A DNA stretch of 64,000 nucleotides from Sporopachydermia quercuum. Its lineage: Eukaryota; Ascomycota; Sporopachydermiomycetes; Sporopachydermiales; Sporopachydermiaceae. A program made the position numbers and the translations under genes. The stretch is from positions 66,138 to 130,137 of the forward strand of contig BCGN01000004.1 in the NCBI GenBank assembly GCA_001599295.1, read 5' to 3'. Positions 1 through 64,000 of the stretch are shown piece after piece. Numbering within the stretch: position 1 is the first letter of the stretch; the number at the start of each line of letters is the position of its first letter. The notes under the pieces were generated by a model. That model was not told where the DNA came from and did not search any database. It saw nothing but the letters and a program-made list of their open reading frames with translations.

Positions 1-1
1 T

Positions 2-3000
2 GTCACCTTCCTACAGGATTTTTGCTTGAGGTCTCTAACGAACGCCAGCCAGATTCCCTGGGACGATTTGATATCAACAGACAACGAGGACGTTCTACGA
101 GAGGTAGAGGTAGTTGTAAATGGTCTACGAGCATCATGTGTGTTGCTAAGGATATTTCTGAGTTCTAGAACGGAAAAACAAGTTTTTATGGATGAATATG
201 TAAAAGCTATGATTGACTATGTGTTTGCTATAACAGAATCGTTCTTCATCCCAATTATCACCAAACCTAAATCAGACCTCGGCCGGTTTATTACTACGAA
301 AGAACTACGAATGGCAATCATATCAGATTTTGCAAAACTGCTGGATCAGTTGAAAGAATTCTGCTTGAGAGATGAAGTTGACGATATGGCTATCACAAAG
401 CTTGAGTACACGTCGTTGATGATCATTTTCGCTGACACGTCTGTCAAAGACAAAGATTCAGCGTTGGGTTCTGCTAATGTTGATAGACTGAAATTCTCCA
501 TGCAGGAGCTTTTATTCAATGTATTCTCGTCTAAAGAAGACCAAAGAGTGTTCCTGTTGACAGAGATTCTGACCAGTTTAGAGAAACTTCCTGAAGGAAA
601 ACTGAACGCTAGGAATTTTCGTATTCCCAGCGGGGAGAACGTTCAATTAGTGTCATTCCTTTTAATGCGTTTAGTCCATTCTGTTGCTAAAGTTCAAAGA
701 GTTGATTTCTCGATAGGAGCCCAACCTGATAAAGACTCTGATTTGCGATCTTTATCTCAGACTGGATCTACAGGTGAAGAAATGGCCCTGGAATTGTTGA
801 AATTTGAATCAGTATGCAGCAAATCAGAAGCAGAGGCAACGGAGTTCGCTAATCAGGTATTCAGCTTCATACTGGAAAAGCTACTGAACCCAAACCCTGG
901 AGAACATAAATATAAACGGATTCTTGACCTGCTAGTTGAGGATTTCCTAACTCTACTGCCGTATCCCGAGTGGGCTGCTTCAGAGACCCTACTATTATCT
1001 CTAATGAGAGCTTTAATGAACCTAACAGATATAGGACCTAGCGATGAAAATAAAACTCATGTGAACGTTAATATGCAGGCATATGCATTGGAATTGATGG
1101 GAAATATTGGTTACAGGTTAGTAGCATTGAAGAAGAATCTCCCGGTTATTGAGATTAATGTCAACGTATCATTTGAAGATTTTTCCTCAATTCAAAGAGC
1201 AGTTAATAATATCCTGCAGTACCTTCAATGGCAGAGCACAACTTCTCAACCAGCAGCTGAAGCATTATCGTTTTGTTTCTGTAAATGGGCCAATACAATC
1301 TGCCATTTATTAGAATCATCTGATAATATTACAGAAGGTGCTGTTGCTGATGCTGTACCGGCAGAGTTCCAGAAATTCAACTCTTATGTAATAGAAGGTG
1401 TCTGGCATTCTCAAATTGAATCCAGGCTCAATAATAACGAGGCCACTATTGCTGATATCGAGAAAAGTGCTAAAGAATGCTATGCTACGTTTTTAAGATC
1501 AAGGCCTTTGCTGAAAACCTATGATCAGTTCCTCAATCTAATAGTGAGATCATTAAACCATCCAAAAATTAAATCTCGTAGTAAAGCTATTAGGACATTA
1601 TCTCAACTAATCATCAGAGACAACTCCTTATTTACGCACCCTGAAATCCAGGCCTCGATTATTGGAAAACTACATGATTTATCACCTTTGGTTCGTGATA
1701 GTGCCTTAGATCTAATAGGCACATACATTGCCAGAGATAAGAAATTTATAGACACTTTAGCTCAGGCAGTATGTGAAAGAAGCAATGACACCAGCATTGG
1801 AGTAAGAAAAAGAGCATTGAGAATCATAAAAGATATGTTCAATGAGTCGGAGGGTATTCCACTGAAAGTGGAAATGACTTCCTCTTTACTTAAACGGTTA
1901 GGAGATGAAGAAGATACAGTGGCCGATCTGGCACGTGACACACTGATCCATCTGCTGTTTCACGTGATCTATACTGTTAATGTCACAGATGGAGACGTCA
2001 AGTACGCAGTTAGTCACGTGACAGAAGTACTAATAGCACTAAGAATTAGAAACGATAAAGCTGAAGCATTATTTGAATCGTTCTTGAAAGAAAGCATGCT
2101 GGAAATTGAAGATAACAAACTGTATAACGAAGTTATTGTTTCAGTGAAGCTGATTTCAGAACATTTGTTTGATCGCATTATTGAAAACACTTCCACAATG
2201 CAGCTAGTACAGACCTCATTGAGTCTACTAGCTATTATATCCATATGCAATGGGAAACTCATTACTCAGGAACAGTTGCAATTCATTCAACCATTTTTAC
2301 TGGAAGAATCAGATAATGTTGTATCCTATCATGTTCTAGTAATTTTCCGTCATAGCCTGCAATTTGCTCCTACATTAAGAGCAGGGTTTGTTGCTGACAC
2401 TCAAATGGCAATTTTAAAACGTCTGACAAAATACAGTATTAAGGAATTAGGAGAGGCTGTACCTTGCGTTTGGCTACTATCGACATTAAGGAAAGATACT
2501 GCCCGTGTTGCCACTATGGCTCTTTCGTGTGTGAAACTACTTCGAACCTATGTTGTCCGATTGAACAAGATAGGTCTTGAGGAGTTTGATGCCAAACTAG
2601 TACGATTATTGCATCTGGTAGGAAATCTAGGTAGATTCTGCGACTTAGAGCCTAATCGTGATCTGTTTTTGAAAGGAGAAATTGGTATGAAAGATAAGGA
2701 ATCGGTCACTGGTGTATTGGCTAAACATCTTCTATGTTTCTGCAATGGTAAAACCAATCTTGCTATAAGAAGAGCAGCTATACGTAATTTACTCAACATA
2801 TGCGTCACTCATGCAAAGCTCTTTCTTTCTGATCCTATCATGAAAGTATACGAAACGGAGCTCCAGGGATCAAATGCTGAAACGAAGTTGGTGATAGTGA
2901 AAGGATTTATTGACTTTATAACTCATGAAGCATCAAACAGCGAACAGGATAACCAAGCAGAAAGATCCAAACAAAAGAAAGAAAAAGCCAAAACAAAATT

Positions 3001-4174
3001 AGATATCGCAGTTTTCCATGGTACAAGTTCTGGCTTTGTTAATGATGGTATATGTGCATCTCTTGTTCAAAGATTCATTCCTATCATATTGGAGTTCTGC
3101 TTGTTAGACAACGAGTTAGGATTTGTCTCCATTCAATTTCTAAAATTGGTGGTGAGAGAAGGATTTGCTAATCCTAGAATGTGTGCTCCTACCATTATAG
3201 CTTTAGAAGCTTCAACAAGAAGACCAATCAGAATCATGGCATGGGAAATGCACCAATCATTACATGAAAAATACGAATCTCTCATTGAGAGCTCCTATAT
3301 TGATGGTATTAGTTCAGCTGTGAGCTATAGAAAATCTCTCACTGGGAGCCCAACTAAATTTTTGGCTGAAACACAATATTTGTCAAAGTTCTACAATATC
3401 CTAGGGACTTCTAAAATAAGCAAAAGAAAATTCTTACAGCATATTACCAAGTCTTTCAATGTCACTGCTGTATCAACAAGTTTACCTGATGCCAAGAGAC
3501 ACTTGGATTATGTTGCGTTTGTTTGTATAAACCTTTCGAATCTCAGTTTTGCTCTGCAAGAAGAGATTTATTTAGTCACGCATAATATTGAAAAGATCCT
3601 CTCTGGGGAAGGTGTCAGTATTGCTTATATGGTGAATGAAGCAAAGAAAGGGGAATCAAATGGGGGTATAGCTTTAGCAGATGGTGTTAATAATCATATT
3701 GATATAGCTGGTAGTGACGTTGGGGATAGTAATACTGTCGATTGGCAAAGATTAGCGGTTTTCTCAATGATAATGTACACGTTAGCTAAAGTAAGAGATT
3801 ACTTGGTTAGAAAATATCATTTGGATGAGGCCAAATCAAGAGAATTTGTTGTCAGTAAAGCAAGCAAAGACTTAAAGGTAGCTCCTAAAGTGAAATCAAA
3901 TATCGAACCGTTCAAAGTGCCAGAAATAATGTGGACAGAAGACGGTGATACTACTGGTGATATTGATAAATGTAAACTAGTATGCAGTATGTTTCTCGAG
4001 CAAATTCCCGCAGCTTCAACTGAGGAAGCTTTTGATGATGGAATGCATAGCACTGCCAGTAATGAGGTATATCATGGACATGAATTCGACCCTGAAGGTG
4101 ATAGTGAGATAAATTATAGTCAGCTTGATAATCTGACTCAGTTGGATGATGATGATACTGTTGCTCAGGTGTGA
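2..4174 (+). CDS. SCC2: Scc2/Mis4/NIPBL cohesin-loading factor (5' partial)
   Basis: Open from the window edge to TAG/TGA-bounded end; at least 1390 residues, so only the N-terminal part is missing (yeast Scc2 is about 1490 residues). The protein is an all-helical HEAT-repeat solenoid. The most recognisable block lies around residues 510-650, with KSRSKAIRTLSQLI, LVRDSALDLIGTYI and VRKRALRIIKDMF, the classical Scc2/NIPBL HEAT core. A highly acidic disordered tail (EFDPEGDSEINYSQLDN) ends the protein. Scc2 with Scc4 loads the cohesin ring onto chromosomes and stimulates its ATPase in the nucleus. The codon at 26 is TTG, and the frame continues upstream without a stop, so there is no real start here. 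A CTACAG at 11-16 could be an intron acceptor, which would put an exon boundary inside the window. Identification is from family knowledge and is strong in the central HEAT block. Confidence 0.9.
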   Translation, partial: VTFLQDFCLRSLTNASQIPWDDLISTDNEDVLREVEVVVNGLRASCVLLRIFLSSRTEKQVFMDEYVKAMIDYVFAITESFFIPIITKPKSDLGRFITTKELRMAIISDFAKLLDQLKEFCLRDEVDDMAITKLEYTSLMIIFADTSVKDKDSALGSANVDRLKFSMQELLFNVFSSKEDQRVFLLTEILTSLEKLPEGKLNARNFRIPSGENVQLVSFLLMRLVHSVAKVQRVDFSIGAQPDKDSDLRSLSQTGSTGEEMALELLKFESVCSKSEAEATEFANQVFSFILEKLLNPNPGEHKYKRILDLLVEDFLTLLPYPEWAASETLLLSLMRALMNLTDIGPSDENKTHVNVNMQAYALELMGNIGYRLVALKKNLPVIEINVNVSFEDFSSIQRAVNNILQYLQWQSTTSQPAAEALSFCFCKWANTICHLLESSDNITEGAVADAVPAEFQKFNSYVIEGVWHSQIESRLNNNEATIADIEKSAKECYATFLRSRPLLKTYDQFLNLIVRSLNHPKIKSRSKAIRTLSQLIIRDNSLFTHPEIQASIIGKLHDLSPLVRDSALDLIGTYIARDKKFIDTLAQAVCERSNDTSIGVRKRALRIIKDMFNESEGIPLKVEMTSSLLKRLGDEEDTVADLARDTLIHLLFHVIYTVNVTDGDVKYAVSHVTEVLIALRIRNDKAEALFESFLKESMLEIEDNKLYNEVIVSVKLISEHLFDRIIENTSTMQLVQTSLSLLAIISICNGKLITQEQLQFIQPFLLEESDNVVSYHVLVIFRHSLQFAPTLRAGFVADTQMAILKRLTKYSIKELGEAVPCVWLLSTLRKDTARVATMALSCVKLLRTYVVRLNKIGLEEFDAKLVRLLHLVGNLGRFCDLEPNRDLFLKGEIGMKDKESVTGVLAKHLLCFCNGKTNLAIRRAAIRNLLNICVTHAKLFLSDPIMKVYETELQGSNAETKLVIVKGFIDFITHEASNSEQDNQAERSKQKKEKAKTKLDIAVFHGTSSGFVNDGICASLVQRFIPIILEFCLLDNELGFVSIQFLKLVVREGFANPRMCAPTIIALEASTRRPIRIMAWEMHQSLHEKYESLIESSYIDGISSAVSYRKSLTGSPTKFLAETQYLSKFYNILGTSKISKRKFLQHITKSFNVTAVSTSLPDAKRHLDYVAFVCINLSNLSFALQEEIYLVTHNIEKILSGEGVSIAYMVNEAKKGESNGGIALADGVNNHIDIAGSDVGDSNTVDWQRLAVFSMIMYTLAKVRDYLVRKYHLDEAKSREFVVSKASKDLKVAPKVKSNIEPFKVPEIMWTEDGDTTGDIDKCKLVCSMFLEQIPAASTEEAFDDGMHSTASNEVYHGHEFDPEGDSEINYSQLDNLTQLDDDDTVAQV

Positions 4175-5053
4175 GTGTGACAATAAGGATTGGGCTTTTA
4201 AAATGAACAAAAGAACAGGAAGGCGAAGGAAAGTAAGAGAAAGCAAAGAGAGTAAAGAAATGGAACGAAGTGTCGAAGGAGACTACTATGTATCATACTA
4301 TCAATTAACTGATACTCTCCGTATATTGACGGGTATCTATGTAGGTAATGTAATTAGATTATGTTCTTAAGGTGATGTATATTAATAGACAATAAATATA
4401 TTTCTATAAGATTACTTAAATTTTATTAGAATAAATCTAATAGCCATCAAATCGTCCAAATCTACCATCAATCAATCAGTTCTCGTTCATTCAATTCAAT
4501 CATTTTCATGAATCATCATCCATGCCTAGCCTCGAGTATCATCACATAGACCCTTCATAAGACTTTACATCTCATCCCAAAAACAAATATACCTTCAGGC
4601 TTTAAGTCTCATCTCGAAATTATATCCCTACAAACTTCACGTCTTATCTAATAATCTGTCCCATGAAAGGTAATATAATTCCTCTCTCAATTCTACCCTG
4701 TTTGTCCTCATCCAAACATCCATATTCTTCGCGAACTTTCAATTCTATCGCTATCTCATCTCCTTATCATCAGTGTTGAGCAGATAGTTGATATTTTGCT
4801 ATCAGTATCATTTTATCAAAAATACGTTTAGATAGCTGTACTAAATGATGAAGCTTATAATCAATTGAGAGGGCCAGCTGATTTATTGTTTCAATTGATA
4901 CGTTCAAGTGGATGTGTATCTGTCTCAAGCCCTAGAACTACAGTTATAGACAGAAAGTAGTCAGGTCGGTTCATTTACATTATAGTATATCCTACAGCGT
5001 AAGAGCTCATTGAAATAAAATCTATATTTTGATTAGAGAATAAAGCAGCAAAA
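4175..5053. other. Intergenic SCC2-SEC10
   Basis: Tandem gene orientation: 3' region of SCC2 followed by the SEC10 promoter. AT-rich. A short open frame starting inside the end of SCC2 (4146-4370) has no recognisable features and I treat it as chance. I see nothing else that can be supported. Confidence 0.6.
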
Positions 5054-8000
5054 ATGAGCTTGTTTGAGCTTGATCCAAGCATACGCAGTCTGCTAACGAT
5101 TGACAACTTTCTGGTATGTATTGGATATAGCTTGATGATTAGAAAGAGATGACAGTGGTTGTTTTAATTGATACTACGTTGCCGCTGAACTTGCAAGGAT
5201 TATAGTTGCTATTGCCAATTGTGTGAGACTAACAAGCTTATTATCAAATCAATAGGGTAATTATACAGTAACAGAGTTCGTTGAATTACTGAGTAAATCA
5301 CATGAACTACCATCAACGGATTTCGAATCCCTGAAATGTATGTATTATATAATGATCAAAACTTTGAGTTGCTTGAAGGGAAGAGATAAACAGCTACAGG
5401 AAAATAATATGGTACGCTTGAATACTGTATCATCTTGACAAGCGTAGTGAATATGGTATCAAGTGTTTCTGTTAATTATTGCTATTCAACTTATAGTGCT
5501 ATAATACGCATAAATCGAGAGATTCAAGACTGGATTATGATGAGTGTTCTATTTTAGAGTACCAAATGTCATTAGGATTACTGGTTTAATGCCTGACTAA
5601 AAATGTTGCATGCTTGTTGCATAGTTCTAGCTGTTACTCTCATTTGACATGTTAATCATGTTAACTATCAATAACAGCCAATCTATTACTTCCGATCTAG
5701 AAAAGCTTTTTACTTTCTTTTTGTTATCAGCTCATCGTTTTTCTTTGCAAGATCATCAAAATTATTTTCTGCTAGCTCTTTCCTTGCTCATACCATTATG
5801 ACCTAATACTAATACTAACTTTGTTAGCACTTGACCCTAAACCTTATATCCGGTCTTTTGAAGCAACCTTAGAAGAATTGAGAAAGCTGCGCAGCGAAAT
5901 CCAACAACGAAAATCAAAATCAAAACAATCTGCCGAAGTCGTCGAATATGAACACAGTAAAAACGTGCTACGGCTAGCCTCTCATAGCAATGACCTTATG
6001 GACCAATTCAATCAATTAGATGGGCAACTATCTACAGCTTCTTCAGTAACAGTACCCATGAGCGACCGTTTAGAGAGAATTGCTAATTTGCGAAATAAAG
6101 AAAATGAGACTATATTTCTTATATCTTGTTATAAAGACTTCATGCAGGACGGAGGCAGCCCTGAGCTGAATAAACTGTGTACAGGTAATCTAGAAGAGAG
6201 AAAAAGATGTGCAAAGTTAGTGCAGGATCTCATGACGATCGCTGGGAAAGTGGCCATTGATGGTGTTGAATCTATCAAGAGTTCCGTTGAGAAGTTCGCG
6301 GAAAAGATGGAAAACGATTTGCTAAGTGATTTTGATCAAAGCTATCAAAACGGAGATCTCCTCATGATGAAGCAAGTAAGTGATATACTCTATGAATATA
6401 ACGGTGGAGGAAGCGCAGTCCAAATGTTTGTTAATCAACATGATTTCTTTATTGACACCAGTGAACTACAATCTGTTGACTCTGTGGAAAAGGATAGTTC
6501 ACTATATTGGGATAAACTGGCTGATCCATTTCAAACCGATTGGAAGTCACGTGATGAGCTCTTTTTAGGGACCGGAAATAGAGCTGAGAACGGCGGAAAC
6601 GATAATAACAAGAGTGAAACAACTGATAAAAGTGAGAAGAAGAATAGTAGTGATATGGGAAACAGTGATTTCTTAGGATTAGACGAACTTGTTACTACAA
6701 TCAAGTCGGAAACCCAAATCATCAAAGATATCTTCCGGAATCCGGCAGATGTGTTGAACGTTTTCATCCAAAGAGTGTTTGTTCAGAGAATTCAAGTGAA
6801 ACTAGCTAGCATTTTATCAGTAGCCCGATCGTATTCTGATTTGGCTTATCTCCGTTTATTATATGCTTCCTATGTCTCAGTAAGCAACTTCATTCAAGTA
6901 CTTAAAGACTTTATGAGCGCTGATGAAGATCTGGAGCCAGTTCTACGTGCTTTAGACCAAAACCTAATAGAACTATACTGGAGTTATGTTGAAGATGGCA
7001 GGTACTTTCAGCACGAAAAACAGACATTGCAGGATATCATCATCAAGATTCTTGAGCCGTTTAAAGAGAAATATACTTCTGTTAAGAAAGATAAGTACTC
7101 TCATAGCAGAGACAACTCTTTGGATAGACCGAACAGCATTGATGGCGGTGGAAGCTTCACTGACTTACAAAGTATTGGACGTGTGAACAGTAATTCTGGC
7201 AATAACGGTAATAGCAATGGCAGCAACAACAATAATAACGGTAACGAGACTAAACGTTCCTTCAGTCATTTCTCCCAGTATATGAAATCAAAACTCGATA
7301 GGGGAGCCTCCATGAAAAGAGATCGGATGCATATCAAAGGATATCCTGATTTCAACTATGACACAGTTGAAAAAATACTGAAAGCTGCAGTTGAATCTAC
7401 AGCACGTGGTGTTGAATTAGACCAGATAGCTGACCCTGAAGGAATCTACCTTTATAACCGAGGCGTAGAAATTCTAGAGCTATTAGTTAATGCGATTGGT
7501 TATGCTTATGTTAACGTGATGCTTCAGGTAGCTGTCACTCAGTCAAAACAAGATCCAAAAGCTGGATATGTTAGTCTGGCATATCTCCAGATAGTTGATA
7601 CCGTAGCTGGTATTTTGCATATTTTCTCAGTAACTGTTAGAACACTGTTTATGCCTTTGGTTGGTGATGCTCCAAATCTTAAAAAGAAAATGGCTTCAAT
7701 GGTTAATGAATTTGTTAGCCAAAGTGAATTTACTATTAACAATATTATCAAAGACACAGTTAATCTTTGCTTAGGCAGAATTGAAGTTCTATTAGGAAAA
7801 CAGGGTAAAAAGGACTTCTCAGGAAGTTCTAACGATACCATTGAAGATGATACTGTTGCATGTGAAGAAACTGTTATGTTCCTGACAGACGTCTATAATC
7901 AAGTACGAAGCTCAAATGCTTTGAATGGTAGAAATTTGAATAGATTTCTGTTTAAAATTGGACAAGGGTTCAAGGAGATTTTGTTGGAACATTTCACTAA

Positions 8001-9023
8001 GTTTCAGGTTTCCTCAAATGGTGCTTTGACTCTTATGAAGTAAGTATTAGAAGGAAATGTTGAATTTGATCGCTGTTATGTTGGACCTGTATTAAGGAGC
8101 TAATGTTTTATGGCGTTTTATGATGCTTTTTGCTATGCTTCCGATACCGATAACGGAAGAGGGCAGTTTTGCTGACTTGTGATAACGTAATCAGAGTGGC
8201 TTGCTCTTCTTTTCGAAAGTTTATTGATATTGACAATCTATTGTTATTGAAAATTGTTATTGAGGTCCTTTAGAATCGATTCAAGCTGGCTCTTAGCACC
8301 TTTTCATGATTCAGTTGGGTAGGGATGTATCAAACTAGCAAACTACCAAATAGCCTTTCATCAGGGACGTACTCTCCCCAGCCACAATGGCTGTTTGACG
8401 TCTTTTACTTTCACTTTACTAACTGTTACNTCTAGGGATATTCGTTCTTATCAAACTGTTGTAAATGAATGGAAGATTCAAGAATTGAAAGAAGAGTTTT
8501 ATGTATTTGGTGAGATTGGTACATTATTTACTGTTCAGTAAGTATATCTTTGTTAAACGTTTGACTGTAGTGGGAATTGAATGGAAAAGTGACAATGGAA
8601 TAGATGTGCAGGCAGCAATTTACACCGGTAATTGCTTGGGCGATGTATCGAACGGGTTCTGAAATACATTTTGATGGCTTACTATCGAGAGGAACTGATA
8701 TTGTTACCCATAAATGTTCAAATAACATTAGTATCAGATATTTTGTACTGTGACTCATGCAGCATTTGATAGATATTGAAATAAGCTCTGTCTTTTCTCC
8801 ATTATTCGATCCATTTGCTGAGCTTCCCTATTTTATTTTACTCACTGTTGTTTACTGTTACTAACATTATGCTACTAGACCCGAATTATTACCATCGCTA
8901 ATAAAAGAAGGACATCTGGCGTCAATGAACCCTACAATGCTTCAAACGTACATCATGAAACGATCAGACTTCAGTACTGGGTTCATGGATAAGCTGAGAA
9001 ATCAAGCTAGTAGTCTGCGTTGA
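5054..9023 (+). CDS. SEC10: Exocyst subunit Sec10, five exons
   Basis: Exons 5054-5113, 5256-5337, 5828-8039, 8436-8537 and 8879-9023 join in phase to give 866 residues, against 871 in S. cerevisiae Sec10. Matches along the whole length include MSLFELDPSIRSLLTIDNFL at the start, LDPKPYIRSFEATLEEL, INQ/NQHDFFIDT, FIQRVFVQRIQ, KYxSYVED-like helices, VESTARGVEL, and the terminal exons with YQTVVNEW and LFTVQPELL then KEGHLASMN. Sec10 is a helical-bundle subunit of the octameric exocyst that tethers post-Golgi vesicles at the plasma membrane. Donors are GTATGT (introns 1, 2) and GTAAGT (3, 4); branch points are GACTAAC, TACTAAC, TACTAAC and TACTAAC. The Leu of DNFL just before intron 1 is encoded by CTG, which supports standard decoding. 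An Asn/Ser-rich linker lies around residues 480-530. Intron 2 is long (490 nt); no further exon is needed to reach family length. Confidence 0.95.
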
Positions 9024-9497
9024 GGGTATTCGCCATAAATACATAAGTGAAATAAAATTAAAACGTTCCACTGAGGAGATTATGCCTGGTGATGTAACAC
9101 TGATATGAGATTAGAGTTCGGAAGTTAGGATATACATCGTAGGCGGGCAAATTTTACTAAATCAAACTCGGGGTAGTTATGCAATTAATAAAAAGGAATT
9201 CCAACATAAAAGGTCAAACATTCAAGTTGATAATGTTGAATTGTGAAGCAGAGAACCATTACTACCTCTTTCAATGGTAGATCACTGTTTTATCCATTGT
9301 TCTCTACAATCCAATCCCTATGATTTCTTGTTGTCCAATTCATTGTTCATTGTTCATTGTTTATTGTTTACTGTTTATTGCGTATTGTTAATTTTGGTAA
9401 TCCAAGTTGAATGTGTTCCCTAGATTTTTCGTCTATAGGAGCTGTTCCAGGACCATATCCAAACTTGCGTCAGACCACATTGAAAGCTGAACATTTA
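9024..9497. other. Intergenic 3' of SEC10
   Basis: AT-rich region between SEC10 and the minus-strand candidate gene at 9498-9724. It contains a degenerate short tandem repeat (listed separately). An open stretch on + at about 9439-9519 reads well for 27 codons but has no start codon and I could not tie it to an upstream exon. Confidence 0.5.
9341..9390. repeat. Degenerate TTGTTCA/TTGTTTA microsatellite
   Basis: About six imperfect copies of a 7-8 bp unit (ATTGTTC, then ATTGTTT variants) in non-coding sequence. Confidence 0.7.
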
Positions 9498-9724
9498 CTA
9501 TCTGATGGCAGCAATTAACTCTTCCCAACAGAAGCTTATCACCCCCTACGGTTAGTCCTTACAGAGTAATCCACATTCCTCTTTATCATCATAAGACAAA
9601 ATACTGTACACATAAAATTCTTTTAGATATACACGTTCAAAATATGTAGAACCCTTTGTTCAACTTCGTCCATTGGCATTCCATTCTTATATTCAAATTC
9701 ATACGAATACCAAAACCTAGACAT
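9498..9724 (-). CDS. Candidate small spliced gene, function unknown
   Basis: Minus-strand ATG at 9724 opens 30 codons (MSRFWYSYEFEYKNGMPMDE...) down to 9635. There a GTGTAT donor-like sequence is followed about 75 nt later by GGACTAACCGTAG, a good branch point plus acceptor. The second exon 9545-9498 continues in phase for 15 codons (GVISFCWEELIAAIR) and stops with TAG. The joined product is 45 residues, rich in aromatic residues. I do not recognise it; it may lack exons, and a competing open frame exists on the same strand. Support rests on the splice signals and in-phase joining only. Confidence 0.3.
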
Positions 9725-9805
9725 GTCACTTGTACATAGTCTATTTGCTTCTCATNTTCTTAGATACTGAAGATATTATGCACGTTCACGAATATAACTC
9801 CATGC

Positions 9806-11446
9806 TTATATCTCAGAGGTGTAGTACCGCCATAGAACAGCCAAACACATAGCACTGAAAATAATCCAATTAGTAAAGAAAGTCTTCAATTTATATTTGG
9901 AATATAATTTATTGCTGCTATCAATTGACTCTATCATTGATCTTCTAGCTCTAACGCTCTTAGGAGCCCATTTATCGTCTATATCATCCTGCTGATCACT
10001 ATTACGTTCAGCCCTGTTCCCAGTATGCAGAGGAAGCAAGTCTAACTGATCTTCTGAATCATCAACGTTTGAAACAAGGAGAAACGAGAAGTGTCTTTTC
10101 AGCACTGATGGTAATTTATCTGAATAAACCAGAACTAATAAAAATGCTATACTTAANCCGTAGACGGCAGCATAAGTACCTATTGCTTTAAATGGTGATG
10201 GCATATAGCAAAGCTTTGTTTGATAAGTAGAACCTCTTGGGAATCCATCCCCATTATCAGTCTGAGGATTATTTAATGACAATAACTGTATAGCGGGATA
10301 TCTGATTCCCATTGCCATTGAAGCAGATTTAACCGTGAATTCATCACTACTAAGAGTTTTCCCTTGAACTGCAAACTGGTGCTCTATTTGACATGCGTCA
10401 TGATCATCACCAGCAAAAATAGCTATGGGCCTAACCTTTGCTAAGATCTCTTGACTTAAATCATGATCCAACACCGTTTGAAACTGAGGGCCCCGTACTA
10501 ATGGGAAGGGATTTTTGGATTCCCTGTGCGGGCCACAAGTTTGTTGGTCGGGGAACCGGTACAACGGAACGTGAGTTAGTAGGATTCTGGGAGAAGCTTT
10601 CTCCTCCGCTCCTAGTGGGAAAGGAGCAAGTTTCTGCAGTATGTCACGTGACAACTCAGCAATCTCAGTATTTTCGTAAAACGATAGTGAAATGGCATCT
10701 AGCTGAACAATTGAGTGATTTCCTAGAGATAGAACTTGGGAATTTGGACCAAAATATGTTTGGAATCTTTTCCAAGCATTGATTTTAATCTCATCTCCGT
10801 ATCCTATATCATGGTTCCCTGGTAATGAGTAGATAGTTTTCCTATTTTCTCTAGGGGGGAATATGCTCTTAAACCTGTTGTATTCTGCAAGCCACTCATC
10901 ATCTTCCCATTCACGACCACCATCAAACAAATCACCCAAAAATAGTGTTGCGTCAGGATCTAGAACTAAATTGGTATAGCCATAATTACGTCTCAGATAA
11001 TTGTCGGCTATCTTTTGACTAAAATAGACATTGAGCCTACTGCGATTAGGATATGAGAATCTATCCATCACTTGGGGATCAGCTATAAGAGCTATATGAT
11101 AAGGAGGATTATCAGCAAACTCTTGATGTGTTTTCCAGGTTTCCCAATTTTCCCATTGGCATCTTGCTAATGTCTTATATACTAAAAACCTTTCAAGAAA
11201 CTGAGTTAGGAGAATCCATAGCAGAAACAGCACTAGCAAGCTATTATAAAATATCCTTATTCCTGCGACAGTGGAATTTAGTTGTGGCAGTCGTAGGTAA
11301 GGACCTAGGCCTGCTTTCTTATCCTGGTATCTATTATAATATGTGTTCGCGCTCAATCCACTTCGAGGTTTAAGCAATGATCGCATGATCCCCCTTGAAG
11401 CAGCTTGCAGTGACGATGATTTACCTTCCATTGCAGAAAATNTCAT
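9806..11446 (-). CDS. CDC1: Cdc1-family metallophosphoesterase (GPI ethanolamine-phosphate phosphatase / Mn homeostasis)
   Basis: 546 residues. The N-terminal transmembrane segment (about residues 60-85) is followed by CQWENWETW and a calcineurin-like phosphoesterase domain. Metal-ligand motifs visible in order are ALIADPQVMD, FLGDLFDGGREW, SLPGNHDIGYG, and the C-terminal FAGDDHDACQ. A second hydrophobic segment lies around residue 430, and another close to the C-terminus. Cdc1, Ted1 and mammalian PGAP5/MPPE1 remove ethanolamine phosphate from GPI-anchor mannoses in the ER/Golgi; Cdc1 also affects Mn2+ homeostasis. I prefer Cdc1 over Ted1 because of the GDLFDGGR and CQW...W motifs and the extra C-terminal membrane segments, but the two are paralogues. 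Two possible starts: Met1 (11446) or Met6 (11431). Two N bases leave X residues without breaking the frame. An N-glycan/GPI theme recurs with PGAP2-like and OST4 genes nearby. Confidence 0.85.
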   Translation of the reverse strand: MXFSAMEGKSSSLQAASRGIMRSLLKPRSGLSANTYYNRYQDKKAGLGPYLRLPQLNSTVAGIRIFYNSLLVLFLLWILLTQFLERFLVYKTLARCQWENWETWKTHQEFADNPPYHIALIADPQVMDRFSYPNRSRLNVYFSQKIADNYLRRNYGYTNLVLDPDATLFLGDLFDGGREWEDDEWLAEYNRFKSIFPPRENRKTIYSLPGNHDIGYGDEIKINAWKRFQTYFGPNSQVLSLGNHSIVQLDAISLSFYENTEIAELSRDILQKLAPFPLGAEEKASPRILLTHVPLYRFPDQQTCGPHRESKNPFPLVRGPQFQTVLDHDLSQEILAKVRPIAIFAGDDHDACQIEHQFAVQGKTLSSDEFTVKSASMAMGIRYPAIQLLSLNNPQTDNGDGFPRGSTYQTKLCYMPSPFKAIGTYAAVYXLSIAFLLVLVYSDKLPSVLKRHFSFLLVSNVDDSEDQLDLLPLHTGNRAERNSDQQDDIDDKWAPKSVRARRSMIESIDSSNKLYSKYKLKTFFTNWIIFSAMCLAVLWRYYTSEI

Positions 11447-12467
11447 GCACTAAAAATAAAATCAAATAAAAATGCAAATCTTCTGCTCAATTCCACCATA
11501 TTCATGCATGAATGTAGTATGAGGTAGTTGATAATACTCAATATACGGATATCCACTCCTAAAATAAGTGTGGTTTGGGGTTGCGTTTGTTTTGATCTTC
11601 CCCCAGCTTAACTGTAGACAGGACGGTTTCTAATATTCAGGGGCAGTGGAAAAACCCAACGATAATCCAATTACGTCTCCTGCTGCTTAGCACCGTATTC
11701 GCAACAATAAGAGAACACTTAAGCCTGTAATCCCCAATAATAAAATAATAAATCCCCATGTTGCTTATATATAACCTGACGATATCTTCAAGGAGGAAAA
11801 TAACGGAAAGAGGAAGTAATCAAATAAGCGAGAAAAAGTGTTATCATGTGACGTCTACAGAATGCCCCTTTCATATGCACTCCACGTCTCCCTTTGTTGG
11901 ACTCTGCCTGACTTCGTTTCTCCATTTATGTCTCCAGAATCTCCTCTTCTTCAACATCACAAACATAATACATTATAAGCTCTTTATTATTCATATCTTA
12001 GCTGTCATCAAGGATTAAAACTGCTATTTGTTACTATGCATATAAGTATTCGAGTACATATTATTATAGGAAACTTCTTGCTAAGATATCACGATTACTG
12101 AAGCGATATCCCAATATTGTCAAGGACGTTTTAGGGAGCAAAATTCGCTCTGAAAGGCACCCACATATTCATACGCATACACATACCCACTCTATACTTT
12201 GTATAGTATTTTACCACAGCTAAAGGTTTCAATCATCAATTGATTGATCATCTAATGAAACAAACCGACTGAGAAATTACCAAGCAAGGATCCCAGGGAG
12301 TAAATAGATTATTTATTCTTATGGTAGAATTCTACTGGGCAAGATGATCAAACAATCGCTATAAGCATCAAACAGCATTCTCTGCTCTTTCCCTAAATTA
12401 TACATTTTCATAACAATTATTTAATCATCCAACCTCAATCCCAGTTGACAGTCAAATCACAATTGAA
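11447..12467. promoter_or_regulatory. Divergent promoter region, CDC1 (-) / SAS4-like (+)
   Basis: About 1 kb shared upstream region between divergently transcribed genes. It is AT-rich with pyrimidine runs close to the + start. The only long open frame (11758-12018) looks random in composition. No specific operator can be supported. Confidence 0.5.
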
Positions 12468-15400
12468 ATGTTACCCAGAGGGAATCCATTGATAACAAGT
12501 CTTCTTCAACAGGATGCCGGACAAACTGAAGAGAAACCGTTACCCGGGGCTTCGGGGTTACTGAAACCTCAACCAGAAATCCTTGTACCTGTTCAGTACC
12601 CAGCTCTTCCTGATCTACCAGCAGTATCTAGTCCTATACAGTATAATGACTTGTCAGATAAACGAATGATCTTTTCATCTGAACCTGCGAGATCACAGCA
12701 CTTTAGTCGTTATTCTGAAGGAGATCTCTCGGATTCTGATGTCTCGGATATGTATAATATTTCACATGAGCCACCAGAGTCTCGAACAGGATATTATGAT
12801 CCTGTTAAGGACGTAGTAGAAAGAAGGGTTAAAGCTGAGATGACAACAGCTGTTGGAGGAGCTTCTAGAGCGAAACTTGATCCGCTGAAGATTACAAGCC
12901 TACTTTCTGATCCTGATATAGAACATGATGAAAAGGCTGTAAAGAGCCCCGGATTTGGAAGCAGTTCTCTGGTACCAATTGAGTTTCCAAAGACCCCTAG
13001 AGCAAAGTCACAAGTAGCTGATAAAGAACGCTTAACTAATGAGCCACTGGTATCCTATTCTACGCTCGAGAACTCTGCTAATGGGCAGAAGACTGTTAGC
13101 GAAGCAAGGGTTCAGTCGCAATCTTTAAATTCACTCTTGGAGGTTGATCCTACCACAAGTAGATTCAACATTTCAGAAAAGAAATCTCTCCAGCATAGAT
13201 TTGAGCAACGAGAGCTTCAATTCTTTAGTATTGATGCGTCACAGTCATCAGGGATTGATCTGTTGCTAGAAGCGGCGGAAACTGATAGTAAGCCACAACC
13301 AGACGGTTCTAATGCAACTATAGAAATTTATAACGAGGCCAACGACGAGGGTAATGGTAATGGTAATAATAATGATTATGATAATGATAATGATGATAAT
13401 AACGATGGTAATAATGATGTTCAACTACAAATTGATAATGTTTCCGAAGATTCCAAATTGTCTACTGCGCCATCTGAGCCTCCAAAAGTTAAGCGGGTAA
13501 TAATTNCTATTGAGGATGATGATCCCGAGCCACCTACAAAGTCTGATATGTTTGAGGAAACCTTTGAAAAGTCTCATCAAAATACCGATATAACTCAATC
13601 GAGGCGGCAACTGGAACCACTGTTGGAGTCACGAGAAAACCCCCAACTAAAGGCTCCGAGACAAGCCACGAAGGCTATTGCCACACCAAAAGCTGTCCCA
13701 AAACGTCATACAAGAAATGCACCGCGCTCGGTGTCTCCACAGCAACAAACAGACGTGTCTTTAAATGAATCCCCAAACAAACGTTCAAAACGAAAATCAA
13801 GAGCCCAAACAAGAGATAATTTAAACTCGGAAATCTTATTTGATTTCAATCACCAACACGAACTTATCCCTTTGAAAGAAGATTTGCTGATTACATCGTA
13901 CAAATCATTACCCATAGACACTCAACGACGAAAGGCATCAAGTTCTAAGAATAGAATAGCCCTACCTGTCAATCTGAGAATATTCTCGTGGTCAGATGAC
14001 GAGGAGACAAGTGGGGATGAAAAGCGAGGTATAAAGAAAGAAGCGGAGCGAGAGGGGTATGGGGGGTATGGATCAGTCGATGTCAAGAGTGAGATTACAA
14101 CGGAAAGCTGTAATGACTTTAGAAAAAGTGAAATTAATACTAATGATTGCGGTATAGATATTACTATTAGAGGTAGCGATGAGGCTAGGACTGATGTTAT
14201 ACCTGGTAAGGAGAGTAGTACTATACTTGAATCTAGTAGTTCTGGCGGTGGCAATAAGAGTACTAGCTCGAATACTAGCTCTAATATGACTTTTGATACT
14301 GTTTCTGTTGCACATTTGGATATTGAAGGTGCTACAGTGACTACCTTGAGACAGGAAGAAAACCCCATAGCAACTGGCGTTATCGATTCTGCTGCATTTT
14401 CTACTGTCATCAACAAAAGAGCTTTTGCTGTTAATGTTGGTGGGAACCATAATTTTCATACTGCTAGCTCAACTAGTATCAACGATTCAACGATTACAAC
14501 CTCCACAGCTGCTAGCAATGATTTATCTGTTGATCGTATAAATGTTTTTGGTTCTAAGGCTCTATCAGCTTCGAATAGCCCTAACAGTGATAGCAGTAGC
14601 ATTAATTCTGCACTTTTACGGCCAGTTACATTTTCTAATACTAAGCCTGCTGGAAACATACAGGTAACCACATTTTCCACCAAAACGCCAAAAACTCTTA
14701 ATACTGATGTTCAGAAAGCTCCCTCTACGCAGTCTACTATCAACACATCTATTACACGTTTGACTCCTGATAAAAAACATTTACCTAGAAATACCAAACG
14801 GAAGAATGTTCCTTTACACGATCCTCTCGGTGATGACGTATATTTACCTTATCACAGGCAAATGCTAAGAAGGGAAGCACGGCTGGTATCAATAGAGAAA
14901 GCCACAATTGACTTGGAAATGCAGAACTATGAAAATATTTTGGCAATACTAACAGAAACTGATGATTGGTCAAAAATATGCAAAATACTGCCAAAGTATA
15001 CTGTTATCAATGGCCTTAGTTATGAAGATGATGGTGATAATGATAGTAGTAATATTAGCATAGATAAAACTACTGATAGTATTAATACTGCTAGCTCCAG
15101 TCACGATAAAGGAAGCATTACTTGTACTAATTCTTTAGCTAACAAGAATAATAATGTACCTGCTTCATCTGCTGACACTGCTACCAAACAGAACGCTCCT
15201 AGTACCATCAATTTGCAAGAAGAAATGGAAATTAAGTACAATAAAACAGTCGAAGAACTGAATAGAATCATCAGTAAGTTCAAAGAGTTTCGGAAAACTG
15301 AAAAGCTGTTTAACGAAGTGTATAAATGTATTGAGAATGGTACGTTTGATCTTGAGAATAAACAGTACAGTAAATATGCAATTCTATCTGGTATTTATGA

Positions 15401-17495
15401 GGATTTAGAGCGATTTGTTGATACAGTAGTAAAGAGCAAAAATGATACTAGGAAGAGGACTCCTAAAAGTTTAATTGCTAGTGGAAATGCCAGTAGTAAT
15501 GGTACTAGTAGTTCTATTAGCAGTATTAGTGATAAACATACTAACGGTACCAGTAATAATGGTAACATTAGTGGCAATAGTGTATCTAGTACTGCTGGAA
15601 CTCCTGCTGGTGGTAGAAATTCAGCTGCTGGTTCTTCTAGTACCCCTAGCAGCGCATCTAAGTATTCACAGACACCATCAGGTAATTCGCATGCTGGCAA
15701 TGGTAGTAAACAGAAGCAAAAGGTCGGGAGAAGTGTGTTTGGTTTCAAATTACCAAGGGGGTTTAGAAGTTTCAAGCAAGGAAAGATGTCTGCTGATAGT
15801 GCTGGTTCGGTGATTGCAAGCCCTTGTAGTTCTGGCACTAGTACTGCTGGTAGACGTAAGCGTAAGACGAAAGCTATGGAAGAGAACCATTATGCGTTTG
15901 GTTCTTGGATTCCTGATCCATTGGAAGAAAGCCATAGTAATTTTGGGAACTATTTGGGCAGAAAAAGTGGAGTTAACGGAGGTTTCATTACTAATGTTGC
16001 TATTGATGGTAGAAATAGTATAGGTGTTTCTGCTGCTAGTAACACCAATAGTGCTAGTAGTGTTATTCATAATGACAGTACACACAGTGAAAATAGTACG
16101 TTGAGAAGAGTTCGTGATGTTACAGCTAGTATTGCTGGCCCTGTTGACAATGAGCCTGGTTCCGGTGGTACCTCAATTGCTTCCTCTAATGAACCGTCGG
16201 GAAATAGCAGAAATGATAATATCATCAGTCCTAAAAAAATTAATGAAATCAAAGACAAGGCTATTGTTATCGACGACGCAAATCAGCTACTATGTCCTAT
16301 TGAACTAACTGTTCCTACTAATGTTCCTACTAGTGTTCCTACTGTTCCGGCTGCCCTTGCTACTCAGCCTTTAGCCACACAACAGAAAATCTCCTTTCTA
16401 CCATTTACTCTTCCTCAAAGATGGATTTCTGATTATTACAGACCAAATATTTTCATCCATAACGGGAAAAATTTCCATGGGCTGTCTGCCACCAAACTGA
16501 GCGAAGATTTCCGAGCGGTTATTGTCTCCTCTGGCTCCCAACAACGGCTAGGCTATAAAACAAAGAAACAAACAAAGAAAAGATCAGTCTTGAAACTGTC
16601 ACCAGTTCTCAGAAGAATAGTAGAAAAGAATATAAAGGATAGAAGGTGTAAAAGCTTTACTCATTTTTTTGGTCCCTCTCTGAATGACTTTGATGAGGAC
16701 GTATATAATTCTTACTCTATCTGGGATAGTTCTAGGGGACGGATTGGTGGTGCGCCCGGTAACGCAGGTATAGGAGATAATGGGAACGATTCAGGGGAAA
16801 TTAGTACAGAAGTTGGAACAGGAAGTCGAAGGATAATAATTACCACGGATGGTAAATATGGTACCAAGTCTTCTAGTTCAAGACTATCCCAACGAATCTC
16901 ACCTAAGAGAGCTAAGAGTCTAAAGAGTTCACCCAAGAAACGCCGAAGAAGCCTCATAGAACAGAAAGAGGTTTCAGCCGAGCCAAAGAAAAAGAAAAGG
17001 CTTGAACTTAAAGTTATTAAATCAAACAAATACCATGAAGAAACTACCGTTTCCGGCAGCTCCAGCAGCAGGATGAAAAGCAGCAAATTTCTAACAAAAA
17101 AATGCCTATTGCCGATAAAACTTGTGATACGAGAATCATCGGTGTCTCCGGGTGGTGACGGAAATAATAATGGGGCTACCAATATTGCAAAGAAATCTAA
17201 AGGTGTTGCTTTTGATGGGGGATCTAGCTCTTTTAAGGTTACACCCAGTCGAACCAAACCAAGGAAAGCGAGTATCAGCTCTAAAATGAAGAAGACAACA
17301 ACTGAAGGAGAACCACCGGAGAGCAGTGAGGATGATGGGGCATTCGAAGGTGAAGCCGCTGGGTCGGCCAATACATCCGAAAGCGAGTGTTACGAAACTG
17401 CCGGCGAGAAGGAAGAAAGCCTAAATGAGCGTGAGAGCGATTGGGGTCCTGAAGAAATTGAGAACGATGGAGTAACACCTAAAGAGAAACCGTGA
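12468..17495 (+). CDS. Very long Ser/Asn-rich protein with SAS4-like domain
   Basis: 1675 residues in the primary frame, mostly disordered and rich in Ser, Asn, Asp, Lys. The one folded-looking block (about residues 784-945) has DDVYLPYHRQMLRREARLVS, then DDWSKICKILPKYTVING and, after a low-complexity insertion, ELNRIISKFKEFRKTEK. This spacing resembles the SAS4 domain (Y..HR...R.E; DW; KF..FR..E) of the SAS-I histone acetyltransferase scaffold; I give this as a family resemblance from memory, not a search. A second ordered stretch around residues 1310-1430 has FLPFTLPQRWISDYYRPNIF and FTHFFGPSLNDFDEDVYNSY. Basic Lys-rich patches towards the C-terminus could be nuclear localisation signals. 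S. cerevisiae Sas4 is only about 480 residues, so this would be a greatly expanded homologue. The reading frame closes at a TGA that is probably not the true end (see 17476-17787). One N lies at 13506. Confidence 0.55.
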   Translation: MLPRGNPLITSLLQQDAGQTEEKPLPGASGLLKPQPEILVPVQYPALPDLPAVSSPIQYNDLSDKRMIFSSEPARSQHFSRYSEGDLSDSDVSDMYNISHEPPESRTGYYDPVKDVVERRVKAEMTTAVGGASRAKLDPLKITSLLSDPDIEHDEKAVKSPGFGSSSLVPIEFPKTPRAKSQVADKERLTNEPLVSYSTLENSANGQKTVSEARVQSQSLNSLLEVDPTTSRFNISEKKSLQHRFEQRELQFFSIDASQSSGIDLLLEAAETDSKPQPDGSNATIEIYNEANDEGNGNGNNNDYDNDNDDNNDGNNDVQLQIDNVSEDSKLSTAPSEPPKVKRVIIXIEDDDPEPPTKSDMFEETFEKSHQNTDITQSRRQLEPLLESRENPQLKAPRQATKAIATPKAVPKRHTRNAPRSVSPQQQTDVSLNESPNKRSKRKSRAQTRDNLNSEILFDFNHQHELIPLKEDLLITSYKSLPIDTQRRKASSSKNRIALPVNLRIFSWSDDEETSGDEKRGIKKEAEREGYGGYGSVDVKSEITTESCNDFRKSEINTNDCGIDITIRGSDEARTDVIPGKESSTILESSSSGGGNKSTSSNTSSNMTFDTVSVAHLDIEGATVTTLRQEENPIATGVIDSAAFSTVINKRAFAVNVGGNHNFHTASSTSINDSTITTSTAASNDLSVDRINVFGSKALSASNSPNSDSSSINSALLRPVTFSNTKPAGNIQVTTFSTKTPKTLNTDVQKAPSTQSTINTSITRLTPDKKHLPRNTKRKNVPLHDPLGDDVYLPYHRQMLRREARLVSIEKATIDLEMQNYENILAILTETDDWSKICKILPKYTVINGLSYEDDGDNDSSNISIDKTTDSINTASSSHDKGSITCTNSLANKNNNVPASSADTATKQNAPSTINLQEEMEIKYNKTVEELNRIISKFKEFRKTEKLFNEVYKCIENGTFDLENKQYSKYAILSGIYEDLERFVDTVVKSKNDTRKRTPKSLIASGNASSNGTSSSISSISDKHTNGTSNNGNISGNSVSSTAGTPAGGRNSAAGSSSTPSSASKYSQTPSGNSHAGNGSKQKQKVGRSVFGFKLPRGFRSFKQGKMSADSAGSVIASPCSSGTSTAGRRKRKTKAMEENHYAFGSWIPDPLEESHSNFGNYLGRKSGVNGGFITNVAIDGRNSIGVSAASNTNSASSVIHNDSTHSENSTLRRVRDVTASIAGPVDNEPGSGGTSIASSNEPSGNSRNDNIISPKKINEIKDKAIVIDDANQLLCPIELTVPTNVPTSVPTVPAALATQPLATQQKISFLPFTLPQRWISDYYRPNIFIHNGKNFHGLSATKLSEDFRAVIVSSGSQQRLGYKTKKQTKKRSVLKLSPVLRRIVEKNIKDRRCKSFTHFFGPSLNDFDEDVYNSYSIWDSSRGRIGGAPGNAGIGDNGNDSGEISTEVGTGSRRIIITTDGKYGTKSSSSRLSQRISPKRAKSLKSSPKKRRRSLIEQKEVSAEPKKKKRLELKVIKSNKYHEETTVSGSSSSRMKSSKFLTKKCLLPIKLVIRESSVSPGGDGNNNGATNIAKKSKGVAFDGGSSSFKVTPSRTKPRKASISSKMKKTTTEGEPPESSEDDGAFEGEAAGSANTSESECYETAGEKEESLNERESDWGPEEIENDGVTPKEKP

Positions 17496-17787
17496 ACGGA
17501 AATCTGAAATAAAACGTAGAAGTGCATCTGGAAGTGGCAAGAAAAAGGTCAGCAATGGGGTTGTTGGTGATGAAGCAGATGCTTATATTGAGAGTGATAG
17601 CGATAGTGATAGAAGGAGTAGGAAAGGACAAAATATTGATTTTGTTGTCGATGATGAAGATCAAGTTAAATTTTATGATGATGAGGAAATGGGAGATAAG
17701 TTAATTCGTTTAGAGAAACGGCTGAAGAAAAAAAGAAAGAGTAGCCTGTTTAAGGTAAGGCTTTCAAAGTCGTCAAATAGGCTGTGA
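17476..17787 (+). CDS. C-terminal +1-frame extension of the SAS4-like gene
   Basis: Directly overlapping the end of the long frame, the +1 frame is open from 17476 to a TGA at 17785-17787. Read from 17491 it gives about 98 further residues with the same style as the upstream C-terminus: RERKSEIKRRSASGSGKKK, DAYIESDSDSDRR, IDFVVDDEDQVKFYDDEEM, then LIRLEKRLKKKRKSSLF. It has no start codon near its beginning. The junction (...AAA CCG TGA ACG) places CCG followed by TGA at the point of change. An intron is unlikely because the overlap is under 20 nt. It is therefore either a programmed +1 shift, a one-base assembly/sequencing error, or a real recent frameshift. Confidence 0.6.
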   Translation, partial: HLKRNRERKSEIKRRSASGSGKKKVSNGVVGDEADAYIESDSDSDRRSRKGQNIDFVVDDEDQVKFYDDEEMGDKLIRLEKRLKKKRKSSLFKVRLSKSSNRL

Positions 17788-18882
17788 GCGCTGTGGTATG
17801 GGGACAGCAATTTGATAGTCGTCCGATAAGCTTCAACTCACACGTCAAAATGGAACCTCAATTGTACTTATTTACCCTCTACTAACTGTTCATTGATATC
17901 GTTTGATTACACACTTAGTTATACATTTATATCTACAAAATTTCTGGCAATTCTCTCATTCTATCGACTTTCATGAATGAACATTATTACCTCCGAAATA
18001 GAATATAAATCGGAAATATAACTGGATTGTCCTTTCCGGAATTTCATCCTCTCTTATCTAAGCCCTTGAAGAACTCATAATTACTAATCCATCTTCTCAG
18101 ATGAATATAAAAGATAACAAATATATCACTAGCAAATATTCACTTTTAGCATTAAACCTACATAAACTAGTAATAAACTAACTCTATATCTTAATTTATC
18201 TGCCAAATCCATCATCTTTCACGTATATATCTCACTGTTAATACCATCCGCTCCTCCCCTTGTAACTTATGGTAATCTTGGCCAAGCCTGGGAAATTCCG
18301 GAAATTATCCTCCCTTTTTTGTCGGACGTAGAAGATTCCAATATAACACTATTCATCACCTAGCAATGTCAGAATAAATGCGGTATTACAAGCAAACGAG
18401 GAAAATCCCCTCATCAGCAGTTTAATATAGTCATAACCTTGTCAACAATTTAATATAATCATGACCTTGTCAATAATATAAATAGGATCAAATAATCCTT
18501 TAATCTTTTGTTCGTAGTACAGTTATATAGCGGAAGTATAAAATAGCTTCAAGGCATGCAAATATATCGGAATATATTAGAGTTTCCATAGTATAGCATT
18601 TGTCCGATAAAGACAAGTGTCCGAAAACAAAATGTCAGAATCAAATTATTATCACTAACCAAGAAACACAAACATGTACTTTTAGCCAATGTACGTAAAT
18701 CGTCTTTTTGGCTTATCATCATATTTATTCCGACAATGCTATTATAATAATAGAAATGCTCTGATTTTAGTGGTAATAACGGCAGAACTTCCAGGGACTC
18801 AATTGAAAGGAATTGAGCTAAACTAGGAGTTAATAGAATGAATATGATTATGCAAAAGTAGACAAGAACACATTATTTCATT
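17788..18882. other. Intergenic, SAS4-like to PGAP2-like
   Basis: About 1.1 kb, AT-rich, with several TTCCGGAA-like words and a two-copy 28-bp direct repeat at about 18421-18477 (unit contains TCATRACCTTGTCAA). No coding or RNA gene recognised. Contains the upstream region of the PGAP2-like gene. Confidence 0.5.
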
Positions 18883-20327
18883 ATGCTGCGAGACAGAACA
18901 GTGGTAGAGGTAAGTGGTGGATGTTGAAGAATGCTAAGAAAGAAAAGAAAAGAAATAGAAAACCGGTTTTTACTGTTAATGCTGAAAATGAAAAAGAATA
19001 AATAAAGTATTTGATCGATTTTATATTTTTTCTTCTTTTATAGGGTAGAATTGGGTTTTATATTAACTGATGTGATCAGATCCCATTTGCAAAGCTGCCA
19101 ATTGCTTGTGTGTCATTTGAATATGGTGAGTGCTTCTTTGATTGAAACGTTTGGCTCTGGTTAATATATGCTGAAGAGAATAAGGAGAGTAGAATTACAG
19201 ATCAGCAGAATCTCAGGAATAGCAAAAAGAATTTCCATTGTAACTGTTGTTTAGTCAGTCTTTGAAGCACTGTGTACTAAAAAATAGGTGTCAACTGATG
19301 GTCTATTCAGTCTTTATACTATACTAACTTTACATTTGTCAGCCGGTTATATTCTGGCTTTGTTGATAGGGCTTATATTCCATTATAATGATATTCTGAA
19401 GTTTGAACACGTTAACGAACAGGAAGAATGGTATGTGCTAAATGTGCTCTGGATTAGGTAAAGCAGGATATATGGATGGTATCAGATATGATGTATGATT
19501 GCTTCTGTCTGCTAAGAATACTAATTGTTTGAATTGAAGGTTTCCTTCTGTTAGCTTGGTTATCGGATACAAGTATCCTATCAAAAGTCTTATACAAATA
19601 TCTATGGCTTTAATATCAGGTATGTTAAGGATCTTCTTTGCTGATTGTTGCGTTTTAACAAGGCAATACAGTCCATAAAATGGCTCTACTGTTAATAATA
19701 GTAACGAAACATCTTCTAACTTAGAAAAGGGCCCCGAATTATATTTGTATTAATATGGAGTGTGATTGTTTCGAGAAAGAGTAATAGAAGAGCAGAGTTT
19801 ATACTGGCTTTTGGTCTTTTGAGAGCCATCTGCCATTTAGGATTCAGTAAGTTAGCTATGATATGATTTGGAGGGTCTCCAGGCATACTTAGATCATTAA
19901 TTTCCATGTAGCTTCTAATTGATAGTTGTCGACTAACGACNACCTTATAGCTAATATCTCTGATTTTGATGATGGCAGAACTCATCACAGACTATTTGTG
20001 ATATACACACTAGCAGGAGTCCCATGGATACATTTGAATTTAAGGCTCAAGAGAAGTAAAGAATCAAAGGTAGAATATGCAGAGCTAAAACGCATTGGAT
20101 ATTTATCATACGGACTCATTCTTATAATGTACTATTGTTTTTATAGACATCAGATTTTAAGATTACCTGGAGCATTCTCATGGTTTGCATTGGCACAATG
20201 GGTTTACATTGCTGTTGATATCAAGTTCAATTACATTATTGCTAAGACCATGACAACAATCTCTGCTTCTGTTGAGAACCTTGGTATAAAANCAGTTCAT
20301 AAGCCGACGAACAGCCATATTGTATAA
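18883..20327 (+). CDS. PGAP2 / Cwh43 N-terminal-type GPI lipid-remodelling protein, six exons
   Basis: Exons 18883-18909, 19080-19125, 19343-19430, 19540-19619, 19730-19846 and 19951-20327 join in phase to 244 residues, close to PGAP2 (about 250). The assembled protein follows the Frag1/DRAM/Sfk1 family order: YAGYILALLIGLIFHYND, EEWFPSVSLVIGYKYPIKSL, GPRIIFVLIWSVIV, AFGLLRAICHLGFTNISD, THHRLFVIYTLAGVPW and LPGAFSWFALAQWVYIAVDI. Hydrophobic segments recur through the chain, consistent with a five- to six-pass ER/Golgi membrane protein. PGAP2 and the N-terminal half of yeast Cwh43 act in GPI-anchor lipid remodelling. Here the nuclease-like C-terminal half of Cwh43 is absent: the frame stops just after the last membrane segment. 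Donors GTAAGT, GTGAGT, GTATGT, GTATGT, GTAAGT; branch points TTAAC, TACTAAC, TACTAAT, TCTAAC, GACTAAC. The first tiny exon (27 nt) is the least certain. Confidence 0.8.
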
Positions 20328-20826
20328 TGTTTGAAATGCATTGGCTTAGGCTCAGGACTAGTACTGCTGGAGATTGTGAATGAAAGGGGAGATATACTTT
20401 GTACTGTTTGGATTCGATAATGTTAATGTTTATGTATTCTTTTATATATGCAAATGTAAACAGATTTGTTTAATGTAAAATACAATACAACCAATAGCAA
20501 ATATATCGAATACTACTAGGAAATAATATGAGTATATAAAATCATAGATGGAAGGACGATTGCAATGATGAAATTTCGGATATAATACCCAGACAATATG
20601 TGAAACTTCGGAAAAGATGTCATTAATTACTCAAACGTTATTTTACGTTCCACATCCCTAAACGCCAAAAACTAAAGATTTTATATCCTTGAATATTAAA
20701 CCTTTTCTTTATCTAATCAGCTACTTCTGGAAAGATTATTTATGTTTCAAATTCACTGTATGTATATTTGATATTACGAAACTTTATTCCGGCAAAGGTG
20801 ATTTGTATCGTTGGAAAAGCGTCAAG
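20328..20826. other. Intergenic
   Basis: 500 nt between two + genes. AT-rich; includes an in-frame open stretch from 20689 that runs into the next gene but probably reflects the 5' leader. Nothing else supportable. Confidence 0.4.
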
Positions 20827-21339
20827 ATGTCGGAAAATGTGAATAAGGAATCAGCTGAAGCTGAAATTAATGAAGAATTGAAGTATGTTCTTGAAATGGG
20901 TAATTACACTCTACGACTATCAGAAGGAAACTGTTGGTCCCCTTTCTTGATAAATTCTAAGGATCCATACTAATGAGCGTGAAATTCTACTCTCTGATAG
21001 GAATGTGAGTGAAGTGCAGAAAAATATTCTGCTGGAACTGTCACGGATTTTGCAAACAAGTCGTCAAATGTAAGTGTTGAAGTGATTTTTGAAGCAAGAG
21101 AAGATTTGGCAGATATTGAAACCAAATTGAAGCCTGATTCAATCATTAGAAGAAAAGTATTAACAAACCGATTTAGAGAAACNTTGTCTGCAAAGATCTT
21201 AGATCTAGTTCGGTATGATGCACTAGGAAACACCAATCCCAAATACAGAGCAACACTAATACGTACGATGGATGGGTTGAGAAGTCTGCTTGCCACATTG
21301 GGTTTTGAAGATATTAGAAAAAGTATTGAAGGTATATAA
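20827..21339 (+). CDS. Unrecognised small spliced gene (about 120-130 residues)
   Basis: A clear coding exon ends at 21339; it is open in one frame back to about 21016 and reads TVTDFANKSSNVSVEVIFEA, EDLADIETKLKPDSIIRRKV, ILDLVRYDALGN and LRSLLATLGFEDIRKSIEGI. It has no suitable ATG near its beginning. An ATG at 20827 opens an acidic N-terminus (MSENVNKESAEAEINEEL). A TACTAAT branch point at about 20979 lies upstream of acceptors at 21014 and 21019. Two joins keep phase: donor GGTAAT at 20900 with acceptor 21019, or donor GTATGT at 20883 with acceptor 21014; the second has the better donor and the poorer acceptor. The product is helical and charged. I do not recognise the family. One N at 21183. 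Confidence 0.6.
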
Positions 21340-21686
21340 ATTATAGAGACCGAGGGAAGATGATGATTATGTATGGATAATGTATTGTAAGGAAAGGTAG
21401 GTAACCTGGATATTATATTGATCAAGAATTNTAGGTATTATGATGACTATGGAAAGGTGTCGGATTGTGAGTTTAAGAACGAATTCTCACCATAAAATTG
21501 AACCAGCTGGAATGTATGATACAATCTTTAGTTTTTAGTTTGCCCGCTTTATTATTCAAGTGGAATATGATCTAGTTGTTTATAGAAGGTGCTATAAATT
21601 CAGATATACCAACTTCCGCACAATAGAACCAAAATGGAATGTAGCAATATAATATAGAGTGCATATTCTGAACTTATTGAAAACAT
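21340..21686. other. Intergenic upstream of tRNA-Val
   Basis: AT-rich 347 nt with nothing recognisable. Confidence 0.5.
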
Positions 21687-21759
21687 GGTTCTGTGGTGTA
21701 GTGGTTATCACATCTCATTCACACTGAGGAGGTCCTGAGTTCAAACCTCAGCTGAATCA
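21687..21759 (+). tRNA. tRNA-Val (anticodon CAC)
   Basis: 73-nt cloverleaf: acceptor GGTTCTG/CTGAATC (one T:T mismatch), D arm GTG/CAC with loop TAGTGGTTAT, anticodon stem TCTCA/TGAGG around loop TTCACAC, T arm CTGAG/CTCAG with loop TTCAAAC, discriminator A. Anticodon CAC decodes GTG. No intron. A T-run (TTATTTTTTTC) directly downstream is a normal Pol III terminator. Confidence 0.95.
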
Positions 21760-22572
21760 TTATTTTTTTCACTTCTTTTATTAGAGTTTTGAACCTTATA
21801 TTACATTCTCCAATCTCAAAGTTTATTAATGATTGCCTAAGAAAAAATTGGAAACATATGATATAAGAACTTCAGTTACTTTGAAATCATCTCTGATGAT
21901 CCGATATCTACTACTTCTGTTAAGTTATCAGCATTACTGTTACTAAACATTAAATGATCTATATATTTTGTGCCAATAGTATAACAAATAGGAAACATGC
22001 ATAACATTTGTATGGGTCTTCGATGATCGTATATCAAACTAAAGCTTAGGAACGAAAAAGAAAGAGATCAAATCTCTGGCAGAGAACGAGAATCAAAGCT
22101 TCAGCAAAATAATTTCACTACTCTTTATCCCTCTTGTGTGTGTCTTATTTGTTGTATATATTGTTACAAAGGCCAGTACTGGAAATCTAAATGATATCTT
22201 CAAGAGAGATTGGCACAGATCAAAATTCGAAGAAAAAAGCTACTAAGGTACTCATTGGTATCTTAGATAGATTATATCAGTACTAATTAGCTGCATCATG
22301 TAACACCGATCAGAAAATGCTTTTTTATTATAACCAATTGACAGATAAAATAAGCTCTAACTCTATGAATCTAGATTCGAACCTAATGTCATTTTTACTA
22401 TAAACAAAGTTCAACTAATTTCAACTTAAACTAGTAGAGCATTCTAAACATACTAGAGAAAACAAAACTTCGAAAAGCAAAAATAACACACGACATTTTC
22501 ATATAGTCAGAAGGTTAGGAACAGAAAATAACAGTTACCAAAGATTACCAACAAAAAGAAAATAGAAAGATA
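21760..22572. other. Intergenic between tRNA genes
   Basis: 813 nt, AT-rich. A short open frame at about 22191 (MISSREIGTDQNSKKK) ends at a GTACTC; I cannot tie it to further exons. No LTR-like ends or element remnants are visible despite the tRNA setting. Confidence 0.5.
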
Positions 22573-22644
22573 TGAGCGATAGGAGAATCGAACCCCTGTC
22601 ACTTGCTTGGAAGGCAAGTATGATAACCACTACACTAATCGCCC
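22573..22644 (-). tRNA. tRNA-Gly (anticodon TCC), distal copy
   Basis: Reverse strand reads GGGCGATTAGTGTAGTGGTT...ATCGCTCA, 72 nt with discriminator. Anticodon stem CTTGC/GCAAG encloses loop CTTCCAA, anticodon TCC (decodes GGA). T arm has canonical TTCGATT loop. On the transcribed strand a TTTT run follows about 15 nt downstream and can terminate Pol III. Identical in sequence to the copy at 22713-22784. Confidence 0.95.
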
Positions 22645-22712
22645 GATTGTTTGCTCGCAGCTTGAAATTAGTTGATATTGTAATTAAAGTTTCAAGACTA
22701 AATAGAAAGATA

Positions 22713-22784
22713 TGAGCGATAGGAGAATCGAACCCCTGTCACTTGCTTGGAAGGCAAGTATGATAACCACTACACTAATCGCCC
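22713..22784 (-). tRNA. tRNA-Gly (anticodon TCC), proximal copy
   Basis: Base-for-base the same 72-nt tRNA-Gly(TCC) as 22573-22644, 140 bp away and upstream in transcription. The 68-nt spacer between the two genes contains no run of four T on the transcribed strand, so transcription may continue into the next copy. Confidence 0.95.
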
Positions 22785-24016
22785 AGCTGTTGGGAACATA
22801 CTGTCGCAGAAACTGATACTGCGATATTACACGTTTAAAATGTTTTTCTTTCTTGGGCCATAAATACTCATACTTAGAATATATCCCATTAAACTGACAA
22901 TTAAATGTAATAAGAAATTGGTACTCGAGATCTTACAACTGCCCTTTGGTTTCCTCAATCACATGAAAGTTACTGAGAAGCGATATAGGAACGTGATAGC
23001 TAGTGAGACATCATCCCACGGAACACGCTTGGCCTGAACCGCATTCAATCCAAACGTGATAATAAACGAATTCATGTGATTGTATACTACTTAGCAACCA
23101 GCAACCTATATTTCAACACATTTTTCTTTATCTGAAACGCTGCAACTAATTTTCATTATTTTAGTAAACGTTCTATCTGTCACCTTCAGTTTTATCTTAT
23201 TCTTTATCTTATTCTTTATCTCTATCTTCATCTCCATACAGTCAGTCAACCCTCATATCTCTTCCTCTATAAACACCGACTCTCGGTTCACTTATCACTT
23301 CTTTTTGTCAATGAAAACAAAACCCGAACACACTGCTTCTTCCATCAACTTCCCATCTTTTCTATTCTTCAATTGTTTCTCATAACCCTTAGAAATCTCC
23401 TATATTGTAGCATCCTTTCTTATCATTAATTATTATTCAATTATCTGATCAAATGTTCCCCTGCACAGCACTTGCACGTGATAGTGATTCCCCACAAAAC
23501 AAAAATGCATTATCACATGAAAATTATTCCAAACTTTAAACCGAAGTTTAAACCCTCCGCCTCACATTTATGATGTAAAAGAGTTTGTAAAAGCAAAAGC
23601 AATAATCCAATCATCTTTATCTTTTATTGCATTCATTGCTTCTCTCAAATTTATTCTTTTCTTCGTATGAATTCATAAATAATGTATTAGTTAATACTAT
23701 CTAGTTTGCAATGGATTATTATGAATGGACATCTTAGATTCTTTTGATTGATTGGCCGTGTTTTTGTTTACTCTACTGTAACCAAATATCAGAAAAGTTA
23801 AGCACACTCAAAGATTACTGGGAACTTCTTTCTAGTAACAATCAATAATCTAGCAATACAATTGTATTTTATGTCATAATCATTGCAACCACAACAATTT
23901 TAATACATTTTGCATCAACATCTGGTTAAACCTGAATTGTTATCGCGTGTTGATCTCTAAATAGAGGAAGAAATCGGGGTTTCAAATCAAAAATCTACTA
24001 GCTCTCACAATTCACT
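22785..24016. promoter_or_regulatory. Upstream region of the lipase gene
   Basis: 1.2 kb between the tRNA pair and the lipase. Holds a short pyrimidine-rich repeat of TTTATCTTATTC at 23190-23235, a GCACGTGATAG-type E-box at about 23474, and a TTTAAACCGAAGTTTAAA inverted repeat near 23534-23551. Regulatory role inferred only. Confidence 0.45.
23190..23235. repeat. TTTATCTTATTC short tandem repeat
   Basis: Two to three 12-bp units, the last ones degenerate (TTTATCTCTATC), in non-coding sequence. Confidence 0.7.
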
Positions 24017-26428
24017 ATGATCGACGATATAGTCGGCAGACCATCTTATTTTTTCAAGAAGTACCAGGTGCTTCTAGTAACATTATTCTGGATATCAGCA
24101 CTAATCAAAGGTCCTCGACATGGGCCTAAAATTCTAAATATTGCAAAGCTTTCTCAGATTTTCACAAAGAGATTTTCAGCTTGGCAGATATATGTTCTGT
24201 CAATGACATCTTACTATGTAATGAAGAATCTAGATAAGGTGTTTTATCTATTTCCACCACCACCTCTCAAAGATACATATTCAAGAAGTTTTTACAGAGT
24301 TTCTTGGATCTTAACTGCGTTGGATGCTGGATTCTGGACTGCCATGAATATTAAGCCTGCTCCATTGAAACACATTTGTTCGCTATTATTTACTCTTTAT
24401 TATATGGTGTTTGCTGAACAGGCCGAGTCAAAAGTAAGAAAGTACAACTCGATCTTGTCAGTAAAGCTGGCAAGAATTTCATGGAATAAAATGAATAATC
24501 CAGTAGTTAAGTTTATTGTTTGGTGTGCTACACCAAAGACAAAAATGAGAGAACATTTTCTTATTCCGAGACCAGAAGAGTCAAAATACCTTGATCCAAT
24601 TGAGTGTTACATGTGGTTTGATGGAACACCAACAGAATTAGAATATCAAACAAAAATCCTGCTTGATTTTCATGGCGGAGGATTCATTGCAATGAGTCCT
24701 GAAGAAACAGAACCAAATCTTGCCCAATGGGCTAAGAAGTTCAAGATACCCGTTATATCCATCAACTATAAAAAGGCTCCAGAATATCCGTATCCTTATG
24801 CGTTGCACGAGTGCTTTGATGCTTATGCCAGTATCATCAACTCCAAAGGAAAATGCGTGGGGCTAAACGGTAACTCTGTACCCGAGATCGTCTTGATTGG
24901 TGATTCAGCTGGTGGTAATTTATGTGCAGGTACTACATTGAAGATTCTAACTAATTTCAAATATGGTGTTTTACCTAAACCTAAAGGTTTGATTTTGGTT
25001 TATCCAGCGCTCGATCTCAATTATGCATGTGCTTTGACAGTTGAACAGTTACAACTAGTTAGGCAAGAGTCAATTGCTGAGAAGAAACCTGAACTAATGA
25101 ACCAAAAATCAGACTTCATTGGCCAGTTGTCAAGCGGAATACAATCAGTGACAAGTCTAGCGTCTTTGAATACAGGCTCTAAAAAGTCAGCATTTGCAAC
25201 AAAATCTTATTCTTCAAATCTATCCGCATTAGTTGAGGGTAACAGTCATGCTAGTTTGAATGATACACCGGAGTTACATTCTACATCTCCATCTCATATA
25301 AATCAAAAACAAAAAGATCTTCTGAAAACTCATTCATCAAGGAATATAGGAGTAGCTGCAGAATTACAACACAAGTTGGAAAGAAAGCATAACATCACAT
25401 CGACAGCTAAAGAAGAGGGAAATACAAATGACGAAAGCGATTCTGATGAGGGAATTGTATTAACACCATCACAAGATGTTTCGAGATCACTAACACCGCT
25501 TAGTCATAGCCCTCAAAAGGACCTCCATATACATCCATCAATATTATCTTCAGAGACTACAGCAACCAACGCACCGTTAGTAACCAGAGATGATGATTTA
25601 CCATTGATTGTAAACTCATCAGACCCCGACTATCCAGAAGAATTTGAAAGAACAAAGGAGCATTTCACCTTAAGCTCCAAAATTTCTTATGCAAACGATA
25701 GAATTCTAACCCCAGAAATGTTACGAGCAGTTTTATTACTATATATCGGTCAAGAAAAGGCACCAGATATTAATAAGGACTATTTTTTCTCACCTATTTT
25801 AGCACCATTGGAATTATTGAAACATTTCCCAAAAGTATGTTTGATATGTGGTGAAGCTGATCCGTTTGTTGATGACTCTATGCTATTTGCAGCTAAATTG
25901 CGTGAAGCAAAAAAAGATTTCTTCGTTCCAGAAAAGTCATTTGTTGAAACTTCCATCATCAAAGGAATCTCTCACGCTTTCATGCAAATGGAAAGTTTCT
26001 TACCCGAAGGTAAACTCGCTTGTAAGAAAATAGAATACTGGATTGAAGAACTGACCAATGTGAAGATGGTTAATGGTAAAGCTGTTCCAGTAGAAATACC
26101 AGATGTTGACAAGAAACCTGTAAAAGAAACTGCAGGTTTTAGGCAACTACTGGAAACTTTAGCTTCCGAAGTGAAGTCAACAGGTATATTCGCACCTATA
26201 CAACCGCCAACTTATTTTAATTCTGCATACTCACATGAACTCTCTAAAGAAAAACTAAACAAGACCGGGGGGAATCTCAGTGATATTGAGAAGAAGCGTT
26301 ATATAAGACGTTTAGCAAGAGAACAACTATGGAAAGAAATGACTTTCAAAGCAAGTGGCGATGTGATTTCTGAAAGAAATGTTCATACTGTTATGGGTGT
26401 GACAAGACAAGACCATGCTGTACTATAA
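24017..26428 (+). CDS. Hormone-sensitive-lipase-family esterase, membrane-anchored, with long insertion
   Basis: 803 residues. A hydrophobic N-terminal region (residues about 15-35, 55-72 and 95-145) suggests ER or lipid-droplet membrane attachment. The alpha/beta-hydrolase core has the HSL oxyanion motif HGGG (His219), nucleophile elbow GDSAGG (Ser297), acid in CGEADPFVDD (Asp615) and catalytic His in GISHAFMQ (His653), so the triad is intact. Between the Ser and the Asp there is a roughly 210-residue Ser/Thr-rich disordered insertion (about 350-560), which separates the two halves of the catalytic domain much as the regulatory module does in mammalian HSL. Members hydrolyse acylglycerols or steryl/other esters; the substrate here is unknown. 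A basic C-terminal tail follows. No intron seen. Start chosen as the first ATG of the frame, directly before the hydrophobic N-terminus. Confidence 0.85.
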   Translation: MIDDIVGRPSYFFKKYQVLLVTLFWISALIKGPRHGPKILNIAKLSQIFTKRFSAWQIYVLSMTSYYVMKNLDKVFYLFPPPPLKDTYSRSFYRVSWILTALDAGFWTAMNIKPAPLKHICSLLFTLYYMVFAEQAESKVRKYNSILSVKLARISWNKMNNPVVKFIVWCATPKTKMREHFLIPRPEESKYLDPIECYMWFDGTPTELEYQTKILLDFHGGGFIAMSPEETEPNLAQWAKKFKIPVISINYKKAPEYPYPYALHECFDAYASIINSKGKCVGLNGNSVPEIVLIGDSAGGNLCAGTTLKILTNFKYGVLPKPKGLILVYPALDLNYACALTVEQLQLVRQESIAEKKPELMNQKSDFIGQLSSGIQSVTSLASLNTGSKKSAFATKSYSSNLSALVEGNSHASLNDTPELHSTSPSHINQKQKDLLKTHSSRNIGVAAELQHKLERKHNITSTAKEEGNTNDESDSDEGIVLTPSQDVSRSLTPLSHSPQKDLHIHPSILSSETTATNAPLVTRDDDLPLIVNSSDPDYPEEFERTKEHFTLSSKISYANDRILTPEMLRAVLLLYIGQEKAPDINKDYFFSPILAPLELLKHFPKVCLICGEADPFVDDSMLFAAKLREAKKDFFVPEKSFVETSIIKGISHAFMQMESFLPEGKLACKKIEYWIEELTNVKMVNGKAVPVEIPDVDKKPVKETAGFRQLLETLASEVKSTGIFAPIQPPTYFNSAYSHELSKEKLNKTGGNLSDIEKKRYIRRLAREQLWKEMTFKASGDVISERNVHTVMGVTRQDHAVL

Positions 26429-27085
26429 TATAACTTTGCAAATTTCAGTAAATATTACTTACTTTGCTCTGGAAAGATAAATATCAGAACCTTCAAACCA
26501 CTGGCCATTGATTGCTTACTGTTCTTCACTTCTTTACTAACAAATATTGCTTCTAGTTGTGGCAATGCTATACTGGCTTATGGTATGTGTATATTACTGA
26601 AATGGAGAGAAAATGCCTAACGATTTACAGCGTAAACGATATGACAAGTAGAGAATAACGTAGTCATATCTTGAGAATACTGTCGGCTTTCTAGTACATT
26701 TAACCTGTTCATAAATTCGTTTTTCATCTCTTTGATTGAATTCATTATCTTCCTTTGGGAGGTAATACTTTCTGTTTATATTTAGCTGTTCTGACAATAA
26801 ATCAAACATAATGATAGCATAGCCCAAACTAGTGAAGGTTTCATTGTTTCATTACCGTTATGTTGTNATTCATTTTCATCCATAAGAAAATGATTCTATC
26901 TGCATTATCTCACAGCTGCTGTTCACCTAGCTCCATATGGACTAGGCCTTTATTCACTTTTTGAACCCCAGATCCTTTTTTAGCTCCTCTATAAATAGTG
27001 TACTAAATTTCTTTGACTTATGCAAAACTCCATCTTCAAACTCTCTACCTAAATAGAAAGCTGTTAGTAACGCTTATTTCCAAAC
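26429..27085. other. Intergenic
   Basis: About 660 nt downstream of the lipase. On the minus strand a 77-codon frame (26594-26827) containing NEFNQRDEKRIYEQ is possible coding sequence, but I found no convincing splice partners or family. One N at 26867. Confidence 0.35.
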
Positions 27086-27601
27086 ATGAATTCCAAACAT
27101 CAGTTCGTAATACCACCATCCTTATCAACCTACTTGTTGCCCTTCGGTGCTTATGATAAGGGATACCATGAACATAGGCATGTATCCTCCTGACGATAGC
27201 ATGGAAACCCTGCGATTCTAATAACTAATAAGAAAATTAGTAACTAGACTTTTGTTTCCACCTTTTCAAAAAAAAATTTCATATCAATAGCAAAAACCAT
27301 CAAGAATGTATAATCAGTGCTGTTGTAGCTATATCTTGCAAGAACACACCGAATCGTACCTTTTTAGTTATAAATTGCTGCAGGACACTAAACACCATCT
27401 TGTATTTAAAAGTAATGTAAGAGTGCGCAACAAGTACTATAAATTGCGGTTGCCGTGGCTGGAAATAATATCAAAAGTGAATCTGATCAGCCAGTGTATC
27501 AATACTACCTGTTTGAAGATGATTCCTCTGCTCCAATTCTCATTCGTTTTGCTGATTGGATTATCTTTTATAAATCTTACTTCGTCGTGTTGAAAATCTG
27601 A
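27086..27601 (+). CDS. Candidate small spliced gene (110 residues), function unknown
   Basis: Three in-phase exons can be drawn: 27086-27181 (MNSKHQFVIPPSLSTYLLPF then GAYDKGYHEHRH), 27291-27416 (QKPSRMYNQCC, then TESYLFSYKLLQDTKHHLVF) and 27491-27601 (PVYQYYLFEDDSSAPILIRF then ADWIIFYKSYFVVLKI, stop TGA). All joins fall at phase 0. Exon 3 has clearly protein-like composition. Donors are GTATCC and GTAAGA and the branch points are weak compared with those of the confirmed genes, so exon limits are uncertain. I do not recognise the product; aromatic and hydrophobic residues dominate the C-terminus. It could also be a decaying gene. Confidence 0.4.
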
Positions 27602-28897
27602 GAAGGCTCCTCAAATATTTTGCCATAAGTTATTAAGTACCCAAAAGGGACAAATAATAGCAGGATATCCAGTCATTCTGGCCCATCTTTAGGGTCACTT
27701 TATATTAATGATAAGAAGAAAAGAAAGAAAAGTTGTTCGTTTATGTCGTACAAAGAACAATCTGTAAATCGGATATAAATAATTCAATCAGATCAGAACA
27801 ATATTATCCGAGATTTGACATTACCATCTCCGCTATGACATTAATTCAAAAGGGGAATTAATGCACCTTAGAAAGCCAATTAATGTCACCAGCTCACTCA
27901 AAGCATTTATTATTATCAAGATAAATTCATAACTATAGAGCAACATAAGTGATTATTTAACTCCTTAATAACTGAAGATCTATCTCAGAACATGAGTTTT
28001 AATGAAATTTAGCCAGTCTTCATATATTCCTCCCCGTACAATAATACAATGATAATACTTGTCCTCGACAAGAACTCAATAGCACTACAAAAATTACATT
28101 TATTGAATACCTCTCAATTTTTGCATGAGACAATAATTCGTTTTCCTTTTTTTGACTTTTCCCTTTTATGCAAATAATCTTCGTGTTNAGTTCGTTCATT
28201 CAGGTACATTATCTTCTGTTATCGATGAATAAATTAAGCTGGAATTGTCCAAAATAATAGTGAAGTAATAGTGGAATATATATTGTTCTTTCCTCCAACT
28301 GATGACAATAAGTTCTGTCCTTTTTCATTGGTAGCTTATCGCATTAATATATCATTCACTATCTTGAAAAACGATCATAGAGGATATCGAATTGATTTAT
28401 ATTATTCTCAATTGATTTGGAAGCAGATCCAACTGATAATTTACTTTGAATGCATGTTATTTAGGTATGTTGATAATAATCTATAGGCGGACAGCGGTGG
28501 AAACATATTTAATAATATGATAATTGTTGTTGTAATCTATGGATTGATTGATTTATGGGTCATTATGTGCAGATGATAATAGCAAACATTCAATAATAAT
28601 ATGGGAAGATACTTTTACCATTCTATTTCATTTATTGTTTTTCTATAAAAAATACAAATATTGATATTTGTTCGGACAAAACATAGATGAATAGTACTGT
28701 TGGTTGTGAATAACATAATGAGGTATAGCTCATGGTTATTTCCTATCTGACATATCTTTCTGCATACTAGCTGTTCTAGTAGTGTATGGATAACTTATCA
28801 ATATTTCTATACTTTTGATCGATATGCTAACAATAACATAAAGGACTGAAATAAAGAATTCACAACTAAACACTTTCAAATCTCTCAAAAGTTTTCA
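27602..28897. other. Gene-poor interval before OST4
   Basis: 1.3 kb of AT-rich sequence. The open frame 28271-28486 has no start-context or family features. Includes the OST4 promoter. One N at 28188. Confidence 0.5.
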
Positions 28898-29062
28898 ATG
28901 ATTACCGATTCACAACTGAACAGCTTGGCCATATCATTAGGTGTCCTCACTATGGGTTTGATAGTAGTCTATCAAGCATTTACGGTTAACGTCAAATCAT
29001 TAACTGGTGAAGAGAGTGAAACTCATGGTAATAGCAAGAAAGTTGATAATGGCAAAAAATGA
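28898..29062 (+). CDS. OST4: Oligosaccharyltransferase subunit Ost4
   Basis: A 54-codon frame starting MITDSQLNSLAISLGVLTMG, then LIVVYQAF, which aligns directly with yeast Ost4 (MISDEQLNSLAITFGIVMMT...). The single transmembrane helix spans about residues 9-28, with the short N-terminus lumenal in the family. Ost4 bridges Stt3 and Ost3/Ost6 in the ER oligosaccharyltransferase that N-glycosylates proteins. S. cerevisiae Ost4 has 36 residues; here a polar, Lys-ending tail of about 20 residues (GEESETHGNSKKVDNGKK) follows the membrane helix. Single exon. Confidence 0.93.
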   Translation: MITDSQLNSLAISLGVLTMGLIVVYQAFTVNVKSLTGEESETHGNSKKVDNGKK

Positions 29063-29784
29063 ATAATTGGAAATAAGATAATATAAAGTATAAATAAATC
29101 ATTGGTAATTGAAACATATACTAGAAGTAAGCAATAAACAATGGACATAGGAATAGAAGACGAACTTTATAAGTAAACAATTGATAGAACCTATTTATGT
29201 ATGAGATATTGACGACATCTGATTGAACAAGATAATCGAGAATAACAGCTGAAAATTCGCAGCTAACTCATATACAAACGATACTATATTTTATTTATTT
29301 CAACGACTTATTAAACTGGTAACGATGAATTGAGATTACACTACAGTATACAAATATAGTACCAAATTTGGTAGAATGCTCAAACCATCAAAATATCTCA
29401 TTGATGACACCTTTTTTTCCCTTCCTGTATCAATAGTCTCTTGTAGCTGCTGTCTCACTGGAAAGCAGTGCAAATATGGAAACGAACCTGTTATCATATG
29501 TAAAAACAATCATTATTGCTTGATAGAAAAGCTAGCATCTCAATTATGTGCGATGACATTTATTTCATCGTAACATTTTACTTTTCGTAATAACTGTTCT
29601 AAAAAATAGATGATTACAAAAAATCGGCAAAAACCATGCCACAACAGGCTATCTGTTATATTGAATGTTACTATTACCACTATACTTAACATTAATTAGT
29701 TGTTGTTATACTACCATATGAATAAACTGTCATCAACTAGTTTCCGTCTTCTTTTTATCTTCTATTCACCTTATGAACCATTTC
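29063..29784. other. Intergenic OST4 / BRE4-like (convergent)
   Basis: 722 nt of shared 3' sequence between convergent genes. A 65-codon + frame at 29376-29573 is Cys-rich but has no supporting feature. Confidence 0.5.
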
Positions 29785-32700
29785 CTATATATCATTCTCA
29801 CCAAGAATCTGTTTTGACAGTATAACAATTCTCTCTAATTCCCTCGTGACACCAGTGAACTCTCTAGAAAACGCCATACCATAGACTGTACGCCAATGCT
29901 CATATTCATACTTGGCTTCCCTTTCTCTATCAGCAACATCTTTATTACTATCTCCCAACGTCTCGTAGATACTGTTGCGATGACTGTTGTTAGCACTATC
30001 ATCAGCAGTACTAGGTGTATTACCTTTACTATTACCATCGACCAAACCTCCAATCACAGTAGCAACTTGCTGGTCAGCTTTCCATATTTCCAGATCTGCT
30101 ATAGCATCAAACAATCTTTTTCTTGCCATAACAACCCCTGGCAGATATCTAGGCACTGAGCATCTCATAGTGAAACAATTGCCTAAACAATACAGCACAA
30201 ATATAACAGATGCTACAGCATCTCTTCTATAAGATAACAAAGCTCTTGTTGTTTCTTCGTCTTGGTCATTCTCATAAACGTGAAAATATGATCCTGTGAT
30301 ACGTGCTTCTATCATTTGCTGTAGAACATTCTCACAGGAATTCAACAAATGCCTATAAGGTGTAATATTAAATGTACCTCTTAACGAAAACTCATGTTTG
30401 GTGAGTCTCAGCAAATCTCTAACAGCAAACAAATACTGAACAGTTCTGACTTCTCGAATATGGGCCAGTTCTAATGTTAACCCCGTTGGATCATCATCGT
30501 GATCTCGATATAAATATCTATCAGCAATAGATCTATAACTGTGAGATAAATGATTCAACGTAGCAGCTATACCATCCATCAATTCAAGCCGTGGCACAAA
30601 TGGCCATACCATCCATCCGGATAGAACAGCAATAACCATGCCAATAAATACTGCCAATGACTGAGTCCAAACCTGAGTAATTAACGTTTGATGCGATTCA
30701 TTATCAACTATTATATTTACTGTGACTATTGTAAATGTCAATAATCCCAATAACGCTGACCTTGGATACGCAGTTAAAATGTATCTATAAATCAACGGAA
30801 CAGAAATAATTAATGCAAATATAGAAACCACATATCCATTTGCATTAATTATTCCATCAGAATTTTTGTAATGAAATCTTGCCCTAATACTTAATCCCGC
30901 CCAAATAGCGGAAACGATCCAAAATGCGCTTCTCACCAACAAATCATACCAACTGCCAGAAACAATTTGTTTCATAAACAATAAACCCATCAAAGGGGCA
31001 ATCCAGCAGCGATATTTTTCATACCAACCATAACTCTGAGGTAGGAAACCAGGAAGTAGAAGTAGGATTTCGATTACTGCGAATTTGATCGANAATTTGG
31101 ATTCTTCACCGTTTAGTGTATGGAAAATCAACCATAATTTATATGAGAACGTAGTTGTATCTAGCGCTCTCGCATCGAAATCACTACGATCAACAGCTCT
31201 TATCGCAGGGGTCGCAGTTGCAGCGCCAGAGCTATGAACAACAGGAATCTCGGTTTCTGCGTGTCTTGATGTATTCACGTTATAAATTCTTTCAATAGCA
31301 TCTTCAACGTCCCTTTGAGACTGTCTGAAATTAAACGCTGTTTCACTTCCCTGATCGTGTAGTAATCTTCTGGACACTCTATTCAATGATCTTCTCAGCG
31401 GATAATAGGGAATATTTAAATAGTACTTGCCAATCTTAATGCTTGTGTTTTTATGATCTTCTTCGCATATTTTGATGAATTTCTTACCAATAGCTACAAT
31501 TTCCTTAGCTGATTGACGGCAGTATCTTACATACAAAAAGATATCAACGATTGTTGGATCTTCAGTGAAACTAGTACTGAACATGTCACTTTTGGTGAAT
31601 TCGAGGTATGCTTTATCAAGGATATGTACCTTATCGATTAGACGCTTGATTGTTTGTTGCAAATCACTAACTGTTGGGTCCTTGGAAAGATTAGTAGCCT
31701 TAGGCAGCTTTTTCATTAATAGGATTGATTTGCATAATTGAATCACAGCAAGCATTAATTCAATCATGTGAATTGTTGGTGATTCAAAAATCGATTTCAG
31801 TTCTGTAATGACTATCATATTGGTTCTTGCTTTCGTTTGAACGGTAGTGTCATTAAGTGAAGATACGTTGACATACGACTGGTTTCTTGATGCTGCTGGC
31901 GACCCAATTGGCGAATTAATGGCAGAATTGATGGGGGAATTCTTAGAAGAGAATAAACCAGATTGACTAGGAGATAAGGGGAAAAAATGATCATGCAGTA
32001 AATATGAACGTTCCATTTTGAAGTTTCTTCTATTTTTCTCGTTATTAATCAATCTATCACCAACCGTTTCGTTTGGATTAGAATTAGTAGTATTTCCATC
32101 ACCAATATTACTAGAGTAAACATCAAATCCTCTAAACAGTATACATCTACTAGGTAGAGCTCTTAGTGGGCCAATCAGCACTTGGATGCTATTTCTGATC
32201 AATTTCAAATCATCCTCTGAAATTATAGTAAACGTGAACTCGTTATTCAGATCACGGAACTTCTCAGAAATAGTAACAGAGACCCAATTTAACTGTTTCT
32301 GAGAATTAAACATTCGAATATCACCTTCATCTTGACTCATACTAGTAACAATTGCTTCTTCTAGTATAGAAAAGGAGTTATGTAAACCTGTTATTATATC
32401 TGTATTACCAAANTCTGGTACTGCCAAATTGACAGCCAAAGACAGAATTACACCAAACACGTATGGNACTACAGAATCAAACACTGAGCTTCTCCAATAG
32501 ATTTTTCCTGGTTCAATGGAGTAAGTATCCCTGCTATTAGATACACCACATATGAACAAAAGCATGAATAAGGCCGAGGTCAGAAGATGGAACAGTCTGG
32601 GATAATGACATCTAATCCAGCAGAAAACAAAAGCTCCAAGGACAAACGAACTGGCTTTGATTCCCATATTGCCAGAAATATGCCCAGCAGTGTGNGAGGC

Positions 32701-33987
32701 AATTAAAAGTGTGATGGAGCTCCAGCAAGTACCTACGGCTGTTCCAATGATCGACTGCAGTGTTAGTTCTATTTGAGAGCCGGAGGTGTGAGCAGGATGA
32801 TGAAGAATGACAGATAAAGGTAGGATGAAGCTATGGGAGCCAAGCCATGAGTTGACAGGTANTATAACAGATAGGATGAAAGCAACCATATAGGCTATGA
32901 TGAATTTCAGTAAGAATAGCAAATTTTGTATTCTTGGTTGGTAGATAGAAGTGTTGACGTAGAAATCCAGGGATGGGAAATTATGCTGCATGTTCTTTCT
33001 GAACGATGCAAAAAGGCTAGTCAGAAAGGACTCTGAGGACGGAGGCTCATTTGGAGGCCCATTTGGAGACTCTTTTGGGGGCTCATTTGGGGGCTCATTT
33101 GGGGGCTCATTGGAATGCCTATTAGAATGCTTATTAGAATGCTTATTAGGAAGTTTAAATGGAGAGTCACCAGCANACTTGGTAGTATTAATACCAGCTT
33201 TATCATTATAGCCCGTACTGTTCCGCCTGTTNTTTCTATGCCTCAATCCATGATTTGCATGCTTCCCATTCCTATCAGCCTCTCTATACTCTTCCACCTT
33301 ATTGATAGTCCCACTCTTGTGTGGTGGATATANAGCATCAAAAAACCCATCTCGTAGTTCTTCCAACCCGTATTGATTGAGACCTTCAGTATCTATTTTC
33401 AAGCCGAGCACCAGCTCATTCAACTGAACCTGAGAAGCTGATGTCCTTGGGGAAACTCTCCAGCCATGCTTTTTATGAAAGGGAACTGCGGGCGACGCGA
33501 ATCTTGTATGCACAGCATTACTGTTGATATATAGGTTATCGTAAGATGAGGCTCTACTTGGAAAAGCGCTATCAGATGCATTCGTTGAGAATCCTGATTG
33601 GAAATTAGCCATACTATTGTCTGCAGTAAGGGGATTTATATACCCAAAATTTGTATGGCTGCCGTTGTTGCTATTGCCAGGGAATGAAGGATGTAGAGAC
33701 AGGTATGATCCTGCATGATAAGAGCCAAGATGAGACGATAGCCCTGGTCTATCAGATTGGTTATTCAATTGTAGGTTTTGGAAAGAGCTTCTAGCTGAAC
33801 TTAGTAGTCTTTTATGCTGATGCTGATGTAAGTGAGAATCGTTACTTTCATTGGAAGCACTATTGATATCATCGCTTTTGCTCTTGTTGTCTTGTCTATT
33901 GGCACCGGAAACTGACTGAAGGATGTCGCGCGAAGAATCATCGCCAAGCTCAAACTTGGCCTTCCCCAGTTTTCTTTGTTTATCCAT
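29785..33987 (-). CDS. BRE4/YGL140C-like multi-pass membrane protein (aromatic-acid exporter family)
   Basis: 1400 residues. A Ser/Asn/His-rich cytosolic N-terminus (1-330) is followed by a first membrane block (about residues 355-530), including LLFLLKFIIAYMVAFILSVI and HSFILPLSVILHHPAHTSGS. A long soluble middle segment follows, then a second membrane block (about 985-1140), and a DUF2421-like C-terminal domain with MDGIAATLNHLSHSYRSIAD. This arrangement (putative ER transporter N-terminal 6TM, FUSC-like, DUF2421) is that of the fungal BRE4 and YGL140C proteins, which are poorly characterised and linked to brefeldin A sensitivity in BRE4. The N-terminus contains two adjacent 12-bp minisatellites (33041-33148). 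Seven N bases fall in this gene, all giving single X residues. Start ATG at 33987; no intron found. Transport substrate unknown. Confidence 0.85.
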   Translation of the reverse strand: MDKQRKLGKAKFELGDDSSRDILQSVSGANRQDNKSKSDDINSASNESNDSHLHQHQHKRLLSSARSSFQNLQLNNQSDRPGLSSHLGSYHAGSYLSLHPSFPGNSNNGSHTNFGYINPLTADNSMANFQSGFSTNASDSAFPSRASSYDNLYINSNAVHTRFASPAVPFHKKHGWRVSPRTSASQVQLNELVLGLKIDTEGLNQYGLEELRDGFFDAXYPPHKSGTINKVEEYREADRNGKHANHGLRHRXNRRNSTGYNDKAGINTTKXAGDSPFKLPNKHSNKHSNRHSNEPPNEPPNEPPKESPNGPPNEPPSSESFLTSLFASFRKNMQHNFPSLDFYVNTSIYQPRIQNLLFLLKFIIAYMVAFILSVIXPVNSWLGSHSFILPLSVILHHPAHTSGSQIELTLQSIIGTAVGTCWSSITLLIAXHTAGHISGNMGIKASSFVLGAFVFCWIRCHYPRLFHLLTSALFMLLFICGVSNSRDTYSIEPGKIYWRSSVFDSVXPYVFGVILSLAVNLAVPXFGNTDIITGLHNSFSILEEAIVTSMSQDEGDIRMFNSQKQLNWVSVTISEKFRDLNNEFTFTIISEDDLKLIRNSIQVLIGPLRALPSRCILFRGFDVYSSNIGDGNTTNSNPNETVGDRLINNEKNRRNFKMERSYLLHDHFFPLSPSQSGLFSSKNSPINSAINSPIGSPAASRNQSYVNVSSLNDTTVQTKARTNMIVITELKSIFESPTIHMIELMLAVIQLCKSILLMKKLPKATNLSKDPTVSDLQQTIKRLIDKVHILDKAYLEFTKSDMFSTSFTEDPTIVDIFLYVRYCRQSAKEIVAIGKKFIKICEEDHKNTSIKIGKYYLNIPYYPLRRSLNRVSRRLLHDQGSETAFNFRQSQRDVEDAIERIYNVNTSRHAETEIPVVHSSGAATATPAIRAVDRSDFDARALDTTTFSYKLWLIFHTLNGEESKXSIKFAVIEILLLLPGFLPQSYGWYEKYRCWIAPLMGLLFMKQIVSGSWYDLLVRSAFWIVSAIWAGLSIRARFHYKNSDGIINANGYVVSIFALIISVPLIYRYILTAYPRSALLGLLTFTIVTVNIIVDNESHQTLITQVWTQSLAVFIGMVIAVLSGWMVWPFVPRLELMDGIAATLNHLSHSYRSIADRYLYRDHDDDPTGLTLELAHIREVRTVQYLFAVRDLLRLTKHEFSLRGTFNITPYRHLLNSCENVLQQMIEARITGSYFHVYENDQDEETTRALLSYRRDAVASVIFVLYCLGNCFTMRCSVPRYLPGVVMARKRLFDAIADLEIWKADQQVATVIGGLVDGNSKGNTPSTADDSANNSHRNSIYETLGDSNKDVADREREAKYEYEHWRTVYGMAFSREFTGVTRELERIVILSKQILGENDI
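33041..33148. repeat. Two abutting in-frame 12-bp minisatellites
   Basis: Six units of GGGGGCTCATTT type (33041-33112) encode NEPP/KESP/NGPP repeats on the minus strand. They are followed without a gap by three units of GAATGCTTATTA (33113-33148) encoding N(K/R)HS repeats. Both keep the reading frame of the BRE4-like gene. Confidence 0.95.
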
Positions 33988-35356
33988 GATTATTAGATTA
34001 CGTCAGAAACGACACTTGATGAATATTCTATTATGTAAAGGTCATATTCTATGCATATTAATGTATGGTTTGAAAGGCACGCTTGCCATATAGTTGAGTC
34101 CTAGACTGTAATGATTCGGTGAAATCAGGACAATGAATCAAGACAACGGTCTATATAGATTTGACTGTCGTATGAAGTAGCAATTTGGCTCGATGTAAAT
34201 GCAGTATAGAGTAATGATTGGTCGCTGAATACGTTGTAGATGATATATGTTATAGATAATAGATTTGTTGATGCAGATTCGAGGAAGAGTTAATGAAGAT
34301 GCAAGGGATGAATACTAGCTGCAAATAAGGTTTAAAATTTAAAAAACTAAGGTTCAGGGTAGTATGAACTGTATTTTGAGTTTGATGTCAATCGGGTTAA
34401 AGTTCAGGGAATTGTGTGAGAAAGATGATGAATTATTAAAAGGATAGTTAGTGTGCTATGTTATAATGGTGTAAAAGCATAGTGCTGATTATGTTATATT
34501 CTGCTGAATAGGTTATCCAGGGGATGATTCTGACAGTAGGTGGCTGTTTTGGAGCCATCTGGTGAGGCCTCAAGTTGGAAATTAAACCAAAGAAATCTCA
34601 AGGCGGAAAAAGAGAAATTTAAGTGTTCGGCATAAGCCAGGCAGAAATCTGCAAATAGACTGCAGGTTAGTATTTGAAACGCCAGTTTCAAACAATGGTA
34701 AGCGATCATATCATGAAAAACGATCGACGGTTCAATTTTGGACCTTAAAGTGCTGGACTAGTGTCAATCAAATTTCCACAGTCTAATAAATCCTTTTATC
34801 ACTTCCTTTTTTTATGGCTCAGCAATTCTGCATAGGAAATTAATTCTTCAATTAAGTTCTAACCTAAAAAGCCTAAATATTAGCGTTTACACTTACATGT
34901 TTAACTACAAAATGTTTCCAGGAACATACCACTAATGAGACGATCGCCAAACCTGATTCATTCATTTTTCATTATAATTAGACGTCATTTTTTTACTAGA
35001 GTATAGCCAATACCACCAGGAAAACTGGTTTGCTATCAACAGTCTTTATTACAACCATAGCTACAAAAATAGTCAAACTTTGGCCCCATAATATCCGAAA
35101 AAGTGAAGTCTTCCTCTCATTCCTTGTCCATGAAACCCATAAGGATCGTTGGGAGGTTCTTACTTCCAACTCTTTTTCCCTACTTTCACCAAAAATCTGC
35201 AAATAAAATCTACCTATTTATATTACACCATTTCTCGTATTTCTATACTAATAATATACGTCTTCTATTCCCACATGCAAACCCAAGCCTCTCTATCCAT
35301 CATTAGTTTCAGAAAAGTGGAACCATATCTCTTACCTGTCAAGAGACAGTTAACCG
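33988..35356. other. Upstream region of the BRE4-like gene
   Basis: 1.37 kb, AT-rich, containing the BRE4-like promoter and sequence before the candidate gene at 35357. Open frames here (for example 34494-34709 on -) look random. No RNA gene recognised. Confidence 0.5.
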
Positions 35357-35676
35357 ATGAGACAAAACGAAGGTGATCCTCAAAACAATAATCATTACTC
35401 AACTCCATATATACCTAAGCTTGGATTGAACGATAAAATTGTTCAATGTATTGATTGTAAGTGGCTTAAATGGAATTTATGCTAATGAAGGATAGTTATA
35501 GAAATATAGGATAATTTTGACGGTCATCTATATCCTTTAACGTGATATAGATAAGTAGGTAGCATCACAGTAACAACAGATCATCCCTTATTAGTCCGGA
35601 ACTGATAGAGCAATTGAATTTTTTTACTGAGTTGTTATATCTATTGCTGATAGCAGTTAGTGATTTGATGGGTTAA
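35357..35676 (+). CDS. Candidate small spliced gene, model incomplete
   Basis: ATG at 35357 opens a coding-like exon (MRQNEGDPQNNNHYSTPYIP, then KLGLNDKIVQCID) ending at a perfect GTAAGT donor at 35457. About 100 nt further, a frame open from 35563 to TAA at 35674-35676 reads SSLISPELIEQLNFFTELLY then LLLIAVSDLMG, with acceptors after GTAACAACAG (35579) and CACAG (35570). Exon 1 ends in phase 1 while these acceptors need phase 2 (or phase 0 at 35562), so a microexon or a different boundary would be needed. I do not recognise the protein. The stretch 35677-35981 beyond it is the PTP1-like upstream region with nothing else visible. Confidence 0.35.
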
Positions 35677-35981
35677 GCCAGATAGTAGAAATTGAGGAAA
35701 AATTTTAATAGCTTTTCGACTACATCTTTCTGCTTAATATTAGACGTGACATGCATTATCGGGATAACTGGAACCTGGGAATCATAACGCGAGCTTCTAG
35801 TGCAATAGGTCATTGCGATCATCAGAAGTGCCCACAACCTTTTATAACAGACAAAATTCTTCAATTTACAACTTCTGAATCTTAGAAATTCTTTATTTCT
35901 TTTTATTTCTTTCCGTCATACAACAGAATTGAAGTTGAACGCAATAATAATTATCAGTAATAGCTATAACTACATATCAAA

Positions 35982-37755
35982 ATGGCTGGTAAGAATACAC
36001 CATCGTTGAGCATTGAAACAAACGAGATAAATGAAAGCACCGACAAGAGAAAATCACCAACTACTCAAACTTCACCATCTTCATCAGATCTACCTTCCTT
36101 ATCGATGCTGAGGTCCCTTTCACCAACAAGATTGTTTTCAAGACCCCATAAACCTATCCTATACATTCCTTGGTATATTGGTCAAAGCAAATATGAATTA
36201 GCAGAACAGTTTACTACAATTAAGTATATAGAAGATGAGAGAATGCACGATGCTTTAGTCAAGCAAGGAAAGTCCGATTGGAAAGGTCTCGTAGGGCTCA
36301 GAGCAATGTCAACTGGAAGAAATAGATATGCTAATATCATACCTTATGATAAGAATAGGGTGAAATTGACAAATATTCTAAGACCTGGTAATGATGAGGA
36401 GAACTATATCAATGCATCTGATATAAGTATTGATATGAGCTATTTAGATCCTGAAAGCTCGAGAAAACACTATATTGCGACTCAGGTATGATATTTTTTG
36501 ATTTCAGAATTTCACTTTTACGAGCAAAGTCTAACCAATTAATCTTTAGGGTCCCACTAGAGCAACTGTTGTTGATTTCTGGAACATGGCATTCCAATGT
36601 TGTCTCAAAGCTTCGGAGAGTAAATTCTATGCATCATCAAATGAAATAGTGATTGTGATGGTAACGCCTCTGAGAGAAAATGGGATGGAAAAGTGTTATC
36701 GTTATTGGCCGAGAAATATCAATGACTCATTCTTGCTAAATAATGACAGACGTGTGTATGAGATCAAAAGTTCCAATAGTAGTGGAGAAAGTAGTCGATT
36801 GATTTGTGATCCCCGGATGAACAGGGATGGCGTAATTGTTGCAGATGATGATTCAGACTCCGATGAAGGAGAAACGTCTGAGCTGAAGCCAGTATTTAAG
36901 GTGCCACTTCTACTAACATTGTTGGACTACGCTTATCATGAAGAGGGTAAGTTCCATGAATCAACATTATCTCTTATTCCTGTTGGCTCAAAAGATCCAA
37001 ACGATCTCAAGATCGTTCATCATGTCTATTTTGATCAATGGGCAGACTATGACAAACCTGACTCGCTTAATAGTGTTTTGAAACTCGTTGAAAGAGTGAA
37101 TCAGTTGAGATACTCTGTTTTACCACAGAACGATACATCTATTTCAAAAGGACATTCAGGCGATGAAGCATCACCGAAGCAAACCTCTTCTGCTTTTATG
37201 AGGAGGTCATCCAGTATGATAGCATTACCAGCATATGCATCTGATGAAAATATTGCCCCTCTGATTGTTCACTGTTCTGCTGGAGTTGGAAGAACCGGTA
37301 CCTATATTGCTCTGGATTATCTATTAACTCAATGTTCAGATTTCAAGAGAAGACCGGTTACCTCATCAGCTAGTGACACTGCTGGATCTTCACCTTCATA
37401 TTCACCCGTTATCAATGCAGCATTAGATCATAAAATAGACCACTTGCTTGACCAGGATCCATTGACAGCTGTAGCACATGAGGGAGCAACAAGTAAGGCA
37501 ATCCCGCAACCAAATACTCCAACCGAAAAGTCTCCAACTGTGTCTTCACCCACTATTATTCCTGTAGAAGAGTCTCATGCAGACGATCCTGATTTAATTC
37601 TCGAGATTGTTAAAAGTTTAAGGAGACAGCGGATGCAAACTGTTCAGAGTCGGAGTCAGTTTTTCTTCATTTATGAAACTGCTTCTAACTATTTCTTTAA
37701 CGTGCATAAAAAGACTGGTTTCATTCTCAAGGAACAGAAGAAGAGAAGCAAATAG
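35982..37755 (+). CDS. PTP1: PTP1-like protein tyrosine phosphatase, two exons
   Basis: Exons 35982-36485 and 36550-37755 (phase 0) give 569 residues. Donor GTATGA, branch TCTAAC, acceptor TTTAG. The classical PTP domain begins with NRYANIIPYDKNRVKL and ENYINASDI. It continues with KHYIATQGPTRATVVDFW across the splice junction, MEKCYRYWP, the acid-loop region DQWADYDKPD, and the active-site loop HCSAGVGRTGTY (Cys410, Arg416), and ends with a helix QTVQSRSQFFFIYETA carrying the Q-loop. The catalytic residues are intact. S. cerevisiae Ptp1 is 335 residues; the excess here is a Ser/Pro-rich N-terminus (1-50), an acidic insertion (about 250-270) and Ser-rich insertions before and after the active-site loop (about 365-395 and 440-510). 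It probably acts as a cytosolic phosphotyrosine phosphatase; targets unknown. Ptp2/Ptp3-type assignment cannot be fully excluded. Confidence 0.88.
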
Positions 37756-38569
37756 TAAAGTGATCATGATTTTGTATTTATGTTATTTTTTCTGGGAATG
37801 GATTTGGGAGTTGAAGATCTTATAATGTACTTATATATTGACTTATAATGATATAGTTATTAATATGTTATGACATACGTACTCAATCTTTTTCGAACCG
37901 GCGATAGTTGAGTGTCAATTAATAGGTTAAGCCAACAATAAGTGCAAACGATATGTTTGATATTCAATTCAATTATGGACTCAAGTCTAGTCGAATTGAA
38001 CATTGGTAATACATTGTGCTCCAATATTTATCATATAAAAAGAAAAAAGTGAGTATATTAGTCTTCAAGCTAACTACCCAGTTATCCTCTTATCAACAAT
38101 CTTATCAGCCATAAATAATTGGCAATCTACTTGTTTATGGTGTAATGCTTCTGTGGTAATAACACACATTTGTATAATGCCAATATCATAGGACCACAAA
38201 TATATTTTTCTCTAATGCACAAACATAATAAACTTTTTTTTATAAAAACACAGTNTTTTGATGAAAAGTAGTTGCATGTTAAGCGCCGGAATTTACAACC
38301 AACAGATCAATCAAATGACCTAGTTTTGAACTAATTGACGTGTCAGATGTTCTGTTTAGGTAACGCTGTATTAATTAATAGATATGAATAACAATTCTCA
38401 GAGTAAAATAATTGTGGAAACGTGCCTTTTCTCTACAAGAAGATCGAAGATGAAACAAGGGATGGAGTTCAGCACGCATAATTCTTCAGTGGGACTCTAG
38501 AATATATCCACTTGACGTTCCAGACTGCATAATCAACAGTAAGATAGCACATTTAAAATACTGAATATA
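37756..38569. other. Intergenic
   Basis: 814 nt, AT-rich, between two + genes; nothing recognised. One N at 38255. Confidence 0.5.
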
Positions 38570-39878
38570 ATGGGAGATATTAAAAGCAAGACAGGATGCT
38601 ACTTGGTGTCCTGGAGTATTCCCTTGGAACCTTTGGAATTGAACCAAGGCATCAGTAACAATAATACATCAACAAGCTCAACAGTTGATGTTGATGCAGT
38701 GTACACAGGGTTGAGCTTTGTTGTGGAGAAATGGTATATGAAAGAAATATTATGTAAATGGAAATCAAACAAAGATCCAAAAATAAGGTACAAAGTCAAA
38801 GAAGAAGAAACAGTGATGATTGGGATTACGAAACAACCAGTTAATCTCTATGGCGAGATGTTTTGCCAATTAACGAAAGCTCACTGTAATTCATGGAATT
38901 CAGCAGTATTGTTGATAAGATCAACAGAAATACAGACAGATGTTCAAATTGTAGATGTTTTCACTAAGAGCAGAAAAGAACTCAAGCAAGTTAGTATTAT
39001 ACTCATAAATTAGTACATCGGCATCACTATAAAGCATCATTTAGTGTGTGAATTATGATTATGATACTAACATTGAGTAGATAATAAAAGAGTTTATGAT
39101 GATTGAAGTGTCAGACATGGCAGAACCGGCAAAAATATCCAGTAAAATCAGTTTGTTACGAGAAATTGAACTCTCAAATACGGATCAACTGTCATATATC
39201 CAGTATAAGTTGTGCGCCAATCGAACTTGGGTTCCATTGGGTCTAGGTTATGGGTATATTGTTAGCTGTGCAATTGAAAATACAGAAAAGATGATAAGCA
39301 TGATTATTCTTAAGTTCAGTACCATTTATAGGCAGGAAAATATCATGTATAAATTTGAACAAGACTTTTATCACTCAGGGACAACTTGGGATCTTCAAAA
39401 TCAAACTCAAGACGATGACTTTCAGTTGATATACTATGCAGACGAGCTGACATGGCAGGATTATGTAGATACTTTTGGTTTGGGTGATCCTTTTGATGTC
39501 GATAATGAAAAATTAGATATAAGCATTGATCCTGAACGTGATTCAGAGTACATTTTTTCGTATACTAAGAAACTAACGGATGAAATTCAACAGGAAGCCG
39601 ACACAATCAAACCAAAAGAGGAGGACATTGATCATCTGCGATATGAATTTCGATCAAACGATGTATCAGCAATTATAGGTCAGAAGGGAGCTATGATCGA
39701 GAGAATAAGAAAAGAATCACAATGTACAATCAAGATCCTACCTCATGACCTTTCCACTCAAACTGACGATAATTCATCTTCAAAGAAACAATGGATCCTA
39801 TTTACTGGTCCAAGGAAAAATTGCATGGTGGCTCTGAAGCTAATGTATGAGATCATTTGTTACAAGCGAACTGAATGA
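38570..39878 (+). CDS. KH-domain RNA-binding protein, two exons
   Basis: Exons 38570-38989 and 39081-39878 (phase 0) give 405 residues. The donor is GTTAGT and the intron ends TACTAACATTGAGTAG, with the branch point 10 nt before the acceptor. The C-terminal KH domain spans about residues 328-402 with the signature AIIGQKGAMIERIRKES (GQKG loop at 340-343) and the closing helix CMVALKLMYEIICY. I see no other GXXG loop; the rest is mixed, with an acidic linker (about 250-325). KH domains bind single-stranded RNA or DNA. Overall length and the position of the last KH recall yeast Pbp2, whereas a lone C-terminal KH recalls the meiotic splicing activator Mer1; neither is secure. Splicing is needed because the first exon lacks the KH and the second lacks an ATG before residue 146 of the joined product. 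Confidence 0.7.
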
Positions 39879-40754
39879 TGTTTGAGCTAACTCTTTTGGA
39901 CCCTCGTTTCATCAATCCCAAATCATAGTATCATCAACTAAGAAAATAATACACCGAATCCAAAACTTAAATCTTAAGTTCTCAAACTCTTCCACTATTA
40001 ATCCTAATCATCATTCAAACATAATCGAATCAAATCTCAACAGCTCAAGAGGCCTATTCAAAATCCCAACAGTAATAGTCGACTATATTACCAAAACACT
40101 CAACCATCAATGCATTCCCAAACTCTTTCAAAATCGGCACACTCATTCATCTATCACAAATATCGATACTTATGATATTTCATACTTTTTTTCGACATAT
40201 TCCAATCCTCAACTACTGCCAACACAATATATATATAGATCAATTGTTTCTTCCTTCATATTTAATCATCACATCAATACCAACATTTTTATGAATGAGG
40301 AAGTCAATTAATAACCAAAATTAGCTTTCCAGAATGCGTTAATCTTGCATTATCACGTGGAACTTAAAACCTTAACTCTATATTGGAAGCAGGGGCTGAT
40401 CACCTAATCCTTTATTAGCTACTTCACTCCACACCAAATCAATACTTACCCGGCCCCAATTTATACTATTTGGGAAAGTGAAAAGTTTCCCTACGCTGTT
40501 TATGGGTGAAATTTTTTTTCGTTTTGGTGGGAATTGCTTAATCTTACAAAAATTTTCATGGATTACTATGGCAAAGAGAGGAAATGCACTCTTCCTCTCA
40601 TTTATTTATTACCCTGGGTTCCCATAATAAAGGATTTCTCCTTCTTTACACAGAATTTCCCATTGATCATTAAAGAGATTGATACTGGGAGCAGTAGAAT
40701 TAGGGATAATTAGCATTATTCGCTTTAATACTATTAACATATATATACATAAAG
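39879..40754. promoter_or_regulatory. SSB1 promoter region
   Basis: 876 nt upstream of SSB1. Contains a TTACCCGG Reb1-type site at 40446-40453, a CACGTG at about 40355, a TATATATATA stretch near 40229 and T/A-rich runs closer to the start. These fit a strongly expressed, ribosome-associated chaperone gene. Confidence 0.6.
40446..40453. promoter_or_regulatory. Reb1-type site TTACCCGG
   Basis: Exact match to the yeast general regulatory factor Reb1 core (TTACCCG), about 300 bp before the SSB1 start codon, a usual position for a nucleosome-depleting site. Confidence 0.6.
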
Positions 40755-42596
40755 ATGGCTGAGGGAACATTTCCAGGTGCTATTGGTATCGATTTAGGTA
40801 CTACATACTCATGTGTCGCTACCTACGACAATGCAGTTGAAATCATTGCCAACGAACAAGGTAACCGTGTTACCCCTTCATTCGTTGCTTTCACTGAAGA
40901 AGAAAGATTGATTGGTGATGCTGCCAAGAATCAAGCTGCTTTGAATCCTAAGAACACCGTTTTCGATGCTAAGCGTCTTATTGGTAGAAGATTTGATGAT
41001 GCTTCTGTTCAAAAGGATATCAAGAGTTGGCCTTTCACTGTTATCGACTCCAATGGATCTCCTTTAATTGAAGTTTCTTACCTTGGTGAAACCAAGACTT
41101 TCTCTCCTCAAGAAATCTCCTCCATGGTTTTGACCAAGATGAAGGAAATTGCTGAAGCTAAGATTGGTAAGAAGGTTGAGAAGGCTGTTGTTACCGTTCC
41201 TGCTTATTTCAACGATGCTCAAAGACAAGCCACCAAGGATGCTGGTTCCATTGCTGGTCTTAACGTTTTACGTATCATCAACGAACCTACTGCTGCTGCC
41301 ATCGCCTACGGTTTAGGTGCTGGTAAGACCGAACAAGAAAAGCACATTTTGATTTTCGATTTAGGTGGTGGTACTTTCGATGTCTCCTTGTTACACATTG
41401 CTGGTGGTGTCTTCACCGTCAAGGCTACTGCTGGTGACACTCATCTGGGTGGTCAAGATTTCGATACCAACCTTTTAGAATTCTTCATCAAGGACTTCCA
41501 AAAGAAGACTGGTAACGATATCTCTGGTGATGCCAGAGCTTTAAGAAGGCTTAGAACTGCTTGTGAAAGAGCTAAGAGAACTTTGTCTTCTGTCACTCAA
41601 ACTACTATTGAGGTTGACTCTTTGTTCGATGGTGAAGATTTCTCTGCTAACATCACCCGAGCTAGATTCGAAGACATTAACGCTGCTTTGTTCAAGTCTA
41701 CTCTTGACCCTGTTGAACAAGTTTTGAAGGATGCTAAGATCGCCAAGTCTAATGTCGACGAAGTCGTCTTAGTTGGTGGTTCCACCCGTATCCCCAAGGT
41801 CCAAAAGTTGTTGTCTGACTTCTTCGATGGTAAGCAATTAGAAAAGTCCATCAACCCCGACGAAGCCGTTGCCTATGGTGCCGCTGTTCAAGGTGCTATC
41901 TTGACTGGTCAATCCACTGGTGAAGAAACTAAGGACTTGTTATTGTTAGATGTTGTTCCTTTATCATTAGGTGTCGCTATGGAAGGTAACATTTTCGCTC
42001 CTGTTGTCCCCAGAAACACCACCGTTCCTACTATCAAGAGAAGAACTTTCACCACTGTTGAAGACCACCAAACTACTGTCCAATTTCCTGTTTACCAAGG
42101 TGAACGTGTCAACTGTGCTGAAAATACCTTGCTAGGTGAATTCGACTTAAAGGGAATTCCACCTATGAAGGGTGGTGAACCTGTGTTGGAAGCCATCTTC
42201 GAAGTCGATGCCAATGGTATCCTCAAGGTTACTGCCGTTGAAAAATCCACCGGTAGAACTGCTAATATCACAATCTCCAACTCTGTTGGTAGATTATCAT
42301 CCACTGATATCGAAAAGATGATCAATGATGCTGAAAAATTCAAAGGTGCAGATGAAGCTTACTCCAAGAAGTTTGAAGCTAAGCAAAGATTAGAATCATA
42401 CATTTCCTCAGTCGAATCTACTGTCACCGACCCTCTTTTGGCTACTAACTTAAAGAGAGGTGCCAAGGACAAGGTTGAAACTGCTTTGTCTGATGCTATG
42501 GCTGCTTTAGAATTAGAAGATTCGTCTGCTGATGACTTGAGAAAGGCTGAATTGAAGCTTAAGAGAGCTGTCACCAAGGCTATGAGCACTCGTTAA
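40755..42596 (+). CDS. SSB1: Ribosome-associated Hsp70 chaperone Ssb
   Basis: 613 residues, the same length as S. cerevisiae Ssb1/Ssb2. The nucleotide-binding domain shows [52 protein letters not shown] and [17 protein letters not shown], followed by [16 protein letters not shown]. The substrate-binding domain has [17 protein letters not shown]. It ends KAMSTR and not EEVD, which separates Ssb from Ssa. Ssb works with the RAC complex on nascent chains at the ribosome exit tunnel. Codon use is strongly biased (GGT, GCT, AAG, TTG), unlike its neighbours, as expected for a highly expressed gene. Conserved Leu in DTHLGG is encoded by CTG. No intron. Confidence 0.97.
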
Positions 42597-43076
42597 GTCT
42601 AAAGTTCTTCATCTATAATGATTGATTAAATTCTTATTATATTATGTTAATTATAGTTGGGAAATTAAAATGTTGATCCATTGTCTCTTGATCAAATCAA
42701 AATTAAAATAATGTAATATCATTTTATTCTTGGGTTTCATTATGGGTCGGTTATATAATTTGTTATAGAAAAGAAACATGGTATCCATTTTATTAATATT
42801 GTTTGATTGTAGTAAAAGTAAATGATTATGAATACGAGTATGAATGAGGGTGGGAGTTACATGCATTAAACTTAGAAACCGACGTATATAGGACTTTTCA
42901 CTTATAATAATGCTGTGAGAATTAACTGTTAAAACGTTCGTACACTCTTAACTGTCATTTCTTCGATTGATTGATTGTATTACTTTCATTATTTTACTAC
43001 TATTCTACTCATTCTGAAGCCGTATAATCTTACATAACATATCACTGTATGCAATTAATATTTCTTATAACCCATT
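42597..43076. other. Convergent 3' region SSB1 / RIO2
   Basis: 480 nt of AT-rich terminator sequence shared by two convergent genes; nothing else seen. Confidence 0.6.
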
Positions 43077-44486
43077 TTACTCTANAATATAATTACCAAG
43101 TTTATCCATTTTCAACTCTTTCACGCCTTTTTGAAGAATTTCAATGATTTTCTCATTCTCTTCTTCGAGGCTTTCGGCTTCTTCCTCTTCTTCCTCGCTT
43201 GTTTCGCATTCTTCTGATTCCTCTTCTTCCTCCTCTTCGTCACCTTCTTCATCACCTTCTTCATCACCTTCTTCATCACCTTCTTCATCACCTTCTTCAT
43301 CACCTTCTTCACCACCTTCTTCATCGTCTTCATCATCTTTCACATCATAATCTTCAGCTTTAGCATTAAACTCACCTTCCTCACGTGATTGAGAAATGGC
43401 ACTCTCGAACTCTTTTGCCTTCTTCTTACTGAAACCAGAAGCTTCTACCTCTTTATCAAGCTCAGCAATTCGTTGGATATCCCTTTTAAGCACGGGATAT
43501 GCATACTTGAATCCTTCACCGTATCCATCAGTGTCTTCGTATATATCAGAATCAACAGGTTCGTAGTTGAACTTCTTCTTGAAAAATAGCTTTATACAAT
43601 CCACATCACGGTCAAAGTATCGTTCAGCATCGACGTGATCAATTGATACACATTGCGGGAAATCAATAACAACAAATTGCTTACCAGATTCATCATTTTG
43701 CAGTAAGTCGGGTTTTTTCTTTTCTTTATCAATTTTTCCTTCATGTCGTTTAGCAACCATATCTCTACCTGTATCTTTGATCATAATATTGAATTCGTTA
43801 AAGTCACAGTGTATTAATCCATGATTAGCCAATGCAACTATAAACTTCATTAATTCAGAATATAACTGTTTATAATTAGCATGATCAATTAGCTGTCTCA
43901 TTGGAAACCCATCAATTCTTTCCATTAATACCATATGACGACTCCAATCAATAGGCCTTGGAACGCTGAAGCCATCGCGATGTAAAATGGTCATGAAAAG
44001 ATATTCCTTTTCAGCAGCTAATCTACTAAGATACATCCAATTCTTAGTTTTCTTATTTCTCAGATAATCTCTATTCTTTTTCACTGTTCTAAAAGATATT
44101 CTGCCTAATCTATGAACCTTTAATACGTTTTCTGCATTTTCCTCATCAGTTGCGCTGAAGATATCACTTTCCTTACCAATACCTATTTGATTGCCTAGAG
44201 CATAAAGATGACCTCTGTTCAAGAACGCTCGGAGACCTAGGTAATCGAAACCTAAGTATGAGAGTTTATAGCCATCATATTTCGCATTTCTTACCTTTGA
44301 AACCAGTTTGATCTTTGCAAGATCAGAGATACATCTGTTGGTGTTAGAAACAGATCTGAGACCACCGATTTGATGGATTAGTGCAGTAGGAACCACCTCA
44401 TGATTTCTTGATCCTATTTCGACAGCTGTGAGAATACGAAAATCGTCAGCAGTGACATATCGCATCTGGGAAGTGTCTAACTTCAT
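43077..44486 (-). CDS. RIO2: Atypical protein kinase Rio2, 40S maturation
   Basis: 469 residues. The N-terminal winged helix opens MKLDTSQMRYVTADDFRIL, nearly as in yeast Rio2. The RIO kinase core has IGIGKESDIF (P-loop region), catalytic Lys123 in VLKVH, HCDFNEFNIMIKD with catalytic Asp228, and the metal-binding VIDFPQC with Asp275. Rio2 binds pre-40S particles and its ATPase cycle promotes final cytoplasmic 18S rRNA maturation. The C-terminal tail is very acidic and carries an in-frame 12-bp minisatellite encoding EEGD repeats (43240-43323). One N at 43085 falls in the penultimate codon. Single exon; start is the family-conserved Met. Confidence 0.96.
   Translation of the reverse strand: MKLDTSQMRYVTADDFRILTAVEIGSRNHEVVPTALIHQIGGLRSVSNTNRCISDLAKIKLVSKVRNAKYDGYKLSYLGFDYLGLRAFLNRGHLYALGNQIGIGKESDIFSATDEENAENVLKVHRLGRISFRTVKKNRDYLRNKKTKNWMYLSRLAAEKEYLFMTILHRDGFSVPRPIDWSRHMVLMERIDGFPMRQLIDHANYKQLYSELMKFIVALANHGLIHCDFNEFNIMIKDTGRDMVAKRHEGKIDKEKKKPDLLQNDESGKQFVVIDFPQCVSIDHVDAERYFDRDVDCIKLFFKKKFNYEPVDSDIYEDTDGYGEGFKYAYPVLKRDIQRIAELDKEVEASGFSKKKAKEFESAISQSREEGEFNAKAEDYDVKDDEDDEEGGEEGDEEGDEEGDEEGDEEGDEEGDEEEEEEESEECETSEEEEEEAESLEEENEKIIEILQKGVKELKMDKLGNYIXE
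43240..43323. repeat. In-frame 12-bp minisatellite in RIO2 tail
   Basis: Six perfect units TCACCTTCTTCA plus one variant (CCACCTTCTTCA), encoding EEGD on the minus strand. Confidence 0.95.
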
Positions 44487-45200
44487 CTTGGTAAACAGTA
44501 ATGATAGATGTAAATAGTGAGTGATACTATCTGTGACTTGTTATGTCAAAGGAGGGATGAAGATAGTGTAATTAAGGGTTTCTGCATTTATGTATGCAAG
44601 ATAATTTATTGAATAAATCACGTCTGTTACTGACTATAACTTTTAGTAGGAGTTTAGCAAATTAATATGAAGTTTTTCATTATATGTCATGTCTTTCCTA
44701 GCGACAGATTAATTCTTTCTCAGTAAATAAATTTTTTCTTTAATAGTTCAATCATGCGCGTTTATGCAAGAAATATGCGAGGTTATGTTTAGTGAGATTT
44801 AAGGTATGACTACCTGTGATGAGACAAGAATGCATTAACTGATTATGTGATATTTTAGTTTGAATATTCATGTCTCCTGATATGGGACTATCGATAGTAT
44901 ATCGAATATTAGTAAAATGAGAACAGTTATCATTAAATCTCTGAACGAGCCAGAAAAAAATAGAACTACAATTATTTGATGATTTACATATCAATTATCT
45001 TCAAAAAGTGTTCGGGAAAGTTTGGTACGTTTATTTAATACGTTTATTGAAGGATTCACCGTAGAGTACTCATCCTCAAGTAACAGGCAGAAGAGTTGCT
45101 GTATGGTACCAATATGTCATGTCATTATGCATGGTTTTGCTTATACAGTTTCTAGTAAATAATTATACTGATTATGATAAAAGTAGCTGTGGCACTTGTT
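44487..45200. other. Intergenic RTT106 / RIO2
   Basis: 714 nt between tandem minus-strand genes, holding the RIO2 promoter. The 80-codon minus frame at 44752-44994 has no family features. Confidence 0.5.
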
Positions 45201-46680
45201 CTATGAATAAAGATAATCTTCTTCTTCCTCTTCTTCTTCATTGTCATCATCCAGTGATTCGTTCACATTTTGTTCATCTTTGATTTCTGCTTCTGGAGAT
45301 TCTTCTTCTTCCTCTTCCTCTTCACTAACTTCATCATTTTCTTTTTCCTTTTCACTTTCGGACTTCACCTTCATTTTCTGAATCTCGTCAGCTGCTTCTT
45401 CCTCTTCTTCCTCATCATCCTTCTCTTCTTCCCCACCGTCTTCTTCACCGTCGTCCTCTTCACTATTACTATCCTCACTTTCACTGTCGGATTCAGCATA
45501 ATCTTCGTCGTCGTCGTCGTCATCATCATCATCATCATTACTATTACCTGAATCCGCTGACGCAATATCAATGTTGTCACCAGCATCTTCTCCTGTATCG
45601 TCCTTTTTATAACCAGTTTGTTTTAATTGAGGCTTTGCTTGCAACTCTTCACTCAAACTCTTATTATTGAAATCCTTAGCTTGGACATACTCATCGATCT
45701 TCGAGAAATCGTCCTGATCAATCATACTGAATTCAATCTGTTTGCTGTTTTGTTTCTCCTCGTTTCCCTCAGTCGATTCTTTATCTGCTATCTCCAGATT
45801 CAGACTAAATGTTCTTCTGGTGATCGTACTATACACAACTGACCTTATATCAGCGTGCTGAAAATTGAGAATAGGTTTCCGCATACCAAATATTATACAG
45901 CTTGGGAANAAGAACAGGGATCCCTCTCTAGTACCGAAATGAGCACCAGCAAAAAAGGAACTGTTTTTTCCGTCATAGAAACTGGTATCCACTTTAATAT
46001 TAGCCTTCCGAAACTTATCTAAAACAAAGATTTGACAGTTCTTAGATGGTACCGAGGAGTAGGATTTAATGAAAGAAGCTTCAGTCAGCGTAATTACAAC
46101 TGGATTGCTATCGTCATTTCTGAGTAGTATAAGATTGGAGTGTTGTTTAAAATCGGGTACTGGCGTCACTGTCGCTAGGTAAATTGCAGTGTTAACATCA
46201 GGGATATATATTTCAGGCTTGCTGTCAATTGCCTTAGTGCCAGCCAAAGATAGTATATTATTGTTGTTCTTATCAGTAAATAATATCAAATTGAGCTTCT
46301 TCCGTACAGGAGATGTAAAAGTTACATCCTTCAGATGCAGCAGTATTTGATCTTCGGCTTTCATGATTTGTGCTAACGTTTCTGGTGTGGTGACAGCTGC
46401 AGTCGTCGATGAGGAAGAGCCGCTGGACGAACTGTTGAGCTTCCTTTTCTTCCTATCTGCTTCATCCTGCAATGAAAAGTGTTTTATGACATTCTCAAAC
46501 GCTGGCTTAGTTTCAGGATAATTTTCTATTGGAGATGAGCTTCTGTTAGTATTATAAGTGTAGGATTCAACAATTTGACGAAGTTATGTCATCAGCTGTT
46601 AAACTGCAGGAATAGCTCATACTAATGATAGAGTTGACCTCTTCAGCTATCTTAGCTGGGAGTTGTGAAATCAAGGTCAT
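45201..46680 (-). CDS. RTT106: Histone chaperone Rtt106, two exons
   Basis: Exon 1 is 46680-46623 (MTLISQLPAKIAEEVNSII) and exon 2 is 46525-45201; phase 1 join gives 460 residues (yeast Rtt106 has 455). The donor is GTATGA and the intron ends TACTAAC...CCAATAG. The first exon corresponds to the small N-terminal dimerisation helices. Exon 2 carries the tandem PH core: FTSPVRKKLNLILF, DSNPVVITLTEA, GTREGSLF-FPSCIIFG, MRKPILNF, SVVYSTITRRTFSLNLE and EFSMIDQDDFSKIDEYV. The C-terminal third is an extremely acidic Asp/Glu tail. Rtt106 binds H3K56-acetylated H3-H4 and deposits it in replication-coupled and heterochromatin assembly. The frame continues upstream of the first in-frame Met of exon 2 into the intron, so the spliced start is preferred. 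One N at 45909. Confidence 0.93.
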
Positions 46681-47376
46681 ATTTTGGTCTCCAGAGAATA
46701 GAATTGAGTACTTTGTTAATATCCACTAAAAAAATCCTTTAACCGATATTGTAGTATTTTTTTTTTGATTTTCAGATGTATAAAAGTGAAAATGATGTTA
46801 ATAAGAAGAAGAAAGCAGCAATGATGTAATTGTTCACGCGTCCTCATTGTTTCCGGTTTATGCCAGTCACGTGTTTGAAACGCGGAGATTATTAGTACCA
46901 CAATTACTATCAAACTTCAAGAATAGTGCAAGAAATTTTCTTCAAAATTAACAATTAACCATTAAATTACTAAAACTTAAATGGTTTCAATATAATAACG
47001 CACCTTTTTTGCCTAGAACTATCTCGATCTCTTCAGGCTTGCATATTCTATCAACTCACAAGGGTTTGGGAATACATGTTTCGGAAATTATACCCATCTC
47101 CTTGTAGTACAATCTCCGAAATTATCGCATCTTATCGTCTTCTTATACTAAACGGACCGATCATGATATTTCATTCCAATCAGCAACAACAGCATAGATC
47201 TCCAGTTTACAGTCCTTTTTACACTCAAAATGATGAATAGACGTTTCATGAATAACCGGACAGATTTTGTTGCGCACTAGAGCTGTAGAAACTGAGATAT
47301 ACATCTTGTGTTTCTCTTATTGATCATCTAAGAGACTACTTGATTTATCTCATAAAGGTACTTGTTGACATCCAAG
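46681..47376. promoter_or_regulatory. Bidirectional promoter RTT106 / DDC1
   Basis: About 700 nt between divergent chromatin/checkpoint genes. It contains an ACGCGT MluI cell-cycle box (46836-46841) and a CACGTG E-box (46868-46873) close to the middle-left part, nearer to RTT106. Confidence 0.6.
46836..46841. promoter_or_regulatory. MCB element ACGCGT
   Basis: Exact MBF (Mbp1-Swi6) core, 156 bp upstream of the RTT106 start and 536 bp upstream of DDC1. S-phase expression suits both genes; the assignment is inference. Confidence 0.55.
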
Positions 47377-50127
47377 ATGACCAATATTAAAGCCGTTATT
47401 AATGGAACAGACAGAAGAGGTATTTGGAGTAAAGCAATTGCCTGTTTAACATCTGTAGGACGAAATATCAGATTTGATGTATCAGAAACTTCAGTAAGTT
47501 AATAGCACATGGCACATTTATGAGCACATTTGCGTGATAGGCGTAAGATACTAGATTTGTACTTTGTGATATAAAATGATTTATTATGGATTTATTTCTA
47601 ACAGAAATAGATTTCTTTGTCAGCTATAAAAGACTCTAGGACATCTTATACTGAAGTTATATTCTATGATACGTATTTCAGTCACTACAATGCCAATATT
47701 GGTGGGAATGCTGATATCTATTCATTCCTGCTCGATGGGAAAGTAAGTACCCAAGAAACTGTTCTCTGGGCAATCACTATAACTTCTAATTTGCTTATTT
47801 TCTTTTATTCTTTTATTCTCTTTTATCCTTCTTTACTAACAATAGGCTAGTCACTGCTTCCACTGTTCAGAAGACTAGAAGGTGTAAAGGATATTGAGAG
47901 TATCATTCTTTCAGTCAACGATACATCAGATGAAGCAGTACCCAATCAACAATCATCAAGAGAACCAACAGCAACAGCAGATCATCAAGAAAACTCTTCA
48001 AATGCTTCCCCAAAATACGATTTGACCATTGAAATCAAATCCATATATGAACTAAAGAAAGTATACTCAATTCCTTACGGTATAAGCCACAACGCACGAA
48101 TGAGAACTAATAAATCGGTTTATAAGAAACGGCAAGAGAAGAGTTTGATTCCCCCTTCAAGTATTGATCCTCGTGATTTGACATTTGAAGATCTGGACTG
48201 CAATTATTTTGTCATTGAAACGTCAACAATAAAAAAGCTGTTGGAAGCATCGTCAAATGCAGTTGAAGAGTTTGGGATTCACTTTACACCGGAGAAGGTT
48301 GTTTTCACTGGCCAAACGAAATCAATCAAATCTGATGATGGAGGTAAGTGCTTTTGAATTAGGAGATATATGATATATGATGAGGAGTGCAGTTGTAGCA
48401 GACAATATGGTATTTGATAGTAATTGAACTGCCGTATCTGTTGATTAGCGGGCTTGGAATGAATGAATTATTACTAACTGAACGATGATTGCATTGTGAC
48501 AGATGTGTTGAAACATCCAATGGGAACAACGATTCGTGTAGATATAAGTGAATTTTTCAATTGTTCAGTTGAGAACGGATCAGGAGTTAAGTTCCAATTA
48601 AAGGATTTCAAGGTATGTTGATCTCTTTGATAAATGTAGATGGTAATATGGTAATTGGTGATAAATGGATGATAATATGTGGCATGACGTTAATTTGGTC
48701 ACCCGACTTGAAGCCTTTGCTGCATGCCTATGGTTGATGGATGTTATCATTAGAAAGGTGCAATAATAAAGGCAAGGGGTTCATAAAATTAAATACAGGA
48801 TTTTGTGCTTTTCAATGCTATGGCCAAGTACAGCAAGTGTTCAGCAAGTGCTCGGTTATTACATTACTACAGCAATCCAAAAGAAATTGGCTCTTGCAGA
48901 GAGAAATAATAACATGAACCATTAGCACCAATGCCGGCATTCTATTGATGCTTTTGTTGAAGTTGACTCAACTTTTTAATGCTTGTTTTCTGCTAGCGTT
49001 AGCCTCAGCATCAGCACTAGATTAGCATTAGCGTTAACATAATTATTACCCTAATCATGGCCATATCATAAGTCAACACCTCTCTGGCATTCATTCTTCT
49101 ATTAACACATCTCAAGACATTTGTTAATATAGTGGTAACATTCTCTAATCTAATGGACGTTTATTATAACCAGCCTAACGAACCAATCTGTTTTGAAATC
49201 AACGATATGGAAAAAGGATTCTTTATGCAGTTGGTTCAAGTGACTGATACTAATGATCATATAGACGTTACTTCTAAAGCTGGTGTGAATAGTATTAATA
49301 GTATTGATAGCTCTAACAGTGTCACCGCTACTTCTGCTGCTAATAGCAGAATTGACATTCATACGACAAGAGGACTGAATCTAGAGAGAATTGAGCCTAA
49401 ACGAAGGAAGTTAAGAGAATTAAGCTCGCCAAAATCTCAATCTCAGTCTCAGTCTCAAGATCAATCTGATACTGAGGAAGAAGATGTTGTCAAAGGCTTG
49501 AATCCTTATAAACCTGCCGACGAGTTGTCTCAATCTGTTGGTAATAATGATGGTAATAATGACGGTGACGATGGTGGTGATACTGATGAAGATAGGAGAA
49601 ATGACAGTACTAACAATAGAATGGAACATCAACAGAATGCGAACAGCACGGAGACGCTCAGAAAAGAAAGCGTAAGACCAGTGAGAAAACAGCAGGAGGA
49701 GTATTCTATCAGTTGGGATTCAGGGCATAGTAATAATAGTAGAAATGGTGATAGTAATAGTACTACCAGTAATAATAATATCAATAATGCCATTGGTAAT
49801 GCCCGACAGACTGGAGCTATTCGCCTACCAATTCTCACTAGACAAAAAGCAAATGTTCAGTCATTTTATAAGAAACAGAATACTAGAAGTAAAAGCAAAG
49901 GAGATGGTAAAGGAGGTAAAGGGAGTTCACCGTATGATGATAATAGAAATAAAAGTAATAATGGTACTGGTGATGATGATAGTAATAGTAATGGTAATAA
50001 TGCTAATATGGTTAATGGAATACCAGAAAATGAAAAGATTGATGATTCTGCTGAAGANAGTACGCAGAGAGATCAAATAGGACCGACCCAGGATATTAAT
50101 AAGCCTAAGGGTGTATTTGATTGGTGA
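47377..50127 (+). CDS. DDC1: 9-1-1 checkpoint clamp subunit Ddc1 (Rad9 homologue), five exons
   Basis: Exons 47377-47493, 47611-47742, 47851-48343, 48503-48612 and 49117-50127 join in phase to 620 residues; S. cerevisiae Ddc1 has 612. The PCNA-like N-terminal part begins MTNIKAVINGTDRRGIWSKA, with TEVIFYDTYFSHY, FLLDGK, LFRRLEGVKDIESIILSVND, VKFQLKDFK joined to TFVNIVVTFSN, and FFMQLVQVTDT, following Ddc1/Rad9 order. The C-terminal half is disordered and rich in Asn, Ser and Asp, and it ends GPTQDINKPKGVFDW, like the Ddc1 terminus TQVEKPRGIFD, a tail implicated in checkpoint activation. The 9-1-1 clamp is loaded at damaged DNA and activates Mec1/ATR. Four donors are GTAAGT, GTAAGT, GTAAGT and GTATGT; branch points include TCTAAC, TACTAAC and TACTAAC. 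At two acceptors the first AG after the branch point (AACAG, AATAG) must be skipped to stay in frame. Intron 4 is 504 nt. Confidence 0.92.
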
Positions 50128-50393
50128 TCATGGTGACAAGATCATATAGCATGTAGAGCTGATAGAAATAGAAATAACAGGTAATAGGTTACTATAATAT
50201 TGTATATAATTTATGACTAACACAGTAAACAAACAGATTTGAATGCTGCTGAATAACAATTAATGTATAATATAACCTATGTACCAAAACACAATAACAT
50301 TAGCTTTCTTTTCAGTAAGATTTCAATTAAACATGTCATGAGAAAATTGAAGTATACTACTTCTCTAGAGTTACTAACTTTCAACTATAACAT

Positions 50394-51764
50394 CTAAGCA
50401 GTAGGTGCAGGTTTAGGCTAGTATGAGAGGTTAGCAAGAGCTGCAAGTCGCGACTGGTTGTATGCTGGTTTGTAGATAGATCGGAGGTTATGGAATGTGA
50501 ACTCAAATACTTACAGGTTCGGAAGCAGCTGCTACAGCTTGAACTTCATTCTTTTCTTTACCACCGAGGCTGTACGATGTGTTAGTAAAAGAAATGGAAA
50601 AGGAGTGTAAACAAATTGATTGCAAGAGTAGAAGAATACATACTACCAATAGTTGAGCCATCTTGAACCTTGGATTAATTGAGATGTTTCATTGATTGCA
50701 TGACAAGCAAATAATAAAGGATTGACTGGAGTAATAGAGACCCTATGACAGTTAGTATTGGTTTTGAAGTAAAACATAAGAGAATAATACAGGGTGAAAT
50801 GACAGTTAAATAGGGAAGACGCTAAGCAGCTATTAATGAAGCTACNCAGTCATCAACAGTATTTATATCAAATCAGCATGAGTTTCAAATCGTCGCATAC
50901 GAGTATTTCATGAAAACCAAAGAGTAAATGATCAATGAACCTGTCATTGGACCAGAAATCAACTGAGGGTCTTTCTTGATATCATAAATTGCAGCCAAAG
51001 GAATACCAAAATTAGAGACAGGTCCTGATTTGGCTAGTTAGTATTAATGATAGTAGGAAATAAGTGGATGTTTGTCGTGCAATCGGTTATGTTTATTATA
51101 GCAATGGTATAGCAGCGACAGATAGAGCTTTTTGCAGGTTTGAAGAAGTTTATCAGTAGACCTGAATTTGTATCAAAGGAGCATGCTCTCATGATAATAA
51201 TTAATATAAGGTATTCTCAGCTCATAAGTTGTCTCAAACATTGAGTTTACATTTGAATAAGAGTATAGCAAAAAAATACTGATAGCTCTTAATGCCATAT
51301 CGAACCTGTTCTTATCTACTATTGGTATCTTCTCACATATGGTGCCCTATTCCTTTCTTTCACTATCTTGCTGTTTAATATAACCTTTCAAAGAATTTTC
51401 CACAGCTCACCCTCTACCATTGCAATATACAGCTCATCAATTCTCTCACGAACGAAACACTTGTTATTTCAACATACCCCAAAAATGTGTGGAGCAGATG
51501 TCTATCAACAAAAAAAGCACAGAAGAGACATCAGTAGTTAGTAATCAAACTATTAAACTTCTTTTTGAAAGCTAAGCCGTTATTCCTATATTATTATGTA
51601 CATCATTCACATACACCTTGAGCATCTGTTAGTACAACGTCTACCAATCAATTAATTGTACAGTAACATTCAGTTACACTTCAACTCCATGACCAAAAAA
51701 CATACTTCACAAAATCCTTGCTGAATACAAAGTTCTTTGCTTTATTGAAAAACTGTGATGACAT
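50394..51764 (-). CDS. MPC1: Mitochondrial pyruvate carrier subunit Mpc1, seven exons
   Basis: Exons (minus): 51764-51706, 51625-51615, 51501-51478, 51024-50901, 50742-50644, 50569-50515 and 50417-50394. They join in phase to 131 residues, against 130 in S. cerevisiae. Diagnostic sequence: YICSTHFWG / [39 protein letters not shown], then [20 protein letters not shown] and RWLNYW. Mpc1 pairs with Mpc2 or Mpc3 in the inner mitochondrial membrane to import pyruvate. Six introns interrupt fewer than 400 coding bases. Exon 2 is an 11-nt microexon, required because exon 1 ends in phase 2 and exon 3 needs phase 1. Introns have GTATGT/GTATGC/GTAAGT donors and TACTAAC branch points; intron 1 ends TACTAACAG with no spacer. 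The last exon adds PKPAPTA; reading through the sixth intron would instead end EPVSI. Exons 3-6 are secure, the first two and last are model-dependent. Confidence 0.9.
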
Positions 51765-52862
51765 TTTGCAGAACTATAGAAGGCAATTGATGGAATTATG
51801 ATATAACTGTCTTGATCCTAAGCTGCTGATGCGGTTAGTAAAGAAAATAAGGATGTGAATGCTAAAGTAAAATTCCTCTGTTGGGTGCATAATGCTTATT
51901 ATTATTTGTGGTAGAATGACAATGGATAATGTTACAAACTAAATGGTGATTATTACACAATCATATCATTCACAAACGAAAATTAAACCAACCACAAAGC
52001 ACAATCATTGAGCAATACAGAAATAACAAACATACCAATTAATTACGCCCTTGAATACTGATATATCTGTGCTCGGTCAATTCATACACTGCACTCTGCG
52101 TTCCTTTTCAACATAGTATAGCTTCGACTACAATATATCAAAAGATACATTTGACTATCTATACCTTGAAAATTGTTCCTTCCCCATATATGTTACATTC
52201 ATCTGGATAAATAAATCATGTTGCAAAACGATTGAGGGGCATTCTTACTACTTTCAAATGTTTGAAGACTATTAGCTTGATAAATTTGTGTTCACATAAT
52301 ATCAATATAGATACTTATTCCGGAAACGATATTCTGGTACTGGTTCTTTTACTCAACATATGATCTCCGTTATTTGTTATCATCTATTCTTTGGCCAAAC
52401 AACCTCCAAGGATAACCAACAACAATATTAACCAGAGTAGCCTGCTTATATCCTGCCATTTTCATTGCAGTGATGTTGTTATGGGATTATTGAACCTATT
52501 AAAGTGATATTGGTACTTTCTGGTTAATTCGACGAACTGAATATGCTCCCAATTCTCAGCTATCATATCCTCTATTCTCAAACCTAATCAGCCATTCTGT
52601 TGTATGATGAGATAGCAAGCTGTATAATTACATTAGAACTACGCTCAACAATTAAACAAGAACGCGGGAGACTACTCAAAGGAATAAGTTATAATCAATA
52701 GACACTTTACTATTAAATAGAGTTAAATCGAACCAGTGAATGTGGAATAGCCCCATCCATAGCAAGCTCATCAACAGCATAACTTTGTCTCTTACTATGC
52801 TACATCACTCCACCGAGTAAATCACAACATCAACAGTACAATTCACGCAAAAAAGATCAACA
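51765..52862. promoter_or_regulatory. Divergent promoter region MPC1 / AMSH-like
   Basis: 1.1 kb AT-rich interval between divergent genes. No recognised binding motif or additional gene. Confidence 0.5.
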
Positions 52863-54695
52863 ATGGATCGCGTGTTATCAGTTAAACAATTAGTGGAGAT
52901 TGGAAACAATTATGAATTTGATCCAAAGATTCCCTTTCGAATGTGGATAGAAACAGCCTACAGGGTTCTGATTAAGGTATGCTATGACAAGGCAGACGAG
53001 GAAGTGGATTATTGATTGAGATAGGAATATTACTTGAAGTATCACTAGTTCTTTGGTATTGATTTGCTTAATAAAATTGCTGTCAAAACAGCTATCAGCT
53101 GATAATTACTATATAACAACTTCGTTTCTTGAAATACAGTATTACACAGTTCAATAACTGACTTCCTATCTCTGTTTTCTCTTTATAACCTACTAACATT
53201 AACTATCAGGCTGAAGAACTATTGATTGAAAGATCTTATAGTGAAGCATATATTCTGTTTGCAAGATTCTGTGAGTACGTACTATTGTTAGTTTATTACC
53301 AAGTACTCTATTGTTGATACTGTGGAAAAGGAGAAACTATACCCATAGCACCACAATAGATAAGTATCTGGTGGTTGTAACAGCTACCAAATCTACTGCA
53401 ATCACCAATCATCAACCGAATATGCTTCCTTGTATACATTCTAACATCTATCTAGTCTAGTGTTAAATAAACTACCATCGCATCCTTCGGTTGATTCAGC
53501 GGCTCTCAAAAAACTTGTGAATGTATGGAAACTCATTGCTATCTCTCTTATCTCTTCTATCATGCCCATATACTAACACACTTAGGAACTACCAAATGCC
53601 CTAGCACGTATGGAATTCATCAAGCCTATCATTCAGCATGAATTCAATGAATTCACAAGACACAAGGAAGAACGCAGACGTTTACTCGTGCAAAACATCG
53701 AACAGAGTAAAAAGAAAAAGGAACTTGATGATGCTAGAGAGAAAAGAAGCAAATCACCTTTCAATGCTCAGAGTAATAGGGCTATTGACATTGGAAATAC
53801 GGTTGGATCTGAATTGACAGAATTGAAGAAGCTGCTGTCAAAATTGAATAGACCACTCAATGGCAGTATCCAGAATTCAACTAACACTTCAGTGAATTCG
53901 CGATTTGATTCAAATTCAAATGCCTATCAATACAGAACAGCTAATCAGCTCAACTATCCTACCATTCCTATTTCCCAGCATAATCTATACAATTCTGATG
54001 TTTCTCAGCTATCAATTGATCTTCCTCCTAAGATAAATCTTCCTGGCTTTGCTCCAGACAATAATGTTTCTACTTCATCTACAACCTCCAAGTCTACCGC
54101 ATCCACTGGCAATGTCTACCCTACAAAAGATCAAACGGAAGCAGGAAAGCCTCTGAGGAGCGTATTTATACCAAAACTCTTGAGAGAAAACTTCCTAGCT
54201 TTGGCGAGACCAAATACAAGGAAGAAGATAGAAACCTGTGGTATTCTATGCGGAGTTCTCAACAGAAACGCTTTTTTCATAACTCATTTGGTGATTCCTC
54301 AACAAGACGGTACTTCCGATACTTGCACAACTAGAAACGAAGAAGAACTCTTCGAATTCGTGGACTCCAATGAACTATTTATCATTGGCTGGATCCATAC
54401 CCATCCTACCCAGTCTTGTTTCCTCAGTTCAATTGATATCCATACTCAGAACTCATACCAGATTATGCTTCCGGAAGCTATAGCCATAGTGTGCTCTCCG
54501 CAACATGAACCCAGCTGGGGTATATTCAGGCTTACCGATCCACCAGGTATTGGAATCATTACTAAATGTACTAAGAGTTCGTTCCATCCTCACCCTGAGA
54601 AGAATATATACAAGAATGTGTATATGGGAGATAATACCGGAGGAGTTGTTTTGAGGGACGATGTTCCTTTGAAAGTAAAGGACTTTCGAATATAG
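52863..54695 (+). CDS. AMSH/Sst2-type JAMM deubiquitinase, four exons
   Basis: Exons 52863-52976, 53210-53270, 53461-53522 and 53586-54695 join in phase to 448 residues, near S. pombe Sst2 (435) and human AMSH (424). The N-terminal USP8-dimerisation-like helices read PFRMWIETAYRVLIKAEELL, SYSEAYILFARF, and KLPSHPSVDSAALKKL. A charged coiled coil (KEERRRLLVQNIEQSKKKK) and a disordered linker follow. The MPN+ domain begins SVFIPKLLRENFL and has the catalytic Glu295 (IETCGILCG) and the JAMM motif IHTHPTQSCFLSSIDIHTQ with His350, His352 and Asp363; the family insertion TSDTCTTRNEEELF and the zinc-site Cys/His near PEAIAIVCSPQHEPSWGIFR are present. AMSH enzymes cleave Lys63-linked ubiquitin from cargo at ESCRT-0 endosomes. 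S. cerevisiae has no active AMSH, keeping only Rfu1, related to the N-terminal part. Branch points TACTAAC, TCTAAC, TACTAAC. Confidence 0.92.
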
Positions 54696-54873
54696 AATTG
54701 CGTGGTAAAGTTGATAGAAGAGTCAACTGCTAATCAAATTATAGTGTAGGTGTTGTAATAAATTCATTGCTAAATGAAAAGAAAAAAAGAAAGAAAAAAA
54801 AAGTGAGAAAGGGAAGAACCACGGTTGCCCTATTTTCAATGGCAATTAACATTCTAACAGGAATGCTGGCTTG

Positions 54874-55008
54874 CTAGAATTCTTCAAAGAGTTCGCGTAA
54901 GAAGACTATGGCGATGATAGTAATGAGTGCTATCCAATCATTAGCCATGATTCTTCTCTCGAAAGCACAGTTGTTCGCTTCATACAACGTGTTGACTATA
55001 GATATCAT
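54874..55008 (-). CDS. Candidate 44-residue membrane microprotein
   Basis: Minus-strand ATG at 55008 to TAG at 54874. The N-terminal half is polar (MISIVNTLYEANNCAFERRI) and the second half is one hydrophobic helix with an aromatic and acidic end (WIALITIIAIVFLRELFEEF). A second in-frame ATG before the helix would give 24 residues. It converges with the AMSH-like gene. I do not recognise the family; it could be the last exon of a longer gene. Confidence 0.35.
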   Translation of the reverse strand: MISIVNTLYEANNCAFERRIMANDWIALITIIAIVFLRELFEEF

Positions 55009-57613
55009 CGAAACTAACACTCTATTGCAACGAATTTTCCTTGACTAAGATTTCTATCTTTTATCCGTATTTTCAGCTTTTTTTATGATTAGTCCAAGGT
55101 ATCTCACGGTCTGGCAATTCTATCCATACTGCTGTCGCTGACTGTTTGATAAGAGCACTTTGGAAGTACAATGATTATTTTTACAGATAAGAGTACGCAA
55201 AGGTTGTGTGAGAAGATGCGCTATAGAATACAAGATGATAAGACAGTCGAAGTTCAAAGCGCGAAGCATTGATTGAACAAATAAAGCGATACAGTCAATT
55301 GAGATGGTGTTGCTGTTAGCGAATAATACTTGTTATCATCTTGTTTGGATGGTATAACATGACATACGGAAACAGACACCCAAAATTGATTGCAGTATTT
55401 CGATTTGAATTTAATCTGCTTATCATATCTTGGCACATTCTTCAACCATTCATTGCTGGCAGCAGGACATAGGATCAAATTGTTAAAAGATGCTTGTATT
55501 ACGATTATTTATTGCAAAAACGGGAATATACTACTAGGTGAGAAAGACCTGGTGGTATGTGATGTATGGGCTTTTCGTATACTGTGTTACACAATATATT
55601 ATTAATAGATTTGCATGTCATATCCTTGTATAGCATTAAATCTAAACCGATATCAAATTTATATGATAATTTACACGCTTTATTATAATAATCATTATTA
55701 TATTACTTTCTATCGCCTACAGGAAGTTAGATTATTGAATTAGAGGTCATCGGTCTTTTAAGATTAAAGGGAGGCTGATAATGCATAATGCTTCTGATAT
55801 TGTTTTAACTGGAAAATGATAACATGAAGAGTAACGGATATTTATATTATATATCATTGATGCTAATGATAATAATGATAACATTAACGATAACAATTGT
55901 ATCCAATACTAATAATACCATCTGTGTTGCTGAACAATTTGTTTGTGATAGTTTAAACAAATATATAATATTATTTTTGTGGAAGAGAGTAGTTATTGTT
56001 TATGGTAAGAGGACAAAACCCTAACAGAGAATATTTAAGATTTCTGATTTATGTGATTGATATAATTGTTGTAAGTTATGTTGGGCCTAATAATGTATTG
56101 ATGCTTCTTATCAACGCTCTTTTGCTGATGCTTTCTCGTTATTGCTTTTATTACAATTGCTCTATCATTTACTCTTACTCCTTCTATAGAAGATATTGAA
56201 TAGGATTAGAACTTATAAGCCTTAGATTAGTCAATCAGCTTTTCAGAGCTATCATTCTGATCACAATCAATCGATCTTCCATTATACAGGCTGATACACC
56301 GAAAATGTATCAAGCATGGAACCATTTGAAGACTTCAGCAAAAAAAAAAGAAGAGGATTTGGCGTTTTCATATAGTGCAAATGCATATTGTATGGCATAT
56401 TGCATTATAGTATGATCTACATTGTATTCTTCTGTTCTTAATTTCCAGGAAGATATATAATATATCTATATCATAATTTTAACAATGAGTTTTATAATAA
56501 TAGTTATTATTATAGTAAAGGTAAGGACATCGGAAGACCAGCTGAAGTGAATTCACCGAAATGCCAATATTGGTTAATAAATAGGCTGTTAAGGTTGTTG
56601 GTAATCCAACTAACCAATAAAGAAGAGTCTGAATCATCTAGTTAACTACGGTATGGCAAGAACAATGTTTGAGAGTGAATTTATTATATTGATTGACTAG
56701 TCAAATGAGTGGTTACATAGATGATCTGTTTTATTGATTGAACAAGACCCAACTCTTTTTTTGGATTGCTATTTGCACTATAGGAAAGAAGAATTGAAAT
56801 TGTTTTGATTTAATTAAATGAGTGAATGAGTGAATGAGTAAATGATTAATAAATGAAGTATATATGATTATGTTGAACAGGAATTAGATACAATAGTTGA
56901 TATTAACAATTTGTTGTAAAAGTTGATAGTTAGTGAATTATTATCATCATGGTTCTGAAATTCATTCTTGATAAACCAGATATAGTCCGAAGAACCCTCA
57001 ATTGAATGAAGTTTGATCTCATTCCTATCTATTGTTCTACAGTATTATGTTATGCTGATAACACTCATACTAAAGGACCTTGTACCTTTTGATCATCTCA
57101 CAGTATTCACACAACAGTCCACTTGCCTTTGTTATTTCCCTCAACATTTGCTATTGATTCTAATTATGAATTAACTTATATCATAAAATATCATTGAATG
57201 TTATAAAAGAGTCTTAGAGATCATCAAGTGGCTATTATCAAGTATTATAATACACTATCAATAATCATGACATATAACTCCCTCTAAAATTCAACGCATT
57301 TCAGCAAGTAACACATTATAACATATAAATATAACATAATACATGCAATGAACACCACTATATTTTCTTCTTCTTCTGTCACCAGCAACACAGTAATTTT
57401 CTTGACTAGTACGCATTGATAGTACTATCATCCTACTGGTAGCTCGAAGTTTGCGCTATCGTTGCTTCATCAATCTCTTTGTTAACCGCACTGCAACTGC
57501 TATTCATCCATCAACTATTTTGTTCACAACGTTAAATTCCTTTTCATTCTCATCCTTTTCATTTTCTTTCTGCTCCACGTATGATCTTCTCCTAATACAA
57601 CTCATTCACCACT
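55009..57613. other. Gene-poor interval between AMSH-like and eIF2A
   Basis: 2.6 kb of very AT-rich DNA lying between convergent genes. Several 65-75-codon frames occur (55254-55478 on -, 55390-55605, 55824-56024 and 55996-56199 on +) but overlap each other or are dominated by Ile/Leu/Tyr, as random AT-rich frames are. A short (AGTGAATG) repeat lies at 56817-56845. No tRNA or known RNA recognised. Confidence 0.5.
56817..56845. repeat. AGTGAATG/AGTAAATG short tandem repeat
   Basis: About three and a half 8-bp units in non-coding sequence. Confidence 0.7.
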
Positions 57614-59482
57614 CTATTCATTCCATCCAAGACTCTCCAGCTCTCTTCTAACATTCTCCTCGGTATTAATCTTCATCACCTGCGTATCTTCTAATGTCTC
57701 ACCAACAGCTTGACGTTCTTTTAACTGTTGAATAGCACGTAACTTCTTCAACAAAGCCCTGATCTTCTTTTCCTCTAAACTAATTGTAGCTGGTCCTGCT
57801 CCTGTGTTGGCAGCATTACTGGCGATGTTGTTAGCAGTGTTGCTGGTGCTGTTTCCGTTTGCTACTACTGAAACAAACCCTGGAGGTGAATTAGACCCGC
57901 CAGGACGGTTGGATGGCTGAGGATTAGAATCACTGGAATGTTCAGAGTCCCCAGCGTTGTCCTTGCCTTCTTTCTTCTTTTCCTTTCGTTTCCTATTTTT
58001 GTTAGGCTTCGCAGCAGGAGGAGTGGCTCCTGGAGGTAAACTGCTTCTCACTGGTGGAGCATAGGCAGAAGTTTGCAAAGAAAGAGAAATGCTAGAAGAC
58101 GCTGCACTCCCAGTGCCAACATTGCCATTCCTGGCATGGGGAGGTCTATAGGCACCAGCCGGCTTTGAAGTCTTCACTGTGTTGGATTTAGCCAGCAATG
58201 CTGAAGGATGCGCATCAGGAATACCTTCATTGTTACTCCAAGGAAACTGCTCAACAGGTTGAGGTCTCCATGCAACAGTAAATAGCTCAGGGTACTCCTT
58301 AGAAAACATTAATTTAGAAGTCCAATGCCAAATCTTGATTCCATTATCAACCCTTAGACGGGGAGATGTTGTAGCTGTGAGAACGTATCTTCCATCGGGA
58401 CTCCATTTGCATACAGAAGTGTTTGGAGCTTCAAACGTGCACACTTTCTTGAACTGGCCGGCCCTATCATATATATCAACGGTTCCTTGCAAATTGCCAA
58501 ATCCTGCAACCAAAACAAATCTTGCATGGGGAGAAAACTTGATGGTGTTCCGCGGGGCGGGCATAAGCGAGAAGGTCTCATTGCCTCTGGCGTCAAAAAT
58601 AGTAGTCTTAGCTGGCATATAGCCATACACAACCCCGAACTCACGAGCATTCGGGGACCAGCTGATATCATGAATGGGACCTTCTTTATCCAAAGTGATT
58701 CGGGTGTTGAAATTGCCAGCAATGCCCAGTAAGTATAAAGTAGATTCACCATAATACGACTGGTTGGATTTATCAACGTCAGTAGAAACAAGAGCCAAGA
58801 CAGAAGTCCCTAGCGCGTTCCATTGGAATTGACAGCTATCAGCTTTAAAAAAAGACTGCTGAGCAATCGGTTGTTTGAAATTGGTTAAATCATACACTTT
58901 GACAGAACCCGGCTTGCCTGATTTTTCTGCAACAAAAACAGCTAATGAGTAGTTCTTTCCTGGTGATAACGAAAACACTTTCAGGTTATCGAGTCGTAAC
59001 TTTGCATACAGAGAGGAGAAATTGCTAGTGTTGTAAACTTGCACATCGTCAGTGCCCATCCGAGCGGCAAATTTTTCGTCATAGGAAAACTGAAACTTCC
59101 AGTTGTTTTGGTTCTTGGAAATAAATGATGAGAGAAACTCGCTGGTTTGAGAGTTCCAAATTTTCAGGTTTCGGAACCAATTTCCAGACTCTCTGTCGAG
59201 TTTTGGTCGTTCCCAGGTACATAGAAATGACCCCAGAGGTGAAAAGCTGATATCATACACTTCTGGGACTTGGATTGTGTTGACAAATTTGCCGCTGAAG
59301 GTGTCAGAGATGACGATTGAATCGTTTCCGAGAGTAGCTAAGAACTTACCATTGCCGGAGTATATCACCGAACGGATGTCTGAGTCTTGGACAATAGAAG
59401 ATTCCAGTTTTTCGAATCCTGGAGCACCATTAAAGATGTCAATCCCTTTGGACAAACGGCCAATAAATTGTGTTTTGTTCAT
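57614..59482 (-). CDS. Translation initiation factor eIF2A
   Basis: 622 residues from the first ATG (MNKTQFIGRLSKGIDIFNG); the frame extends eight codons further without an ATG. The N-terminal part is a WD-type beta-propeller with matches to yeast eIF2A (YGR054W, 642 residues): VYDISFSPLGSFLCTWERP, FFKADSCQFQWNALGTSVLA, SYYGESTLYLLG, GPIHDISWSPNAREFGVV, VLVAGFGNLQGTVDIYDRAG, NTSVCKWSPDGRYVLTATTS and PRLRVDNGIKIWHW. A Pro/Ser/Asn-rich linker with PAGAYRPPHAR follows. The C-terminal helices read EEKKIRALLKKLRAIQQLKE and RQAVGETLEDTQVMKI. eIF2A is a single-chain factor that can bind initiator tRNA and 40S subunits; in yeast it is non-essential. Single exon; upstream sequence carries Reb1-type sites. 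Confidence 0.96.
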   Translation of the reverse strand: MNKTQFIGRLSKGIDIFNGAPGFEKLESSIVQDSDIRSVIYSGNGKFLATLGNDSIVISDTFSGKFVNTIQVPEVYDISFSPLGSFLCTWERPKLDRESGNWFRNLKIWNSQTSEFLSSFISKNQNNWKFQFSYDEKFAARMGTDDVQVYNTSNFSSLYAKLRLDNLKVFSLSPGKNYSLAVFVAEKSGKPGSVKVYDLTNFKQPIAQQSFFKADSCQFQWNALGTSVLALVSTDVDKSNQSYYGESTLYLLGIAGNFNTRITLDKEGPIHDISWSPNAREFGVVYGYMPAKTTIFDARGNETFSLMPAPRNTIKFSPHARFVLVAGFGNLQGTVDIYDRAGQFKKVCTFEAPNTSVCKWSPDGRYVLTATTSPRLRVDNGIKIWHWTSKLMFSKEYPELFTVAWRPQPVEQFPWSNNEGIPDAHPSALLAKSNTVKTSKPAGAYRPPHARNGNVGTGSAASSSISLSLQTSAYAPPVRSSLPPGATPPAAKPNKNRKRKEKKKEGKDNAGDSEHSSDSNPQPSNRPGGSNSPPGFVSVVANGNSTSNTANNIASNAANTGAGPATISLEEKKIRALLKKLRAIQQLKERQAVGETLEDTQVMKINTEENVRRELESLGWNE

Positions 59483-62412
59483 TAGAACTAATGATTTGAC
59501 AAGCAATGATAGTATAGACGATTATATACAAAGTGATCAATTAACAGTCGTAGGAATTCTAAGTCACAATGAGTAACCAAAAGATTCACTGTAGGTCACA
59601 AGTAGCAAGATAAAACACGGTAGCCACTAAAAGCAGAAAATATACACAATGGACTTTTTTTTAATCCAATTGATCACTTGAAGTGTTAGTTGCAGAGTCA
59701 AATAATTGAAACTACAAGAAAACGAAGCGATCTGATTGTTGACTCGGATGAATTCAAGTACGGAAAAAAAACTCTACTTGACACCGGTTAAAGAGCAACA
59801 GTGCAACCTATATGCATAAAATAGGCTTGATTTCTTTGACGATTGGAAATTTTTTTTTTTTTGGCTGTTTTATAAGGCTTTTCTGTACCTTTTCATTGAT
59901 TTTCTAATGGAAGAAAGGACAGAATAAGAGTGAAAGAAAGCATTGAATCAAACATACACGAAAAAACACGCACAGTGAGGTTAGTTTATGTTCAGGAATA
60001 AAAGATGAGATAATCAAGATATATGATTGATATTTGCACCCATACATCTTGTAAAATGAATGAATATGAAGATCTTGTGATGATGCACGTGATGCCCCAT
60101 TCATATCCGGGTAACCACAATCTAATGATGATTTATAAATAACTAATTACCCGGATGAACCAATCAGATTAGTTAGTCATCTGAAGGTCCACTTTTAGAA
60201 TACGCCAAGAATACTCAAGACTCGTAGTAGATTGCTGTATTGAGATAAACCTGGTTTCTTATGACATGCGTTTCAATTATTGTCTCTAGGGTGTTTTATA
60301 CAGAAATCTGTCCGAAAAGGTCGGGTGGGGCCGTCCATACTGAGATAGAGCTGATGGGGACAATATGAGTTTCCTGGAAGTTTGTTAATGGAATTCAACG
60401 AACATTTCGGCTTCTGAAATATGGAAAGGATAAGTGGAAAATAATTAAGGATTAAAGTAAGACTGCGTGGAGTAGTTTAGTCTATATAGGCTATTGTTCG
60501 TGTTGATAATAGTTTGGTGATTGATATTATGTTGAATGCTGGTCGTTTGGCAGTCAAAGAGTAAGTAAGGAACATCAGACAACTGACGGATCACTAGTGT
60601 ATTAATTAAGAATGGGCTGGAATGTATAATCAAGAATGTACTGTCAAGCAGTCGATATATACTTGTCAGATTATATAGAAATGTCCAGCAAGAGGAGGAG
60701 AATATGATATTTCTGCAAGTACCTTTTCCTGGTTTTTAGATAGGCATGAATTAATTAAGCGAGCAATAACATTATCTTAGCATCTTCTTTAATTCAAACT
60801 GTCTGCACGTGACACACAGTAAAATTTATAATTATCTACTCAAACAACGCAATCATCAGACATCAGGGATTCTTCCCAAATAGACGAAGATCAATGAACC
60901 AGAATATCTTCCCGTTAAGGAAACAGAACATATGTTTCATTAAGCTGATAGACATCTCTTCTACTTAAATTCTACCTCCCAAAATCCATTGATTGAATAG
61001 GAAAGTGAACATAGGCACAATGGTAGTTTAGAATAAGTATTATCAATGACAAATTAGAAGTAATTTATAAGACAAGGAATTCTTCTATTTAGACCAATAA
61101 ATAGTATCTAGTTATGAAACGCTCCCTGTGAATAGAGAACCAAATTATCTAGATGGCTACTTAACATTAATAGCAATTATTTCGGTGATTGGTTCGGCAT
61201 CTAAGAGACATAAGATTTTCAGAAGTTACTTTGGTTCTACTTAGAATCTACTTCCTAATATAACCTATGTCCTCTAACCTCTCTAGTACCAGCTATTCTC
61301 ATAGTATCGCTATCATTATCATCCTATTTTCTCCATGTTTTCATACAGTTTGTATAACATGTCTTNAAAGAAAACACTTTCTCCTCCTCATAGAAAGGAT
61401 TCTTGGTAATGTCATATTCAAAATTATTTTAACTTTAAGTGAAATAAGGTAAAACCTAATATACTGAAATAGACACTGCCCTTCAAGTAACTGAAACTTA
61501 CAGAACCCTGAATGAATGAATGATTTAGGAAATTTATCATACCAACGGTATGGTTGAAATGTTTTTAGGCATATGCCCAAAAGTTAGTTAGATTTTGAGC
61601 TTATAACTAATAACTAAACAGTTATCATCTTAGAAGGTTTTTATTAGGTTTAGATGGTGCAATAGAAGTAGCTACCATTGCAATAGCTCTTGATACTTCA
61701 CCACCAATTTCGGGACATGTCTTACTTTGAACTGTATTGTACAAACTTACTTTGCGTACTTGATATACTATGCAACTACCCACGGAACATCCATGTTGCA
61801 ATCGTCACAGACAAATTCTGCTTTTCTATAAACCACTGCAAAATCCAATCACTTAATCATCATATTTGACATTTTATTTTTCTGTTATCAACCTGGAAGA
61901 TCCAAATTCTCAGCCATTTTTCGCATTTTACTGCTCTCATCCTTGTCCTGTCCCAATACAACCCCTCTTCCAATCTCTAGTCCGTTTGAGAACCCCTAGT
62001 CCTTTCTTGTTTGTTAGTCCTAAATTAAACTCGACACTGGTCTACCCTTCCCAAACTCTATTTCTAACGCTCAACCTAAACCCTATGTTTTAGCTCTAAA
62101 AAAACTTAACACATTTCTTCCCTGTTTTAATCAATAAAAGCGTCCACTTCTCCTCCAATTTAGCTTTAGTTACCTCTTTCTACCTCTTTATTACAACTAT
62201 CAACGCATTCCAAATTTTTAAACCTGTTTTCAAGTCGGATTTGTAGATTTTGTAGGTGTATTGGACTCCCGTGATCTTCACACACTCAACAACGGACATC
62301 ATAACAACTGTTGCAACTCTATTGGTCACCTCCCAATAATAACACTACATAAACATCATACACATACACAGATACATATACAAGTAGTATCAAAAACTTC
62401 TGCAACTATATA
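59483..62412. promoter_or_regulatory. Long divergent intergenic region eIF2A / RIM101
   Basis: 2.9 kb, the longest gap in the window, between divergent starts. On the eIF2A side it has a CACGTG (60086-60091) and an inverted pair of Reb1-type sites (60105-60114, 60147-60156). The last 500 nt before RIM101 are C/T-rich with CCTCTTCC and CCCTTCCC runs. No coding gene or RNA gene is supported; the open frames at 61866-62093 and 61267-61452 look random. Long upstream regions are common for fungal transcription-factor genes. Confidence 0.5.
60105..60156. promoter_or_regulatory. Inverted pair of Reb1-type sites
   Basis: ATCCGGGTAA at 60105-60114 and its exact reverse complement TTACCCGGAT at 60147-60156, separated by 32 bp. 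Each contains the Reb1 core CGGGTAA/TTACCCG. A CACGTG lies 14 bp to the left and a CCAAT box (AACCAATCAG) just to the right. Located 620-675 bp upstream of the eIF2A start. Confidence 0.65.
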
Positions 62413-64000
62413 ATGGACAACCACCATCTTTTACTAAACAACAGTAACGCTGGGCCTATTCAAGCAATGAATATTCACCAAATGGCTTCAAATGCAAGAA
62501 CCAACTCATACGACTCTGTGGAATCGAGCTCGGTGTCTCCTGCTTCTATTGCCTCACCAGAATCATCGGTCTCATCGGCATCTTCGAACTCGGATACGGA
62601 AGTGAACACACAACCTTTGCTCAAGTTCACCAACGATGATGTTGAATCTTTGCTTCAAGCTGCAGGCGCTGTCGGCGTCGTGGAGCATTCCAACGGACAG
62701 GAGACCCTCATGGGATCTACTCAACACAATCAGCTGCCACTAGTTCAACAGGGGCACCACAACGTTGCAAACAGACAAATCCTGAACCCGGGAGCAACTG
62801 GAGTTTCTTCTACCGGAACCACAGCCACCGGAGCCACAACAACACAAGCCTCAGCCACCTCAGGACCCGCTACGACTTCCTCCTCTTCATCTTCCCTACC
62901 TTGCAAATGGGGTGAATGCACCTTGGTTTTCGATACCGCAGAAGAACTATATACCCACTTGTGCGACCACCATGTCGGCAGAAAATGTACCGGCAATTTA
63001 TCTCTAAATTGCGGCTGGGAACACTGTAAAACCTCCACTGTTAAACGAGACCATATCACGTCCCACATCAGAGTCCATGTTCCATTGAAGCCCTATGAAT
63101 GCGATTTTTGCAAAAAGAAGTTTAAAAGACCTCAGGACTTGAAAAAGCACATTAAAACTCATGCCGATGAAAGTGTTTTACTTGGGCCTGATGGTTCAGC
63201 TTCCCGTATAAGGCCAACCCGCCATTCGGGTCACAACGGGTATGGAAATATCTACAATGAAACGGATTATGGTTTATATTACAATAGAGGTTATCCTGTT
63301 GGGATTCCTGCGTATAATGCAGGAGGTGCAGCTGAACTTCATGTGCCTGCGACAGGAGCTGGAAACAGACAGTACATTGTACCTGTTCCCAATATGCCTA
63401 CTGGATACAGCGGTATTTATGCTGGCAATATTCAAGGACAGCCACTTTCTTATGTTTCTATGCCGGTTGAAGTCAATAGAAAGAGAAAGCAAGATTCCGT
63501 GCTTCAATTTTATAATGATGTTAAGAAATCAAAAGTGCTTCCACAATATACACCGGAGATGGCTAATAGGCTTGCGTCTCTAGAGTATAATTTAGCGTCC
63601 GGTGTTGGAGCCGCAAATGGAGCTAATGTCGGAGCTGAAAACGAGAATTCAATGCTGGCTTCCACCGGTTATGTTAATAGCAGTGTTAATCCTATTAGCC
63701 ACCACGCTAGTATTGCAGCCCCTGGCGGTATGTATAACGTGAAACATGGCCATAACCACGTTCAAGAGCTGTATGAAGCTGACAGGTTCTTCACTCAACT
63801 GTCTGCCAGCTTGGATCAACAGCAGCAGCAACAACAGCAACAGCAACAGCAAACAAACACTGGATACTATATTCCAGCAAATCAAACCCATATTGCTTCT
63901 GGTGCTCCTATTTCTGCTTCAGCTAGTGGCCCACTCCCTGGAACTACCGCTACCGGTGTTCTACCAGAAGTCCGATCCTCTTCCATCTCTTCAGCTTCAG
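62413..64000 (+). CDS. RIM101: Rim101/PacC zinc-finger pH-response factor (3' partial)
   Basis: ATG at 62413, open to the window edge (529 codons visible). A Ser/Thr-rich N-terminus precedes three C2H2 fingers: [20 protein letters not shown] (from Cys164), [20 protein letters not shown] and [20 protein letters not shown]. This is the PacC/Rim101 arrangement, in which fingers 2 and 3 bind GCCARG and finger 1 packs on finger 2. After the fingers come [20 protein letters not shown], typical of Rim101 proteins, and a polyglutamine run. Rim101 is activated by C-terminal cleavage through the Rim/ESCRT pathway at alkaline pH and controls alkaline, salt and cell-wall genes; the processing region is off the window. 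No intron is seen in the visible part. Confidence 0.93.
63817..63851 (+). repeat. CAG/CAA polyglutamine tract in RIM101
   Basis: Twelve consecutive Gln codons (mixed CAG and CAA) following LSASLD. Mixed codons make it less prone to slippage than a pure CAG array. Confidence 0.9.

Follow-up and report, generated by a model that had tools for sequence, protein, structure and literature searches.

The closest described relatives of the site discussed here are the shift sites of yeast genes for antizyme, a regulator of polyamines. OAZ1 of Saccharomyces cerevisiae shifts at GCG_UGA_C, and the antizyme site of Kluyveromyces waltii is reported as CCG_UGA_C, in a species where the matching tRNA-Pro is missing (PMC5009743). 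A second group, comprising EST3, ABP140, YFS1, LLP1 and Ty1, uses CUU_AGG_C or CUU_AGU_U, a leucine codon followed by a slow sense codon. As described in reports from 2025, the chromosomal +1 frameshift genes of S. cerevisiae are only a handful; among the sites named there, a stop codon occupies the A site in antizyme only (PMC12661321, PMC12719033).

In the window (the whole 64-kb stretch of DNA analysed), a SAS4-like gene reaches its stop at a junction that may belong with the first group. We lean, though not strongly, towards reading it as a programmed ribosomal +1 frameshift site of the antizyme or ‘shifty stop’ type. OAZ1 sites differ in belonging to another gene and in carrying C after UGA, where the SAS4-like site has A; the SAS4-like site is also close to the end of the coding region, and its zero-frame product is consequently nearly full length. 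The C is typical rather than defining: the base is A in the antizyme of this genome, U in human, and C in S. cerevisiae and K. waltii. Termination in human cells is reported to be poorer at UGA_C than at UGA_U (PMC9841425). The second group resembles the present case as an instance of +1 shifting in yeast, be it in a chromosomal gene or in a transposon, but has a sense codon where the SAS4-like gene has a stop, and neither of its heptamers is found at the junction. EST3 itself appears to be unshifted in this genome, with the PF10341 match spanning positions 7-151 of 158 within one open frame. Among the papers searched, none treated Sas4 together with programmed frameshifting in yeast.

The SAS4-like gene and its two frames

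The SAS4-like identity given in the original prediction is supported by a PF15460 (SAS4) match that scores 49.2 bits where the curated cut-off is 24.4, over amino acids 785-851 and profile positions 1-63 of 99. Sas4 is a subunit of the SAS-I complex, which acetylates histone H4 at K16. The gene stands divergent from one for a calcineurin-like phosphoesterase, which we take to be CDC1-like; SAS4 and CDC1 form the same divergent pair in S. cerevisiae. The S. cerevisiae protein, 481 residues long, is far shorter than the product considered here, of at least 1675. A PDB search with ORF1 gave just two matches, both at E ~0.4.

Features of the SAS4-like gene and its frame junction (window positions)
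Feature	Position	Strand	Remarks
ORF1, zero frame, SAS4-like protein	12468..17495	+	ATG 12468; 1675 aa; stop TGA 17493-17495
SAS4 domain, first part	14820..15020	+	profile positions 1-63; computed from amino-acid positions
SAS4 domain, weak second part	~15213-15311	+	profile 64-96; E 0.033, below cut-off
5' flank and shift codon	17463..17492	+	encodes NDGVTPKEKP; DGxT in register with the genome's antizyme DGQTADWRS
ORF2, +1 frame	17476..17787	+	103 codons stop to stop; stop TGA 17785-17787
Proposed shift heptamer CCG_TGA_A	17490..17496	+	CCG, P site; TGA stop, A site; GAA, +1 codon
3' flank	17496..17510	+	10 of 15 bases shared with the corresponding flank of the genome's antizyme site

The open reading frame listing and its translation bear out the 1675-codon frame and its terminal TGA, and the two frames do overlap by 17 nt, as had been predicted; the junction reads AAA CCG TGA A. 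ORF2, in +1 relation to ORF1, has no start codon of its own at its beginning: it opens past a TAA at 17473-17475 and offers 97 codons from the GAA at 17494 up to 17784, about the 98 predicted. The accompanying statement that this continuation is devoid of ATG has to be amended, as one, the only one, lies at 17689-17691; even so, 65 of the 97 codons precede it. The extension is rich in Lys/Arg and Asp/Glu, and the charged sequence keeps one style across the joined frames. No Pfam family matched the 97-codon tail at E up to 1, and a second copy of it was sought across the genome and not found. Simple readthrough of the TGA was rejected because the zero frame reaches another TGA three codons later.

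Codon usage changes frame at ~17490 and does so without a gap. The coding score of the ORF1 frame persists to about that position, with a dip at ~17040-17160; ORF2 then scores 28.2 bits over 83 codons, a value attained by 0.8% of 4571 open non-coding windows, while 89% of 21476 true coding windows score no higher (the windows overlap). The stops of 42 ORFs of at least 200 aa gave 84 continuations in alternative frames; the longest of these has 97 codons, which is the length of the present extension, and the next 65. The ORF2 continuation exceeds chance expectation. In a frame-tracking Viterbi scan of 163,863 contiguous bases, the junction was the sole shift at a shift penalty of 14; at a penalty of 10 it was joined by three weak places (four shifts in all), and at 18, equal to the cost of closing and reopening a gene, no shift was called, the junction included.

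Proposed shift codon, tRNA supply and likeness to antizyme

Under the frameshift reading, ribosomes would arrive at CCG, decode it with a wobble or near-cognate tRNA-Pro, and find TGA in the A site. A fraction would terminate and release the 1675-residue protein; the others would take in tRNA-Glu at GAA, the +1 codon that overlaps the stop, and go on for 97 codons. Their product, of ~1772 residues, would bear an additional charged tail. Shifting would be under selection and occur with some frequency, and the tail might have a role.

The tRNA complement is consistent with this account. A pattern search of the genome allowing up to 3 mismatches, with anticodon loops read, found two genes for tRNA-Pro(UGG) and three for tRNA-Pro(AGG); tRNA-Pro(CGG), the match for CCG, was not found by it, and a more diverged gene could escape such a pattern. 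The prediction of a weakly read codon ahead of the stop holds. The SAS4-like site shares with K. waltii antizyme both the CCG codon and the lack of a detected matching tRNA-Pro (PMC5009743). In the present genome a tRNA-Ala(CGC) gene is present, and five tRNA-Glu(UUC) genes were counted among the tRNA loci scanned. An RNA stimulator structure, frequent but not required at such sites, was sought in five windows and none was seen (z +1.39, +1.14, +1.57, -0.35 and +0.94).

The genome also supplies its own point of comparison. Its antizyme gene (a PF02100 match at locus L072, C9:595342-595698) has a first frame ending in TCC_TGA_A with GAA as the +1 codon, and presumably uses a +1 shift. It has in common with the SAS4-like site the arrangement NNN_TGA_A, the +1 codon and DGxT nine to six codons ahead of the stop; it differs in the P-site codon, in an overlap of ~80 nt, and in having the antizyme domain downstream of the shift. 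Compared in fixed register, the flanks are identical at 23 of 45 positions (p 0.00035 against random coding windows; 0.00245 against local codons), a likeness that was seen first and tested afterwards. Across six window sizes p ranged over 0.00035-0.00355 by the first comparison and 0.0011-0.00885 by the second; in a separate set of 11 windows, three gave p of only 0.02-0.04, and the upstream flank alone is modest (13 of 30 identical, p 0.029). Taken together, the +1 junction, the SAS4 identity and the weak codon with its stop stand as originally proposed, and the frameshift reading is, on sequence grounds, stronger for the tRNA and antizyme evidence.

A broken frame, an intron or a second gene

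The main rival supposes a one-base event, be it an assembly error, an allelic indel or a recent mutation, and we give it a serious chance, though a shade less than even. Its technical or allelic form, which is possible but on the unlikely side, places an indel within the 17-nt overlap, either in the assembly or in one of two alleles, and takes the normal gene to be one frame of ~1772 codons; the uniform charged style of the joined frames would follow. Support comes from 25 isolated Ns in the window. The coding segments of 164 kb contain 30 isolated Ns, distributed as 18 at codon position 3, nine at position 1 and three at position 2; this skew gives them the appearance of heterozygous sites, and indels that differ between alleles could have been silently collapsed. 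The N-free run around the gene is uninformative on heterozygosity, as runs of such length take in 37% of bases.

Against an error or allele stands the absence of any further clear frame break in ~135 kb of coding sequence, from a census that caught 236 of 300 simulated indels in segments recognised by the model. The same frame scan detected no coding segment at the antizyme locus, used as a positive control, and is therefore blind to weakly biased genes. In a census of kinase regions that did not separate out partial matches, one of 104 scored regions (C12:224644-225493) could be a frame break; an MFS family census, in which only nine of 82 candidates could be scored, is of little use. The frame-break census leaves room for tens of breaks per genome. 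Features of the junction also count against an error: the overlap holds no homopolymer of more than 3 bases, and of 23007 simulated one-base insertions just 0.2% put CCG before TGA (0.4% GCG or CCG; 4.5% one of a wider six-codon set). The antizyme-like flank would be coincidence as well.

A real and recent frameshift mutation, fixed or segregating, is the other form, and one we hold to be quite improbable. It would truncate a dispensable disordered tail, perhaps tolerated through an accidental +1 leak at CCG-TGA (‘restorative’ shifting). Truncation is tolerated at the ends of disordered proteins, so that a recent mutation or an allele would look the same as a programmed site. No more than 6% of the joined coding length follows the break. 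This part is a charged tail lacking any domain match, and its codon signal would survive if the change were young. Coincidence would, however, have to account for the rare codon, for the missing tRNA and for the likeness of the flank to antizyme.

An intron joining the frames, or a separate downstream gene, is very improbable. The original argument that the short overlap excludes an intron is faulty, because introns need not sit within those 17 nt, and introns are probably common, given that TACTAAC is over-represented in the window (30 observed, 7.85 expected); the conclusion is nevertheless probably right, as 17100-17790 contains neither a CTRAY branch-point motif nor a GTANGT donor, none of 46 frame-compatible GT-YAG pairs (35-500 nt) has a CTRAY, and a coding signal that reaches the junction and resumes directly leaves little room. 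An independent gene could start at the internal ATG, but was rejected on the 65 codons ahead of it.

Implications of a possible second shifty stop

Should the junction prove a mere allele or assembly error, its value would be that of a documented look-alike. Under the frameshift reading, it allows a clear test of the rule by which a stop turns shifty behind a P-site codon that has no tRNA of its own. A chromatin factor would then be the second gene with a shifty stop, with flanks like those of antizyme, posing the question whether cassettes of this kind are used more than once and whether polyamines or the efficiency of termination regulate chromatin. A further proposal, which we regard as doubtful, makes this second antizyme-type shifty stop possibly polyamine-sensitive. 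With flank features in common with antizyme, it would govern how much of each Sas4 C-terminus is made, and H4K16 acetylation and silencing could in this way respond to polyamine level or to termination efficiency.

Two reading frames across the junction

One way to understand two frames that meet at a stop codon is to suppose that ribosomes pass from one to the other, as they do in antizyme genes. The SAS4-like gene, from a 16.39 Mb genome assembled in 12 contigs, in which the window occupies C4:66138-130137, presents such a junction, CCG_TGA_A. Its zero frame carries a SAS4 domain (PF15460, 49.2 bits against a cut-off of 24.4 in a profile search), and joining the frames adds 97 residues, including 26 Lys/Arg and 20 Asp/Glu; profile search found no recognisable domain in this tail. 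Profile matches identify yeast-like genes around it in the window, one of them for a calcineurin-like phosphoesterase; others are presumably SCC2-type cohesin loader, SEC10, SSB-type Hsp70, RIO2, RTT106 and eIF2A. One neighbour (29785-33987, minus strand) encodes a 1400-aa protein with no Pfam match at E 0.001 and, by eye, hydrophobic stretches like those of a multi-spanning membrane protein.

Features of the junction and of the genes compared with it
Feature	Location	Strand	Remarks
SAS4-like gene, zero frame	window 12468-17495	+	1675 aa, ends ...AAA CCG TGA A
SAS4-like gene, +1 frame	window, opens 17476 after TAA; stop TGA 17785-17787	+	
Antizyme gene	C9:595342-595698; L072 2437-1495	-	sole PF02100 match
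EST3/TPP1 domain, positions 7-151 of 158	G000:C3:470882-471364	-	one open frame, 376 codons

Codon log-odds, computed in 90-nt windows all around the junction, hand over from one frame to the other: the zero frame scores 11-14 bits between about 17280 and 17490, and the +1 frame 10-14.5 bits between 17490 and 17730, with noise beyond. Two details are awkward. At 17040-17130 the zero frame drops to -3.3 bits, slightly below another frame that has stops in the vicinity; it is high again at about 17670-17820, a short rise interrupted by 3-6 stops per window. The +1 frame scores 28.2 bits over 83 codons. Of 4571 open non-coding windows just 0.8% score at least as high, while 89% of 21476 real coding windows score no higher; these counts are not independent, because background windows overlap. 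Among 84 alternative-frame continuations past the stops of 42 ORFs, one runs to 97 codons, the length of this +1 frame, and the next to 65.

The proposed shift codon and the antizyme comparison

At 91 of 22,373, CCG ranks with the rarer codons. A pattern search for tRNA-Pro genes (at most 3 mismatches, anticodon loops read) found two with UGG and three with AGG, and none with CGG; ARAGORN called the AGG genes Ser, introns in these genes being the probable cause. tRNA-Ala(CGC) was found in the genome, and the loci scanned hold five tRNA-Glu(UUC) genes. The SAS4 site is identical in P-site codon and tRNA state to the antizyme site of Kluyveromyces waltii, described in the review PMC5009743 as CCG_UGA_C, with tRNA-Ala(CGC) present and the corresponding tRNA-Pro absent.

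Several features speak against such a shift. TGA is followed by A instead of C; structure prediction gave no RNA fold around the site; the tail lacks a recognisable domain; and EST3 appears to lie in a single open frame, so that the known EST3 frameshift seems absent from this genome.

The genome's own antizyme gene (in L072, one of the scanned loci) has an ORF0, with its ATG at 2437, that ends CGC TCC TGA A; the antizyme domain follows in the +1 frame. Its P-site codon, TCC, differs from the GCG of S. cerevisiae antizyme and, in TCC_TGA_A, matches that of human antizyme 1 (UCC_UGA, PMC9841425). With the flanks aligned on TGA and the shift codon excluded from the upstream count, the SAS4 and antizyme sites agree at 13/30 bases upstream (p 0.029 alone) and 10/15 downstream (p 0.002 alone). 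Both have GAA as the +1 codon and encode D-G-x-T nine to six codons ahead of the stop; Gly stands at the compared place in both sequences, the flanking residue in neither. Taken together, the two flanks give p 0.00035 when compared with random in-frame coding windows and 0.00245 when compared with codons drawn from local SAS4 sequence; over six window sizes p spans 0.00035-0.00355 and 0.0011-0.00885, respectively. An earlier test took its background from three sets of gene positions; over 11 window sizes its p ranged from 0 of >1200 positions to 0.0435. All these values are flattering, because the likeness was spotted prior to testing. It is a lead in favour of the antizyme-like reading, adding some weight to it.

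Assembly error, mutation, allelic indel and intron

A second perspective supposes a one-base assembly error or a recent mutation. The protein is long and appears disordered, and the junction sits close to its end, the region in which random truncations do least harm. Simulated one-base insertions, scored over 23007 junctions, yield CCG-TGA in 0.2%; the share is 0.4% if GCG as well as CCG is admitted before TGA, and 4.5% for a wider set of six codons taken from shift sites.

How often frames break in this assembly was gauged in two censuses. The first applied a codon Viterbi model, with shifts permitted, to 163,863 bases made up of the window and a further 100 kb of its contig. At penalty 18 it called no shifts and missed the junction as well, because closing and reopening a gene costs the same; at penalty 14 the junction was the sole shift called; at penalty 10 three further places (four shifts) appeared, each with at least one segment of 0.5 bits or less. 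The second covered 60 loci of ~3 kb (182,602 bases), some overlapping one another or the window; no frame-break event passed, under a filter that dropped any event containing a segment of -5 bits or less. A rescan without this filter, antizyme and tRNA-Pro loci added, gave one weak event at penalty 10 (a segment of -6.7 bits in another locus, L057) and none at 14. Coding segments made up 74,199 bases of the contiguous piece and 60,501 bases of 56 small loci, and in such segments 236 of 300 simulated single-base indels were detected; the scan has a blind side, no coding segment being called in L072, although this locus carries the one frame break that homology leads one to expect.

A whole-genome protein-kinase search scored 104 regions with 116 matches; read by eye, the table has different open frames at three places, two with gaps of at least 95 bases, as introns would give. 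At the third (G000:C12:224644-225493), kinase matches occupy two frames separated by 7 nt and contain stops: an intron-containing gene or a broken copy. This census is soft, because many matches are partial and some contain in-frame stops. Unprogrammed frame breaks thus look rare, though up to tens per genome would be compatible with the scans.

An allelic indel is a related possibility. The 164 kb hold 78 N runs, 77 of one base and one of two; coding segments contain 30 Ns, of which 18 fall at codon position 3, nine at position 1 and three at position 2. The Ns look like collapsed heterozygous sites, not random failures; therefore a heterozygous indel could hide in the consensus. The window has 25 isolated single Ns, eight of them in the gene for the 1400-aa protein (31093-33333). 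The 6.4-kb N-free stretch round the junction is uninformative, because 37% of bases sit in equally long runs.

An intron is very unlikely: neither a GTANGT donor nor a CTRAY branch point occurs in 17100-17790, and of the 46 GT-YAG pairs there that are frame-compatible and 35-500 nt long, not one has a branch point. In the window as a whole TACTAAC is enriched (30 occurrences, 7.85 expected), and several candidate introns elsewhere in it combine GTAAGT or GTATGT with this motif. The original prediction held 17 nt too short for an intron; the conclusion stands, on these grounds, and the argument does not, as an intron may lie outside the overlap.

Intron-like signals were seen at three other places. 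One possible intron spans the end of the +1 frame (GTAAGG 17755, TACTAAC 17880, TAG 17918), with sequence beyond that is not coding-like. The SEC10 ORF (5114-5998) starts at position 55 of the N-terminal profile; therefore a further exon upstream and an intron with TACTAAC at 5813 and TAG at 5827 are likely. At 50532-52035 (minus strand), six clustered TACTAAC and several GTATGT donors suggest a multi-intron gene.

Weighing and a possible mechanism

By our judgement, a genome may carry some tens of unprogrammed breaks and at most about one novel stop-type programmed site; also by judgement, random insertions show a GCG- or CCG-TGA junction roughly 100-fold less often than yeast stop-type sites do. 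No paper joining Sas4 with programmed frameshifting in yeast was found in the library searched. Weighing these estimates and the flank likeness, we lean slightly towards a putative antizyme-type +1 shift at the SAS4 junction.

Such a shift might proceed as follows: given the tRNA survey, a tRNA-Pro would sit on CCG in the ribosome through wobble or near-cognate pairing; decoding of the stop would be slow enough to allow competition, with A following it rather than the weak-context base C; tRNA-Glu would then enter at the +1 codon GAA with no P-site slippage, as at the class of sites without re-pairing, for example GCG, discussed in PMC12661321. From the two frames it would follow that the gene makes two products, differing in their tails.
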